The notes beneath the pieces are model-generated. The model searched no databases and had not been told where the DNA came from. It was given only the letters and a program-made list of their open reading frames with translations. A DNA stretch of 64,000 bases from Gemmatimonas sp. (GTDB taxonomy: Bacteria; Gemmatimonadota; Gemmatimonadetes; Gemmatimonadales; Gemmatimonadaceae), in NCBI GenBank assembly GCA_011390805.1, contig JAABRT010000008.1, positions 1-64,000 on the forward strand, written 5' to 3'. The position numbers were made by a program, and so were the translations under genes. The stretch's first letter is position 1; each line of letters begins with the position of its first letter. Shown here piece after piece: positions 1 through 64,000 of this stretch.

Positions 1-756
1 GAGCGGGTACTTGATATTCACCGGCATGAGTGAGCGGCGCAGCTCATCGCTTGGCGCGTGAATGGAAATGGCCAATCGAAACTGCTCTTTGCGGGCGGCC
101 AGTGCTTCGATGCCGGGCAACACACCTACCGTGGAGATCGTGATGTGACGGGCACCAATGCCCAGGGCCCGCGAATCGTTGAGCAGTGTGAGAACCGTGT
201 CCACCGACTTCCAGTTCATGAGCGGTTCACCCATGCCCATGAATACGATGTTGGTAGCCAGAAGTGGCGGGTCAAGCAGTCGCAACTCACGCACCTGACC
301 GGCAATTTCCGAAGGTGTCAGATTGCGCTGAAAACCCATCGCCCCGGTGGCACAGAACGCGCACTGCAGCGCACACCCTGCCTGCGACGAGATGCACAGT
401 GTGAGCCGGTTTCCTTCCGGAATGGCCACCGTTTCAATGGATTGTCCGTCGTGCAGGCGAAAGAGAAACTTTTCCGTGCCGTCGGTTGATGTTTGCCGCA
501 CCTGCAGTGAGGGCCGCGGCATGGTAAACGCGGTCGCAAGTTCGGCGCGCAGTGACTTGGGCAGTTCGGTCATGTCATCGAAGCCGGCCACCGGACGCTG
601 CCACACGCGCGCGAATACCTGCGCCGCGCGATAGGGCGCTTCGTTGTGCGCACGCATGAAATCCCCAAGCGCCTGCAGCGCGTGGTCGGGATCGAGGTCC
701 AGCAGATTGATCGGTGTCTCTGCCGACTGATCGGGTGCTGCGTCATTACCTGCCAC
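1..756 (-). CDS. rlmN: 23S rRNA (adenine2503-C2)-methyltransferase RlmN, partial (runs off window start)
   Basis: Minus-strand translation from GTG 756 gives ...FLFRLHDGQSIETVAIPEGNRLTLCISSQAGCALQCAFCATGAMGFQRNLTPSEIAGQV...LAISIHAPSDELRRSLMPVNIKYPL; radical SAM CxxxCxxC and RlmN-family motifs. Missed by the ORF track because the stop is outside the window. Confidence 0.93.
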   Translation of the reverse strand, partial: MAGNDAAPDQSAETPINLLDLDPDHALQALGDFMRAHNEAPYRAAQVFARVWQRPVAGFDDMTELPKSLRAELATAFTMPRPSLQVRQTSTDGTEKFLFRLHDGQSIETVAIPEGNRLTLCISSQAGCALQCAFCATGAMGFQRNLTPSEIAGQVRELRLLDPPLLATNIVFMGMGEPLMNWKSVDTVLTLLNDSRALGIGARHITISTVGVLPGIEALAARKEQFRLAISIHAPSDELRRSLMPVNIKYPL

Positions 757-764
757 AACGTCTC

Positions 765-1700
765 TCACTGGCCAAAGGAACTGAACGTGAATTGATAGAG
801 CGGTCCAAGTCCAACATTTGCATCTTCACGACCGACACCTACCACAAAGCGTGACAGGTGGAGCTGCAGTGCGAACCGGGCGCGCGTGAGCCGTTGGTCG
901 CCGCTGCGCACAAAGGGCAACGCCACCCGCGCTTCTATCGGTCCGAGCCGGCCACTGGCAATCGGTCCGAGTTCCCGCGACGTGCGGGTGCGCTGACCGC
1001 GCGTAGCCCCCTGTCCAGCCAGCCCCAGCCGTACCTCCCGCAGCGTGCCCGATCCGGCAATACGCACATCGGCCGCCGCCGTGATCAGCGGCCGATCTTC
1101 CGGCTCGCGCCCCGGACGCCAAAGAAAGCTACCTACAGCCACCCGTGCGTCGCGCCAGGGCAGACTGTCGGCTACCACACCGACGTCAGCCGCGAGCGCG
1201 CTTTCCACATCCCGTTCGGCGCGCCCCTGCCGCCAACGCGCCGCTGCCCCCGCGGTGAGCCAGGGCAGTACACGCCGCGCAACTGTTGCTGACACAAGCC
1301 AGCTCTCGTAAGGGAGCGTGCCCAGACTCTGCGGGTCAGTATCCGTCTGCACCAGCCCGCCCACGGCGGCGCGCCCCAGCGACAGACCAACCGAGGTGCC
1401 GCTGCGGCGGCGGTAGGCCAAACCGACCAACTGCCCCTCTACCCCCTGCTCGGCGCCAGTGGAGAGCGACGCCACACCCGCCTGCCACCGTCGATCTGCC
1501 GAGAGAGCCATGGTGGCCGGATTCCAGAGTCCGACGCCCGCTTCAGAAGACAGCGCGGCCGGGGCGCCCACAGCGCCCAGCGGAAAATCCCAGAGATCAC
1601 GAGCGGGAACGGGCTGACTGTCCGCGGCTACGCTGCATCCGAAAATGCCGAGCCCCGTCGCAAGCCCGCACAAGAGCTTGCGGCGCATGCACTTGACCAT
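765..1700 (-). CDS. Putative outer-membrane beta-barrel protein (PorV/UPF0164-like)
   Basis: ORF 765..1973; likely start at MVKCMRRKLLCGLATGLGIFGCSVAADSQ (signal peptide) near 1700; pattern LWNPATMAL and alternating beta-strand C-terminus ending in aromatic-rich FTFSSFGQ. Confidence 0.6.
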   Translation of the reverse strand: MVKCMRRKLLCGLATGLGIFGCSVAADSQPVPARDLWDFPLGAVGAPAALSSEAGVGLWNPATMALSADRRWQAGVASLSTGAEQGVEGQLVGLAYRRRSGTSVGLSLGRAAVGGLVQTDTDPQSLGTLPYESWLVSATVARRVLPWLTAGAAARWRQGRAERDVESALAADVGVVADSLPWRDARVAVGSFLWRPGREPEDRPLITAAADVRIAGSGTLREVRLGLAGQGATRGQRTRTSRELGPIASGRLGPIEARVALPFVRSGDQRLTRARFALQLHLSRFVVGVGREDANVGLGPLYQFTFSSFGQ

Positions 1701-1791
1701 AAACGACCCGTACGCGGCGAGCAAGGAAATCGCTTCCGCGTGTTCGGCTGGTGCGTTAGCTTGTGACAGATGCTCGCCTTCCGGATAGCCG

Positions 1792-2244
1792 TTGCCTGTT
1801 GCTGAACTCCTGACACCTGCTCGCATTGCGGTGCCCAGCTCGGCGTCCACCAAGGACGGTGTGCTGGCGGAGCTTGTCGGTCTGGCACTGCCGCAAGGAG
1901 ACGCGCGGGACGGACTGCTGGCCGATGTCCGCAAACGGGAAGCGCAGTTCACGACTGCGCTGGGCGATGGCATTGCAATGCCTCACGCGCGCAGTCGCCA
2001 CGTGTCGGCCCTCACGCTGTGTGTCGCGCGACCCGGCTCACCGATTCCTTTTGACGCGGCGGACGGACGGCCTGTTGAAATCGTGTTTCTTGTGGCGTCG
2101 CCAGCCGACGAGCCCGGCGCGCACATCGAGGCGTTGCGCTCCCTTTCGCGTATGTTCCAGAATCACGACACCATGACGGCGCTGCGCACTGCGCCCACGG
2201 CCGACGCGTTTCTTTCGGTGTTGCGTCTGGCAGAAGCCCGCTGA
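1792..2244 (+). CDS. PTS EIIA (Ntr-type/PtsN-like) domain protein
   Basis: ALGDGIAMPHARSRHV matches the phosphorylated-His motif of the EIIA-2/PtsN family; TTG start. Confidence 0.8.
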   Translation: MPVAELLTPARIAVPSSASTKDGVLAELVGLALPQGDARDGLLADVRKREAQFTTALGDGIAMPHARSRHVSALTLCVARPGSPIPFDAADGRPVEIVFLVASPADEPGAHIEALRSLSRMFQNHDTMTALRTAPTADAFLSVLRLAEAR

Positions 2245-2323
2245 GTGCCGATGTCGCACGACGGGTCTGGCCACGGTATCATCTTTTTCTCTTTTTTGGC
2301 GTGAACACGCCTGGAGTTCCTGC

Positions 2324-4141
2324 GTGACCGAGTCGGTTCAGTCGTTCTCCTCGCCGGAGATGGTGACATCACTGCGCACACACGTTTGCGGAGAGTTGCG
2401 GGCCTCGCACGCCGGTGAAACGGTGCGTCTGGGCGGATGGGTGCATCGCAGTCGTGATCTCGGCGGACTGGTGTTTATCGATTTGCGCGACCGCTCCGGG
2501 CTTGTGCAGCTGTCATTCGGCCCCGCATGGAGTTCGGCAGACGCGATTGCGGCTGCGGCTGCGGTTGGTGTGGAATCGGTTGTGTTGGTGGAAGGCATCG
2601 TGGTGGAGCGCACCGAAGCGCAGCGCAACAGCGACATGGCCACGGGTGATGTAGACGTGCAGGTCACGTCGGTGCGTGTGGTTGGTCCGGCGGAGACGCC
2701 GGCGTTTCCCGTCGCGCCGGCCAAGAGTGACAAGCTGCCGTCGGAGGAGCTGCGGCTGCGTCATCGCTATCTTGATTTGCGACGCAGCGAACTGCAGCGC
2801 AGCCTGATGTTGCGCCATCGTCTTATGCAGAGCACGCGGCGTTTCCTCGACGCGCGCGGATTTCTGGAGCTTGAGACGCCGATTCTCACCAAGCCCACAC
2901 CCGAAGGCGCACGCGACTATCTCGTGCCCAGTCGGGTGCACGCCGGCGAGTTCTACGCGCTGCCGCAATCGCCACAGATTTACAAGCAGCTTTTCATGTG
3001 CGCCGGCTACGATCGCTACTTCCAGATTGCGCGTTGTTTTCGCGACGAAGATCTGCGCGCCGATCGCCAGCCGGAGTTCACACAGATCGATATCGAAGCG
3101 TCGTTTGTCGGACAGGAAGACATCCTGTCTGTGGCCGAACAGCTGATTCGTGAACTGTGGGGAACCGCGGGTGTACCGGCGCAGTCGCCGTTTCCGCGCA
3201 TGACGTACGCGCACGCAATGGAGCATTACGGTTGCGACCGCCCCGACTTGCGCTACGATTTGCAGCTGCACGATATGACGTCGGTGTTTGCCACCAGCGA
3301 TTTGCCGTTCTTGCAGGCGGCAATTGCACGTGGCGAACGTGTGCGCGGACTGCGCGTGCCGGGCGGTGGCACCATGTCACGCAAACAGACTGACGAACTG
3401 GAACAGCTCGCCAAGGGTGCTGGTGCGAGTGGATTACTGGTGATCAAGTGCACCACCGAAGGTCTTGACGGCAAGGTGGCGAAATCGCTGGCTGCTGGCG
3501 CCGGTGATGCGTTGGGCTTGAATGCGGGCGATCTCGGGTTGTATGTCACCGGGGCAGACCACTTTGCCTCACCCGCACTCGACCGCATCCGGCAATCGGT
3601 TGCACAACGCTTGCAGCTGATTCCTCAGAACACGCACGCGTTTGTGATCGTAACAGACTTCCCGATGTTCGAACGCGACCCTGTCACCGGGGTACTCGGT
3701 GCAGTGCATCATCCATTTACTGCGCCTCATCCTGACGACATTTCGTTGCTGGGTTCCACACCTGAGCGCGCGCGGGCACTGGCCTACGACATCGTGTACG
3801 ACGGACTCGAGCTGGGTGGCGGAAGCATTCGTATCAGCGACCCGGCGTTGCAGGCACGCATCTTCTCGTTGCTGGGTATTGATGATGCCACGGCGAACGC
3901 GCGTTTCGGATTTCTGCTTGAAGCGCTGCGTTCCGGCGCGCCGCCGCACGGTGGTATTGCCTTTGGCCTTGATCGTATTGCGATGTTGCTCTCCGGTGCG
4001 ACGTCGTTGCGCGACGTGATTGCGTTTCCCAAGACCACGGCGGCGCGTGCCCTGTTTGAAGGAGCACCTTCACCGGTGCCGCCCGATGATCTGGCCGAGC
4101 TGTCGTTGCGCGTTGCCAATCGTTCAGAGGTGGTCGCATGA
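2324..4141 (+). CDS. aspS: Aspartyl-tRNA synthetase
   Basis: 605 aa; class II aaRS motifs (RHRYLDLRR, FLELETPILTKPTPEGARDYLVPSRV, QSPQIYKQLFM, GIAFGLDRIAMLL). Confidence 0.97.
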   Translation: MTESVQSFSSPEMVTSLRTHVCGELRASHAGETVRLGGWVHRSRDLGGLVFIDLRDRSGLVQLSFGPAWSSADAIAAAAAVGVESVVLVEGIVVERTEAQRNSDMATGDVDVQVTSVRVVGPAETPAFPVAPAKSDKLPSEELRLRHRYLDLRRSELQRSLMLRHRLMQSTRRFLDARGFLELETPILTKPTPEGARDYLVPSRVHAGEFYALPQSPQIYKQLFMCAGYDRYFQIARCFRDEDLRADRQPEFTQIDIEASFVGQEDILSVAEQLIRELWGTAGVPAQSPFPRMTYAHAMEHYGCDRPDLRYDLQLHDMTSVFATSDLPFLQAAIARGERVRGLRVPGGGTMSRKQTDELEQLAKGAGASGLLVIKCTTEGLDGKVAKSLAAGAGDALGLNAGDLGLYVTGADHFASPALDRIRQSVAQRLQLIPQNTHAFVIVTDFPMFERDPVTGVLGAVHHPFTAPHPDDISLLGSTPERARALAYDIVYDGLELGGGSIRISDPALQARIFSLLGIDDATANARFGFLLEALRSGAPPHGGIAFGLDRIAMLLSGATSLRDVIAFPKTTAARALFEGAPSPVPPDDLAELSLRVANRSEVVA

Positions 4142-5094
4142 GTGATACGGCCACGACGGTGCGCGTTCCTATTGAAGGAGTCGATCAGCTTGTGCTGGCT
4201 GGCGTAAACGATGCCAACCTTGTGGAGCTGGCCCGTATCTCATCGGCCCGCGTGGCGATGCGCGGTGAAGCGCTCACGCTCACCGGTGACAACGATGCGG
4301 TCATGCGCGGCGAGGCAATCGCTATGGGCATGATCGCCACCGTGCGCAGCGGCAATACGCTGGTCCCCGATGACGTGCTGCGACTCAGCCTTGAGCAACG
4401 CCCCGAAGATCAGGCGGCGCGCGCCAACGGCGCCCTTGTGTTGCCCGGCGCGCGGAAAGTGGTCAAACCCAAAACGGCCGGCCAGGCCACGTATCTGCAG
4501 CAGATCCTTGAGCACGATATCGTGGTGGGCATCGGTCCTGCGGGTACGGGCAAGACCTATCTGGCCGTGGCCGCTGCCGTCGATGCACTCATGCGCAAGC
4601 GCGTGCGTCGCATCGTACTCGCGCGGCCGGCTGTGGAAGCCGGTGAGAATCTCGGTTTCCTGCCCGGCGATATGCAGGCCAAGGTCGATCCGTATTTGCG
4701 TCCGCTCTACGACGCACTCGACGATCTCATGCCGGTGGAGCGTATTCAGAAGGCCATCGAGTCGCGCACGATTGAAGTGGCACCGCTGGCGTTCATGCGT
4801 GGACGAACACTGGGCGACGCGTTTGTTATTCTCGACGAAGCGCAGAACGCCACGCACCTGCAAATGAAGATGTTTCTCACGCGACTTGGTGTGAACTCCA
4901 AGATTGTCATCACCGGCGACAAGACGCAGGTGGACTTGCCCAAGCGCGAAGAATCGGGGCTCATGCAGATTGAGCGCATCCTGCATGGCATTGAGGGCAT
5001 CAAGTTCCATTATTTCACCGATGCTGACGTCGTGCGACATCGTCTCGTGCGCGACATCATCAAGGCGTATAACGAGGATGCAGCAGGCGGCTGA
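4138..5094 (+). CDS. phoH: PhoH family protein (YbeZ-like ATPase)
   Basis: Walker A GPAGTGKTYLAVA; VILDEAQNAT; TGDKTQVDLP. Confidence 0.95.
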   Translation: MSDTATTVRVPIEGVDQLVLAGVNDANLVELARISSARVAMRGEALTLTGDNDAVMRGEAIAMGMIATVRSGNTLVPDDVLRLSLEQRPEDQAARANGALVLPGARKVVKPKTAGQATYLQQILEHDIVVGIGPAGTGKTYLAVAAAVDALMRKRVRRIVLARPAVEAGENLGFLPGDMQAKVDPYLRPLYDALDDLMPVERIQKAIESRTIEVAPLAFMRGRTLGDAFVILDEAQNATHLQMKMFLTRLGVNSKIVITGDKTQVDLPKREESGLMQIERILHGIEGIKFHYFTDADVVRHRLVRDIIKAYNEDAAGG

Positions 5095-7327
5095 CCCTCC
5101 GGAACCGGCGCGCGACGCGGCGCCGGTTTCCTTCACCCGCGACGCCTTGCAGCGTCACGGGTGGGGTGCGTTGTTCGCGCTCGTGTTGGCACTGGCCACG
5201 GTGTGGCTGCTTCCGCCGGGCGAAGGGCTGCGCACGCCGGTGTATGAAATCGGCAGTGTCGCCAGCACCACCGTTATCGCACCCTTCGGATTTCGCGTTC
5301 CGCGCCCCGAGGCCGATGTGGCACGAGAACGTGCGCGACTGATCGCAGCTGTGCCGCGGAAGTTTGTCTTTGACACCACCGCGCTCGACTCGGTACGCAC
5401 GCGCATCGCCGCTTTTTCGCAGCTGATCGATTCCCTGCGTCCAGCCGACAGTGCGAGTCAGGACACTGCCGCCATCGTGGTGCAGAATCGCGCTGCCAGT
5501 TTGGGTATTTCCCTTACGCTTGCAGAAGCGGAGTGGCTGTCGTATCCCAGCCGGCGCGCCTCGGCGCTTTCTTCGGTACGGCGCACATTTGAGCGCACCC
5601 TCCCCGATGGCATCGCTCCCTCGCGGGCATTGGACGGTGTCTCGAGCGCCGTGCTGATTGAGCGGCGTGGTGAAGAACGCATGGTAGGAGCCGATGCCAT
5701 CTCGTCGTGGAGTGACGTACTGCGCACCGCACGATTGCTGCATCCTGACAACTCGTCGCCCGTTGCTGACGGTGTGTATCAGCAGTTGCTGGCAGGGCTC
5801 TTCGTTCCCTCGCTGCGCTTTGACACGGCCACCACGCGTACGCGTCGCGAAGAGGCTGCTGCGCAGGTGCAGCCGTGGCGCTTTGAAGTGCGCAGTGGCG
5901 AAAAGATCGTAGGCGCGCACGAAGTCGTGCGCGAAGAAGATCACGCGCGGCTCGTGGCGTTGCGGGACGTCACGCGCAACCGCGCCGGATCGGGTCAGAC
6001 CACACGAACCATTGGCGCGTTCCTGCTCAACCTCGCGGTGATCGCCGTATTCGTGATCACGCTCTTTTTCTATCGTCCCGAGATCTACGCGCGACAACGC
6101 GCCATGGCAGTGATCGCGCTCTGCGTGCTGGTGGTACTGCTGGGTGCGGCGCTGGCGTTGCGCGGCACACAGACGCCCGGGCCGCTCATACCAGTGGGTG
6201 TTGCGGCGCTGCTGATCAGTATTCTATTTGACTCGCGTATCGCGCTGGTGTGCGCACTGGTTGTGGCAGTGCTGATTGGCGTGCAGCCGGCGTTCCGCAG
6301 TACGCCCATCCTGTTTTTCGTGCTCGCCGGCGGTGCCGCGGCGGCGTTCAGCGTACGCGCGCTGGAGCGACGTACGCAGTTTGTCTGGTCCATCGTGGCT
6401 ATCGCCGCAGCGTACACCGCGGCGGCACTCATCACCGCGCTTACGTTCGGTTGGGGCTGGACCGAGGTGCTGCAGGCTTCAGGCTTCGGTCTGGTGAACG
6501 CGATCGTGTCGGTGGCACTGGCCATGGCGCTGCTCTCGCCCGCAGAAGAAGCGTGCGGCGTGGACACCTATCTCAAGCTGCTTGAATGGTCTGATCTGAA
6601 CCGGCCGCTGTTGCGCAGACTCGCTGTTGAGGCGCCGGGTACCTGGGCACACACGCTGTCCATGGCCAACCTGGTGGAATCTGCGTCGCGGGCGGTGGGG
6701 GCTAACGCCTTGCTGGCGCGCGTGGGCACGTATTACCACGACATCGGCAAGCTCGCCAAGCCCGGATACTTTGTTGAGAATCAGGCCGGTGGTCGCAATC
6801 CACACGACAAGCTCAAACCGGCCGCCAGTGCAGCCATCATCCGCAATCATGTGCGCGAAGGCATGGCACTCGCGCAGCAATACAAAGTACCTCGTTCGGT
6901 GCGTGCGTTCATCACGGAACACCACGGTACGAGTCCCATATCCTATTTTCTCGAGAAAGCCCGTGAACGAGATGCAACGGTGAATCAATCGGGTGAGTTT
7001 TCCTATCCCGGCCCGACGCCGCGCACTGTTGAGACGGCCATATGCATGCTGGCCGACGGTACCGAGGCCGCGACGCGCGTGCTCTCCGATCCTACAGAAG
7101 CACGGATCCGTGCAGTTGTGGAAACCATCGTGAGATCACGCATTGACGAGGGTCAACTGCGCCACGCACCCATCACGCTGCAACAGCTCGAAGTGGTGAA
7201 GTCCGAGTTCGTACGTGTTCTGGGTGCCATGCGCCACGGACGCATCAGTTACCCCGGCCCGGGTGGTGTGAGCTCCGGCGACCAACCGCTGGCTGAAGCA
7301 ACGGCCGCTGGACTGCGCGTCTCGTGA
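5078..7327 (+). CDS. 7TM-HD family phosphohydrolase (PgpH-like)
   Basis: Start MQQAADPPEP at 5078; 7TM region followed by HD domain (LAVEAPGTWAHTLSMANLVESAS...YYHDIGK...ITEHHGT); sits between phoH and ybeY as is common. Confidence 0.93.
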   Translation: MQQAADPPEPARDAAPVSFTRDALQRHGWGALFALVLALATVWLLPPGEGLRTPVYEIGSVASTTVIAPFGFRVPRPEADVARERARLIAAVPRKFVFDTTALDSVRTRIAAFSQLIDSLRPADSASQDTAAIVVQNRAASLGISLTLAEAEWLSYPSRRASALSSVRRTFERTLPDGIAPSRALDGVSSAVLIERRGEERMVGADAISSWSDVLRTARLLHPDNSSPVADGVYQQLLAGLFVPSLRFDTATTRTRREEAAAQVQPWRFEVRSGEKIVGAHEVVREEDHARLVALRDVTRNRAGSGQTTRTIGAFLLNLAVIAVFVITLFFYRPEIYARQRAMAVIALCVLVVLLGAALALRGTQTPGPLIPVGVAALLISILFDSRIALVCALVVAVLIGVQPAFRSTPILFFVLAGGAAAAFSVRALERRTQFVWSIVAIAAAYTAAALITALTFGWGWTEVLQASGFGLVNAIVSVALAMALLSPAEEACGVDTYLKLLEWSDLNRPLLRRLAVEAPGTWAHTLSMANLVESASRAVGANALLARVGTYYHDIGKLAKPGYFVENQAGGRNPHDKLKPAASAAIIRNHVREGMALAQQYKVPRSVRAFITEHHGTSPISYFLEKARERDATVNQSGEFSYPGPTPRTVETAICMLADGTEAATRVLSDPTEARIRAVVETIVRSRIDEGQLRHAPITLQQLEVVKSEFVRVLGAMRHGRISYPGPGGVSSGDQPLAEATAAGLRVS

Positions 7328-7848
7328 GCCCGCAACGCGTTACCGCAACCACGCCGCGTTCGCGGCCGCGTACGCGCACGCGCGCACCCGCCGAGCCGGC
7401 GCACGCCGTTTCCGTTTCACTCGACGGAGCAACATCACCCGTCGCGACAAAGAAGCTGGAGCAGTTGGCGGCCCGCATACTCAAAGCCGAGCAGGTGCCG
7501 CGCGCACTGTTGAGCATCACCCTTATCAGCTCGCGCGCCATGGCCAGACTCAACCGTGAACATCTGGGTCACCGTGGTGCTACCGATGTGATCACATTCG
7601 CGCTGGGCGATGACGGGTCGGGAGTTCTGGTTGCCGACATCTACATCTGTCCGGAAGTGGCGCGTGAGCAGGCCGCGCATTTCCGGAGTGGAATCCGCGA
7701 AGAGATCGCGCGCCTGGTAGTGCACGGCGTGTTGCACGCGTGCGGCTGGGATCATCCCGTTGATGGGCAGCGGGAAGGATCGCCAATGTGGCAACGTCAG
7801 GAGCGTCTGTTGGCGCGCTGGCGCAAGACACAAACAACCACGGCATGA
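7324..7848 (+). CDS. ybeY: rRNA maturation RNase YbeY
   Basis: GATDVITFAL... and VVHGVLHACGWDH zinc-binding motif. Confidence 0.93.
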   Translation: MSPQRVTATTPRSRPRTRTRAPAEPAHAVSVSLDGATSPVATKKLEQLAARILKAEQVPRALLSITLISSRAMARLNREHLGHRGATDVITFALGDDGSGVLVADIYICPEVAREQAAHFRSGIREEIARLVVHGVLHACGWDHPVDGQREGSPMWQRQERLLARWRKTQTTTA

Positions 7849-9119
7849 GCGCATTGTCGTTGGGCGTGGCGATTGCGAGTAGTGCGTTCGCCGCGGTGGC
7901 TGCGGTTGCTGATGGTGCGTTGCTCTCTGGCGTCCCGAGTCTGGCCACTCCCGATGCCGACTTCAGCGGAGGCGGCAACAGTGCGGCGCGCAATGGTCGC
8001 ATCTTGCCGGCGCGCGAACGCGCGCATCGCGCGTTGGCTTTTCTGCGGGTATCGGCCCATGGCATCACGGGCGGTGCCGTGGCGTTGTTCCTTTCGTTCG
8101 ACGAAGGTGCATGGCCGTTACGCGCGGCGGCACTGACGGTGGCGGCGCTGGTATCGGTGCTGTTCGCCGAGGCCGTTGCGCGCGCGCTGGGCGACTTGCT
8201 GGGCGAAACCGCAGCGCATCGGCTCGCTCCGTTTACGCGCACTGTGGAGCGCCTGCTGGCTCCGGTGGTGTGGTTGGGCGGCTGGCTGGATGATCTGTTT
8301 GCTTCGGTGATTGCCCCAGGCGCCGACAACGGTGAATCACGCGAAACGGCCGCTGAACAGTTCCGTCAGGTGGTGGAAGCCGAACCCACAGTGTCAGTGG
8401 TTACCCGTGACCTGCTGCTCGGTGTGTTCGATTTCGGTGAGACAACGGTGAGTGATGTCATGGTACCGCGTGTTGACATGGTCGCGCTGGACCGCAACAC
8501 GCCGTGGAACGAAGTGGTGGCGCGCCTCAACAGTGCGCATCACTCACGGGTACCGGTGTTCGTCGATTCAGTCGACGATGTTGTTGGCATACTCTACGCG
8601 AAAGATTTGCTCACCTCGGTGATCGCAGACGAAGAGCCCGAAGGTGGATGGACGAAACTGCTGCGTGAACCGGACTACATACCGTCCACCAAGCGCATTG
8701 CCGATCAGTTGCGTGCCTTCAAGGCGTCGCAGACACACATCGCGATTGTCGTTGATGAATACGGTGGCACCGAAGGTATGGTCACCATTGAAGACATTCT
8801 CGAAGAGCTGGTAGGCGAGATCCGTGACGAATACGATGACGAAGAACGCCACATTGTTGAAGAAGACGGTGTGCGCTACTGGGTATCGGGGCGTCTCACA
8901 CTTGACGATTTGAGTGACGCACTGGATCACGAGTTCACCAGTGATGAGGTGAGCACCATTGGTGGTTTGATTTTCGAGATGCTGGGACGGGTGCCGCGTG
9001 CCGGGGAAACGCTTGAGATCAACGGTTTCCGCGTGATTGTGGAACGCGTGGTGCGTCGCAAGGTGGAACGCGTGTTCCTGGAGCGCCTGCCGTCCCGCGA
9101 TGAGGATGACGGCGAGTGA
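7845..9119 (+). CDS. Hemolysin family/CBS-pair transporter-associated protein (HlyC/CorC-type)
   Basis: VSDVMVPRVDMVALD, CBS pair, DEYGGTEGMVTIEDILEELVGEIRDE, C-terminal CorC_HlyC domain; start at ATG 7845. Confidence 0.88.
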   Translation: MSALSLGVAIASSAFAAVAAVADGALLSGVPSLATPDADFSGGGNSAARNGRILPARERAHRALAFLRVSAHGITGGAVALFLSFDEGAWPLRAAALTVAALVSVLFAEAVARALGDLLGETAAHRLAPFTRTVERLLAPVVWLGGWLDDLFASVIAPGADNGESRETAAEQFRQVVEAEPTVSVVTRDLLLGVFDFGETTVSDVMVPRVDMVALDRNTPWNEVVARLNSAHHSRVPVFVDSVDDVVGILYAKDLLTSVIADEEPEGGWTKLLREPDYIPSTKRIADQLRAFKASQTHIAIVVDEYGGTEGMVTIEDILEELVGEIRDEYDDEERHIVEEDGVRYWVSGRLTLDDLSDALDHEFTSDEVSTIGGLIFEMLGRVPRAGETLEINGFRVIVERVVRRKVERVFLERLPSRDEDDGE

Positions 9120-9156
9120 TCCCTCAGTCTGAATCCATGTGCGGGAGCATTAGCCA

Positions 9157-10158
9157 ATGCTGACCCGCACTATCATCCTGCTCAGCGCAACGCTGGTGGT
9201 GGCGTTGCTTACAGCCGGCGCAACCGCGGTGCGTGCTGTGAACCGTTTGTGGTTGCGATCCTGGATTGAACGCGACGACGACGACGATAGCAGCATTCAG
9301 CGATTTGTTGAGCATCCCAAGCGGCTGTTGCTCACTGCAGGTACCGCGGTGGCACTGGTGATCTTTCTGGCCGGTGCAGGGCTTACGCTGCTCAACGTTG
9401 GTGAGCCGTTGTGGCTGTTGCGCGACGGTATCTTGCTGGCGCTGCTGGTGCTGACCTTTGGTCAGCTGCTGCCGAGAGCGGTGGCGCGTCGCTGGGCGCC
9501 CAAACTTGTACCGGTGTTTGTGCCCGTGCTGCGTGGTGTCGCACTTGTGCTCACCCCCATGCGGATTGTGGCAAAGCGCATCGCCCGTCTGATCGCGCGA
9601 CGCTTTGCACCACACTCCGCCGCTCGACGTGATGCCAGTGATGCGTCTCCCGATGGACTCGAGGAACTGTTGCAGGACGGCACACTGGAGGGACTCGATG
9701 CGTCGGAGGAGATCGCGATTATTTCAGGCGTGGTGCAGCTCAGCGGCAAGTCTGCGGGAGATGTCATGACGCCGCGCAAGGATCTGTTTGCACTCGACGA
9801 ATCGTTGCCGCACGATGAAATGTCGCGCCGCATTGCCGAGAGCGGCTTCAGTCGTGTGCCGGTGTATCGAGGCTCCGTCGATCATCCCGTTGGCATGCTG
9901 CACGCCTTTGACGTGTTTGTGGTAGCGGGGCAGGGACGGCCTACGCTGCGACCGATCTCCGAGACCACCACCGACAAGCCGGCTGGGGATTTGTTGTACG
10001 AAATGTTGAGAGCACGGCGACAGATGGCGATCATTCGCGATGTCCATGGCAGCGTGGCAGGACTCATCACGCTTGAAGATTTGCTGGAGGAGTTGGTGGG
10101 AGAAATCAGGGACGAACATGACGAACCGGCCGCACGCACCAGCGGCGATGCACCATGA
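9157..10158 (+). CDS. Second HlyC/CorC-type CBS-pair membrane protein
   Basis: SAGDVMTPRKDLFALD ... GSVAGLITLEDLLEELVGEIRDEHDE; N-terminal TM region. Confidence 0.85.
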   Translation: MLTRTIILLSATLVVALLTAGATAVRAVNRLWLRSWIERDDDDDSSIQRFVEHPKRLLLTAGTAVALVIFLAGAGLTLLNVGEPLWLLRDGILLALLVLTFGQLLPRAVARRWAPKLVPVFVPVLRGVALVLTPMRIVAKRIARLIARRFAPHSAARRDASDASPDGLEELLQDGTLEGLDASEEIAIISGVVQLSGKSAGDVMTPRKDLFALDESLPHDEMSRRIAESGFSRVPVYRGSVDHPVGMLHAFDVFVVAGQGRPTLRPISETTTDKPAGDLLYEMLRARRQMAIIRDVHGSVAGLITLEDLLEELVGEIRDEHDEPAARTSGDAP

Positions 10159-11297
10159 GCGGCGCAGCGTATAACACCGGCCACAGCACGATTGATCGTG
10201 TGCTCGCCGACTTCGATGCGAAGAAACCGGCCGCGCTCGCGCGCGCTGTTTCGATCATGGAAAACCATCGCGCGGGATTTGAAAAGCTGGCCAGCGCGTT
10301 GCATCCACGGCTCGGTCACGCGCGGCGAATCGGCATTACCGGTCCGCCGGGCGCCGGCAAGAGTACCATCACCACACAGCTCGTGCGCAGCTGGCGTGAG
10401 GCGGGGCTCACGGTGGGTGTGATCGCGGTCGACCCCACGTCGCCTTTCACCGGCGGCGCGCTGCTCGGCGATCGCATTCGCATGGAGGAGGTCGCGCTCG
10501 ATCCGGGCGTGTTCATTCGCTCCATGGCCACACGCGGTTCGCTTGGCGGCCTCGCCAGCGCCACGCGCGATGTGTGCGACGTGCTCGACGCCTTCGGCAT
10601 GGATGTCATTCTGATCGAGACCGTGGGCGTTGGGCAGAGCGAGCTCGATGTCGCGCGCACCGCTGACACCACGCTGGTCGTGCTCGTCCCGGAATCCGGC
10701 GATTCCATTCAGACGCTCAAAGCCGGTGTCATGGAAATCGCCGATATTTTTACGGTCAACAAGGCCGACCGGCCGGGCGCCGACCGTCTGCGCAATGACC
10801 TCGAACTCATGCTCGGCCTGCGTCCGGGCGCGACAGGCGGTCACGAGGCGGCGGGACATCACGGGGTGGATTTGCGCTCCCTCGCCCCTGAGGAGAAGGA
10901 GGCACTGCGCGATGCTATGAATCCCGCCCGTGCCGCGCGTAAGGCCGCCTCCAGCGAAGAGCCCGATCGTTGGACGCCGCCTGTGTTGCGCACCATCGCG
11001 GCTCAAAAAGAAGGGATCAGCGACCTCATCGATGCCATCACGCGTCACCATGGCTATCTTGACAGGAGTGGCGAACTGCAGGCCAGACGTCGCGAGCGCA
11101 TGCGTGAACGGGTACGCGAGGCAGTGGAGCTCAAAGTGCACCAGCGGCTCTGGAAGGACGAGCCTACGGTGCAGTGGCTGGAAGACCGTTTGCCGGAACT
11201 TGAGGCGGGCGCATTGGCGCCGTTTCACGCCGCCGACGCGCTGCTTGCCCGCAGTGGACCGTTGCTCACAGGCACCAACATGGACGCAGAATCATGA
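10155..11297 (+). CDS. meaB: MeaB-type G-protein chaperone of B12-dependent acyl-CoA mutase
   Basis: [75 protein letters not shown]. Confidence 0.95.
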
Positions 11298-12988
11298 CCA
11301 GCACACAGCACATTGAAGACGTGGTACGGCAGCAGCAGGAAGAGCTGTCCCAACTGCGCGCCGAAGTGGCCGAATGGCGGGCAAAGTTCGAGGCCTCACG
11401 CACGCGTGATGTGTCGTACACCAACTCTGCGACTGAAGTAGAGCCGCTCTATACGGCGCTCGATCTCGAGAACTCCGCAGGCACCGCGTTTGAAACGCCC
11501 GGTACATGGCCATTCACACGCGGCATTCACGCCACCGGCTATCGCGGCAAGCTGTGGACCATGCGTCAGTTTGCCGGCTTCGGCACCGCGCGGGAAACCA
11601 ATCAGCGATTCAAGTATCTGCTGGCACAGGGCCAAACCGGACTGTCGGTGGCCTTCGACTTCCCCACGCTCATGGGCTACGACGCCGATCATGCGCGCTC
11701 CGAGGGTGAAGTGGGCAAGTGCGGCGTGTCGATCTCGTCACTGGCCGACATGGAAACGCTGTTCGAGGGCATTCCGCTCGACCAGGTGACCACGTCCATG
11801 ACGATCAACGGTCCGGCCATCATTCTGTTTTGCTTCTATGTGGCTGCGGCAGAGAAGCAGGGCGTACCGCTTGAGAAAGTCGCGGGCACGGTACAGAACG
11901 ACATTCTCAAAGAGTACATGGCGCAGCACGCCTGGTGCTTTCCCATTGAACCTGCGCTGCGACTCATTGTTGACATGTTTGAGTGGTGTTCCACCAACAC
12001 TCCTTCGTGGAATACGATCTCCATTTCCGGCTACCACATTCGTGAAGCCGGATCAACTGCGGCGCAGGAACTGGCGTTCACCCTGGCCGATGGTTTCACC
12101 TACGTGGAACGCGGCATTGAACGCGGGCTCGACGTAGACGATTTCGCACCACGTCTCTCATTCTTCTGGGATATCCACAACGATTTCTTCGAGGAAATCG
12201 CCAAGCTGCGTGCCGCACGGCGCATCTGGGCGCGCCACTTGAAAGAACGCTACGGCGCAAAAAATCCGCGCTCCTGGATCATGCGATTTCACTCGCAGAC
12301 GGCCGGTGTCACACTCACCGCGCAGCAGCCCATGAACAATGTGGTGCGTGTGGCATATCAGGGGTTGGCCGCAGTGCTTGGTGGTACGCAGTCACTGCAC
12401 ACCAACAGCATGGACGAAACGCTGTCGCTGCCCACCGAAGAAGCAGTGCAGGTCGCGCTGCGCACGCAACAGGTATTGGCCTACGAAACCGGTGTACCCA
12501 ACGTGGCCGACCCGCTTGGTGGTTCGTACTACGTTGAAGCGCTCACCGACAAACTCGAAGCCGAAGCCGAAGCACTGTTCGAACAGATCAATGAACAGGG
12601 CGGTGTGGTGCGCGGCCTTGAAGACGGCTGGTTCCAGAAGCGCATCGCTGAAGCAGCCGCGCGTCAGCAGTGGGAAATCGAACAGCGGCGCAAGCTGGTG
12701 GTTGGTGTGAACGAGTTTGTCACCGACGAACCCGAGCTCACGATTCCGTTGCTCAAGGTTGGCGCCGAAGCAGAGGCTGAACAACGCGAGCTGATGGCCA
12801 AGCTGCGCCAGACGCGCAATCAGGCAGAGGTGACGCAGCGTCTTGATGCGTTGCGCACTGCCGCGCGTGGCAGCGAAAATCTGGTGCCGTTTATCCTCGA
12901 TTGTGCACGTTCGTATTGCACGCTCTACGAGATCCGCGCCGCCCTTGAAGATGTGTTTGGCGCGTATCGCGAACCGGTGTTCTTCTGA
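11294..12988 (+). CDS. B12-dependent acyl-CoA mutase large (catalytic) subunit; residues suggest isobutyryl-CoA mutase IcmA-like rather than methylmalonyl-CoA mutase
   Basis: 564 aa, MCM-superfamily motifs [68 protein letters not shown]; lacks the C-terminal B12 domain, which is encoded separately. Confidence 0.93.
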
Positions 12989-13830
12989 GTCCGGTCAGAA
13001 AATCCGCGTCGAAGACTACCGCGGCTGCTCGCAAGAAATCGCGCGCAGCGGCGACATCGTCACCCGTCGCAAAATCACGCGCCCCGTGGTGGACCACGCA
13101 CTTCGACGCACAGTACCTGCACGAGTACGAACCGCTGTTCACCGCCACGCGTGACCGGCAGGAAGTCGCGCGACTCATCGACGTGCTCGGCGAACTGCCA
13201 AGCGGCGCGCGCATCCTCGATTGTCCCTGTGGACAGGGACGGCACGCGCACCTGCTCGCCGAGAACGGCTACAACGTAGACGGCCTCGATTATTCAGCCG
13301 AGTTGCTCAACGTTGCAAAGGCGCGCGGAATCGGCACATCGCTGCGCTACACACGCGGCGACATGAGAAAGCTGCCCGGCAAATGGACCGGTCGCTTTGA
13401 CGCAGTCGTCAATCTGTTCACGAGCTTTGGCTTCTTTGACAGCCCCGCTGACGACCGGCAGGTGCTGGCCGAGTTCGCGCGCGTGCTCAAGCCCGGCGGT
13501 TTGCTGATCTGGCACGGCGGCAGTCGCGATGGCGTGATGGCCAAGTTTCTGTCGCGCGACTGGTGGACCACAGCCGACGGCACACTGTTTGGTCAGGAAC
13601 GCCGCTTCGATGCGCTGAGCGGTTTCCTGCACGTGCACGCCAGCTGGAGCGGCCCCGGCGGTGCGGGTGAGCGTGAACACAAGATCCGTCTTTATTCAGC
13701 GTCACACCTCGCCGAACGAATGGCGGAGGTGGGTCTGGTGGTAGAGGCGGCCTATGACGGCTGGTCAGATCGACGTCTGCACCGGCGCTCCGGTGAGATG
13801 ATGCTGGTCGCTCGCAAGGATATCCCCTAA
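12985..13830 (+). CDS. Class I SAM-dependent methyltransferase; start codon uncertain (see finding)
   Basis: Frame is open from 12949 to the stop at 13830: ...[75 protein letters not shown]; motif [11 protein letters not shown]. The ORF track begins at GTG 13183, which would cut the conserved N-terminus. Confidence 0.82.
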
Positions 13831-13839
13831 CTTTCAGGA

Positions 13840-14253
13840 ATGTCTCGTCCAATCAGAGTACTCGTTGCCAAGCCGGGCCTCGACGGTCACGATCGTGGCG
13901 CCAAAGTGGTAGCCGCCGCGCTGCGCGATGCCGGCATGGAAGTCATTTACACCGGGCTGCACCAGACGCCCGAAATGATCGCCTCCGCCGCCGTGCAGGA
14001 AGACGTCGACGTGGTAGGCCTGTCAATCCTCTCAGGCGCGCACATGACGCTGTTTCCGCGCGTGCACGACCTGCTCGTTGAAGCCGGACGGGATGACATC
14101 CTGCTCACCGGCGGCGGCATCATTCCCAAAGAGGATATGGCAGCGCTCGAAGCGCGCGGCATTGGTAAACTTTTTGGTCCCGGTACCAGCACACAGGATC
14201 TCGTGGATTTCATCCGCGCATGGTTCGCTGAGCACAAGGCGCAGGAGGCGTGA
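13840..14253 (+). CDS. Cobalamin-binding small subunit of acyl-CoA mutase (IcmB/McmB-like)
   Basis: B12-binding signature DGHDRG...GLSILSGAH...GGGIIP; 137 aa. Confidence 0.94.
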
Positions 14254-15866
14254 GTACCCGCCTGAGACAGCTCGCCACCGAGGTACGCGAGCTCGAAGAC
14301 AAGTTGCGCGAGGGTGGTGGATCGGCGCGCATTGCCAAACAACACGAACAGGGTAAGCGCACGGCACGTGAGCGTGTGACCGGTTTGCTCGACGACGGCG
14401 CACCGTTTCTTGAACTCGGATTGCTTGTCGCGCATGATCGCTACGACGGCCAGGCGCCCGCTGCGGGTGTTGTCACTGGCGTGGGCATGGTGCACGGTCG
14501 CGAAGTGGTGGTGGTGGCCAATGATGCTACAGTAAAAGCCGGCTCGTGGTGGCCCGAAACCATTACCAAGATTTTGCGCGCGCAGGAAGTCGCCATGCGC
14601 TGCCGCATTCCCATTGTGTATCTCGTTGACTCGGCCGGTGTGAACCTGCCGTACCAGGGCGGCGTGTTCCCCGGTCAGTACGGCGCAGCGCGCATTTTCT
14701 ATTACAACTCCATCATGCGTCGCTACCTGCGCATCCCGCAGTTTTCGGCGGTGATGGGGCAGTGTGTGGCCGGCGGTGCGTACTTGCCCGCACTAAGCGA
14801 TGTGATTCTCATGGTGAAGGGCAGCTCCTTCATGGGGCTGGGCGGACCGAATCTCGTGAAGGGTGCTACCGGTCAGACGGTGGACGGCGAAACACTTGGC
14901 GGTGCCGTCACGCACACCGAAGTGAGCGGCGTTGCGCATTACGCCGTTGAAGACGATCACGAGTGTCTGGCCAAGTTGCGCGATCTCATTGAGCGCTTGC
15001 CTGCACCCATGCATCGCCCTGCGAGCAATGCAGAGGCCAAGCCCGCTACGGATCCAGACAAGTTGTACGACCTGCTGCCGTCCGATCATCGCATGCAGTA
15101 CGACATGCACGATCTGCTCGGCGCTGTGCTCGATGATGGCAAGCTCGATGAGTTCCAGCCGAACCTGGCCAAGGAGATCATGTGCGGTGACGCGCACATT
15201 GAAGGTATTCCGGTTGGCGTGATTGCCAATCAGCGTGGTCTCATAAAAGGACGTCCGGGCGAGCGCCCGCGCTTTGGCGGCATCATCTACGCCGAAAGTG
15301 CAGAGAAGGTGGCGTACTTCATTGATCGCTGCGATCGACAGGGATTGCCGATTCTTTTTGTGCAGGACGTATCTGGATTCATGGTAGGCCCCGACGCCGA
15401 ACACGAAGGTATCATTCGCGCCGGTGCACGCTTTGTGGAAGCCATGGCCACGGCGCGTGTGCCCAAGATTGTGCTTACCGTGAACCACGCCAGCGGCGCA
15501 GGATACTACGCGATGGCGGGGCAGGGCTTCGACCCCGATTTCATTTTGTCGTGGCCTACCGGGCGCATGGCCGTGATGGAAGGTGAATCGGCGGTGCAGG
15601 CCGTACATGGTCCTACGTTCGAGAAGGCCAAGCAAGCTGGCGTGCAGCCGTCAGACGCGGTGCTCGCATCGGCTGATGCCATGCGTGCTGACTACGAAGA
15701 ACAGCTTGATGCCCGATACGCCGGCGCTCGTGGTTTCATTGACGCCATCGTGTATCCGGAAGACACGCGCGATATGCTCGCGCTTGCACTTCGCGCGGCG
15801 CTGCACAATCCCGGACCACATCTCGGTCCGTTCGTGTTGCCGCCCATGCCGATGAGTGGCGCGTGA
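14250..15866 (+). CDS. Acyl-CoA carboxylase beta (carboxyltransferase) subunit, methylcrotonyl/geranyl-CoA carboxylase-like
   Basis: 538 aa; [93 protein letters not shown]. Confidence 0.9.
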
Positions 15867-15893
15867 TCGCGCCGCAACTCATATCCAACTGTC

Positions 15894-17273
15894 ATGTCTG
15901 ATACAAACACGCAGGATAAAGTGGTACGCGTTGCCAGTGGCCAGGGGTTCTGGGGCGACTGGCTCGAAGCGCCCCGTCGGCAGGTGGAAGGTGGTCAGGT
16001 GGACTACCTCATGCTCGACTACCTCGCCGAAGTCACCATGTCCATTGTGCAAAAGCAGAAGGAGCGCGATCCGAACATGGGATACGCGCGCGACTTCATT
16101 GGCGCGATGGAAAGTGTGTTCAGTGCGGTGGCTGATCGCGGTGTGAAGGTGATTGCCAACGCCGGTGGTGTGAATCCCGTTGCGTGTGCAAACGCGGTAC
16201 TCGCAGCCGCCGACAAAGCCGGCGTGCGTGGAAAGCTCAAGCTTGGTGTGGTCACGGGCGACGACCTGCTGCCGCGACTTGATGAGCTGCTCGAAGCCGG
16301 TCATGAGCTCAAGCACATGGAAACCGGCGCGCCGCTGTCAACGGTGCGAGATCGTGTGCTCTCGGCCAATGCGTACATCGGTTCCACGCCGATTGTTGAG
16401 GCGCTTGAGCGCGGTGCAAACGTTGTGATCACAGGACGCAGCACCGATACCGCCCTTACCATGGCTCCGCTGCGTCATGAGTTCGGCTGGGGTGCCGAAG
16501 ACTGGGACAAGCTCGCCGCCGGCATTGTCGCCGGACACATTCTGGAGTGCGGCGCGCAGGCGTCGGGCGGTAACTGCTTGCACGATTGGCGCAACATTCC
16601 CGATCTCGCCAACGTGGGCTATCCGATTGCCGAAGCCAGTGCTGATGGATCGTTTGTTATCACCAAACATCCCAACACCGGCGGGCGCGTGAGCGTGCCG
16701 AGTGTAACGGAGCAGTTGGTGTATGAGATGGGCGATCCCAAGAGCTATATCACGCCCGATGTGGTGGCGGATTTCACGAGCATCAAGGTTGCCGCAGACG
16801 GTGAGAATCGTGTGCGCGTGCATGGCATCACCGGCGGTCCGGCTACGCCGTTCCTGAAGGTGTCCATTGCGTATCGCGCCGGCTACAAGGCAGTCGGAAC
16901 GCTCGTGTACTCATGGCCCGATGCCATGGAGAAGGCACAGCTGGCCGATCGTGTTTTGCGCGAGCGACTTGACAACCTCGGCCTCAAGTTCGATCACATC
17001 CTCACCGAGTTTGTGGGTGTGTCGTCAACACACGGTTCGCTGGCTGGCGAAGCCGGTGATGTGCCGGAAGTGCAGTTGCGCATTGGTGTGCGCGGCCCCG
17101 ATCGCGCATCGGTGGAGCGTTTTACACGCGAGCTTGCACCGCTGGTGCTGAATGGTCCGCCCAGCGTCACGGGCTTTGCCGGTGGACGACCGAAGATTGA
17201 AGAAATTGTGGCGTACTGGCCCGCGCTTATCGACAAGCGCGCCGTCACCACGCACGTTGACATTCTGGAGTGA
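15894..17273 (+). CDS. AtuA family protein (acyclic terpene utilization, DUF1446-like N-terminal domain)
   Basis: [55 protein letters not shown]; recognised AtuA-family motifs. Confidence 0.87.
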
Positions 17274-17638
17274 GCGCTATGCACGTACGATTGCTCGACA
17301 TCGCGCATGCGCGAAGCGGAGACAAGGGCGACACGGCCAACGTTGGCGTGATTGCGTTGCGTCCCGAGTGGTATCCGGTGATCAAGGAATACCTCACCGC
17401 CGATGTGGTGAGCAAACACTACGAAGGGCAGATCACCGGACCGGTGGAGCGCTTTGAGTTGCCGAATCTTGGTGCCGTAAACTTTCTGCTGCACGGCGCA
17501 CTCGATGGCGGTGGTACACTGTCTCTCAAGACAGATGCGCAGGGTAAAGTGTATTCCACATCGGTGTTGCGTGTGGTACTGAATGTGCCCGATGCGGTGG
17601 CCAAGGCCGCCGGCCTTCCGGCGTTCGCCACGGGCTGA
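17270..17638 (+). CDS. AtuA C-terminal-domain-like protein (separate polypeptide)
   Basis: [23 protein letters not shown] resembles the AtuA C-terminal domain signature; overlaps the upstream atuA stop by 4 bp. Confidence 0.8.
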
Positions 17639-17643
17639 CCCGT

Positions 17644-17808
17644 ATGAACACGATGACGCGCATCAAGCTCGCCATCACCATCATGGCACTGCTGTTCTTC
17701 ACCGCCGGCATGCGCAGCGGTGAAGAGTGGCAGCGGTGGGTGGGTATCGCACTGCTCGCGATTGCAGTAGGGCTGCGCTTTGTTGGCCGGGAACGCAAGT
17801 CAGGCTGA
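17644..17808 (+). CDS. Small two-helix membrane protein, 54 aa
   Basis: Read directly: MNTMTRIKLAITIMALLFFTAGMRSGEEWQRWVGIALLAIAVGLRFVGRERKSG*, two hydrophobic segments; below the length cutoff of the supplied ORF track. Confidence 0.55.
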   Translation: MNTMTRIKLAITIMALLFFTAGMRSGEEWQRWVGIALLAIAVGLRFVGRERKSG

Positions 17809-19002
17809 CGCGCGCAACCAGCGCCACAGCTCGCGCGCGCCCGGCTCCTTGCCGTGCATGAGTACTGCCGCAGAGAAGATGCGACCCGCCAGACGGCGGA
17901 ACAGCCACACGGCGAGCAGCAGCAACACTACCGCCGCCACGGTTTCCCACCACGGAACTGTCGTGAGCATGAGACGCATGGGCAGCACGCTCATTGACGT
18001 GAGCGGAAAGATCGAAAAGATCTGCGCAATCGGAGTCTCGACTTTGGCCAACAGCATGAACGCCAGCACACTTGGCAGCATGGGCAGAAACAACAGCAGC
18101 GAGCGCGTTGAACTGTTGGGATCATCAATCGTTGCAGCAATCGCGGCCATGAAACAGAACCACATCGCGACGCCCAACAATGTGCTGAACGCGATGATGG
18201 TCAGGGTGCCGTAGTCAGATACGATGGGCGGCAGGCTCAGGCTGTTCATGCCGAGCAACTGCGGACCCACAAGCCCCAACACGAGAAAGCCAAGCGCCAG
18301 CACCATCGTTCCGGCAATCGCTGCGCCAGCCAAACCAATGATCTTGCCATCCATCCAGACCTGCGGTGGCACCATGGCCACAATCTGTTCGGTCACGCGC
18401 TGCGTCTTTTCGCTGGTAATGCCAATGAACATTGTGCCGAATCCGCTGAACAACACCAGCAGCCCCAGGCCGATGATGGCCACGACGGCAATGCGCGTGG
18501 ACTTGGCAACCGCAGCGCCCCCTTCGCTTACGAAGTCGGTGGTAACGACAATCGGCGAGAACAGCGCGGCGCGTTCGGCGCTGGTCGCAACAAGCGACGC
18601 GATCGCCGCCTCCTGTCGCGCCTGATTGAGTGTGAGCGCCAGCGGCTCCGTCCACGCACTGCGTTTACGCACGAGCACCGATGCCTCGCTTGCTGAGCTC
18701 ACGATGAGCGCACCGTCCAGATCGCCGCGGTCGATTGCGTCACGCGCAATCTGTTCGTTCCACACACGCGTGGAATCCCATTGCACGTCGGCAGCAGTTG
18801 GAAGCGAAAAACCAAGTCGCTCCGCATTCACCACAGCAACGTTTGCCGGTTCCGAGTTGCTGTTCTTGATCGCGCGCCCGACCATACCGCCAGCAACCCC
18901 CAGCACCGCCATCACGGCGAGGCCGATGAACTGCTGACGCCACTTTACAAAGCGCTGAAACTCCCAGCGTGCAACTTCGAGTGTCTGCTGCCACCGCGTC
19001 AT
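17800..19002 (-). CDS. ABC transporter permease (NatB-like)
   Basis: 400 aa, multiple TM segments, extracytoplasmic loop after TM1, paired with the ATPase gene. Confidence 0.85.
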   Translation of the reverse strand: MTRWQQTLEVARWEFQRFVKWRQQFIGLAVMAVLGVAGGMVGRAIKNSNSEPANVAVVNAERLGFSLPTAADVQWDSTRVWNEQIARDAIDRGDLDGALIVSSASEASVLVRKRSAWTEPLALTLNQARQEAAIASLVATSAERAALFSPIVVTTDFVSEGGAAVAKSTRIAVVAIIGLGLLVLFSGFGTMFIGITSEKTQRVTEQIVAMVPPQVWMDGKIIGLAGAAIAGTMVLALGFLVLGLVGPQLLGMNSLSLPPIVSDYGTLTIIAFSTLLGVAMWFCFMAAIAATIDDPNSSTRSLLLFLPMLPSVLAFMLLAKVETPIAQIFSIFPLTSMSVLPMRLMLTTVPWWETVAAVVLLLLAVWLFRRLAGRIFSAAVLMHGKEPGARELWRWLRASA

Positions 19003-19751
19003 GCCGCTACTCCCTGAGCGCTGGCCCAGGCCGCATCGGCGGCGCGGACGCGTTCCACATACACATCGTGCAACGATCCACCACTGGCGAGCTCACTGGT
19101 GCGGCCATGCAGTAGTTCGCGCCCGCGATGCATCACAAACACGCGGTCGGCCACGCGCTCAACCAATGACATTTGATGCGCGCTCAGCAACACGGTGGTG
19201 CCCGCATCGCGCAGTTCGCGCACAATATCCAGAAAGGCCTCCTGATTGACCGGATCAAGACCGCTGAACGGCTCGTCGAGAATGGCCATGCGTGGTCCGT
19301 GCAACACGGCCGCCGCAAACTGCACCTTTTGCTGATTGCCTTTTGACAGCGCACCAAGCTTCTCATTGGCCCGATCAAGCAGCTGCAGTCGCTCAAGCCA
19401 TTCCTGGGCCCGGTTTACCGCCTGCGCAGCCGGTACGCCACGCAAGCGCGCGAAATAGGCCAACGTCTTGTGAATCGGCATGTCCTGATAGAGGCCGCGA
19501 TCCTCGGGCAAATACCCAATTGCCAACGGCGAGATGTGGGAGGTTGAGCCCTCCCACTCAATCGTCCCGGAATCCGGCTGCGTGATGCGAACCAGCATGC
19601 GCAGCAACGACGACTTGCCCGCTCCATTGGGCCCCAGCAGGGCCACAATCTCGCCGCGTGAGACTGTCAACGAGATGTCATCAACCGCCAGCACAGTCGC
19701 GTAGCGCTTGCGCACCCGCGTCACACTCAGAAATGTGTTGTCAGTGGTCAT
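18999..19751 (-). CDS. ABC transporter ATP-binding protein (NatA-like)
   Basis: LLGPNGAGKSSLLRML, LSKGNQQKVQFAAAVLHGPRMAILDEPFSGLDP; likely start MTTDNTF at 19751. Confidence 0.93.
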   Translation of the reverse strand: MTTDNTFLSVTRVRKRYATVLAVDDISLTVSRGEIVALLGPNGAGKSSLLRMLVRITQPDSGTIEWEGSTSHISPLAIGYLPEDRGLYQDMPIHKTLAYFARLRGVPAAQAVNRAQEWLERLQLLDRANEKLGALSKGNQQKVQFAAAVLHGPRMAILDEPFSGLDPVNQEAFLDIVRELRDAGTTVLLSAHQMSLVERVADRVFVMHRGRELLHGRTSELASGGSLHDVYVERVRAADAAWASAQGVAA

Positions 19752-19810
19752 GGTCGCTCCAGATAGAGACCATGGCATTACGTGCACTCGATGGCAGGAG
19801 TTACAGCGCC

Positions 19811-19862
19811 GGAACAGCGCGTTTGACTGCGTTTTCGGTTGATGTCTGCGGTCTGCGGCTCA
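19811..19862 (+). repeat. Interspersed intergenic repeat, copy A
   Basis: ggaacagcgcgtttgactgcgttttcggttgatgtctgcggtctgcgg; 22 bp (19817-19838) identical to the reverse complement of copy B. Confidence 0.8.
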
Positions 19863-19865
19863 CGG

Positions 19866-19893
19866 TGAAATCAGAAAGCCCGAGCCGCAGGCT
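19866..19893 (-). terminator. Terminator-like hairpin downstream of the epimerase gene
   Basis: Minus strand AGCCTG-CGGCT-CGGGCT followed by TTCTGATTT; lies inside a larger imperfect palindrome. Confidence 0.5.
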
Positions 19894-19938
19894 TCGTCCT
19901 ACCAAAAACGCCGTCAATCGGCAGTAAAAACCGCCAAC

Positions 19939-21114
19939 CTAACCCGCCCGATTCTTCCACGCCGCCAGCACCGCCCGCTCCTTCTCGGCCGTAGCACCGG
20001 CACGAAGCGTCGCCTTGCGGTCAGCGTCGCGCGAGTGGTGGTACTCAAGTGTCGCGAGTGCTGTGTCAGCGAGCGAGCGGAAGGTGAGTCCCGCAGCCAC
20101 CTCGCGACTCAAATCAAACCGTGCAAAGCCCTCAAAGCCCGGGGTAGGGGGGCGCCACACGGGCATCTCGGCGTACGGACGGATTTGCTGTGTGGCGAGA
20201 AACTCACGCGGCACCCATGTCCACGAGAGCGGCGCTGTTGTCACACCGGCAATTCCGTACAGGAACTCCGCCATTGACCGGCCATTCTCCGGACCAATGC
20301 CCATGAACGTGCCGTACGTGCGGTCTTCACACAGACGCACCGCCCACTCGCACAGATCACGCACATCAATCACCTGTACCCGATCATTTTCCGGGTCACC
20401 GGGCGCAAGAATCTCCCCCCCCCGCTCAATGCGCACCGGCCAATAGGTAAAGCGATCCGTCTCGTCGCCGGGGCCGACAATCAGTCCCGGTCGCACGATC
20501 GTGGTGCGATCACCAAATGCCGCGCGCGCTTCGGCTTCGGCCAACGCCTTGGCCAAACCGTACGGATACGGCTGCCCCTCGCTCCAGTTGCGCGTATTCG
20601 TTTTGTTGAGCAGCGGTGCATCAACAGTGCCCGGTACCTTGCTCAAATCGGCAAAGACTGAACGCGTTGAAATGAACAGATACTGGTCCGCTGCGTCACG
20701 CAGCAGCGCGGCCGAGTCCTTCACCCACATGGGGGCGTCGGCACGTGACGCCGAGTTGTCAATCACCGCATCCCATTTGCGTCCCTTCAGCGCATCAAGC
20801 TGATTGGCCGCGCGGTCGCCGGTGAGCTCTTCAACACCGTCAAACATGCCGGGCGCCGAGCGCCCGCGATTGAAGATCGTGACCTCGTGTCCACGTGCAA
20901 CAGCGTAACGCACCTGATGCGGACCAATGAATCCAGTACCACCGAGAATGAGCAGCTTGATGCGGCGAGGAGCCGGTGCAACCGCTCGAACTTTCGCAGC
21001 GCGCGGAGCGAGTGTCGCGCCAAGCGCATGAGACACACCGGGTGCACCAGCACCAAGGGCCGCCGCTCCGCCAACCAGGCCGAGTTGCGTAAGAAAGTCG
21101 CGACGATTTGACAT
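19939..21114 (-). CDS. NAD-dependent epimerase/dehydratase-like protein with Tat signal
   Basis: Start MSNRRDFLTQLGLVGGAAALGAGAPGVSHA (twin-Arg); LLILGGTGFIGPHQVRYAVARGHEVTIFNRG Rossmann motif. Confidence 0.88.
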   Translation of the reverse strand: MSNRRDFLTQLGLVGGAAALGAGAPGVSHALGATLAPRAAKVRAVAPAPRRIKLLILGGTGFIGPHQVRYAVARGHEVTIFNRGRSAPGMFDGVEELTGDRAANQLDALKGRKWDAVIDNSASRADAPMWVKDSAALLRDAADQYLFISTRSVFADLSKVPGTVDAPLLNKTNTRNWSEGQPYPYGLAKALAEAEARAAFGDRTTIVRPGLIVGPGDETDRFTYWPVRIERGGEILAPGDPENDRVQVIDVRDLCEWAVRLCEDRTYGTFMGIGPENGRSMAEFLYGIAGVTTAPLSWTWVPREFLATQQIRPYAEMPVWRPPTPGFEGFARFDLSREVAAGLTFRSLADTALATLEYHHSRDADRKATLRAGATAEKERAVLAAWKNRAG

Positions 21115-21319
21115 GAAGGCGGCCGGGAAGGAGGGGAGTGCACAACCGAGCGGCCAACGCAGCAGCCGCCGATACAGCAATATCCGCCGCCAGAGAATCA
21201 CAGTCAACACAGAGCAAGCGCACGAGGGCATTGACACCGAGAGGTAAGCGCATGTCAGAAGATCACCTGAGAGCGTATACCAAGAGCGCTGCCACACCGT
21301 CCCCAGGCCCTCAGCCCCC

Positions 21320-21376
21320 CCACCGCAGACCGCAAACAGCAAACCCTCACCGAAAACGCAGTCAAACGCGCAGTTC
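21320..21376 (-). repeat. Interspersed intergenic repeat, copy B (inverted relative to A)
   Basis: Reverse complement ...tgcgcgtttgactgcgttttcggtgagggtttgctgtttgcggtctgcggtg. Confidence 0.8.
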
Positions 21377-21380
21377 AACC

Positions 21381-21434
21381 TCGAACCGTAAACAGAAAAC
21401 CCAAACCGAAAACGCGGTAAAACGCGCTGTTTCC
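21381..21434 (-). repeat. Interspersed intergenic repeat, copy C (tandem with B)
   Basis: Reverse complement ggaaacagcgcgttttaccgcgttttcggtttgggttttctgtttacggttcga; diverged tandem copy at about 60-bp offset. Confidence 0.75.
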
Positions 21435-21440
21435 AAACCC

Positions 21441-21480
21441 AAAAAAAAACGGGCCATCACCACTTTGGTGACAGCCCGTT
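21441..21480 (-). terminator. Rho-independent terminator of the susC-susD transcript
   Basis: Minus strand AACGGGCTGTCACCA-AAG-TGGTGATGGCCCGTTTTTTTTT; stem with two mismatches then T9. Confidence 0.93.
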
Positions 21481-21512
21481 CTCTTCACTTCAACAACAGT
21501 TGCTCCGTGCGA

Positions 21513-22760
21513 TTAACGATTCGGAATGTTCTCGTTGTTATCCGTCTCAGCAATCGGCAACGGCCAGCACACCTGATTACCGATCGGCGCGAAGGCCGCC
21601 TTGAAGTACGGCGCATTGGCTTCCGGCACGTTGAGCACGTTTTCCGGAATGCGGCGGAAGTCACCCATGCGCTTGGCTTCAAGGTAGAAGTCGCGCGCCT
21701 TCTGCTCCATCAACTCGGTGAGCACCGCGGAAGCCGACGTAGCGCCGGTGTAGGCCGGCTGTCCGTTCGCCGAACGGCGGGCCGCGATCAGCGCGAGCTG
21801 TGCAGCCGTACCCGTTGCTTCAGCTTCGATGTAGTCGGCTTCCACCTTGGATGCGAGACGAATTGGGCTGGAGAACGACGGATACTTGTCCTGAATGAAG
21901 AAGTCTCCGCTCGACGGATCCTGAGGATTCAGGTTGTGCTCAGACGGCGACTTGAACGGAATGCGCGGGTCGTCCACACGGTACGCCGGCGCGATGGAAA
22001 TCGATCCGCGATCGAGCGTAAACTGCCACATACGATTTCCCAGACGCGTGCGCTGAGCCGGGTCATCGAGGTAGTTCAAGCTGAACGTGAAGCCAGCGGG
22101 CACAGCCTGCGCGGCTGCGATTGCCTGCGCGCCGCGACCAGCCTGCAGCTGCGCACGGGCCAGACCAACGCGGGCAGCGTTGGCGAGCGACACGCCGGTC
22201 GCAGTGCCGTTGGCGGTACCGGTGCTCACCGCCTGCTGGAACGCCGCCACAGCGGAATCAAGCATCGCCGCCGTGTTGAGCGCCGGACCACCGCTCGAAA
22301 CACCTTCGCAAAAGCTTTCGGCCATCAACACAAAGCTGTACCCCTTGAACAACGCGGCACGGGCATAGTTGATGTTGCTCGTTGGCTCCGGCAACTCGAG
22401 ATCGAGTACGGTTGACGCCGAAGCCAGCGCCACACCCAAGGGTGCCCAAAGATCGTCGTTGTGTGAGCCGTTGGTATTGAGCACATCACGACGTCCAAAC
22501 TCGTTTCGGGTCGGGAACGTTTCGGCCACCAGCGCCTCGCCGACAAACCACGACTGGTACATGGCGAACCAGCCCAGTGTGACAGCAAAGTTCTGTTGTG
22601 CCGAGGCGGCAAGGGTGGGTGCGTCGTTCACCGGATCGATGGCCGACGCGTCAATGACGTTGGGATTTCTGACCGTGAGGAAATCCGCACAGCCGCCGAG
22701 ACTCAACCCCATAAGTGCGGTAACCGCACCCACACGGGTCGCGCGTTGAATATTTGTCAT
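21513..22760 (-). CDS. SusD/RagB family outer-membrane lipoprotein
   Basis: Lipobox MGLSLGGCADFLTVRNPN; C-terminal RRIPENVLNVPEANAPYFKAAFAPIGNQVCWPLPIAETDNNENIPN typical of SusD-like proteins; follows susC. Confidence 0.88.
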   Translation of the reverse strand: MTNIQRATRVGAVTALMGLSLGGCADFLTVRNPNVIDASAIDPVNDAPTLAASAQQNFAVTLGWFAMYQSWFVGEALVAETFPTRNEFGRRDVLNTNGSHNDDLWAPLGVALASASTVLDLELPEPTSNINYARAALFKGYSFVLMAESFCEGVSSGGPALNTAAMLDSAVAAFQQAVSTGTANGTATGVSLANAARVGLARAQLQAGRGAQAIAAAQAVPAGFTFSLNYLDDPAQRTRLGNRMWQFTLDRGSISIAPAYRVDDPRIPFKSPSEHNLNPQDPSSGDFFIQDKYPSFSSPIRLASKVEADYIEAEATGTAAQLALIAARRSANGQPAYTGATSASAVLTELMEQKARDFYLEAKRMGDFRRIPENVLNVPEANAPYFKAAFAPIGNQVCWPLPIAETDNNENIPNR

Positions 22761-22774
22761 ATGTGAGAGTTCGC

Positions 22775-25700
22775 TCAGAAGGTGAAGTTGGTCTTGAGGA
22801 CGAAGCGGCGCGGATTCGGAAGCGTGAGGAAATCGGTGCGCGAGAAGTTGCCACCGGCGGCCGAAATCACTTCCGGGTCTGCACCCTCATAGTCCGTCCA
22901 CAGCGCGAGGTTCTGACCAGCGATTGTGAACGATGCGCCACTCAACACACCGATGCGCTGCGCCAACGAGCGCGGCAACGTGTAGGTGAGCGACACTTCA
23001 CGCAGGCGGATGAAGTCACCCGGCTGGATGTACGCTTCACGAGCGTTGTTCACGTTAGTAGTACCACCGCTCTCGGTCACAAAACCAGGCTGGCCGGGCG
23101 TGTCATTGCCATAGCGACGCAGGCGCTCGCGACGCGGCAGCTTGTTCACGTCAACACGGTTTTCACCGCGGATGAACTGCGTCTCGCGGAAGAAGTCAGT
23201 GTTGTTGAACACGCTGAAGTCGCTCTTCGCGTCAAGCAACGCAGTGAGGCGCAAGTTCTTGAACAGCGTGAACGAGTTGGAGAGGTTCCACTCAAGCGTC
23301 GGCATGATGTTGCCAACAACTTCAAGCGTATCAGCCACCGTCACAACGCCCGTTGTTTCATCGATTGAGCGCACAGGCTGCGTCACGAACGAGCCGAGCT
23401 GGAAGCCTTCGGTGAAGCGGTTGAGCGTGCCGAACGCGTTCACGCCGCCAAGGTCAATCAGCTCGTTGTTGAGCGTATTGCCGCCGGCCCGAAGCTCCCA
23501 ATCGAAGTTTTCGGTGCGCAGCATGTTGGCTGACACTGACACTTCAAAGCCGCTGTTCAGCACTTCGCCGATGTTGGCAAACGGGTCGCCCAGGAAGCCG
23601 AGTGACGGCGGGAGCGGACGCGAAAGCAACAGGTCGGTGGTGGTCTTGTTGAAGTACGTGACTTCAAGGCTGATTCGGTCATTCCACGCCGAGGCGTCAA
23701 AACCAAGTTCGTACTCCGTACCACGCTCGGCTCGGAGCGAGTCGTTACCCGGGTTGTTCGGGATGGCACCGGCTTCAGCCGTGCCGACGATGGCGAACGG
23801 TGCTGCGGAGAACGTCTGGAGCGAGGCTCCGGGGTTTGGCGCACGTCCGGTGGTTCCCCATGCCGCGCGCAAACGCAACTGGGTGAGGAAGCCGGTGAGC
23901 GGGGCAAAGAAGTCTTCTTCGGAGATCACCCATGACGCACCAACTTTCGGCAGGAAGAACGACGGAGCGCCTTCGCCGAATGAGGAGTTCTGGTCAACAC
24001 GGGCACCAAGCTGCAGGAAGCGGCGATCGCGGCTGCTGATCTGCAGTTCGCCCAGGTAGCCGAGAGCCTTGCTTTCGGAGAAACTCTGGCCGCCCGTACG
24101 GGTGGAGGCGTTGTTCACACTGCTGGCCGCGTTGGTCACGAAGCCGAAGCCGCTGGCCGACGTCACGTCCTGACGGGTGATGATGGACTGCAAACCACCG
24201 GAGAGGTTCACTCCCCACTGACCTTCATCGCCCAACGTCTTACGCACGTTACCGATGTAGTCAATCGTGAAGCGATCAAGACCAATGCGATCAACGTCAC
24301 GGTCGCCGGTGTTGTTGTTGCCGACGTACGCGCCCACAGAGTTGCGCGGGAAGAAGTTGTTGATTTCGTCGCGTGCGAGGTCAGCACCAATGTTCAAACG
24401 GTTGGTGAACCAGTCAAACGGCTGGTACTGCGTGAGCACATTCACCTGCGAGCGACGTGACTGCACCGAGGCTTCGATGGCCGAAATCGCTTCTACCTGA
24501 CGGGCAAAGCCAAACCAGCCGTCCGTGCCTGGGTTTCCATCATCGCGACGCGTGAGCGGATTGCCGAGGAAGTGACCACCCAGGAAACCGTAAATGTTGT
24601 TGTCGTTCTGCGGGAGATCCGACGTGGACTGCAGCACGTTCAAGCCGATATCGATCTTGACGCGTGGATCGGGAACGAAGTTCACGTTGGAACGGAAGCC
24701 GATGCGCTCAAACGCATTGTTCGGCAGCGTGCCTTCCGTCTTGTCGGACGTGGCGCTGAGGAAGTAGCCGTAGTTGGAACCACCACCACGACCCGTCCAG
24801 CCGATGTTGCGCTCGGTACCGGTGCTGAAGGCGTTGCCGCGAAGCAGCGGATTGTCCGAAATCAGCGTACCCACCGCCTGACCGCGGCACAGAGGATTCG
24901 TGCTGGTGGCCGCAACTGTGGACGCGGTGCACAACGCGAAGTTGGACGGAACGTCCCAGTTCTGATCGATCTGGGCCACGTCAACGCGCAACGTCTGCGA
25001 GAAGGAGTTGGAACCCAGCTTTCCTTTCTTCGTGATGATCTGGATAACACCAGCCGAAGCGTCGGCACCGTACAGCGTGGCGGCCGCCGGTCCCTTCACG
25101 ACTTCAATGGACTCGATGTCGTCAGGGTTGATGTCGTTCAGACGATCGGTGATCTGTCCGCCGGTGCCCGGGTTGAACTGCGACTCCGAGACGCGGATAC
25201 CGTCAATGAAGATGAGCGGCTGGTTGGACAACGAGATGGACGAGGCACCACGGATACGGATCTGACGCGACGCGCCGGCCGTTCCTGACGTCGCACTTAC
25301 CGAGACACCCGGCAAACGCGACTGCAGCACTTCGTTCACGTTGGACACCGGCGCCGTACGCGCCAGATCAGCCACGGGCAATGACGCCACAACGGCGGCC
25401 TGTGCACGACGCTGCGTATTTCCCGTTACACCCGTCACAACAACTTCAGCCAGCGTGGAGACGGTCGCGTCAAGCGCGAAGTTGCGCTCGATGCGCTGTC
25501 CGGCCGCAATCCGAATGGAATCTCCACGCGCCTTGTAGCCAATGCGCTGTACTGAAACCAGCGACAGACCCGGGCGGATGTTGACGATGCTGTATTCACC
25601 CGCGTCGTTCGTGATGCCAACCAGCGTGGTGCCGCCGATAAGGACCGTGGCGCCGCCGAGCGGAGCACCGGTTGCTGCATCCGTCACTTTGCCGGCGAGC

Positions 25701-25801
25701 GTTCCCGTTTGCTGTGCGTCCAAGGTGGTGGGTGACGCAGCAAGGGCGAACAAAGCTGCCGCGCCAAGCACGTGGAGACACGTTCGGAGTTCTCTGAACA
25801 T
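22775..25801 (-). CDS. SusC/RagA family TonB-linked outer-membrane protein
   Basis: CarboxypepD_reg-like N-terminus (GKVTDAATGAPLGGATVLI), plug domain (LQSRLPGVSVSATSG...IRIRGASSISLSNQPLIFIDGIRV...ATLYGADASAGVIQIITKKG); probable start MFRELRT at 25801. Confidence 0.95.
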   Translation of the reverse strand: MFRELRTCLHVLGAAALFALAASPTTLDAQQTGTLAGKVTDAATGAPLGGATVLIGGTTLVGITNDAGEYSIVNIRPGLSLVSVQRIGYKARGDSIRIAAGQRIERNFALDATVSTLAEVVVTGVTGNTQRRAQAAVVASLPVADLARTAPVSNVNEVLQSRLPGVSVSATSGTAGASRQIRIRGASSISLSNQPLIFIDGIRVSESQFNPGTGGQITDRLNDINPDDIESIEVVKGPAAATLYGADASAGVIQIITKKGKLGSNSFSQTLRVDVAQIDQNWDVPSNFALCTASTVAATSTNPLCRGQAVGTLISDNPLLRGNAFSTGTERNIGWTGRGGGSNYGYFLSATSDKTEGTLPNNAFERIGFRSNVNFVPDPRVKIDIGLNVLQSTSDLPQNDNNIYGFLGGHFLGNPLTRRDDGNPGTDGWFGFARQVEAISAIEASVQSRRSQVNVLTQYQPFDWFTNRLNIGADLARDEINNFFPRNSVGAYVGNNNTGDRDVDRIGLDRFTIDYIGNVRKTLGDEGQWGVNLSGGLQSIITRQDVTSASGFGFVTNAASSVNNASTRTGGQSFSESKALGYLGELQISSRDRRFLQLGARVDQNSSFGEGAPSFFLPKVGASWVISEEDFFAPLTGFLTQLRLRAAWGTTGRAPNPGASLQTFSAAPFAIVGTAEAGAIPNNPGNDSLRAERGTEYELGFDASAWNDRISLEVTYFNKTTTDLLLSRPLPPSLGFLGDPFANIGEVLNSGFEVSVSANMLRTENFDWELRAGGNTLNNELIDLGGVNAFGTLNRFTEGFQLGSFVTQPVRSIDETTGVVTVADTLEVVGNIMPTLEWNLSNSFTLFKNLRLTALLDAKSDFSVFNNTDFFRETQFIRGENRVDVNKLPRRERLRRYGNDTPGQPGFVTESGGTTNVNNAREAYIQPGDFIRLREVSLTYTLPRSLAQRIGVLSGASFTIAGQNLALWTDYEGADPEVISAAGGNFSRTDFLTLPNPRRFVLKTNFTF

Positions 25802-25825
25802 GAAACAGACCGTCCTGAAGGAAGG

Positions 25826-25874
25826 AAAAAACATTGGGGAGGCCCGTATGACGAGCCGTCACGGGTCATCCCCA
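25826..25874 (-). promoter_or_regulatory. Terminator/attenuator-like hairpin plus T6 in the susC 5' leader
   Basis: Minus strand TGGGGA..CCCGT..GACG-GCT-CGTC..ACGGG..TCCCCA then ATGTTTTTT, located 23-73 nt upstream of ATG 25801. Confidence 0.55.
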
Positions 25875-25935
25875 GGGAGGGACTACAAGCCATTACACGG
25901 GACTAGCCGCGAATGACTCAGTACTGTGTGACGGA

Positions 25936-25964
25936 AGTATGTCGATGTGTCCCAAAACTGTCAA
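25936..25964 (-). promoter_or_regulatory. Candidate sigma70-type promoter of susC-susD
   Basis: Minus strand TTGACA (25964-25959), 17-nt spacer, CATACT (25941-25936). Confidence 0.5.
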
Positions 25965-26047
25965 AGTGCAATCCGCTGCCTTGATTCCAACGGCCGCCCG
26001 GCAGCTCCGCATTTCCCAGTGTCCGCCCGATTGGCATAGATTGTGCC

Positions 26048-28582
26048 ATGCCCCGTATTCCTGAACTGCTCGCCCCCGCCGGATCGCTCGACGCCGTGCG
26101 TGCCGCTGTCGCCAATGGCGCTGATGCTGTCTACCTCGGCGCTTCGCAATTCAACGCCCGCGACGACGGTGCGCAGCTGAGTATTGAAGAGCTCGCCAAA
26201 GCCTGCGCCATCGCCCACCAGCGCGGTGCCCGCATCTACCTCACCTTCAATGTGCTGCTCAAAACCCATGAGCTGGTGCCGGCGCTGCGCTATCTCGGCG
26301 AGTGCGTGGAGGCGGGCATTGATGCGGCCATCGTGCAGGACCTGGGCGCCGTCCGCCTCATTCAGCGGCTGTATCCGTCCATAGAAGTGCACGGCTCCAC
26401 ACAAATGACGGTGCACGATCCGGCCGCGGCGCAGGTGATGCACGATCTGGGCGTGGAGCGCATGGTCCTCGCCCGGGAGAACACGCTGGCCGACATTCAC
26501 GCCATTCGTGATGCAGTACCGGCGCTGGGGTTGGAGACGTTCGTGCACGGTGCGCTCTGCATTTCGTATTCCGGGCAGTGTTTCATGTCGGGTATGATTT
26601 CTGAGCGCTCGGCCAATCGCGGTTCCTGTGCGCAATCGTGCCGCAAGGACTACGTGCTCACCGACGCCGAATCCGGAGACGAACTGGATCGTGGCTATCT
26701 CATATCGGCCCGCGATCTGGCCGCGCACGATCATTTGCAGAGCATCGCCGAGGCGGGCGTAGGATGCCTGAAAGTCGAAGGGCGCAAGAAAAAGCCCGAA
26801 TATGTAGCCACGGTCACCAGAAGCTACCGCAACTGGCTGAATCAGGTGCGTGACGGTGAGTTCGCTCCGCCACCCTCTGATGAAGTGCAGCCGCTGGTAC
26901 AGATCTTCTCGCGCGGCAATACGGGCGGTATGTACGGCGGTCGCGCGGGTCGCGACTATATAACGCGCACCCAGCCCGACAATCGCGGCGTTACGCTCGG
27001 CACAGTGGTTTCGCAAACCGGCCCCGAGCTGGTGGTGGATGTTCGTTCACCCATTGCCGACGGCGATGGTCTCGGATTTGAAGCGCCGGAAGATGGAACC
27101 TCCGCCACCACCGGCTGCACCGTAAGCAACGTGCGCACGCTGTACGTGCGCGACGGAGTGTACAGACAGTCCTTTACCGCACGCGTGCGTGTTGGCGGCG
27201 GATGGCGGGTGGTGCGCACAAGCGACGCAGCGTTGCTGCAAAGCGCACGGGAAACGTTTGCCAACGTCACAGTTCCGGATCGCGTTGGATTGGTGCGTCT
27301 GGATATGCGGGCGTTCGGGCAACCGGGTGGCCCACTCAAGCTGGTCGTCACCGATGGCACGCACACCGTTACGGCACGCAGCGACATTCCGCTGGCGGTC
27401 GCATCGAAACGGGCACTTGATCTCACGCAGCTGCGTGAGCAGCTGGGTCGCTTGGGTGACACCACCTTTGTGCTTGGTGATGTCAACACAGATGGATTGG
27501 CCGACGGGTGTTTTCTACCTGTAAGCGCACTCAATCATTTGCGTCAGGAGATCACCGCCGAACTCACACAGCGCCGTGAGTGGGACAGCGCCGCGCAGCA
27601 CGCTGACCGCGATGATCTGTTGGATGTCGCGCTTATGGAACTAACCTCCACCTCTTCGCGCGAAGCACAGACGCAACCCGTTGGTGAAGCCCTTGGCGGT
27701 GAATCAGCAGCACAAGCCGTCGCAGCTTTCCGACTGGTGGCATCGGTATGCACGCTCGACGATGCGCGCGCGGCCGCTGCGGCTGGCGCCACGGAGGTTG
27801 TGCTCGATGTATTCCTGCGCCATCCCACGCCGCCGGTGAGCCGCGTGCGTGCACTGCACGAGGAGCTGCGCGCGCAGGGAGTGGTGCTTCGCCTGCGCAC
27901 GCCCACCATTGTGCGTCCCGAAGATCGGAAACGACTCAATAAATGGCTTGAGCTCGAACTTCCTGTGCTTACCGGGCATCTCGGACTCCTGGCCGAGCTG
28001 AGCGCAAAGGGCGTTGATGTGGTCGGCGACTACGCGCTCAATGTGTTCAATCCGCATAGCGCCGACATCCTGTTTGGTCTGGGCGCCCGTCGGCTTACCG
28101 CCAGCGTTGAACTGACAACGCAGGAAATCGCCTCGCTGGTGAAACCGTGGGGTGGCCAGCCGTTTGATGTGCTGGTGTGGGGACGCCCCGAAGGAATGAC
28201 CATTGAGCATTGCGTGTTGTCGGCAGCGTTTGATCGAGAACCCACTACCTGTCGTGACTTGTGCGTCCAGAAACACGCGAATGTCACGCTCACCGATCCC
28301 ACAGGTTATGCCTTTCCGGTGGCGACAGATTCTGATTGCCGGAATCGACTGCTGCATTCCCGGCCGATCGATGCGTCGGAGTTTGTTCCGGAGCTGTGGC
28401 AGGCAGGTGTGCGCGGCTATCAGCTGGTGTTCAACATGATTGGCGACCCGGTGCACGAAGTCACCGCTGCGTACCGTGCTGTGTTGAACGATACGAGCGC
28501 GGGGCAGGCGCCCGATCTTGCTGCACCCCGGGCGCTGGTGCGCGGCGCGTTCACACGCGGCCACTTCGCGCGCGCTGTTTAA
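26048..28582 (+). CDS. Peptidase U32 family protein (RlhA/YdcP-like)
   Basis: ELLAPAGSLDAVRAAVANGADAVYLGASQFNAR; MVLARENTLADI; GALCISYSGQCFMS...RGSCAQSCRKDY. Confidence 0.93.
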   Translation: MPRIPELLAPAGSLDAVRAAVANGADAVYLGASQFNARDDGAQLSIEELAKACAIAHQRGARIYLTFNVLLKTHELVPALRYLGECVEAGIDAAIVQDLGAVRLIQRLYPSIEVHGSTQMTVHDPAAAQVMHDLGVERMVLARENTLADIHAIRDAVPALGLETFVHGALCISYSGQCFMSGMISERSANRGSCAQSCRKDYVLTDAESGDELDRGYLISARDLAAHDHLQSIAEAGVGCLKVEGRKKKPEYVATVTRSYRNWLNQVRDGEFAPPPSDEVQPLVQIFSRGNTGGMYGGRAGRDYITRTQPDNRGVTLGTVVSQTGPELVVDVRSPIADGDGLGFEAPEDGTSATTGCTVSNVRTLYVRDGVYRQSFTARVRVGGGWRVVRTSDAALLQSARETFANVTVPDRVGLVRLDMRAFGQPGGPLKLVVTDGTHTVTARSDIPLAVASKRALDLTQLREQLGRLGDTTFVLGDVNTDGLADGCFLPVSALNHLRQEITAELTQRREWDSAAQHADRDDLLDVALMELTSTSSREAQTQPVGEALGGESAAQAVAAFRLVASVCTLDDARAAAAAGATEVVLDVFLRHPTPPVSRVRALHEELRAQGVVLRLRTPTIVRPEDRKRLNKWLELELPVLTGHLGLLAELSAKGVDVVGDYALNVFNPHSADILFGLGARRLTASVELTTQEIASLVKPWGGQPFDVLVWGRPEGMTIEHCVLSAAFDREPTTCRDLCVQKHANVTLTDPTGYAFPVATDSDCRNRLLHSRPIDASEFVPELWQAGVRGYQLVFNMIGDPVHEVTAAYRAVLNDTSAGQAPDLAAPRALVRGAFTRGHFARAV

Positions 28583-28654
28583 AGGATGCGCTGCATAGTT
28601 TGGAGTGCGTGTCGTTGAGCGCTGACTTGCGCTGCTCGTAACGGGTTCGCGCAA

Positions 28655-29581
28655 TCAGGCGCGCGCGTTGTTGTTATTGGCCTCGTCGTCTACGATTTCT
28701 GTACGAATGCGTACAGCACCACGGATCGGGGTGATGTGTCCGCCACCTGCCATCACCAGTGATCGCGTCACGGCGGTGCCAAAGTGCAATATGAGTGACG
28801 AGTAGTACACCCAGAACAGAATGACCACCAATGAGCCGGCCGCTCCGTAGGCTGAACCTGGACCGGTTCGCGTGAGGTAAAGCGAGATCAGCGACTGGCC
28901 CACGATAAACAGCACGGCCGTGAAGAACGAACCGCGCGCCACATCTTTCCACGAGAGTCGCACATCCGGCAGCACGCGGAAAATGAGCCCGAACAGTGCG
29001 GTCATGATCAGCAACGACAACGAAAGATCAGCGAGCGTGACGATAGCGGGGGGAACCGGAATCCACCCTTCGGCGAACTCCATGACCGACGCCAGTGCGA
29101 TTGAAATCAGAAATGAGGTGAGCAGCAGGAACCCGATCGTGAGCACCATGCCAAACGACACGAGGCGCGTAAAGAGAAACGCCCACACGTCATTGCGCGA
29201 CGGCTTGGCCCGCACATCCCAGAAGAAGTTCAGTGACGAGCGCAGTTGCGCAAAAACAGTGGTGGCACCGAACATCACCGCCACAGCGCCCAGTACCGTT
29301 GGCCAAATGCCCGACTGCTCAATGCGTGATTGGCGAACCGCGTCCTGCACCAGTTCAGCGGCGTCGGCGCCAATCAATCCGTCAAGCTGCGTTACGACTT
29401 CGCCGCGCACCGCTTCGTCACCCAGAAACACTCCCACCAGGGTGATCACAATGATGAGCAGCGGTGCCATGGAGAACAGTGTGAAAAACGCCAGTGCACC
29501 AGATGCCTGAAACGACTTCTTTGCGAAGAACAGTTCAATGGCTTGAAGCAGTGTCTTCCAGCCTTGTTTTACGAACGACAT
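28655..29581 (-). CDS. YihY/BrkB family inner membrane protein
   Basis: GALAFFTLFSMAPLLIIVI...GSAYGAAGSLVVILFWVYYSSLILHFGTAVTR typical of YihY/UPF0761. Confidence 0.9.
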   Translation of the reverse strand: MSFVKQGWKTLLQAIELFFAKKSFQASGALAFFTLFSMAPLLIIVITLVGVFLGDEAVRGEVVTQLDGLIGADAAELVQDAVRQSRIEQSGIWPTVLGAVAVMFGATTVFAQLRSSLNFFWDVRAKPSRNDVWAFLFTRLVSFGMVLTIGFLLLTSFLISIALASVMEFAEGWIPVPPAIVTLADLSLSLLIMTALFGLIFRVLPDVRLSWKDVARGSFFTAVLFIVGQSLISLYLTRTGPGSAYGAAGSLVVILFWVYYSSLILHFGTAVTRSLVMAGGGHITPIRGAVRIRTEIVDDEANNNNARA

Positions 29582-29735
29582 GGACTCTCCGGTTCATCGA
29601 TGCCGCGTATCAGTGCGGGGCAGTGCGCATTGCCGCGCGGGGACGCGCGAGTCGATCGCAGTCGAGCACACGCTTTTGCTACGAGCCGCAACCGTTCGAT
29701 GTCGCTCTGCGCTCGCGCTGCGGCTACCATGCAAT

Positions 29736-31529
29736 ATGAACGCAACGCACGCCCGCACGCTTCCATCAAGTCCCCCGTACGGATCACTCGCCGACGCGCA
29801 AGCAACACTGCTGCGACTCTTCGGTTACGCGGATTTCCGCAAACCGCAGAAGCCGGCGATTGAGGCTGTGCTCGCCGGTCGTGACGCGTTGATCGTGCTG
29901 CCAACCGGCGGGGGCAAATCACTCTGCTATCAGATTCCCGCGCTCATGCGTCGTGGACTCACGGTCGTCATCTCGCCTCTCATATCATTAATGAAGGATC
30001 AGGTCGATGCGCTGGAAAAGCGTGGAATCGCCGCCGCCTTCATCAACAGCACACTGCCGCCCGGTGCAGTGGCTGATCGACTCACCAAAGCACGGCTCGG
30101 CGAGCTGCAACTGCTGTATCTCGCGCCGGAACGCATGGATGCCGGTCGCACCATTGATCAACTGCGCGAGATTGGTGTAGCGCTGCTGGCCGTTGACGAA
30201 GCGCACTGCATCAGCGAATGGGGGCACGACTTCCGTCCGGCGTACCGCCGGATCGGTCGGATTCGACAGGGTTTGGGTAGTCCGCAAACTGTCGCGCTCA
30301 CCGCCACGGCCACGCCGAGCGTGCGTGAAGACATTGAACGTCAGCTGCAACTTAAGGATGCCGTCGTGGTCGTCGGTGGATTCGACCGCACCAATCTGTC
30401 GTATTTTGTAACCTCCACACGCACGCAGGCGGATAAGGACAAGGCCGTAATCTCATGCATTCGCGAGCACGAGGGCGCAGCAATTGTGTATGCGCCCACG
30501 CGAAAGGCAGTTGAGCGTGTCACGCACGTGCTTTCCAAGGCACGCATTGCTGCCGTGGCATATCACGCAGGGCTAGACGAATCGCACCGGCGTCGCGCAC
30601 AGGATGCGTTCATGGGCGAAGACTCACGCGTGATTGTGGCTACCAGCGCCTTTGGTATGGGCATTGATAAGCCCGATGTACGGCTGGTGGTACATCACGC
30701 CATGCCGGGTTCACTGGAAGCGTACTACCAGGAGGCAGGCCGAGCCGGACGAGACGGCAAACATTCCGTGTGTGTGCTCATGCATTCGTATCCTGATCGC
30801 TTTACGCACGAATATTTCATTGAAGGTGCGCATCCCGATCGCTCGGCTGTAGAGCAGGTGTGGCGCACGCTGCGCGACCACGCTGATCATACGGGATTCG
30901 CCCCGCTCACACTCAGTCAGCTGAGCGACATTGTGCCCAAGGCGGTCAATGAACGGCACGTAGGTGCGGCCGTACGGGTCCTCGCGCAAAACGGCTGCCT
31001 GCTGGTTGAGCCTCCGGCGCCTCATCGGGTGTTTGTACGATTGCTCGCTTCACCCCACCGCATATCCACTGAGTTGATTGGTGATCGGGCCTACGACCGG
31101 GAGATCCTGCGTGCATTGTGGAGAGCGGTGGGTCCGCGCCTGGAGCAGGGTGCCTCCATCGACCTTGACGGATTGCCGCCCGGGCTCGGGGGAGGTGTTG
31201 GCGTGACGCCGGTGCTCGAACGACTGCAAGCCGAGCAGTTTGTCGTGTGGGAGCGATCGGGAGGTGGATTTGTGCTGGAGGGGCGCGCCGTGGTGGAAAA
31301 CAACGTCCCGGTTGATTGGTCCATGCTCGCCAGACGCCGGGCGGTCGATCTCGACCGGCTCGACGCCATGCAACGCTACGCACAGACGCACGCTTGCCGT
31401 CGCGCCTTCGTGCTTCGATACTTTGGTGATCCTGACGTGCGGACTGACTGCGGTGCGTGTGATCGCTGCCTTGGTTCCAAACCGTCGCGCTCCCCCAAAA
31501 CCGCGCGTGTTCGCGCACGTGCCAAATGA
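29736..31529 (+). CDS. recQ: RecQ family ATP-dependent DNA helicase
   Basis: LFGYADFRKPQKPAIEAVLAGRDALIVLPTGGGKSLCYQIPAL, VDEAHCISEWGHDFRPAY, zinc-site CRRAFVLRYFGDPDV--CGACDRC; likely ATG 29736. Confidence 0.94.
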   Translation: MNATHARTLPSSPPYGSLADAQATLLRLFGYADFRKPQKPAIEAVLAGRDALIVLPTGGGKSLCYQIPALMRRGLTVVISPLISLMKDQVDALEKRGIAAAFINSTLPPGAVADRLTKARLGELQLLYLAPERMDAGRTIDQLREIGVALLAVDEAHCISEWGHDFRPAYRRIGRIRQGLGSPQTVALTATATPSVREDIERQLQLKDAVVVVGGFDRTNLSYFVTSTRTQADKDKAVISCIREHEGAAIVYAPTRKAVERVTHVLSKARIAAVAYHAGLDESHRRRAQDAFMGEDSRVIVATSAFGMGIDKPDVRLVVHHAMPGSLEAYYQEAGRAGRDGKHSVCVLMHSYPDRFTHEYFIEGAHPDRSAVEQVWRTLRDHADHTGFAPLTLSQLSDIVPKAVNERHVGAAVRVLAQNGCLLVEPPAPHRVFVRLLASPHRISTELIGDRAYDREILRALWRAVGPRLEQGASIDLDGLPPGLGGGVGVTPVLERLQAEQFVVWERSGGGFVLEGRAVVENNVPVDWSMLARRRAVDLDRLDAMQRYAQTHACRRAFVLRYFGDPDVRTDCGACDRCLGSKPSRSPKTARVRARAK

Positions 31530-33307
31530 ACGCTGCTTTAACCCGGTATCGCGCGCTGCTGTGCGCCGTAGCGATGTGCGTCCTGGGCGCGCATCTCGGC
31601 GCTTGCAATACGCGCGATCCCGAGAGCGCCGACATTCTGCTGCGCAACGGCAGCGTATACACGCTCTCATGGCCCGATCCCGATCCTGACGGCGCACCAC
31701 ACGCCCGTGCGCCCTTCAGAGATGGCGAGTGGACACCTGACGCGACCGCCATCGCCATACGCGGCGACCGCATCATGTGGGTGGGACGCGACGCCGATGC
31801 GCTTGCCTGGCGTGGCAGCAACACCCGCATTATCGATCTTCAAGGGGCCACTGTCGTACCCGGTCTGCACGATGCGCACGGACACGTGGGCGAGTTGGGC
31901 GCGGCCATGAGCAAGGTAAATCTGATTGGCGTGCGCTCGCCGGCGGAGGCCATCGCTCGCGTCCGAGAGGTGGCCGACACGGCGCCGCCAGGAAGCTGGA
32001 TCCTTGGCCAGGGTTGGGATGAAGGGGCGTGGGCTGATCGCTACCCCACACCGGGTATGCTCTCGCGCGCCTTCCCTGATCATTTCGTGTATCTGCGCAG
32101 CCTGCACGGTTTTGCCGGCTGGGCCAACGACTCCGTGCTGTTGGCCGCGGGCATCAACGACTCCACTCCCGATCCCACGGGCGGCGTGATTCAACGTGGT
32201 GCAGACAGTGTGGCTACCGGCATCGTGCTCAACCGTGCCGTGGCGCTGCTCGACGCCGCCGTTCCGCCGCTCACCGTCGATCGCGTGAGTGTGTACATCA
32301 CCCAGGCGCTCGATTCACTGGCGCGCGCCGGTTACACCATGGTGCACGACGCAGGTGTTGACGCGCTGCATCTTGAAGCGTACCTGCAGCTCGCCGAGCG
32401 TAAGGCACTCCCCATTCGTGTGTACGCGATGCTTTCAGCGCGCGATACCGCACTCGCGCGGTGGTGGACGTCGAGCGGCCCCGACACCACAACAGCCAGC
32501 TATCTCACCGTACGCAGCGCCAAAGCTTATTACGACGGTTCGCTGGGGTCACGTGGAGCGCGGCTTCTGGCCGACTACGCCGACGAGCCCGGCCATCGCG
32601 GAGTCAGTGGCGACGGGTATGGATTTGATACAGCCGTGGTGGCCGGGCTCATGCGCGCAGGCTTTCAGGCGTCTATTCACGCCATCGGCGACGCCGGCAA
32701 TCGCGAGACGATTGATTTTCTCTCGGGCGTTATGAGCGGCGCATCCGATACGCGCTCGCTGAGGCACCGCGTAGAACACGCGCAGGTGTTGACCCCGGTC
32801 GATGCGCAGCGCATGGCGGACTTGCAACTCGTCGCGTCCATGCAGCCGCCGCACGCGGTGGAAGACGCCCCGTGGGCCGAGGCTCGGCTTGGCCCCACAC
32901 GAATTCTCGGCGCCTATGCGTGGCGGACATTACGTCGCGCCGGGGCACACATTGCGTTCGGCAGCGACTTTCCGGGCTCCGGGTTTTCACCGTGGTACGG
33001 GTTCTATGCCGCCGTCACCCGCCGCGACACCACAGCCGAACCGGGGGCCGCGTTGATTCCGGCGGAGCGACTCACCGCTGAAGAAACAGTGCGCGCCTAC
33101 AGTACATGGGCCGCGTGGGCGACCTTCAACGAGGGTTCGAGTGGCGTGATCGTGGCGGGGCGTTGGGCCGACCTCACCGTTCTCAGTCGCGACCCATTCA
33201 CAACTGAACCCGACAGCAGCTGGCTCGACAGTGGCGTCCGCTTCACAATCGTCGGGGGCCAAATCGTGCACGCAGCAGACACTGCACAACGCGTGACCAC
33301 GCGCTAG
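31526..33307 (+). CDS. Amidohydrolase family 3 (YtcJ-like), putative lipoprotein
   Basis: LGACNTRD lipobox; [46 protein letters not shown]. Confidence 0.9.
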
Positions 33308-33318
33308 GTTGCCCCCTC

Positions 33319-34536
33319 ATGGATGACTCACTCTACTTCTCGGAATCCCATCTCGCCGTGCGCGAGATGGTTCGCGCCTTTGCGCAAGAACACGTCGCGC
33401 CCGTAGCGGCGCGCCACGACGCTGACTCTACGTTCCCCTGGGAGAACGTCAAACGCATGGGCGAGCTGGGCTTGCTCGGTATTCCGTGGAGCGAAGAACT
33501 CGGCGGCGCCGGCTTTGATACCATCGCGTTCATGATTGCCATTGAGGAGCTCGCGCGCGTTGACGCGTCGCACAGCATCACCATCAGTGCGCACACTACG
33601 CTCGGCACGTCACCGATCGTGTATTTCGGTACCCCCGAGCAGCAGCAGCGCTATGTCCCCATGCTCGCTTCCGGTCAGGTGCTGGGCGGTTTTGGTCTCA
33701 CCGAAGAATCAGCCGGCAGCGATGCCGGCGGCACACGTACAACGGCCGTCCGCAAGAATGGCCATTACGTGCTCAACGGCTCAAAGCGCTTCATCACGCA
33801 CGCCGGTGTTGGCGAAGTGTTTGTGGTCACCGCCGTTACCGATCCGTCCAAGGGGTCAAAGGGCATTTCATCCTTTATTCTGACCAAGGATTCCTGCGAC
33901 CTCGAAACGGTCAAGGCGCTGGGCATCGGCCACAGCGAGGAACTGCCGAAAATGGCCGGTTTCCGCTCGGGCAAAAAGGAAGACAAGCTCGGATGGCGTG
34001 CCTCGGATACCCGCGAACTGCTGTTTGACAACGTCGAAGTGCCCGCTGAAAATCTGCTCGGCACCGAGGGGCTCGGCTTCATCAACTTCATGAAGACGCT
34101 GGATGCCGGACGCATTGGTATTGCCGCGCTGTCTATCGGTATTGCGCAGGGCGCGTTGGACGAGGCGCTCAAGTACGCCTCGGTGCGCAAGCAGTTTGGC
34201 CAGGCGATTGCCACTTTCCAGGGTGTGCAGTTCCAGCTATCCGACATTGCCACCGAACTCGAGGCCGGCCGTCATCTGGTGTACCACGCCGCGTGGTTGT
34301 CGCAAAACGGCAAGCCGTTTGGCAAGGAAGCCGCTATGGCCAAGTTGTTCTGTTCGGAGCTCGCCATGCGCGCCACCATCAAGGCCATTCAGATTCATGG
34401 CGGCTACGGTTACACCAAGGAATATCCCGTGGAGCGCTTCATGCGCGACGCCAAGATCGGCGAGATTGGCGAAGGCACCAGCGAGATCCAGCGCATCGTG
34501 ATTGCCCGCCACCTGTTGCGGGAACTGGCGGGATAA
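33319..34536 (+). CDS. Acyl-CoA dehydrogenase
   Basis: [61 protein letters not shown]. Confidence 0.96.
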
Positions 34537-34618
34537 CTCGGCGTAGCATACACTTAACTGTCCATTGCATCGTGTGCGCTGCACCGATTCAGTGACGGTT
34601 CGAATCAGTTTTGGTCCC

Positions 34619-34655
34619 GATGGCCCGCGCGACTCGCGGGCCGTCGTTGTTTCGG
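34619..34655 (+). terminator. Intrinsic terminator-like hairpin after acyl-CoA dehydrogenase
   Basis: GGCCCGCG-CGACT-CGCGGGCC (34622-34642) followed by GTCGTTGTTT. Confidence 0.6.
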
Positions 34656-35009
34656 CGGGCGTCGTTCGGGGCCAGCGTGCCTGCGGCGACACCGCCGAGC
34701 ACCCCATCTCGCGTCCCGTGCCCGCATTGAGATCGCACACCACTACGCTTTTCACCGGTACTCGTTGCCCGTCGCGCCGCCTTTGCGTGCGTCATGGGCT
34801 GGTACGTCGCGCGCTTTCCTCAAGGAAGCGTGTGGTGTCCGGGTATCCGGGCGTAGCTGGAGTGGTCGATCGCGCGTGGTTGGTGGAGAGACCGTTGGTC
34901 CGTTCAGGCGTGGCGCATCCGGCGCCCCTGATCACTACTTCGCCCTTTGCCCAACGTCAGGATTGTCCGCGCGCGGAGTCGCCGTGCCGTCAACCGACGT
35001 GGACCCTCG

Positions 35010-36566
35010 ATGAAACGCGAGATTCTTGTCAACGCGAACCCGCGGGAAACCCGGGTCGCCATCCTCGAGGACGACCTCCTCGTTGAGCTGTTGGTCGACC
35101 GGCCCGATGCCAGGCGCATGGTCGGCGACGTGTATTTGGGAAAAGTCGAGGCGGTGCTTCCGGGTATTCAGGCCGCATTCGTCAATATCGGGACCGAGAA
35201 AGCCGCGTTTCTCCACGCGTCCGACATCGTCGTGCCCGACGCTGACGATGATCCCGACGACGAGGACGAAGACGACGATGAAGACGATGCGCCCTCGGGC
35301 GGCCGTCGGCAGCGCAAAGAGCTGCCGCCCATTCAGGACGTGCTCAAGCGCGGCCAGGATCTGGTGGTGCAGGTGTCCAAGGAACCCATCAGCACCAAAG
35401 GCCCGCGTGTAACGGCACAGGTGTCGCTGGCTGGCCGTTTTCTGGTGTACATGCCATTTGCCTCACGCGTAGGTGTGAGCCGGAAGATCGGTGAGCGCAG
35501 CGAGCGTCAGCGTTTGCGCCAGATGCTCACCGAGCTGCTGCCGCCGAAGTCGGGTGGTGTGATTGTCCGCACCGTGAGTGAAGACGCCACGCGCGAAGTG
35601 TTTGAGCGTGAGCTCAACTCACTCATTGCCGCCTGGAAACGCATCAAGCGCAAGAACCAGTTTCTGCGCGCGCCGGCGCTCATTCATCGCGAGACCAATG
35701 TCACACGCGGACTCGTGCGCGATGTGTTCTCGAGCAAGGTAGACGCGCTCAATGTCGATTCGCGTCAGGTGTACAATGAGATCGTGGAATACCTCACCGG
35801 TATCGCGCCTGATCTTGTAGACCGCGTGAAGATGTACGAGGGCAGTGTGCCGCTGTTCGACAAGTTTGATGTTGAAAAGGAAATCCGCGATCTGTTCAAG
35901 CGACGCTGCGATCTGCCGTCTGGTGGCTACCTCATTATTGAGCAGACTGAAGCGCTTGTTTCCATTGACGTGAACTCCGGTCGCTACACCGGCAAGAAGG
36001 ACCCCGAAAAAACGATCTATCGCACCAACAGTGAGTCGGCCAAGGAAATCGCGCGTCAGCTGAGACTGCGCGACATTGGCGGCATCATTGTGTGCGACTT
36101 TATCGATATGGAAACGCAGTCCAACCGTGACCGCGTGCTGCAGGAACTTCGTACGCATCTGGGCCGCGATCGCGCACGCACCAAGGCGTTTGCCGTAAGC
36201 GAGCTGGGCCTCATCGAGATGACGCGTCAGCGCGTGCGGCAGAGTCACTGGCAGAGCATGACCGAGGCCTGTCCCACGTGTGCGGGCACCGGTCGTGTCT
36301 TTTCGCCGGAAACGATTGTCCGGCGCCTCGAGCGTGCGGTCACGCGTATGGGCGCCGAAGGGCGAAAAGAGGCCATGCTGCTGCGCATGCATCCGGACAT
36401 TGCGCTGCACGTGCTCGAGGAGGAGCGGGATTTGCTCAAACGGCTGGAGAAGGCGGCCGGGTTTTCCCTCGAGATGCGCGACGATCCGCTGCTGAAGCCC
36501 GACGAGTACCGTCTGGTGGTGAAGGGGGCGGAGCGGGACGTGACGCAGCAGTACGCGATGGCGTGA
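35010..36566 (+). CDS. rng: Ribonuclease E/G family protein
   Basis: Start MKREILVNANPRETRVAILED at 35010; GDVYLGKVEAVLPGIQAAFVNIG; SIDVNSGRYTGKKDPEKTIYRTNSE; ACPTCAGTGRV. Confidence 0.93.
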   Translation: MKREILVNANPRETRVAILEDDLLVELLVDRPDARRMVGDVYLGKVEAVLPGIQAAFVNIGTEKAAFLHASDIVVPDADDDPDDEDEDDDEDDAPSGGRRQRKELPPIQDVLKRGQDLVVQVSKEPISTKGPRVTAQVSLAGRFLVYMPFASRVGVSRKIGERSERQRLRQMLTELLPPKSGGVIVRTVSEDATREVFERELNSLIAAWKRIKRKNQFLRAPALIHRETNVTRGLVRDVFSSKVDALNVDSRQVYNEIVEYLTGIAPDLVDRVKMYEGSVPLFDKFDVEKEIRDLFKRRCDLPSGGYLIIEQTEALVSIDVNSGRYTGKKDPEKTIYRTNSESAKEIARQLRLRDIGGIIVCDFIDMETQSNRDRVLQELRTHLGRDRARTKAFAVSELGLIEMTRQRVRQSHWQSMTEACPTCAGTGRVFSPETIVRRLERAVTRMGAEGRKEAMLLRMHPDIALHVLEEERDLLKRLEKAAGFSLEMRDDPLLKPDEYRLVVKGAERDVTQQYAMA

Positions 36567-36573
36567 GATGACA

Positions 36574-36602
36574 TTGACAGCCTGCGCCTCACGCGATACG
36601 TT
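36574..36602 (+). promoter_or_regulatory. Candidate sigma70-type promoter for rplU-rpmA
   Basis: TTGACA (36574-36579), 17-nt spacer, TACGTT (36597-36602). Confidence 0.55.
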
Positions 36603-36697
36603 TCTGGGCTAATCTGGTCGTCGCCCCTTCCGGGCAGCGATCCCAAATGGGGTGCCCCGTCAGGGGGCGCGATGCCCTCACGACTGTCTTGAGTACT

Positions 36698-37015
36698 ATG
36701 AGCTACGCGATCATCCGAACCGGCGGCAAGCAGTTCCGTGCCGAGCCGGGCAAAACACTTCGTATTCCTTCGCTGATGGGCGACGCCGGTTCCTCCGTTG
36801 AGTTCAACGAGGTGCTGCTTGGCTCAGACGGTACGACCACGCGCACGGGCGTTCCTACGCTCAGCGGCGCCAGTGTCACGGCCGAAATCGTCAAGCACGG
36901 CAAAGACGACAAGATCGTCGTATTCAAGTTCAAGCGTCGCAAGAACTACGCGCGCAAGCAGGGTCACCGTCAGAAGTTCACCGAAGTCCGCATCAAGGAC
37001 ATCGTTCTCGGCTAA
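36698..37015 (+). CDS. rplU: 50S ribosomal protein L21
   Basis: [24 protein letters not shown]...[26 protein letters not shown]. Confidence 0.97.
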
Positions 37016-37059
37016 CCGTTGCGGCATCGGCTGTACGCAGCGATGCCTGGGAGATAGAC

Positions 37060-37383
37060 ATGGCACATAAGAAAGGCGTCGGCTCTTCGCGCAACGGACG
37101 GGATAGCAATCCGCAGTACCGTGGCATCAAGAAGTATGGTGGCGAGTTCGTCACCGCCGGCAACATCATCGTTCGTCAGTGCGGCACCAAGTGGCACCCG
37201 GGCCGTAACGTGGGTCTCGGTACCGACTACACCATCTACTCACTCGTAGACGGCGTCGTGCAGTTCGAGCACAAGAACAAGAAGCGTCTCAAGGTCTCCG
37301 TGAATCCGGTCGAGTACGAGTTGGTGATCGAGCACGTTGAGGGTGAAGAGTCGGCAGACGAGGGCGAGCAGACCGCCAACTAG
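37060..37383 (+). CDS. rpmA: 50S ribosomal protein L27
   Basis: [65 protein letters not shown]. Confidence 0.98.
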
Positions 37384-37420
37384 GCTGTCCGCTTCCGTAG
37401 TCAGCTAAACGAAAGTTTGT

Positions 37421-37457
37421 CGGCCCCCGTTCTCTGTGAGCGGGGGCCGATTTTTTT
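37421..37457 (+). terminator. Rho-independent terminator of rplU-rpmA
   Basis: CGGCCCCCG-TTCTCTGTGAG-CGGGGGCCG-A-TTTTTTT. Confidence 0.93.
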
Positions 37458-37487
37458 GCCCGCATATGCCCGCATATGCCCGCAGGT
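37458..37487. repeat. Short 10-bp tandem repeat (gcccgcatat x2 plus partial copy)
   Basis: gcccgcatatgcccgcatatgcccgca; contains the GCATATGC palindrome twice at a 10-bp period. Confidence 0.85.
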
Positions 37488-37584
37488 GGCCGAATGATTC
37501 CTGATCATGGTCTTGCGCTCTTCGGTAACTCCGGGCGCTGATTGTCCGTACGTTTGAGTACCCCTTTTCATGGAGCAACTACGC

Positions 37585-38043
37585 ATGGCAATCTGGGACA
37601 AGCTCAAAGACGGAATCGACAAAGCAAACAAAGTCGCGCAGGACGCGCTCGACGAAGGCAAGGTGCGTCTTGACGCCCGCAAGGCCCGGCAGTCGGCCGA
37701 CAAGGCCGCGGAATCGCTGGGCTACGCAGTCTTTCGCGCCTGGGAGCGTGGACGCGAGCTGGAGCCCGACAGCCTCGACCGGCTGGCGCGTGCCCTGCGG
37801 GATCATGAGCAGGAAGCGGTGCGCTTGGAACGGTCCATCGACGAGGCAGGAGAATGGCGACGCCGGCAGGCGGCCGAGGGCGGGGCTGCGCCGGCCGCGT
37901 CGGGGACAGACGCGGGTGCCGCCTCAGGGGCTGACACGGCGCCGGCGACAGGCGCAAACGCGCCGTCCGCAGCTCCGCCACACTCCAGTCCGGACGCACA
38001 GCCCCCCTTTCACGACGGCTCGTCCCAGCCGCCCGTGGGATGA
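37585..38043 (+). CDS. Hypothetical protein, helical N-terminus with Ala/Pro-rich tail
   Basis: MAIWDKLKDGIDKANKVAQDALDEGKVRLDARKARQSADKAAESLGYAVFRAWERGRE...; ORF may start at 37570. Confidence 0.65.
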   Translation: MAIWDKLKDGIDKANKVAQDALDEGKVRLDARKARQSADKAAESLGYAVFRAWERGRELEPDSLDRLARALRDHEQEAVRLERSIDEAGEWRRRQAAEGGAAPAASGTDAGAASGADTAPATGANAPSAAPPHSSPDAQPPFHDGSSQPPVG

Positions 38044-38097
38044 AATGAACCACCGCCTTAACGCCCCCGTGCTGTCTGCGTCTACCATGACGTGCCT

Positions 38098-38652
38098 ATG
38101 ACAGAAGCGGACCGGACCAAGGACGCGGCGGTTGACCAGGAGCTCATTGAGCGCTGGCGCGCCGGCGATGAACGAGCGGCTTCGGCGCTCGTTGAGCGGC
38201 ACGCGTCTGCGTTGTCGCGCTTTGCCTTGAGTCTGGGTGTGCGGGATGATCTCGATGAGCTCGTGCAGGACACCTTTGTTCGTGCGTTCGGTGCTCTCGA
38301 TTCATTCCGGGCAGACAGTTCGCTCCGTACCTGGTTGTTCACGATCGAGCGCCGGCTGGTGCTCGATCGACGCCGGGCCACGCGGAGGCAACCGCAACTC
38401 GTTGAGGTAACCCCCGACGACGCGGCAACCGGCTTTCATGCGCTGGATGGCATCGTAGCCAGTGAGACGGAGAATCGGGTACGGTGCGCACTTGACGCGC
38501 TGTCGCCGATGCAGCGGGATGTATTCACGTTGCGCGTGCAGGAAGGCAGGGCATATAAAGATATTGCGGATATTCTCGGGACCACCGAAGGCGCGGCCCG
38601 GGTGCATTACCACAACGCGCTTCGCGCGGTGAAGGAGCGGATTCATGACTGA
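38098..38652 (+). CDS. ECF-type RNA polymerase sigma factor
   Basis: LSLGVRDDLDELVQDTFVRAFGALDSFRADSSLRTWLFTIERRLVLDRRR (region 2); LSPMQRDVFTLRVQEGRAYKDIADILGTTEGAARVHYHNALRAVKE (region 4). Confidence 0.94.
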   Translation: MTEADRTKDAAVDQELIERWRAGDERAASALVERHASALSRFALSLGVRDDLDELVQDTFVRAFGALDSFRADSSLRTWLFTIERRLVLDRRRATRRQPQLVEVTPDDAATGFHALDGIVASETENRVRCALDALSPMQRDVFTLRVQEGRAYKDIADILGTTEGAARVHYHNALRAVKERIHD

Positions 38653-39382
38653 GTGCACAAACATCGACATGCAGGACCTGCTGCCCGAGTTCATCGCCGA
38701 GCGGTTATCGGCGCGTGAGCGGGAGCTGGTGGGGCTGCATCTGGCCGAATGTGCCGCCTGTCAGGCGGACCATGCGGTGTTGGTGGCAGTGCGACATGCG
38801 CGACCGGTTCCACCGCCTGTCAACATTGCGGCAATCGTTGCGGCGCTGCCACGTCCGTCAGTGATCGAAAGCCCGGAGACAGACAGTGTAAGCGCCAGAA
38901 GCAGCGATCGTGAAGACGCGCGTCCGATGCTCACGGTAGAACGCGGCGGCAATACATCGCGTCAGGTTCCACCGCCATCGATTGCGCCCGTGAGCAAGCG
39001 TTCACGCTCACGCAGCATGGCCGGCATGGTCATGCGCTTTGCAGCGGCGTTTACGCTCGTTGCGGTGGGTGGATTGTCCATGGTGATGGCACGTCGCACA
39101 CCAACGTTGATCACGGATGCAACCCAGCCCGCACCCGTGTTCAGCACGGAAACACCGATGGAGATGGCCAGTAACGACAGGCCGTATTCGCCGGATCGTG
39201 TGCCGGTGCGTGCGGTGGTGTCGGTGGCGCCTTCCGTGCTGCCGATTCAGGAACTGTCAGATTATTCAGACGACGAGTTAGCGTTGCTCATGCAGCAGCT
39301 TGAAGAGTGGGACGGCGCCCCGCCGGTTGATTCCATCAGCCTGGTTCCGTCGGGCGTTGACAGTGTGATCCAGGAGTCATGA
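38645..39382 (+). CDS. Anti-sigma factor (zf-HC2/ZAS domain), membrane-anchored
   Basis: HLAECAACQ (HxxxCxxC) near the N-terminus, central TM (FAAAFTLVAVGGLSMVMA); overlaps the sigma gene. Confidence 0.83.
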   Translation: MTECTNIDMQDLLPEFIAERLSARERELVGLHLAECAACQADHAVLVAVRHARPVPPPVNIAAIVAALPRPSVIESPETDSVSARSSDREDARPMLTVERGGNTSRQVPPPSIAPVSKRSRSRSMAGMVMRFAAAFTLVAVGGLSMVMARRTPTLITDATQPAPVFSTETPMEMASNDRPYSPDRVPVRAVVSVAPSVLPIQELSDYSDDELALLMQQLEEWDGAPPVDSISLVPSGVDSVIQES

Positions 39383-40011
39383 TGGACAGGACAGAGAGGG
39401 TGTCGCAGCGCGTTTCACAGCGGGTATCGCGGCAACTCGGCTTTGCGGCACTGGTGCTGGCCGTAGTGAGTGCACCGGCTGTTGTTGAGGCGCAGGGGCC
39501 GCCACAGGGGCGCGCAGACCGTTCGGCGTCGCCGCGCACTGACGGGCAGTCGCGCGCCATCGAACAGCAGTTGCAGCGTCGCATTGGTCAGATCATGAAG
39601 GAGCGCCTCGCGCTCACCGATGCACAGCTTACGCAACTCGAAGCGGTCACGATGAAGCTTGAACGCGAGCGCCGTGCAGTGCGTGGAGAAGAGTGGCGCA
39701 TCCGCACCGCGCTTCGTGCGCAACTGCTGTCGGGTGACTCGGCCTCCAACGACGTGGTGGGTGAGCTGCTCGATCGCATGCCGCGTGTAGAACGTCGCCG
39801 CATTGAGCTTATGGAAACCGAGCAGCGTGAGCTCTCGGCGTTTCTCACACCGGTACAGCGCGCGCGCTACATGGCGCTGCAGGACGAAATCCGGAAGAAC
39901 ATGGACGAGATCCGCCGGCGTCGGTCTAACGACCATGACCCGTCGTCGGGACGCCCTGGTAACAGCAACCGATCGATGGAGAGGCGTTCGCGTCCGCCTG
40001 AGGGACGGTAA
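39379..40011 (+). CDS. Spy/CpxP-like (LTxxQ-type) periplasmic protein
   Basis: Signal peptide plus LALTDAQLTQLEAV...FLTPVQRARYMALQDEIRK. Confidence 0.65.
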   Translation: MMDRTERVSQRVSQRVSRQLGFAALVLAVVSAPAVVEAQGPPQGRADRSASPRTDGQSRAIEQQLQRRIGQIMKERLALTDAQLTQLEAVTMKLERERRAVRGEEWRIRTALRAQLLSGDSASNDVVGELLDRMPRVERRRIELMETEQRELSAFLTPVQRARYMALQDEIRKNMDEIRRRRSNDHDPSSGRPGNSNRSMERRSRPPEGR

Positions 40012-40016
40012 GGCTG

Positions 40017-40571
40017 ATGGCGGCACGGGTGTTGGCACCGCTGCTTGCGTTGGCGACCGCCTGCCTGTTGCAAGGTTGCGGCGCTGACGCGGAGCAGGAC
40101 GTTCACAGTGGTTCCTCCACAGCCCGCCTGCGCCCGACGGAGGTGGGGAACATGGCACCGGCCTATGCCATCGCCACGGTGAGCGGAGATTCGCTTGTGG
40201 TGGGCCCGGGTGAGTCGCTGGTCTTGCTCAACGTCTGGGCCACATGGTGCGCGTCATGCAAGGAAGAGTTCGCGCTCATGGACACGCTGCTCACCAGGCA
40301 CGGCCCCAACGGATTGCGCGTGGTCGCCGTGAGCGTCGACGCAGGCAGCGTGCAGCCGGTGCTCGATGTGGCCGAGCAGTACGCTGTCACGTTTGAGATC
40401 GCACACGATCCAGAGGGTATTGTGGAGCGCCGCTTTCCCGCCCTTGGCGTGCCGGCCAGCTATCTGATTGGCCGCGACGGCCGGATGCTGTGGAAGCACG
40501 TTGGCGTGCTCCCATCGAAAGTTGATTCGGTAATCTCCGAAGCGCTGGCGCAACCGGTGCCATCGTCATAG
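40017..40571 (+). CDS. TlpA/ResA-like thioredoxin-fold lipoprotein
   Basis: Lipobox LLQGCG; VLLNVWATWCASCKEEFALMDTLL (WCxxC); LGVPASYLIGRDGRMLWKHVG. Confidence 0.92.
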   Translation: MAARVLAPLLALATACLLQGCGADAEQDVHSGSSTARLRPTEVGNMAPAYAIATVSGDSLVVGPGESLVLLNVWATWCASCKEEFALMDTLLTRHGPNGLRVVAVSVDAGSVQPVLDVAEQYAVTFEIAHDPEGIVERRFPALGVPASYLIGRDGRMLWKHVGVLPSKVDSVISEALAQPVPSS

Positions 40572-40598
40572 TTTGCGGTTCGGCCTGTTGTGCCGTAC

Positions 40599-40682
40599 AC
40601 CCGGGTGGCGGAACTGGTAGACGCAGGGGACTCAAAATCCCCCATCCTCACGGATATGCGAGTTCGATTCTCGCCTCGGGTA
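40599..40682 (+). tRNA. tRNA-Leu (anticodon CAA)
   Basis: ACCCGGG acceptor pairs with CTCGGGT; anticodon stem GGGGA/TCCCC with loop CTCAAAA (CAA 40633-40635); long variable arm; T-loop TTCGATT. Confidence 0.95.
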
Positions 40683-40696
40683 TCTTGAATCGCAGA

Positions 40697-40735
40697 AATG
40701 CCGCGTGCTCCGGTTGGGGCACGCGGCATTTTTGC
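40697..40735 (+). terminator. Rho-independent terminator after tRNA-Leu
   Basis: AATGCCGCGTGC...GCACGCGGCATTTTT. Confidence 0.88.
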
Positions 40736-40807
40736 TTTTCCAAACGCTGCCGTGCCGGCCGCGTGCTGCTGTGGCCGCCGAACAGTGCCGGCGACCGCGC
40801 GTGCGTG

Positions 40808-41737
40808 CTACGCCTTCACATGTGTGAGCCAACCGTGCTCATCCGGCGCGCGTCCGTGCACGATATCAAGAAACCGCGTCTGCAGATCCTTGGTAATCGG
40901 TCCAACCTTGCCTTGGCCAATGCGGATCTTGTCGAGGCTGCGAACCGGCGTGACTTCCGACGCCGTGCCAGTGAGAAAGATTTCATCGGCGCCGTACATC
41001 ATTTCACGCGCGATCGGCTGCTCGCGTACGGTGTAGCCTGCATCCTGCGCAATGCGCTGGATGCTGGCACGTGTAATGCCGCCCAGGATGGTGCCATCGA
41101 GCGGCGTGGTAAAGATGGTACCGTCGACTACCACAAACACATTCTGTCCTGAGCCTTCGCTCAGCGTCCCTGATGGATTGAGTGCGATGCCTTCCTGATA
41201 CCCGTTGGCAATGGCTTCCATCTTGATCAACTGTCCGCTCAGATAGTTGCCGGCGATTTTTGCCATGGCCGGAATCGTGTTGGGCGCGACGCGCGTCCAG
41301 CTGGAAATGCACGCGTCCACACCATTGGCCAGTGCGTCTTCCCCGAGATACGCGCCCCATGGCCAGCAGGGGATGTACACATGTACCGGGCTCTCCGTTG
41401 GCAGCATGCCGGCCGCACCGAACCCACGTACCACCATGGGGCGGATGTAACAGGTGTCGAGGCCGTTGCGTCGAATCACTTCGCATGTTGCTTCGACCAA
41501 CTGATCGACGGTGTAGTTGAGTTCAATGCGATAAATGCGCACCGACGTGATCAGACGCTGCAGGTGTTCGCGCAAACGAAAGACAGCCGGACCTTCCGAC
41601 GTGGCGTAGCAGCGGATGCCTTCAAAGGCCGCCGATCCGAACTGCATGGAATGACTGAGCACATGCTCGGTGGCATCGGCCCACGGCACAAACTCACCAT
41701 CACGCCAGATCCACTGCGTGGCTGTTAGTCGACTCAT
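40808..41737 (-). CDS. ilvE: Branched-chain amino acid aminotransferase
   Basis: Class IV aminotransferase: FGSAAFEGIRCYAT, YIRPMVVRGFG, LNPSGTLSEGSGQNVFVV, LDGTILGGITR. Confidence 0.96.
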   Translation of the reverse strand: MSRLTATQWIWRDGEFVPWADATEHVLSHSMQFGSAAFEGIRCYATSEGPAVFRLREHLQRLITSVRIYRIELNYTVDQLVEATCEVIRRNGLDTCYIRPMVVRGFGAAGMLPTESPVHVYIPCWPWGAYLGEDALANGVDACISSWTRVAPNTIPAMAKIAGNYLSGQLIKMEAIANGYQEGIALNPSGTLSEGSGQNVFVVVDGTIFTTPLDGTILGGITRASIQRIAQDAGYTVREQPIAREMMYGADEIFLTGTASEVTPVRSLDKIRIGQGKVGPITKDLQTRFLDIVHGRAPDEHGWLTHVKA

Positions 41738-41818
41738 CAAAAATCCCGGAAAAAGAACGTCGGGCGGTGCGGCTTCGCACGCGCGTGAGCTTTCAAATAC
41801 CGAAGGGTCGTACCGCGG

Positions 41819-42607
41819 CTACAACAACGAGCGCGCAGCACCACCGTCAACACAAACGGCCTGACCGGTGACAAATCCAGCCTGTTCAGAGGCCAGAAAC
41901 GCTACCATCGCCGCGACTTCCTCCGGCGCCGCAAGGCGGGCCGCCGGTGTCTCCGCACGCCAACGGTCAAACACCGCTTCGCGCGTGATGCCGAGTCTGG
42001 CCGTCGTTGCCGTGGCCAGCTCGTCAAGCCGTTCAGTCGAGGTGTAGCCGGGCAGAACGGTATTCACCGTCACGCCGTCGCGCGCCACCTCGTCAGCCAG
42101 CGTACGATAGAAGCCTGTCAGCGCAGCGCGCAAACTGTTCGAGAGCACCAAGGCCGGCTGCGGCTGTTTCACCGCAAACGACGTGATGCCCACCACGCGT
42201 CCCCAACGGGCCTCCTGCATGGCGGGCACAAAGGCCCGCGTGAGCTCTACCGCACTGCGCAGCAGCAGCTCACTGGCCCGTTGCCACGCACTCCAGTCAT
42301 GGCCCAGCGCGCTGCCAGTCGGCGGTCCGCCGGTGTTGGTGACCAGCACATCGATTTTGCTGTAGCGCGACTGAACGACCTCCGCCACGCGAGCGGTCCC
42401 CGCGGTCTCAGACAGGTCGGCCACCACGGTAAGCACCTCACCCCCGTGCGCGCGCAGACGCTCCGCAGCGCTGGCCAGTGCATCCGCATTTCGCGATGCG
42501 ATCACCAGAGACGCACCTTCACGCGCCATGATATCCGCCACCGAAAACGCAATGCCTCGACTCGCGCCGCACACCAGCGCGACGCGATTCCGCAGTCCCA
42601 GGTCCAT
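41819..42607 (-). CDS. SDR family oxidoreductase
   Basis: LVCGASRGIAFSVADIMAREGASLVIASRN; VTNTGGPP; C-terminal ASEQAGFVTGQAVCVDGG. Confidence 0.93.
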   Translation of the reverse strand: MDLGLRNRVALVCGASRGIAFSVADIMAREGASLVIASRNADALASAAERLRAHGGEVLTVVADLSETAGTARVAEVVQSRYSKIDVLVTNTGGPPTGSALGHDWSAWQRASELLLRSAVELTRAFVPAMQEARWGRVVGITSFAVKQPQPALVLSNSLRAALTGFYRTLADEVARDGVTVNTVLPGYTSTERLDELATATTARLGITREAVFDRWRAETPAARLAAPEEVAAMVAFLASEQAGFVTGQAVCVDGGAARSLL

Positions 42608-42609
42608 GA

Positions 42610-42993
42610 CTACTTCGTGGTCCGCAGGTAGGCGTCGCTGCCGTCAAGCCAGTCGGCACGCGGCGGATTGAACACATCGAGGTCGAGTGTGTCTTCGAGC
42701 GCTTCAGCGCGATGACGCACCAGACTCGGAATCACCAGCACTTCACCAGCCTTCACATCGATGTACGTATCGCCCGGCGCATCGGCATGTTCACCAATCC
42801 AGAAACGCAGGCAGCCGGACAGGATGTACGTGAACTGTTCGTTGTGATGATCGTGTGCGGGCACCACCGCTCCCTTCGACAGCAGCACATGCGCCATCAT
42901 CTGGCGCTCGGTGCTGATGAGTCGGCGCGCGATGAGCGGTGAGAGCTGCTCGAGCGGGGTGGTGTCCCAGGCGTGTTTGGTGACGGAATCCAT
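42610..42993 (-). CDS. Cupin domain protein
   Basis: VVPAHDHHNEQFTYILSGCLRFWIG...GEVLVIPSLVRHRAEALEDT cupin motifs; likely start MDSVTKHAWD at 42993. Confidence 0.88.
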   Translation of the reverse strand: MDSVTKHAWDTTPLEQLSPLIARRLISTERQMMAHVLLSKGAVVPAHDHHNEQFTYILSGCLRFWIGEHADAPGDTYIDVKAGEVLVIPSLVRHRAEALEDTLDLDVFNPPRADWLDGSDAYLRTTK

Positions 42994-43138
42994 CGGAGGC
43001 AGGAAAAGGAAGTAAAGAAAAGGTTGAGACATGCCGCCACTTGGAGTGTGCGGGTGGCTCTCTTAAGTTTACGCTCCGGCACGGCTGGCTGCTTGGACTG
43101 ACGCTCGATAATGCAGGTGGAAGCCGGATCAGATGTGA

Positions 43139-43210
43139 TGGGGTGTAGCTCAATGGCAGAGCGCTCGACTGTTAATCGAGTGGTTGAAGGTTCGAGTCCT
43201 TCCGCCCCAG
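43139..43210 (+). tRNA. tRNA-Asn (anticodon GTT)
   Basis: TGGGGTG/CGCCCCA acceptor; CTCGA-CTGTTAA-TCGAG anticodon arm (GTT 43171-43173); GGTTCGAGTCC T-arm. Confidence 0.97.
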
Positions 43211-43213
43211 TTC

Positions 43214-43250
43214 GCCCGGATCGTGCATCGCACGGTCCGGGCATTTTGTT
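43214..43250 (+). terminator. Rho-independent terminator after tRNA-Asn
   Basis: GCCCGGATCGTGC-ATC-GCACGGTCCGGGC followed by ATTTTGTTT. Confidence 0.85.
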
Positions 43251-43262
43251 TAGCCCAACATG

Positions 43263-43291
43263 CTGACATTGGCGCTGCACCGCCGTAACTT
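43263..43291 (+). promoter_or_regulatory. Candidate sigma70-type promoter for the leucyl aminopeptidase gene
   Basis: CTGACA, 17-nt spacer, TAACTT. Confidence 0.4.
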
Positions 43292-43370
43292 TCGAGGCTA
43301 CATGTTTCGCAGCGCACCCGGTTGTCGGATGGTGTGCGCCCACGCCTGACCATCCCCAAGATCCCACACG

Positions 43371-44861
43371 ATGCTCTCACTGCACGTCAGTCACGCTTCG
43401 GTTACTGCGGTAGACACGCCGTTGCTCGCGATCTTCTTCAACGCCGCCGAATCGGGCGCGATCTCACTGCCGGCCACTTTGCAGTCGCTCGACGAATCAC
43501 TGCACGGCGCGATCGCACGCACACTGGCGCGACGGGACTTCCGTGGTCAGCGTGATGAGACGTTTACGCTTGTCGGGACTGAACGCGGCGTGGAGCGCGT
43601 GATGCTGGTGGGGTTGGGCAAGGCGCCGGCCGCACGCGCCGCGTATCGACGCGCCGGATCGGTGGCCGCGCGCGCAGCGGCCAAGTTGGGGGCGGGTGCG
43701 ATGCACGTGCTCGCCAACGAGGCGTCGCCGGAGCAGATCGAAGGTGTGGTGGCGGGAATTGCCCTCGGTGCGTGGACCTACACCGACCTGCGCACGCCGG
43801 CCCCTGAAACCGAGCGTCGTGCTCCGCTGGAGAGCGCCACGATCATTGTCTCCGACAGCGACGAAGCCCGCGATGCCTTTGCACTCGGCGATGCGTTGGC
43901 TGCGGGGCAGGCGGTGGCGCGCCGTTTGGGCATGATGCCAAGCAACGTCTGTACCCCCGATACCTTTGTGGAAACAGCCAACGGTATTGCGGCGCGACAG
44001 GGAAATGTTGCGGTCACTGTGATGGGGCGCGACGACATGGAGCGCGAAGGAATGGGCGCATTTCTGTGCATCGCCCAGGCCACACCGCAGGAGCCGAGAC
44101 TGGTGGTCATGGAATACCGTGGCGCCGGCGACGATGATGCGCCGGTGGTGCTCGTAGGCAAGGGATTGTGCTTTGATACGGGCGGCATTTCCATGAAGCC
44201 CGCTCCCGATATGGAGTGGATGAAGTACGACATGTCAGGAGCCGGCGGCGTGATGGGCGCCATGGAAGCCATCTCACGGCTCAAGCCCAAAGTCAACGTG
44301 ATCGGTGTGATCGGCTCCACCACCAACATGGTGTCGGGCACGGCAGTCAAGCCGGGTGATGTGGTCACGGCGTCCAACGGCAAGACCATCGAGGTTATCA
44401 ATACCGACGCCGAAGGGCGCATGGTGTTGGCCGACTTGCTGGTGTTTGTGAAGCGCTTCAAGCCAGCGGTCGTGCTCGACGCTGCCACGCTCACCGGTGC
44501 GATCGTGTTCGCGCTCGGTCACAATGCCGTTGGTTTGTTCGGACCGGACCGCGACGTGGTGGAAGAAGTCCGCGCGGCCGGCGAGCGGTGCGGGGAACCC
44601 GGATGGCAACTTCCGGTATGGGACGAGTACCGCGAGCAGATCAAGTCGGATGTCGCCGACCTGCGCAACACAGGCGGTCGTCCGGCCGGCTCCATTACCG
44701 CGGCGCTGTTCCTCCAGGAGTTCGTTGATGGGTATCCGTGGGTGCACCTCGATGTTGCCGGTACTGCATATTCGCAATCAGATCTCGGCTGGTTGCCCAA
44801 AGGACCAACCGGCACGCCGGTCGGCACGTTCGTGGAGTTTGTGCGCGGGCGCGCGCGCTGA
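43371..44861 (+). CDS. pepA: Leucyl aminopeptidase (M17)
   Basis: VGKGLCFDTGGISMKPAPDMEWMKYDMSGAGGVMGA; NTDAEGRMVLADLL. Confidence 0.95.
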   Translation: MLSLHVSHASVTAVDTPLLAIFFNAAESGAISLPATLQSLDESLHGAIARTLARRDFRGQRDETFTLVGTERGVERVMLVGLGKAPAARAAYRRAGSVAARAAAKLGAGAMHVLANEASPEQIEGVVAGIALGAWTYTDLRTPAPETERRAPLESATIIVSDSDEARDAFALGDALAAGQAVARRLGMMPSNVCTPDTFVETANGIAARQGNVAVTVMGRDDMEREGMGAFLCIAQATPQEPRLVVMEYRGAGDDDAPVVLVGKGLCFDTGGISMKPAPDMEWMKYDMSGAGGVMGAMEAISRLKPKVNVIGVIGSTTNMVSGTAVKPGDVVTASNGKTIEVINTDAEGRMVLADLLVFVKRFKPAVVLDAATLTGAIVFALGHNAVGLFGPDRDVVEEVRAAGERCGEPGWQLPVWDEYREQIKSDVADLRNTGGRPAGSITAALFLQEFVDGYPWVHLDVAGTAYSQSDLGWLPKGPTGTPVGTFVEFVRGRAR

Positions 44862-44882
44862 GTGCATGACATCCCACGCGTG

Positions 44883-46868
44883 ATGCCTCTTCTCAAACGC
44901 ATCACGTGGCTGGTGCTGCTGTGTGTGGGTGTGACCATTGGCGTCGCACCCCGCAGTTTGCGCGCGCAGGTGGACACCGTGCGGACCGATACGTTGCGCA
45001 CCGACTCGCTGCGCACGGTGCTCGATTCAGCGGCGCTCGATTCGCTGCGCGCCGACTCGATCCTGTTCGAGCGCACGCGACAGGCTGCCTTGCGCGCGGC
45101 CGACACCATCAAGGCGCCCATCACAACGTTCGTCCCCCCCCCGACCGCAGAAACGTTTGGTCGGCGCCGGTGGTCGCGCGATGAGATCATGCAAACCGGG
45201 GCCATGAATCTGGCGGATCTGCTCGATCACGTACCGGGCGTCACGACGTATCGTACCGCGTGGTTTCCGGGTGTTCACACGGCCGCCTTCAACGGCGACT
45301 TCAGGCGCGTGCGCGTGTTCATGGACGGCGTGGAGATGGATGCGCCCGCGGTGGGAAACAACGGTGTGCTTGATCTGGTGGAAATCTCTCTGGCTGCGCT
45401 GGATGAAGTGGTTGTGGAGCGCAGCGCCGGAGAGGTTCGCGTGTGGCTCACGACATGGACCGTGAGAAGTACCACGCCGTACTCGCGCACTGACGTGTAC
45501 ACGGGAGACCTGAATACCAACGGCTTTCGCGGGCTCTTCGGTCGGCGGTTTGCCAACGGGGCGCTCTTCCAGTTCACCCTCGATCAGGGTGAAACGGCGC
45601 GTGAACGCGGTGCCGGTTTTGGCGGTGTGACGCAGCGTGGCGAATCGGGCGACGGCAACGTACGCCTGATTACGGCGCGCACAGGTTGGGCACGTGGGGC
45701 GTTCAGTGTGGACGGATACATTGCCAACAGCAGTCGCACCCGTGACCCGCAGGAGGCGCGCCAGGAAGCGTTCAATATTCCGGGCTACGATGGCTCCCGT
45801 ACTGACCGGTATCTCCGACTGGGTTACGGCAATCCACTCAGTGGATTTTCGGCGCAGGTTGTACTCAACCGATTGTCCACTGCGCCGCGAGACGATGATG
45901 AGGGTGATGTTGCCGGTCCGGTATTGCAGCCGGTACCGGACCCAGCGCCAGGTGAAGAAGAGGAAGAGCTGCCACCGATCCCAGATTCGTCGCGGGTGAT
46001 TTCGCAGCGCTTCCTCTTCGCGGGCTACGCGCGTGACGGCGCGCGCCTTGGTGCCTTCGCACGCTGGCGCAGTTTCGACGGACAATCGGATTTTGCGCCC
46101 GGCCTCACGGCCAGTCTCGACCGCCGGTGGCTGGCGGCGTCATTGCGCGGCGAGCGGGTTGGACTGGACTCAAGCCGGCGCGTTGACGCGAATATCAGAC
46201 TCAATCTGCGACCGTGGTTTGTGCTCAGCGCGGCCCATTCCGATCTCGCACCTGACGATACGACAGGGCGCGCGGCACAACAGACCTCGCAACTGGGCGG
46301 CGCCCTGGGATGGCGCGGTCGGTGGATCAGCGCAGGATTCATACGGCAGGCCATTGAAGAAGGGCCGGGCACGGTGATCGTTCCGCAGCTGCTCACGCCC
46401 TATGACTCAACCTTCACCAGTCCGCTCTTGCCGGGACAAACAGGTACAGGGATCACCTTTGGCGCCGACATGCCACTTTATAAAGCGGTACGGCTTGAGC
46501 TGCACGGCACCCGATGGAACAACACGCTGGAATACCGCCCCACAACGCACGCCAGGGCGTCTTTCATTCTGCAGAGCGATTGGCTGAGCCGGTTCCCGAA
46601 GGGGCATTTCAGTATCAATGCCCGGTTCACGCATGAGTACCGCGGCGCGGTATCCTTTGTCGATCCGCTGGCTGCAAACCCTGCTGAGGCACGTCGCGAG
46701 ACCGAGCCGTACAACCTGGGCTCGGCGTTGCTGGAGATCCGCATTCTGCGCGCGACAATTTTTTACCAGTTCCGCAACGTGTACGGCGGGCAGTATGAAC
46801 AGGTGCCGGGCGTAACCATGCCGCCGCCGTTTCAGCTCTACGGCGTGCGCTGGGAGTGGTTCAACTAA
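44883..46868 (+). CDS. TonB-dependent receptor plug-domain outer-membrane protein
   Basis: Plug-like RDEIMQTGAMNLADLLDHVPGVTTYRTAW...VRVFMDGVEMDAP...LDEVVVERSAGEVRVW; beta-barrel-like C-terminus ending YGVRWEWFN. Confidence 0.8.
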   Translation: MPLLKRITWLVLLCVGVTIGVAPRSLRAQVDTVRTDTLRTDSLRTVLDSAALDSLRADSILFERTRQAALRAADTIKAPITTFVPPPTAETFGRRRWSRDEIMQTGAMNLADLLDHVPGVTTYRTAWFPGVHTAAFNGDFRRVRVFMDGVEMDAPAVGNNGVLDLVEISLAALDEVVVERSAGEVRVWLTTWTVRSTTPYSRTDVYTGDLNTNGFRGLFGRRFANGALFQFTLDQGETARERGAGFGGVTQRGESGDGNVRLITARTGWARGAFSVDGYIANSSRTRDPQEARQEAFNIPGYDGSRTDRYLRLGYGNPLSGFSAQVVLNRLSTAPRDDDEGDVAGPVLQPVPDPAPGEEEEELPPIPDSSRVISQRFLFAGYARDGARLGAFARWRSFDGQSDFAPGLTASLDRRWLAASLRGERVGLDSSRRVDANIRLNLRPWFVLSAAHSDLAPDDTTGRAAQQTSQLGGALGWRGRWISAGFIRQAIEEGPGTVIVPQLLTPYDSTFTSPLLPGQTGTGITFGADMPLYKAVRLELHGTRWNNTLEYRPTTHARASFILQSDWLSRFPKGHFSINARFTHEYRGAVSFVDPLAANPAEARRETEPYNLGSALLEIRILRATIFYQFRNVYGGQYEQVPGVTMPPPFQLYGVRWEWFN

Positions 46869-46871
46869 ACC

Positions 46872-47840
46872 ATGGGCAGCATGATGCAGAGCACATCGCA
46901 CCCCCCATCGCAGAACACGTCGCGGGATACGACGTCAAGCGAGACGCCGGGTACAGCGTCAAGCACAATTCGCAGCATGACCGGCTACGGTCAGGCTGAG
47001 GGCGCCGTGGGCGCCGTGCGTGTGCATGTCGAGGTGCGCACCGTCAATCACCGGTTCTTCTCGCCCAGCATCAAGCTGCCCACATCATTTGCCAAGTGGG
47101 AAGCCGAGGTGCGGGAGGCCATGCGGCAGCGTGTGTCGCGCGGTCATGTCACGCTCTCTACGCGTATTGAACGCGCCGCTGCTGCGTCAGCCGCAATCGA
47201 TGAGGTACGCTTCGCCGCCGTGGTCGCCGAGTTGCGTGGATTACACATCCGACACGGATTGGATGGCACGGTAGATCTCAACGCGGTGCTGCGTATGCCG
47301 GACGTGATTACCACCCCGCGCGACGATGATGACACCGGTACTGCGGCTGAACTCGTAACCGTGGTACAGGACGCCCTGGCGCGTCTCGATGCCGCCCGCG
47401 CCGACGAAGGGGCGCGTCTGGCCGCGGTGTTGCTGGCCCGCACGCAGCTCGTGGCCGACGCCGTGCAGCGCATTGCGACGCGCGCCCCTGAGCGACTGGT
47501 GGCGCAGCGTGACCGGCTGCGGGCGTCTGTTCGCGAGTTGGCCGACGGGGTCGCGGTCGACGAACAGCGATTGGCGCAGGAAATCGCCATTCAGGCTGAT
47601 AAGCTCGATATCTCGGAAGAGATCGACCGGTTTCACAGTCATCTGGCGGCGTTCCGCGCCACCATCGCCGCTTCCGATGCTGAGCCCGTGGGCAAACGGC
47701 TTGGCTTTCTGCTTCAGGAACTCCTGCGAGAAGCGAACACAACCGGCAGCAAAGCGGCCGACGCTGCTATCTTGCAGGATGTCATTGCCATCAAAGAAGA
47801 GCTTGAGCGTATCCGCGAGCAGGTCGAGAACCTAGAATGA
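46872..47840 (+). CDS. YicC family protein
   Basis: RSMTGYGQAEG...VEVRTVNHRFFSPSIKLP; C-terminal GKRLGFLLQELLREANTTGSKAADAAILQDVIAIKEELERIREQVENLE. Confidence 0.95.
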   Translation: MGSMMQSTSHPPSQNTSRDTTSSETPGTASSTIRSMTGYGQAEGAVGAVRVHVEVRTVNHRFFSPSIKLPTSFAKWEAEVREAMRQRVSRGHVTLSTRIERAAAASAAIDEVRFAAVVAELRGLHIRHGLDGTVDLNAVLRMPDVITTPRDDDDTGTAAELVTVVQDALARLDAARADEGARLAAVLLARTQLVADAVQRIATRAPERLVAQRDRLRASVRELADGVAVDEQRLAQEIAIQADKLDISEEIDRFHSHLAAFRATIAASDAEPVGKRLGFLLQELLREANTTGSKAADAAILQDVIAIKEELERIREQVENLE

Positions 47841-48508
47841 GGCCATTTCCGGTCATTCTGTCCGCACCGTCGGGCGCGGGCAAAACGACAATCGCGCGAA
47901 AGCTGCTGGAGCGCCGAGCCGATTTGGGTTATTCTGTCTCTTGTACCACGCGCAACCCGCGTCCCGGTGAGCTGCACGAGCGGGACTACCACTTCATGTC
48001 ACACGCCGAGTTTGTGGCCGACCGTGATGCTGGAGCGTTTGCGGAGTGGGCCGAAGTACATGGCAATCTGTACGGGACGCTGCGCCGGGAGGTGGAGCGG
48101 GTGCTCTCGACAGGTAGACATTGTTTGATGGACATCGATGTGCAGGGCGCTCGGCAGTTTGCCGAGGCCTTTCCGGAAACGGTACTGATTTTCATCTTGC
48201 CGCCGTCCGGGGAGGTATTGTTGCAGCGTCTCAACGGACGCGGCAGCGAAGATCCTGAACGATTGCTCACGCGACTCAAAAACGCGCGGGCTGAGATTTC
48301 AGAAGTAGCGCGGTATCATTACGTCGTGGTCAACGACGATCTGGAGTTGGCGATTGAACGGGTGGGTGCAGTGATCGATGCGGAGAGTGTCCGCCACGAT
48401 CGTGTGCATTCGCTTGATGCACAGGTTGGCGCGCTCATCGCGCAGCTTGAACAGGAAATTCACGGTATTCAACGAGGCGATAGCCATGCAGGTGTTCACA
48501 CCGGATGA
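47837..48508 (+). CDS. gmk: Guanylate kinase
   Basis: LSAPSGAGKTTIARKLLERR...SVSCTTRNPRPGELHERDYHFMS...CLMDIDVQGARQF. Confidence 0.97.
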   Translation: MRPFPVILSAPSGAGKTTIARKLLERRADLGYSVSCTTRNPRPGELHERDYHFMSHAEFVADRDAGAFAEWAEVHGNLYGTLRREVERVLSTGRHCLMDIDVQGARQFAEAFPETVLIFILPPSGEVLLQRLNGRGSEDPERLLTRLKNARAEISEVARYHYVVVNDDLELAIERVGAVIDAESVRHDRVHSLDAQVGALIAQLEQEIHGIQRGDSHAGVHTG

Positions 48509-48695
48509 AGTGTCCCGGAACGCAGCAAACAAGTACCTGAGCGTACTGATTGCCGCCAAGTTCGCCCGCGTACTCAACGAGTTCCCGCGCGAGCGTACAT
48601 CCAAGGAAAAGAAGCTCACCACGCGTGCCCTCGAAGAGCTCGCCGACGGAACGATTGAGTATCGTGTCATGCCGAGGAAGCGCGCCGGCGGCTGA
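48486..48695 (+). CDS. rpoZ: DNA-directed RNA polymerase omega subunit-like protein
   Basis: MQVFTPDEVSRNAANKYLSVLIAAKFARVLNEF...KKLTTRALEELADGTIEY; position between gmk and coaBC. Confidence 0.85.
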   Translation: MQVFTPDEVSRNAANKYLSVLIAAKFARVLNEFPRERTSKEKKLTTRALEELADGTIEYRVMPRKRAGG

Positions 48696-48785
48696 TCGGC
48701 GTTGCTGTTCGTTGCGCGCGCCGCGTTTCGGTTTGATACCGGAACGCGGCGCGCTGTCCTTCCGCCCATCCTGTTCCGTCCTTCC

Positions 48786-49997
48786 GTGCGTCCTTTCGAT
48801 CAACAGCGCATTCTGCTTGGTGTGACCGGCGGCATCGCCGCGTACAAATCGGCGTGGCTCGCCCGGCTGCTCACGCAGGCTGGTGCGCTGGTGGATGTGG
48901 TGCTCACGCGCAGCGCGACGGAGTTCATTGGTGCGATCACCTTTGAAGCGCTCACTGGTCGTCCGGTACATACGGAGCTCATCGCACCGGGACACGCCCT
49001 TGATCACATCAAACTTGCGCGCGCAGCCGATGTTGTGATCGTTGCACCAACCACTGCCGACTTTCTGGCGCGCGCCGTGCACGGACACGCTGATGATCTG
49101 CTCACTGCTTGTCTGCTTGCCACCACCGCACCGGTGTTGCTGGTGCCCGCGATGAACGATCACATGTGGAGCAATGCTGCCGTCTTGCGCAATGTGGACC
49201 TGGCCCGGGAACTCGGTCTGCATGTGCTCAACCCGGATACGGGTCCGCTCGCCGCAGGCGAGGGGAGCGGACCGGGGCGCATGCCCGAGCCTGAGACGCT
49301 CGTAGACCACGTGGCGAAGTTGCTCATCTCCCGCGACAATGCTGCGTGGAGGGGACGCCGTGTTGTGGTGACCGCCGGACCAACGCGCGAAGCGATTGAT
49401 CCGGTGCGTTTTTTGTCGAACAGATCTTCAGGGCGCATGGGCGTGGAGATTGCGGCTGCAGCATGGCGTCGTGGTGCCGACGTGACGCTCATTGCCGGTC
49501 CACTCGAAGTACCGCTGCCAACGGGTGTGCGGGTTGTGCCCATTGAAACGACCGCGGAAATGGCCGACGCCGTGCGCGACGCGTTGCCCGGCGCTGAGCT
49601 GTTGGTCATGGCGGCCGCACCCGCCGACTTCTCTTTTGCCAATGTGGCTGATCGCAAGCTCAAGAAACGCGATCGACCCGACAGTTTTGCGTTGACGCCA
49701 ACCGACGACATCCTCACGAGCACGCGCGCCAATCGTGCACCCAATGCGGTGATTATCGGCTTCGCGCTGGAGACACATGATCTGCTCAACGAAGGCCGCC
49801 GCAAGCTGGAAGACAAAGGGCTCGACATGATTGTGGTAAACGACGCCACGGAACCGGGAGCCGGTTTTGCGACAGAAACCAATCGCGTCACATTGATTGA
49901 TCGTGATGGCGGTACGGAAGATCTGGCACTCATGTCCAAGCGCGACGTCGCCGACATTCTGCTTGACCGGGCGGAGGCACGTCTCGTTGGACGCTAA
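48786..49997 (+). CDS. coaBC: Bifunctional phosphopantothenoylcysteine decarboxylase/phosphopantothenate-cysteine ligase
   Basis: [59 protein letters not shown] start at 48786. Confidence 0.95.
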
Positions 49998-51129
49998 GGA
50001 GCGCCTGCGCCTGTATCTTGAACAACGCCGCGAACTCGGCGAAGAAGATCTGGTGCTCGATCAACTGCCGGTTGATGACGTGCTGTCGATTCTGGGTGTG
50101 GCGAAAGGAACAGCAAAGTTGAAGAGCAAGCCGCGAGCGCAAACCGCGGAGCCTTCTCCTGAAGCACCTACCGCTTCAGCATCTGCTCACGATGCTGGTG
50201 CGACAGACAGCACACCAGTTGCGCCACCGCCACCACCTGCGCCGCGCTTTGATCCCAACGCACCTGTGTCGGCTGACTGGCGCGCGACGTTGCGTGGACT
50301 TGATGCAGCGAGTGGGGAGGCAGGCGTCGGCGAGTCAGCGCAGAAGTCACAGGCAGACGTCAAAACGAATACCCCTACGAGCAAAGAAGCGGCCGACGCA
50401 ACAACAGGTCCCGCGACTCCGGCCGCCAGCAGCGCACCCGATCTCGGCCTCGCGCCAGTCGGTCCGATGCCAGACTGGCTCACGGCACTCGCGTTGCCGG
50501 CTGGCATTTCCGTTGGCAACGCTCGTGACAGCGCAGGCCGCGATGCAACGACTGACGCGGCAACGGCGCTGCAACAGATCGAACGGGCAATCGCCACATG
50601 CACCGCCTGCAGTCTGCATACGACAGCCACACAACCGGTTCCGGGTGAAGGCAATCCGAACGCCGACTTTGTCTGTGTTGGAGAAGCACCCGGACAGAAT
50701 GAAGACGAATCCGGCAGGCCCTTTGTCGGCCCCGCCGGACAGCTGCTCAACAAAATTCTCGGCGCCATCGAGCTCAAACGCGACGATGTGTTCATTTGCA
50801 ACGTGCTCAAGCACCGTCCGCCCGGTAATCGCAATCCGCTGCCCGATGAAGTGCACGCCTGTCGCCCGTATCTTGAACAGCAGTTGTCGGTGCTCAAGCC
50901 GCGGGTGATTCTGGCGTTGGGTACATTTGCAGCGCAGACTCTGCTCAATACCAAACAATCGCTCGGTGCGTTGCGCGGGCAGGTGCACATGTACTTCGGC
51001 GTGCCGCTCATTGTGACGTACCACCCGGCGGCGCTGTTGCGTAACGAGGCGTGGAAACGCCCCACGTGGCAGGACGTGCAGTTGGCGCAACGCATTCTTG
51101 ACGCATCGCGCGTCGCCAATCCATCATGA
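49987..51129 (+). CDS. Uracil-DNA glycosylase (family 4-like) with long N-terminal extension
   Basis: CTACSLHTTATQPVPGEGNPNADFVCVGEAPGQNEDESGRPFVGPAGQLLNKIL; ICNVLKHRPPGNRNP; TYHPAALLRNE; TTG start 49987. Confidence 0.92.
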   Translation: MDAKERLRLYLEQRRELGEEDLVLDQLPVDDVLSILGVAKGTAKLKSKPRAQTAEPSPEAPTASASAHDAGATDSTPVAPPPPPAPRFDPNAPVSADWRATLRGLDAASGEAGVGESAQKSQADVKTNTPTSKEAADATTGPATPAASSAPDLGLAPVGPMPDWLTALALPAGISVGNARDSAGRDATTDAATALQQIERAIATCTACSLHTTATQPVPGEGNPNADFVCVGEAPGQNEDESGRPFVGPAGQLLNKILGAIELKRDDVFICNVLKHRPPGNRNPLPDEVHACRPYLEQQLSVLKPRVILALGTFAAQTLLNTKQSLGALRGQVHMYFGVPLIVTYHPAALLRNEAWKRPTWQDVQLAQRILDASRVANPS

Positions 51130-52616
51130 CTTCCTTACCGGTTCCAATGAGCTCCCCGACTCCGCCCGCGCGCGATCCCTACAAGGATCGCCGGCCACCG
51201 TGGTCGGAAGACGCCGAACGCGCTGTACTTGGCGCCATGTTGCTCGACAGCGACGCCGTCATGCGCGCGGCCGAACATGTTGACGATTCCATGTTCTATC
51301 GCGAAGGACATCGTCGTGTCTTTCGCGCTGCCATGACGCTCACTGAGCGCGGCGCTGTTGTTGACACGCTCACACTGGCCGATGAACTCGAGCGTCGCGG
51401 AGAACTCGAGCAGAGCGGTGGACGTGAATATCTGTCGTTCCTGGTGGATGCCGTTCCCACGGTAGCCAACGTGGAGTTTCACGCGCGCATCGTGCGCGAA
51501 AAGGCCACGCTGCGCAGGCTTATTGAAACGTCCACCGAAATCGTGCAGGAAGCGTTCGAAGGACGTCAGCCGGCGCACGATCTGCTGGACCTGGCCGAAC
51601 AGCGAATCTTCGCGCTTGGCCAAACGCGCGACAAAGCCGGATTCTCGCGCATCAAAGAGCTGCTGTGGCCGGCCATGGAAAAGCTCGAGGCGCTGGCTCA
51701 GCGGGAAAGTGCAATTACCGGCGTGCCGTCGGGGTTTGTCGAGCTGGATCACATGCTGTCAGGCTTCCAGCCGGCCGACCTGATCATCGTTGCGGCGCGT
51801 CCGTCGATGGGCAAAACCGCCTTCGTGCTCAACATCGCGCAACACGCTGCTATCACGAGCAAAAAATCGGTTGCGTTCTTTTCGCTCGAAATGAGTAAAG
51901 AGTCATTGGTGCAGCGACTGCTGGCCAGCGAAGCACTCATCGATGCACAGGCGCTGCGAAAGGGTGGCCGTGCACTTGATGAGGCCATGCCTCGTCTGGC
52001 GGCAGCCACGGGCATCCTCAGCCACGCGCCCATCTACATCGACGACACGCCCGGTTTGGGCATGATGGAGATGCGATCCAAGGCGCGCCGGCTGAAGGCC
52101 GAAAGCAACCTTGACCTGATTATCGTTGACTACTTGCAGCTCATGTCCGGACCGGCGGGCTCTGAAAACCGCCAGCAGGAAGTGTCGCAGATTTCGCGTG
52201 GCCTCAAGGCGCTCGCCAAGGAACTGGGCGTGCCCGTTATTGCGCTGTCGCAGCTGTCGCGTGCACCCGAACAGCGTACGGGAGATGACAAAGGTCGCCC
52301 CTTGCTGTCCGACCTGCGCGAATCGGGAGCGATTGAGCAGGACGCCGATGTCATCATGTTCATCTTCCGGCAGGAGGTGTACGCCGAACGTGATGAGACA
52401 GGGCGTCTCAAGGATCCCAGTCTGGAAGGCAAGGCCGAGATCATTATCGGTAAACAGCGTAACGGCCCCATTGGCAGTGCCCGTCTGTATTTCCACAAGC
52501 AGTACACGCGCTTTGACAACTACAGCGCGCGTCAGGAGCCGTCCGGTCCGCCGCTGGGAGGCGGTTACGGCAGTGGCCCGCGTCTCGTTACGGGCGGCAA
52601 TGAACCGCCGTACTAG
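51126..52616 (+). CDS. dnaB: Replicative DNA helicase
   Basis: RPPWSEDAERAVLGAMLLDSDAV; LIIVAARPSMGKTAFVLNIA; FFSLEMSKESLVQRLL; IVDYLQLM. Confidence 0.97.
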   Translation: MTSLPVPMSSPTPPARDPYKDRRPPWSEDAERAVLGAMLLDSDAVMRAAEHVDDSMFYREGHRRVFRAAMTLTERGAVVDTLTLADELERRGELEQSGGREYLSFLVDAVPTVANVEFHARIVREKATLRRLIETSTEIVQEAFEGRQPAHDLLDLAEQRIFALGQTRDKAGFSRIKELLWPAMEKLEALAQRESAITGVPSGFVELDHMLSGFQPADLIIVAARPSMGKTAFVLNIAQHAAITSKKSVAFFSLEMSKESLVQRLLASEALIDAQALRKGGRALDEAMPRLAAATGILSHAPIYIDDTPGLGMMEMRSKARRLKAESNLDLIIVDYLQLMSGPAGSENRQQEVSQISRGLKALAKELGVPVIALSQLSRAPEQRTGDDKGRPLLSDLRESGAIEQDADVIMFIFRQEVYAERDETGRLKDPSLEGKAEIIIGKQRNGPIGSARLYFHKQYTRFDNYSARQEPSGPPLGGGYGSGPRLVTGGNEPPY

Positions 52617-52622
52617 GCAGTG

Positions 52623-54023
52623 ATGGCGCGCGTTCGCTCAGTATACCGGTGCACGGAATGCGGTGCCGATCACGCCAAGTGGTCGGGGAAATGCGATTCG
52701 TGCGGTGCGTGGAATACGCTCAATGAAGAACCCGTAGCTGCTGCTCCGGCCACGAAGCGCGCACGGGAACAGGCGCGCACGCATCCCGCAGCCACAGCCG
52801 TGCGCCTTGACGCCGTGACCGGCAGCGAGTCCATGCGCTGGCGCACCGGTCTCGATGAGTTCGACTTTGTGCTCGGCGGCGGCATAGTGCCTGGTGCAAT
52901 GGTTCTTGTGGGTGGTGAACCAGGCATCGGCAAAAGCACGCTGTTGTTGCAGGTTGCGGCGCGACTCGAAGCAGCCGGCCAACGCACCATGTATGTCTCC
53001 GGCGAAGAATCACCGTTGCAGGTGAAGCTGCGTGCTGAGCGATTGGGCGAGCAGGCGGGCGGCGTCTCACTCGTCACCGAAACGCTGCTCGAAACCATTC
53101 TTGCCACAGCGGCTGCACCCGATGAATCAGATCCGCGTGCGTTGGCAGTACTGGTGATCGATTCCATCCAGACCGTGCACACTGATACGCTCGAAGGGGC
53201 GCCGGGCAATGTGGGGCAGGTACGCGAGTGCGCCGCGCGACTGATGCGCTTTGCCAAGGAGCGTGGCGTCACGGTGTTTGTGATCGGACACGTGACCAAG
53301 GGCGGCGGCATTGCCGGTCCCAAGACGCTTGAGCATATCGTTGACACGGTGCTCTACTTTGAGGGCGAAGGCTCGCTCGATCATCGAATTCTGCGCGCAA
53401 CAAAAAATCGTTTCGGCAGCGTCGATGAGATCGGAGTGTTTCGCATGGCGGCGAGTGGATTGCTGCCGGTAGACAATCCATCAGCGCTGTTTCTCGGCGA
53501 CCGAGAAGACATTGCCAGCGGCAGCGCAGTGTGTGCACTCATGGAAGGCACACGGCCGGTGCTCGTAGAAGTGCAGGCGCTCGCTGCACGTGCTGGCTTT
53601 GGCACACCGCAGCGGGTGGCCAATGGCATTGACGGTCGTCGTCTCGCACTGCTGCTGGCCGTGCTTGATAAACGTGGTGGTTTTTCGTGCGCTGATCTCG
53701 ATGTGTTTTGCAATATCGTAGGCGGCATGCGTGTGCAGGAACCCGCGGTGGACCTCGCGATTGCTGCAGCTATTGCAAGCAGCGTTACCGATCGTGCACT
53801 TCCTGCCAACGCTGTCTTTCTTGGCGAACTCGGTCTCGGTGGAGAAGTACGCGCCGTAACGCAAGTTGAACGCAGGCTGGCCGAGGCGGCCAAGCTCGGC
53901 ATGACCGACGCCTACCTGTCGGAGCGCGCAGTACCACGCCGCATACCACCCGGCATGCGGGTGCACGGCGTGAAGACGCTGGCCGACGTGCTCATGCAAA
54001 CCATTGGACCACGCAAACAATGA
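52623..54023 (+). CDS. radA: DNA repair protein RadA
   Basis: YRCTECGADHAKWSGKCDSCGAWNTL zinc finger; GGEPGIGKSTLLLQVA; KNRFGSVDEIGVF. Confidence 0.97.
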   Translation: MARVRSVYRCTECGADHAKWSGKCDSCGAWNTLNEEPVAAAPATKRAREQARTHPAATAVRLDAVTGSESMRWRTGLDEFDFVLGGGIVPGAMVLVGGEPGIGKSTLLLQVAARLEAAGQRTMYVSGEESPLQVKLRAERLGEQAGGVSLVTETLLETILATAAAPDESDPRALAVLVIDSIQTVHTDTLEGAPGNVGQVRECAARLMRFAKERGVTVFVIGHVTKGGGIAGPKTLEHIVDTVLYFEGEGSLDHRILRATKNRFGSVDEIGVFRMAASGLLPVDNPSALFLGDREDIASGSAVCALMEGTRPVLVEVQALAARAGFGTPQRVANGIDGRRLALLLAVLDKRGGFSCADLDVFCNIVGGMRVQEPAVDLAIAAAIASSVTDRALPANAVFLGELGLGGEVRAVTQVERRLAEAAKLGMTDAYLSERAVPRRIPPGMRVHGVKTLADVLMQTIGPRKQ

Positions 54024-54796
54024 CCGCACCTCGACGCATCATTCCTCCGCCGGTGATCATGGCGCGCGGCGAAGACGCACCGGCACAGGAGCATCGTCCC
54101 ACACGCGACGTGGGCGTAGTGATCGTTGCCGGTGGATCAGGCTCGCGTGTTGGCGGTGAGGAGCTCAAGCAGTTTCGCTGGGTGAGCGGTCGGCCGGCAC
54201 TGTTGCACAGCGTGCAAACCTTCATGGCGCGTGACGATGTCGCCACCGTTGTCGTGGTGCTGCCCAAGGCCTACGCCGCCGATCCGCCGCCCTGGTTGTT
54301 TCAATGCGACGTTGATCGCCTGCTCGTATCAGTTGGTGGACGTGAACGTCACGAGTCGGTGTACAACGGCCTCGAAGATATGCCCGAAGAAGTGCGCTTT
54401 GTGGTGGTTCATGATGCCGCGCGTCCGCTCGTGACCGATGAAACCATCGCACGCGTGATCGACAAGGCTCGTGAAGGCGTGGGAGCCATCGCGGCGTTAC
54501 CCGTTGTGGACACACTCAAGCGCGTGAATGCCGACGGCCACATTACGCAAACCGTTGATCGTGCAGGACTCTGGCGCGCGCAAACGCCGCAGGCATTTCC
54601 TCGCGAGATGCTTGAACGCGCGCATGTCGCAGCCCGCACAGAGCAGGTGGGTGCAACCGACGATGCGGGGCTCTGTGAGCGCATCGGCGAAACCGTGGTT
54701 GTGGTACGTGGCTCGGAACGCGCACTCAAAATCACGGAAGCCGCTGATTTTGCGCGCGCCGAAGCGCTAAGCCTGCTTGGCGATGAAGGGGCCTGA
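54020..54796 (+). CDS. ispD: 2-C-methyl-D-erythritol 4-phosphate cytidylyltransferase
   Basis: VGVVIVAGGSGSRVGGEELKQF; VVVHDAARPLVTDETI; QTPQAFPREML. Confidence 0.94.
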   Translation: MTAPRRIIPPPVIMARGEDAPAQEHRPTRDVGVVIVAGGSGSRVGGEELKQFRWVSGRPALLHSVQTFMARDDVATVVVVLPKAYAADPPPWLFQCDVDRLLVSVGGRERHESVYNGLEDMPEEVRFVVVHDAARPLVTDETIARVIDKAREGVGAIAALPVVDTLKRVNADGHITQTVDRAGLWRAQTPQAFPREMLERAHVAARTEQVGATDDAGLCERIGETVVVVRGSERALKITEAADFARAEALSLLGDEGA

Positions 54797-54808
54797 CCAC
54801 GTGATGCC

Positions 54809-55480
54809 ATGAAGCCCGGCACGCTCACAACCCCGTTCTGGTCGCCGGCTGAAATTCAGGGCGCGGCTCGCATGGTGAGCGCGCACCTCGCCAACCGTGG
54901 TGTTCTCGCATATCCCACTGAGACCGTGTACGGTTTTGGCACGGCCGTAGACCATGAGTCGGTCGAAACGCTGGTACGCATGAAACAGCGTCCACCGTCC
55001 AAGCCGTTTTTGCTCCTGATTGCCGGCAGCGGCATGCTGGAGCGACTGGGGCTGGTGCTCACGGCGTCTGCCTCGCAACTCGCGGCCCGGTTCTGGCCCG
55101 GTCCACTCACGCTCGTGTTGCCCGGAGGCGACCACCGTGTTCCGCGACGTTTGCGTGGCCCCGAAGGCGGGGTAGCGGTCCGGTGGACGCCTCATGAAGG
55201 GTTGCAATCGCTGATCAGGGCGTACGGTGATCCGATCACCTCAACCAGCGCCAACCGCCCCGGCGTGCCGCCTGCGGTGACCGCATCGGAAATCGTGTCA
55301 CAATGGACCGACATGGTACATCGTGGTACGCTCATGGTACTCGACGGCGGCCGTTTGCCTCCCTCCAAGCCATCGACGGTCGTAGACTGCACTGGTCGGC
55401 GTCCACGCGTCATCCGCCCCGGTGTGTTCAGCGCGGCCGAGTTGCGCGATTGTGTTCCCGATCTGATTGGCAACGTCTGA
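54809..55480 (+). CDS. L-threonylcarbamoyladenylate synthase (Sua5/YrdC/YciO)
   Basis: GVLAYPTETVYGFGTAVD, KQRPPSKPFLLLI, RFWPGPLTLVLPGG, ITSTSANRPGVPP. Confidence 0.93.
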   Translation: MKPGTLTTPFWSPAEIQGAARMVSAHLANRGVLAYPTETVYGFGTAVDHESVETLVRMKQRPPSKPFLLLIAGSGMLERLGLVLTASASQLAARFWPGPLTLVLPGGDHRVPRRLRGPEGGVAVRWTPHEGLQSLIRAYGDPITSTSANRPGVPPAVTASEIVSQWTDMVHRGTLMVLDGGRLPPSKPSTVVDCTGRRPRVIRPGVFSAAELRDCVPDLIGNV

Positions 55481-55507
55481 CGTTTTTCCCCTCTCTGCGA
55501 GTGGCCC

Positions 55508-55981
55508 ATGCATTTGCTGTTTGTCTGCACCGGAAACACCTGCCGTAGTCCTCTCGCCGAAGCCATTGCGCGCCATGCCGTGCTGCAGCGCGGTCTCGTG
55601 AATCTCACCGCCGGCAGCGCCGGAATCAGTGCGTGGGAGGGGGCACCTGCATCGGATGGGTCGCTGCTTGTTGCCATGGAGCACGGCATTGATCTCGCGC
55701 CACATCGCGCGCGCATGTTGTCACCAACGATGATTGAAGAAGCGGACCTCATCCTGACCATGGGACCGTCGCACCTTGAGCGCGTGCAGGCGCTGGGTGG
55801 TGCAGACCGCGTGCATCTGCTCACGGCATTCGCCTCCAACGATACGAGCGCCGATCCGGTCGTCGATCCTTTCGGCGGTGATCTTGAGGTGTATCGCCAG
55901 ACGTTCGCCGAGCTGTCGGAGTTGGTACACGCGACGCTGGATCGTGTGGTGAACCTGCAAGACCCAACGACGCGAAGCTGA
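55508..55981 (+). CDS. Low-molecular-weight protein tyrosine/arginine phosphatase
   Basis: LLFVCTGNTCRSPLAEAI (CxGNxCRSP); VDPFGGDLEVYRQTFAEL. Confidence 0.93.
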   Translation: MHLLFVCTGNTCRSPLAEAIARHAVLQRGLVNLTAGSAGISAWEGAPASDGSLLVAMEHGIDLAPHRARMLSPTMIEEADLILTMGPSHLERVQALGGADRVHLLTAFASNDTSADPVVDPFGGDLEVYRQTFAELSELVHATLDRVVNLQDPTTRS

Positions 55982-55984
55982 TCG

Positions 55985-56940
55985 ATGAGCGCACGACCAC
56001 GCGCTCCCTCGGCGCCCGCATCACTCGTGTTGCTCGGTCACCCGGTGTCGCATTCGCTTTCACCGGTATTCCAGCAGGCAGCGCTCGATGCCGCCGGACT
56101 CGCGGTGCGATATGAAGCGCGGGATGTTGCGCCCGATGCGTTGACGTTCATGCTGCGCGAGCTCGCGTTGTGTGGTGCTGCGGGGAACGTGACCATTCCG
56201 CACAAGGAAGCAGTGTTCGGTCAGTGCGTACACGTCACCGACCTGGCGCGCCGCGTGGGTGCCGTGAACACCTTCTGGTACTCAGCCACCGGGGAGCTCA
56301 CCGGACACAATACGGATGTCGCCGGTGCCGCGGAGGCGATTCGCGCCGTGCTGCCTGTTTCGCAATCAGAGCAGGCCGCCCCAATTCGCGTCGCACTGCT
56401 CGGCGCTGGTGGCTCCGCATTGAGCGTGATCATTGCGTTGGAGCAGTGGAACGTGCAGGAGCTTGTAATCTTTTCGCGCACTGAATCCCGGGCGGCGAGC
56501 CTGGCCGGCCGCTGCACCTTTTCCGCGCGTGTTGCTGAGAGCGCTGAACTGGCAGTGCAACACGCGGATCTCGTGATCAATACCACGCCTATTGGACTGC
56601 ACGACGATCGCATGCCGGCGAGTCCTCAGGCACTCACCCCGCACGCCGCGGTGCTCGATCTGGTGTATCGACGCGGTGAGACCGCCTGGGTGAATCGCTG
56701 TCGGGAGCGGGGGCATCGGGCCGAAGACGGATTGCGCATGCTGGTGGAGCAGGGTGCGGCAGCGTTTGCGTGCTGGTTTGCGCGTTCGCCCGATCGGAAC
56801 GCCATGTGGGCCTCGCTCGAACCACGTCCGTCTTCGTTATCCACGGCATTGGCAGATCAGCCGGTGGCTGTGCATCCGGCAGATGCGCAGCATGAGTCGC
56901 GGCCGTCGCCGCTGGTCAGCCCATCCCCACCGGACAGCAT

Positions 56941-56944
<4 letters not shown>
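55985..56944 (+). CDS. aroE: Shikimate dehydrogenase
   Basis: LLGHPVSHSLSPVFQQAALDAAGL; NVTIPHKEAVF; GHNTDVAGAAEAI; INTTPIGLHDD. Confidence 0.94.
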
Positions 56945-58853
<1,909 letters not shown>

Positions 58854-58866
58854 GTCCTCGCCAACC

Positions 58867-60066
58867 ATGACCGCACGCACCATCCGTCGACTCACCGACG
58901 CCGAAGTCCACGGACGGCGCGTGCTGGTTCGTGTCGACTTCAATGTGCCGCTGGATGAACACGGGCACGTGGCTGACGCCACACGTATTCTGGCCGCTCT
59001 CCCCACGATCACGGCGCTGGCCGATCGTGGGGCCAAGGTCGTATTGCTGTCGCATTTCGGTCGTCCCAAGGGACAGCCGAACGACAAGTATTCTCTGAAG
59101 CCGGTAGCGGAGCGACTGAAGATCGCACTCGCGCCGCGTCCGGTCTCATTTATCGAAAGCACGGTGGGCAGTGACGCAGTTGCCGCGACCAACGCGTTGG
59201 CCGCAGGCAGCGTGCTGCTTCTGGAGAACACGCGCTTTCACGCCGGTGAAGAATCAAATGACGACGCGTTCGCACAGCAGCTTGGTGAGCTGGGCGATGT
59301 GTTCGTGAACGATGCGTTTGGGGCCGCACATCGTGCGCATGCGAGCACGGCTGGTGTCACCAAGTACGTGCGCCCTGCAGTAGCGGGCCTGCTCATGGAG
59401 CGCGAGCTGGCGTTCCTCGGCGATGCGCTGGAAGCGCCCGACCATCCATTTGTCGCGGTGCTGGGCGGCAGCAAAATCTCGGGCAAGATTGATGTCATCG
59501 AAGCGCTGCTGCCCAAAGTGGATCGGTTGCTCATCGGCGGTGCCATGGCATGCACCTTCTTTCGTGCCATGGGGCTCGAAACCGGTGCGTCTCTGGTGGA
59601 GGAAGACCGCGTGGAGATGGCGCGTGATCTGCTCGAGCGTTCCGGCAACAAACTGCGTCTGCCCACTGACGCGATGGTAGCATCAAACATGAAGGACGTC
59701 AGTCGTGCACACGTGGTGGCGCGCGAAGCAATCATTGCCAGCGAAGCCATGTTTGATATCGGTCCCGAGTCAATCCGGCAGTTCGCGGTTGAAGTCGAAC
59801 GCGCCAAGACGGTGCTGTGGAACGGGCCGATGGGCGTGTTTGAACAGCCGCCGTTTGACAAAGGCACGCGCGCAATCGCCGATGCCATGGCGCATGCCAC
59901 AGACCGTGGCGCCATCACCATCGTAGGCGGTGGCGATTCTGCTGCGGCGATTGCCGAGGCCGGACTTGAATCACGGCTCACTCACATTTCCACCGGTGGC
60001 GGCGCGTCACTCGAGTTCCTGGAAGGCAAAGTGCTTCCCGGAGTCGCCGCGCTCGATCAGGAGTAG
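58867..60066 (+). CDS. pgk: Phosphoglycerate kinase
   Basis: RVLVRVDFNVPLDEHGHVADATRILAALPTI; LLSHFGRPKG; FVNDAFGAAHRAHAST; GPMGVFEQPPFDKGT. Confidence 0.97.
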   Translation: MTARTIRRLTDAEVHGRRVLVRVDFNVPLDEHGHVADATRILAALPTITALADRGAKVVLLSHFGRPKGQPNDKYSLKPVAERLKIALAPRPVSFIESTVGSDAVAATNALAAGSVLLLENTRFHAGEESNDDAFAQQLGELGDVFVNDAFGAAHRAHASTAGVTKYVRPAVAGLLMERELAFLGDALEAPDHPFVAVLGGSKISGKIDVIEALLPKVDRLLIGGAMACTFFRAMGLETGASLVEEDRVEMARDLLERSGNKLRLPTDAMVASNMKDVSRAHVVAREAIIASEAMFDIGPESIRQFAVEVERAKTVLWNGPMGVFEQPPFDKGTRAIADAMAHATDRGAITIVGGGDSAAAIAEAGLESRLTHISTGGGASLEFLEGKVLPGVAALDQE

Positions 60067-60069
60067 CGT

Positions 60070-60837
60070 TTGCTTCGTACCCCGATTTTTGCAGCGAACT
60101 GGAAGCTCAATCATGGCCCAACTGATGCCCGGGCCTTCATGCAGCGTTTCCTGGCGCAAACGCCGCGTCAGCACGATCGCACGCTCTTGTTCTTTCCACC
60201 GGCGTTGTCGTTGGCAGCCGTCAATGATGGGCTGCGTGACCGCCCCGATATCCTCACCGGCGTACAGCACGTACACTCGGAACCGCAGGGCGCATTCACC
60301 GGTGAGAACTCGGTGTCGATGGCACGTGATGCCGGAGCACGTGCCATCCTCATCGGTCACTCGGAGCGTCGTCATGTGTTCGGTGAAACCGACGAGGCCA
60401 CAGGCAAGAAAATGCGGCTGGCCATTGACGCGCATCTGATTCCGATGCTGTGCGTGGGCGAGACGCTGGAAGAGCGGGAGGCCGGCGCCACGGAGCAGGT
60501 GGTACTCCGGCAGCTGGCGGCCGGCGTGGCCCTGCTGAACGATGCAGAAATCAGCGGCATTATGCTGGCCTACGAGCCGGTGTGGGCCATCGGTACGGGG
60601 CGTACCGCCACGCCGGAAGACGCGTCGGCCATTCACGCCGTACTGCGAACCGCGATTCAGCAGCGCATCGCGTCGCGCAGCGCGCACGTGCCGATCTGCT
60701 ATGGTGGATCGGTGAACCGCGGCAATGCGCAGGCGCTGCTTTCGTCGCCCGACATTGATGGCGTGCTCGTGGGTGGCGCCAGTCTGGACGCCGACGGCTG
60801 GAGCGCCATCACCCGGACCGAGTTCACACGCGGCTGA
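60070..60837 (+). CDS. tpiA: Triosephosphate isomerase (TTG start)
   Basis: PIFAANWKLNHGPTDARAF; ILIGHSERRHVFGETDE; AYEPVWAIGTGRTATPEDA; CYGGSVNRGNA. Confidence 0.97.
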   Translation: MLRTPIFAANWKLNHGPTDARAFMQRFLAQTPRQHDRTLLFFPPALSLAAVNDGLRDRPDILTGVQHVHSEPQGAFTGENSVSMARDAGARAILIGHSERRHVFGETDEATGKKMRLAIDAHLIPMLCVGETLEEREAGATEQVVLRQLAAGVALLNDAEISGIMLAYEPVWAIGTGRTATPEDASAIHAVLRTAIQQRIASRSAHVPICYGGSVNRGNAQALLSSPDIDGVLVGGASLDADGWSAITRTEFTRG

Positions 60838-60991
60838 GTCGTGGCAACCGCTTGGCGCTGCAGAGGTTGAGCAGCGCCAAGCCCTTGCGAAGTAACCCCC
60901 GAGGCTGCGAAGTTATGAGGCTAACAGGTTTTGCCTCGGCGCCCACACATGTGGCGTCCGCAGCCGCCCGTCCCGATCCCACATTTGTGCC

Positions 60992-61372
60992 ATGTACACG
61001 CTGCTCCTGACACTTCTCATTCTCGACGCACTGCTGCTGGGCGTTGTCATCCTGTTGCAGGCCGGCAAGGGCGGCGGTTTGGCCGCCAGCTTCGGCGGCG
61101 CGAGTTCGTCGTCAGATTCGTTCATGGGCACGCGTCAGGCCGGAAACCTGCTCACCAAGGCGTCATGGTGGTGCGGTGGCATTTTCCTCGGATTGGCGTT
61201 CATTCTGCAGCTCATGTCTACGCGCTCTGCGGTGCCCACGTCAGTACTTGATCGCCTGTCGGCGCCCGCGACTGAATCGGCTGCCCCCGTAGCCCCCGGC
61301 GGCGCCACGCCTGCGCTGCCGCTCGAGAACACACCGCCGGCAGAGCCGCCGGCGCCTGAGCCCAACAACTAA
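60992..61372 (+). CDS. secG: Preprotein translocase subunit SecG
   Basis: [68 protein letters not shown]. Confidence 0.92.
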
Positions 61373-61386
61373 GCCTGAGAGAACTG

Positions 61387-62502
61387 GTGGGCACATTGCC
61401 TCCCGAAGGGTTTCTCCTCCTCGAGGACGGAACCCTTTTTCTTGGTCGCCTTGTCGGACCGGGCACGCCAACGGTCGCTGAAGTCGTGTTCACCACGAAC
61501 ATGAGCGGCTACCAGGAAGTCTTCAGCGATCCGTCGTACAACGCGCAGATCGTTGTCATGACGGCTCCCATGATCGGCAACTACGGCGTGAACACCGAAG
61601 ACCCCGAGTCGGCGCGCCCGCAGGTGGCCGGTGCAGTGGTGCGGGAGCTCTCTCGCACGTATTCCAACTGGCGCGCCACCGGCTCGCTTGAGGAGTGGCT
61701 CAGCGGCGCCAACGTACCGGTGCTGACTGAGGTCGACACGCGTCGCCTCGCCATGCATCTCCGGTCTGCCGGTGTCATGCGTGGCGTGATTGCAGCGGGC
61801 TCAACGCCCGGCGCAGAGGCTTTGGCCGCGTTGGGTGGATGCCCGGCCATGGTGGGACTCGATCTTGCTTCGGTGGTGACCACGAAAGAGCCGTACGCCT
61901 GGGGCAACGCGCAGCATCCGGTGCACGTGGTGGCGTACGACTTCGGCATCAAGCGAAACATCCTGCGTTTGTTCGATGCGCACGGGGTTCGCGTGACGGT
62001 CGTGCCCGCGAGCACGTCGGTGGCCGATGTGCTCGCGCTCAAACCCGATGGCGTCTTTTTGTCAAACGGCCCCGGTGACCCGGAAGCGGTGACCTATGCG
62101 CTACCAGCCATTCGGGAACTGGCTGGTGCAGGGACGCCCATGTTCGGGATCTGCCTTGGACACCAGCTGCTCGGCCTGGCCTTCGGCGCACACACGGCCA
62201 AGATGCCCTTCGGCCACCGCGGCGGAAACCAGCCGGTGAAGGACCTCATGTCCGGCAAGGTGCTCATCACTTCGCAGAATCATGGCTTTGCCGTGGCAGG
62301 ATCGGAGCAGGAGGGCGTCGCAGGTGCGGCCGATTTACAGGTCACGCACGTGAACTTGAACGACGGCACCGTAGAGGGGCTGCGTCACCGCACGTTGCCG
62401 ATCTTTGGTGTGCAGTATCACCCGGAAGCAGCGCCGGGCCCGCACGATGCCGTGCCACACTTCAACGAGTTTCTGACGGCGTTGAAGTCACGTCGCGCGT
62501 GA
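61387..62502 (+). CDS. carA: Carbamoyl-phosphate synthase small subunit
   Basis: [81 protein letters not shown]. Confidence 0.97.
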
Positions 62503-62530
62503 TTGCCCCAACTGCTTGTGCCCCAAGTAC

Positions 62531-62559
62531 TTGACTGCGGCGAGCTGAAGCCGTAGGTT
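62531..62559 (+). promoter_or_regulatory. Candidate sigma70-type promoter for the HU-like gene
   Basis: TTGACT, 17-nt spacer, TAGGTT. Confidence 0.5.
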
Positions 62560-62653
62560 CGCTTCTCCCGGGCGAAAGGGGCGCGTAAAATCACACGCTC
62601 GTTTCGTCTCCCGCGCTGGCTCCCGGCTGGCGTGCTGCCCTTTGGAAGAGCTC

Positions 62654-63043
62654 ATGACGAAAGCCGATCTGGTGGAAAACGTCACGGCGCGGATCGCCCG
62701 GACTGCTGGTCCAACGATCTCGAAGAAAGATTGCGCGCGTGTAGTTGACGCCTTTCTCGATGCCATCAAAGACGCCCTCGCCGAGCAGAAGAATATCGAG
62801 GTGCGAGGATTCGGTACCTTCAAGATCCGGCAGCGCAAAACGCGCATGGCGCGCAATCCGCGCACCGGATCGCCTGTAGAGGTTTCAGCGCGACCGGTGC
62901 CGGTCTTCAAGCCATCCAAAGAGCTACGGACGCTGGTCGCCGACGCCGACGAGGTGCTTGAGGCGGCAGAAAAGGCGGCGGCTGAGGCCCTGCAGCAGCG
63001 GCTCGGTCTGGGGGCACCTCGCATCGATATCGACCGCCCCTGA
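62654..63043 (+). CDS. HU/IHF family DNA-binding protein
   Basis: MTKADLVENVTARIARTAGPTISKKDCARVVDAFLDAIKDALAEQKNIEVRGFGTFKIRQRKTRMARNPRTG. Confidence 0.95.
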   Translation: MTKADLVENVTARIARTAGPTISKKDCARVVDAFLDAIKDALAEQKNIEVRGFGTFKIRQRKTRMARNPRTGSPVEVSARPVPVFKPSKELRTLVADADEVLEAAEKAAAEALQQRLGLGAPRIDIDRP

Positions 63044-63115
63044 GCCGGCTTCGCAGCGTGCCCGTGTGACCAGGCGGGAGACCACCCGCCGCCTGTGTTC
63101 GGCTAGTATGTTCAG

Positions 63116-63361
63116 ATGATGACCATCCCAGTCCTGGTGTTTGCGTCGTACGCCGATGCCTTCGGCGCACGAACGGTGCAGGTCCCTGTCAGCGCCCCGT
63201 GTACAGTGGCTGATCTGGTGAGCGCCATGCGTGTGCTGCCCGGCGGTGATCGCCTGCCGACCAAACCGCTGGTCGCACTCAATCAGGCGTATGCGAAAAT
63301 GAGCGCTTCTGTGCAGGCCGGCGACGAAGTAGCGCTTATTCCACCGGTGGCCGGCGGATGA
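63116..63361 (+). CDS. moaD: MoaD/ThiS family protein (molybdopterin synthase small subunit)
   Basis: VLVFASYADAFGARTVQV...[14 protein letters not shown] with C-terminal GG; adjacent to moaE. Confidence 0.92.
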   Translation: MMTIPVLVFASYADAFGARTVQVPVSAPCTVADLVSAMRVLPGGDRLPTKPLVALNQAYAKMSASVQAGDEVALIPPVAGG

Positions 63362-63828
63362 CCACGCCCACGTTCGCACCCGCCACTGAGCCCGGTTGCG
63401 AACCGTTCATCGCACTGGTCACTGCTCCCATTGATCTGGCGCAGCTGGTGCAGCGGGTGTCGCACGCCAGCGTAGGAGCCATTGCCACCTTTCTCGGCAC
63501 CGTGCGCGAGTTCAACGACGGGCGCGCTGTAACCGGCATCGACTATGAAGCCTACGAGCCCATGGCGCATCGCGAAATGGACGCAATCGCCGGGGAGGCT
63601 GCCGAGCGGTTTCCGGGCGTGCGCGTGAATGTGGTGCATCGGTTGGGGACGCTCGCCGTTGGCGAAGTGAGCGTGGCGATTGCCTGCGCGCACGCCAGAC
63701 GTGCACCGGCGGCCGATGCGATGCGCATGGTCATTGAGGAGCTGAAGGTTCGTGTGCCCATCTGGAAACGTGAGCATTACGCGGATGGAGAGTTTACCTG
63801 GGTTGACCCCAGCGGAAACCCGAGATGA
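63358..63828 (+). CDS. moaE: Molybdopterin synthase catalytic subunit
   Basis: [70 protein letters not shown]. Confidence 0.95.
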
Positions 63829-64000
63829 GCGGCGCTGTCACGCTGCGTGATCAGTTCGGGCGCAGCATTGAGTACCTGCGCATCTCCGTAACCGACCGCT
63901 GCAACTTTCGTTGCGTGTATTGCATGCCGCTGGAAGGACTGCCGTGGTTACCCAAGACGGAGATTTTGCGCTACGAGGAAATCACCGAGATCGTGCGGCA
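63825..64000 (+). CDS. moaA: GTP 3',8-cyclase MoaA, partial (runs off window end)
   Basis: [53 protein letters not shown]; radical SAM CxxxCxxC. Confidence 0.95.

Follow-up and report, generated by a model that had tools for sequence, protein, structure and literature searches.

A lineage-specific, constrained family of intergenic repeats in a Gemmatimonas genome, with a 57-nt unit that may be read in heptads by a DNA-binding protein

The genome of this Gemmatimonas sp. (G000; 3.96 Mb in 170 contigs, 88% complete) harbours a family of intergenic repeats that is real, lineage-specific, constrained and marked by a heptad recognition pattern. In the explanation that we tentatively prefer, at close to an even chance, its 57-nt unit would be an array of short binding sites for a candidate DNA-binding host protein, probably a dimer with dyad symmetry. 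Copy number and placement are commonly all that is used to decide whether interspersed repeats in bacteria are selfish or functional. Here free positions have been randomised and fixed positions have hardly changed, which is direct evidence of constraint on the units. What are these units, and what keeps them intact?

Three copies, A, B and C, had been predicted in the window, by which we mean the whole 64,000-nt stretch of DNA analysed, and all three are present where they were placed (Table 1). As foreseen, copy A is inverted relative to the other two (complementary to B at 79% over 56 nt), and B and C stand in tandem, with 56-nt spacing and 81% identity. The exact block shared by A and B was also found; it measures 23 nt and not the 22 nt first given (GCGCGTTTGACTGCGTTTTCGGT; 19817-19839 against 21349-21371 reverse-complemented). 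The 18-nt core, searched with at most three mismatches, has 4 matches in the window against 0.03 expected from shuffles, and the fourth (19901-19918, minus strand), which the original prediction had missed, falls inside the degenerate partner that faces copy A and begins at the stop codon of the epimerase gene (19939-19941). Two elements of the original prediction have to be given up. The copies are not low-complexity sequence, each being an ordered 57-nt unit; and the bracketing of the epimerase gene, whose product has a Tat-type N-terminus (signal read from the sequence), is accidental, since A and its partner occupy the gap behind this gene and B and C the gap behind the presumed SusD-like gene, two separate gene-end gaps. 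After the stop codon of the latter come a strong intrinsic terminator, copy C and copy B, in that order; the terminator, lying between gene and copy C, is not part of the repeat.

Table 1. Repeat copies and neighbouring features in the window
Feature	Positions	Strand	Remarks
Copy A	19813..19866	+	One unit; G for A in two heptad boxes
Degenerate facing partner of copy A	19898..19941	-	Core ATTGACGGCGTTTTTGGT, plus the tail of a preceding unit
NAD-dependent epimerase gene	19939..21114	-	PF01370, E 6e-15
Copy B	21321..21376	-	One unit
Copy C	21378..21431	-	One unit; tandem with copy B
Intrinsic terminator of the SusD-like gene	21433..21485	-	RNA fold -29.2 kcal/mol, z -7.1, then U9
SusD-like gene (presumed)	21513..22760	-	Assigned from its position beside a TonB-dependent receptor at 22775-25834

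The genome-wide motif search proposed with the original prediction returned 79 matches to the core, against 4 with the reversed control; the motif is thus neither confined to the window nor present in chance numbers, and the window shuffles and reversed control together rule out chance or base composition as the source of the repeats. With a profile we found 84 units; they lie in about 30 clusters, taken with 4-kb flanks, and the census consists of the pattern search and the stretches fetched. Stretches of this genome totalling 345 kb and lying largely outside the known clusters contained no units, so decayed solitary copies must be rare. Clusters on four contigs (C20, C53, C94 and C109) stop within 50 nt of the contig end, far above chance. 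This makes breakage of the assembly at the elements probable, and the unit count a minimum. Of note, contigs C11 (reversed) and C105 are probably adjacent, judging by synteny with contig C14 of a related genome (G001).

The unit is 56-60 nt long (AACnGCCGTTTGACnGCGTTnTCGGTnnnnGTnnACnGTnnACGGTnnGCGGTTT) and is repeated at a spacing of mostly 56-60 nt. Its 3' half is a 7-bp-phased run of AC-n-GT boxes (GTnnACnGTnnACnGTnnnCGGT); constraint is just as strong in the 5' half (GCCGTTTGACnGCGTTnTCGGT), which shows no clean fit to the heptad rule. Units start with AACnGCC and end with GGCGGTT, and since these ends can pair, a small stem could form at tandem junctions. Integron attC sites, whose end consensus is GTTRRRY, were rejected as an identity for the repeat because its GTTTGAC end does not fit. 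Within a cluster, a unit may stand by itself, be repeated in tandem or face another unit across a short loop (-><-). In two clusters (L036 4101-4506 and L056 4156-4628) decayed remnants of one mobile-element-like sequence lie between the arms (GTGTGTGAGGCATATC...ATGCCACG, starting MPRKP). Their short N-termini have no match in Pfam, and the remnant resembles an IS256-type end; the palindromes may offer insertion sequences a place to land.

How strong is the evidence for constraint? In the 84-unit profile C37, G39, T40, C44 and G46 are conserved at 100%, and positions 34-35, 38, 41-42 and 48-49 are near random. Tandem neighbours compared over the whole unit differ at 158 of 471 variable positions against 13 of 760 fixed ones, and over the 3' half at 99 of 270 free against 1 of 204 fixed positions, that is, at rates of 34-37% and 0.5-2%, respectively. 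This contrast is not due to how the units were found, as the 3' half lay outside the 18-nt search pattern. Free positions are 66% identical in tandem neighbours and 41% in random pairs, so tandem copies have been duplicated locally, and because drift after copying would hit fixed and free positions alike, the units must be constrained. Between loci the free positions are near saturation (60% different), which makes the copies old; decayed copies are nearly absent all the same. The source of the constraint is either a host function or a copying process that accepts intact units only.

The units are placed at gene ends. According to our own hexamer-based gene caller, which makes these figures approximate, 28 of 45 unit 5' ends face the 3' end of a gene, with a median distance to the stop codon of about 12 nt and some units overlapping it, those that face a gene 5' end lie at a median of about 76 nt, and convergent gaps are enriched (9/28 among element-bearing gaps against 48/323, p 0.03). 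At all four orthologous sites tested, with flanking genes conserved, the element is absent from the sister genomes. The gap at the ALAD-pyrophosphatase site measures about 60-75 nt in the sisters against about 240 here; at the E1-dehydrogenase and HtpX sites the sisters examined carry hairpin terminators in place of the element; and at the CN-hydrolase site, where two of three sisters have a match to the neighbour gene, hardly any gap is left in the closest sister. It follows that the family was either gained once this lineage had separated from these relatives (about 80-89% protein identity) or lost at these four sites in every sister. The exact family was not found in 59 relatives, where the search gave no more than two single matches, each with 2 mismatches. 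Plasmids and phages gave no match, so an origin from either was rejected, and scans for the exact pattern, run on 84,980 prokaryote genomes and also on viral contigs, returned 8 loci, all with the core only and in about the number expected by chance. At one locus, in a Deltaproteobacteria MAG (L071 1740-1890; JAADHK010000134.1), there are two nearby copies of TTTGACTGCGTTATCGGTCGGAGATATACGAAA; they match the core only and are probably unrelated to the family.

Taken together, the genome-wide spread, the intergenic position, the facing pairs, the near absence from relatives and the empty sister sites uphold the proposal of a lineage-specific, dispersed, palindromic, REP-like element. Does this make it a REP? 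Like REP, BIME and REPIN sequences (PMC3733652, PMC3116915), the family is dispersed, intergenic, found mostly behind genes, lineage-specific, and deployed in facing, alternating or tandem combinations. It differs from them in having a 57-nt unit with no stem-loop inside it instead of a 20-40-nt stem-loop, in lacking the terminal GTAG or CGTC tag next to such a stem-loop, in its interleaving of fixed and random bases, and in that no RAYT was found. The RAYT-type transposase put forward as a mobiliser was not found: PF01797 (Y1_Tnp) has 0 matches in this genome (88% complete) and in four same-genus genomes, and the same search was positive in control genomes and in 13 other relatives. GTAG REPs have a RAYT, and CGTC REPs, with no known transposase, offer a precedent for transposase-less families (PMC3733652, PMC3116915). 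The best reading is that the family is REP/BIME-like in its deployment and not a RAYT-linked GTAG REP.

Could the units nevertheless be selfish, REPIN- or MITE-like elements, depending for their mobility in trans on a transposase of another class or on one that the assembly does not contain? The invariant bases would then be what the transposase needs, with only intact units being copied, and such machinery could indeed produce the observed constraint, which is an argument against a host reader. A dispersed, intergenic and lineage-specific distribution, palindromic pairs, four empty sister sites and the incompleteness of the genome all speak for it. Inverted ends are present in the family. Set against these are the missing Y1 transposase, the near absence of decayed copies in a family this old, and the lack of a target-site duplication apparent by eye at the few loci inspected; we regard this origin as doubtful, though far from negligible. 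It is very improbable that the family is a functionless by-product of heptanucleotide repeat slippage, a process common in the phylum. ACnGT and TGnCA heptad arrays do occur in many relatives, and among long simple repeats those of heptamers rank first in many bacteria (Mrazek et al. 2007, cited in PMC4679880). Slippage, however, would yield near-identical head-to-tail copies, whereas this family has an ordered 56-60-nt unit in which random and nearly fixed positions each make up half, and in which the heptad phase is limited to the 3' half. The same distinction separates it from the known heptameric intergenic repeats, TAACTGA in Beggiatoaceae and Cyanobacteria (PMC4679880) and GGGAATC in Xanthomonas and Nostoc (PMC4692102), which share the 7-nt period, the intergenic location and the many copies per genome but are near-perfect tandem heptamers with no such ordered unit or free positions.

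Facing units might act as bidirectional transcription terminators or as hairpins at mRNA 3' ends, and several observations agree with this: facing pairs can form hairpins of about 114 nt (-102 kcal/mol at locus L045), copy A with its partner folds better than shuffles (19800-19945, z -3.8), the units follow stop codons, and at two of the four sister sites, both convergent, a hairpin terminator stands where the element stands here. Yet a number of clusters lack a facing arm, and shuffled sequences fold as well as the B/C tandem does, and as well as single units do on both strands (z about -0.3). The variable positions of 13 facing pairs agree between arms at 0.394 against 0.41 at random, meaning no covariation; with the folding of single units, this rules out an RNA hairpin as the conserved property. 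Nor is there a U-run after the facing pairs at the loci inspected. A strict scan for a stem-loop with a U-run, inside and outside the elements, gave 1 element-internal case in 28 element-bearing gaps, convergent gaps with and without the element show no difference in canonical terminators, and Rfam has no match at E<=1 in three loci (L045, L057 and L060). An ordinary terminator already precedes copies C and B in the window, and at the CN-hydrolase site no terminator hairpin is present in the closest sister. The terminator role that the original prediction had suggested is therefore weakened to an improbable one, although the sister hairpins speak for it. Composition raises a further option, because the strand of the unit is rich in G and T (37.7% G, 20.4% C) and the opposite strand in C and A, with CC about every 7 nt: the units could be G-quadruplexes or Rho-utilisation sites. 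Neither requires invariant A, C and T, and Rho disfavours G in the C-rich strand. A canonical quadruplex motif is present in 1 of 73 units and a two-tetrad motif in 36 of 73, and the G that would complete a GG at position 38 is free (G in 50%). The rarity of the canonical motif and this free position led us to reject a G-quadruplex as the conserved property, and we give the quadruplex and Rho option scarcely any credence.

With pairing and quadruplexes set aside, the property left is base-specific recognition of the dyad-symmetric pentamer AC-n-GT, which recurs every 7 bp. This points to a putative protein that would read the AC-n-GT boxes. Each unit would be kept by purifying selection, and the protein would coat the array; it may be a ribbon-helix-helix protein of the type that recognises adjoining boxes of 7-8 bp. 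Once bound, the array might act at gene ends by insulation, by blocking read-through, or by nucleoid anchoring or effects on supercoiling, as is thought for BIMEs. The nucleoid sites put forward in the original prediction would be near in kind to this reading. There is a model for such a reader: the ribbon-helix-helix ParB (omega) of pSM19035 binds adjoining WATCACW heptads, whichever way round they lie (PMC9499535). The parS arrays of that plasmid share with our family the contiguous 7-bp boxes, a fixed core, free or weak edge positions and the use of both orientations. The family described here differs in being chromosomal, in its dispersal behind many genes, in its palindromic AC-n-GT core and in the longer unit around it; the likeness is one of function, with no homology claimed. 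If the protein-read array is confirmed, it would be a chromosomal counterpart of the heptad-reading partition and repressor systems, and would show that REP-like deployment can be reached without a RAYT.

Is the heptad pattern peculiar to this genome? A second genome of the genus (G003) has a different palindromic family (TCGGCnACGGTnnACGGTnnnCGGTnnnCGGTCTGGCC), with about 55 matches against 3 in the control, which is likewise intergenic, 16 of its 18 clusters lying between convergent or tandem genes. Both families follow a C-n-GT heptad rule, whereas their ends and loops differ, their arms have opposite polarity, and the G003 family is absent from the tested G003 gaps orthologous to element sites of our genome. 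Conservation at the heptad positions of the G003 family is partly imposed, as most copies were found with the heptad pattern; the same heptads are nevertheless seen in 34 matches gathered with nothing but the outer end. In the three remaining genomes of the genus no strand gave more than 1 match, and no comparable family turned up in the samples taken of two of these, G001 and G004. A precise heptad motif common to differently built families in two sister species means that a putative reader protein can be fished for. One may go further and propose a host system of this bacterial family, in which a 7-bp-phased palindromic AC-n-GT code, read by a polymerising dimeric protein, would mark gene ends and each species would build its own elements around the same code. 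We consider this rather unlikely; if true, the heptad code would outlive the sequences that carry it. The G004 sample (L196-L215) has another dispersed sequence, GCCGTGCTGGTACCCCCACA, which occurs at least 4 times in 185 kb.

Across the phylum, exact four-heptad arrays of ACnGT were found in 34 of 395 genomes and those of the reversed core TGnCA in 27 of 395. The two are nearly equally widespread, so a 7-nt periodicity is not diagnostic in itself, and no special status is claimed for the AC-n-GT core phylum-wide. Tens to hundreds of heptad-array matches are present in G244, G311, G263, G374 and G366 for ACnGT, and in G320, G261 and G218 for TGnCA. The arrays of several genomes of the phylum have a palindromic core with a free central base.
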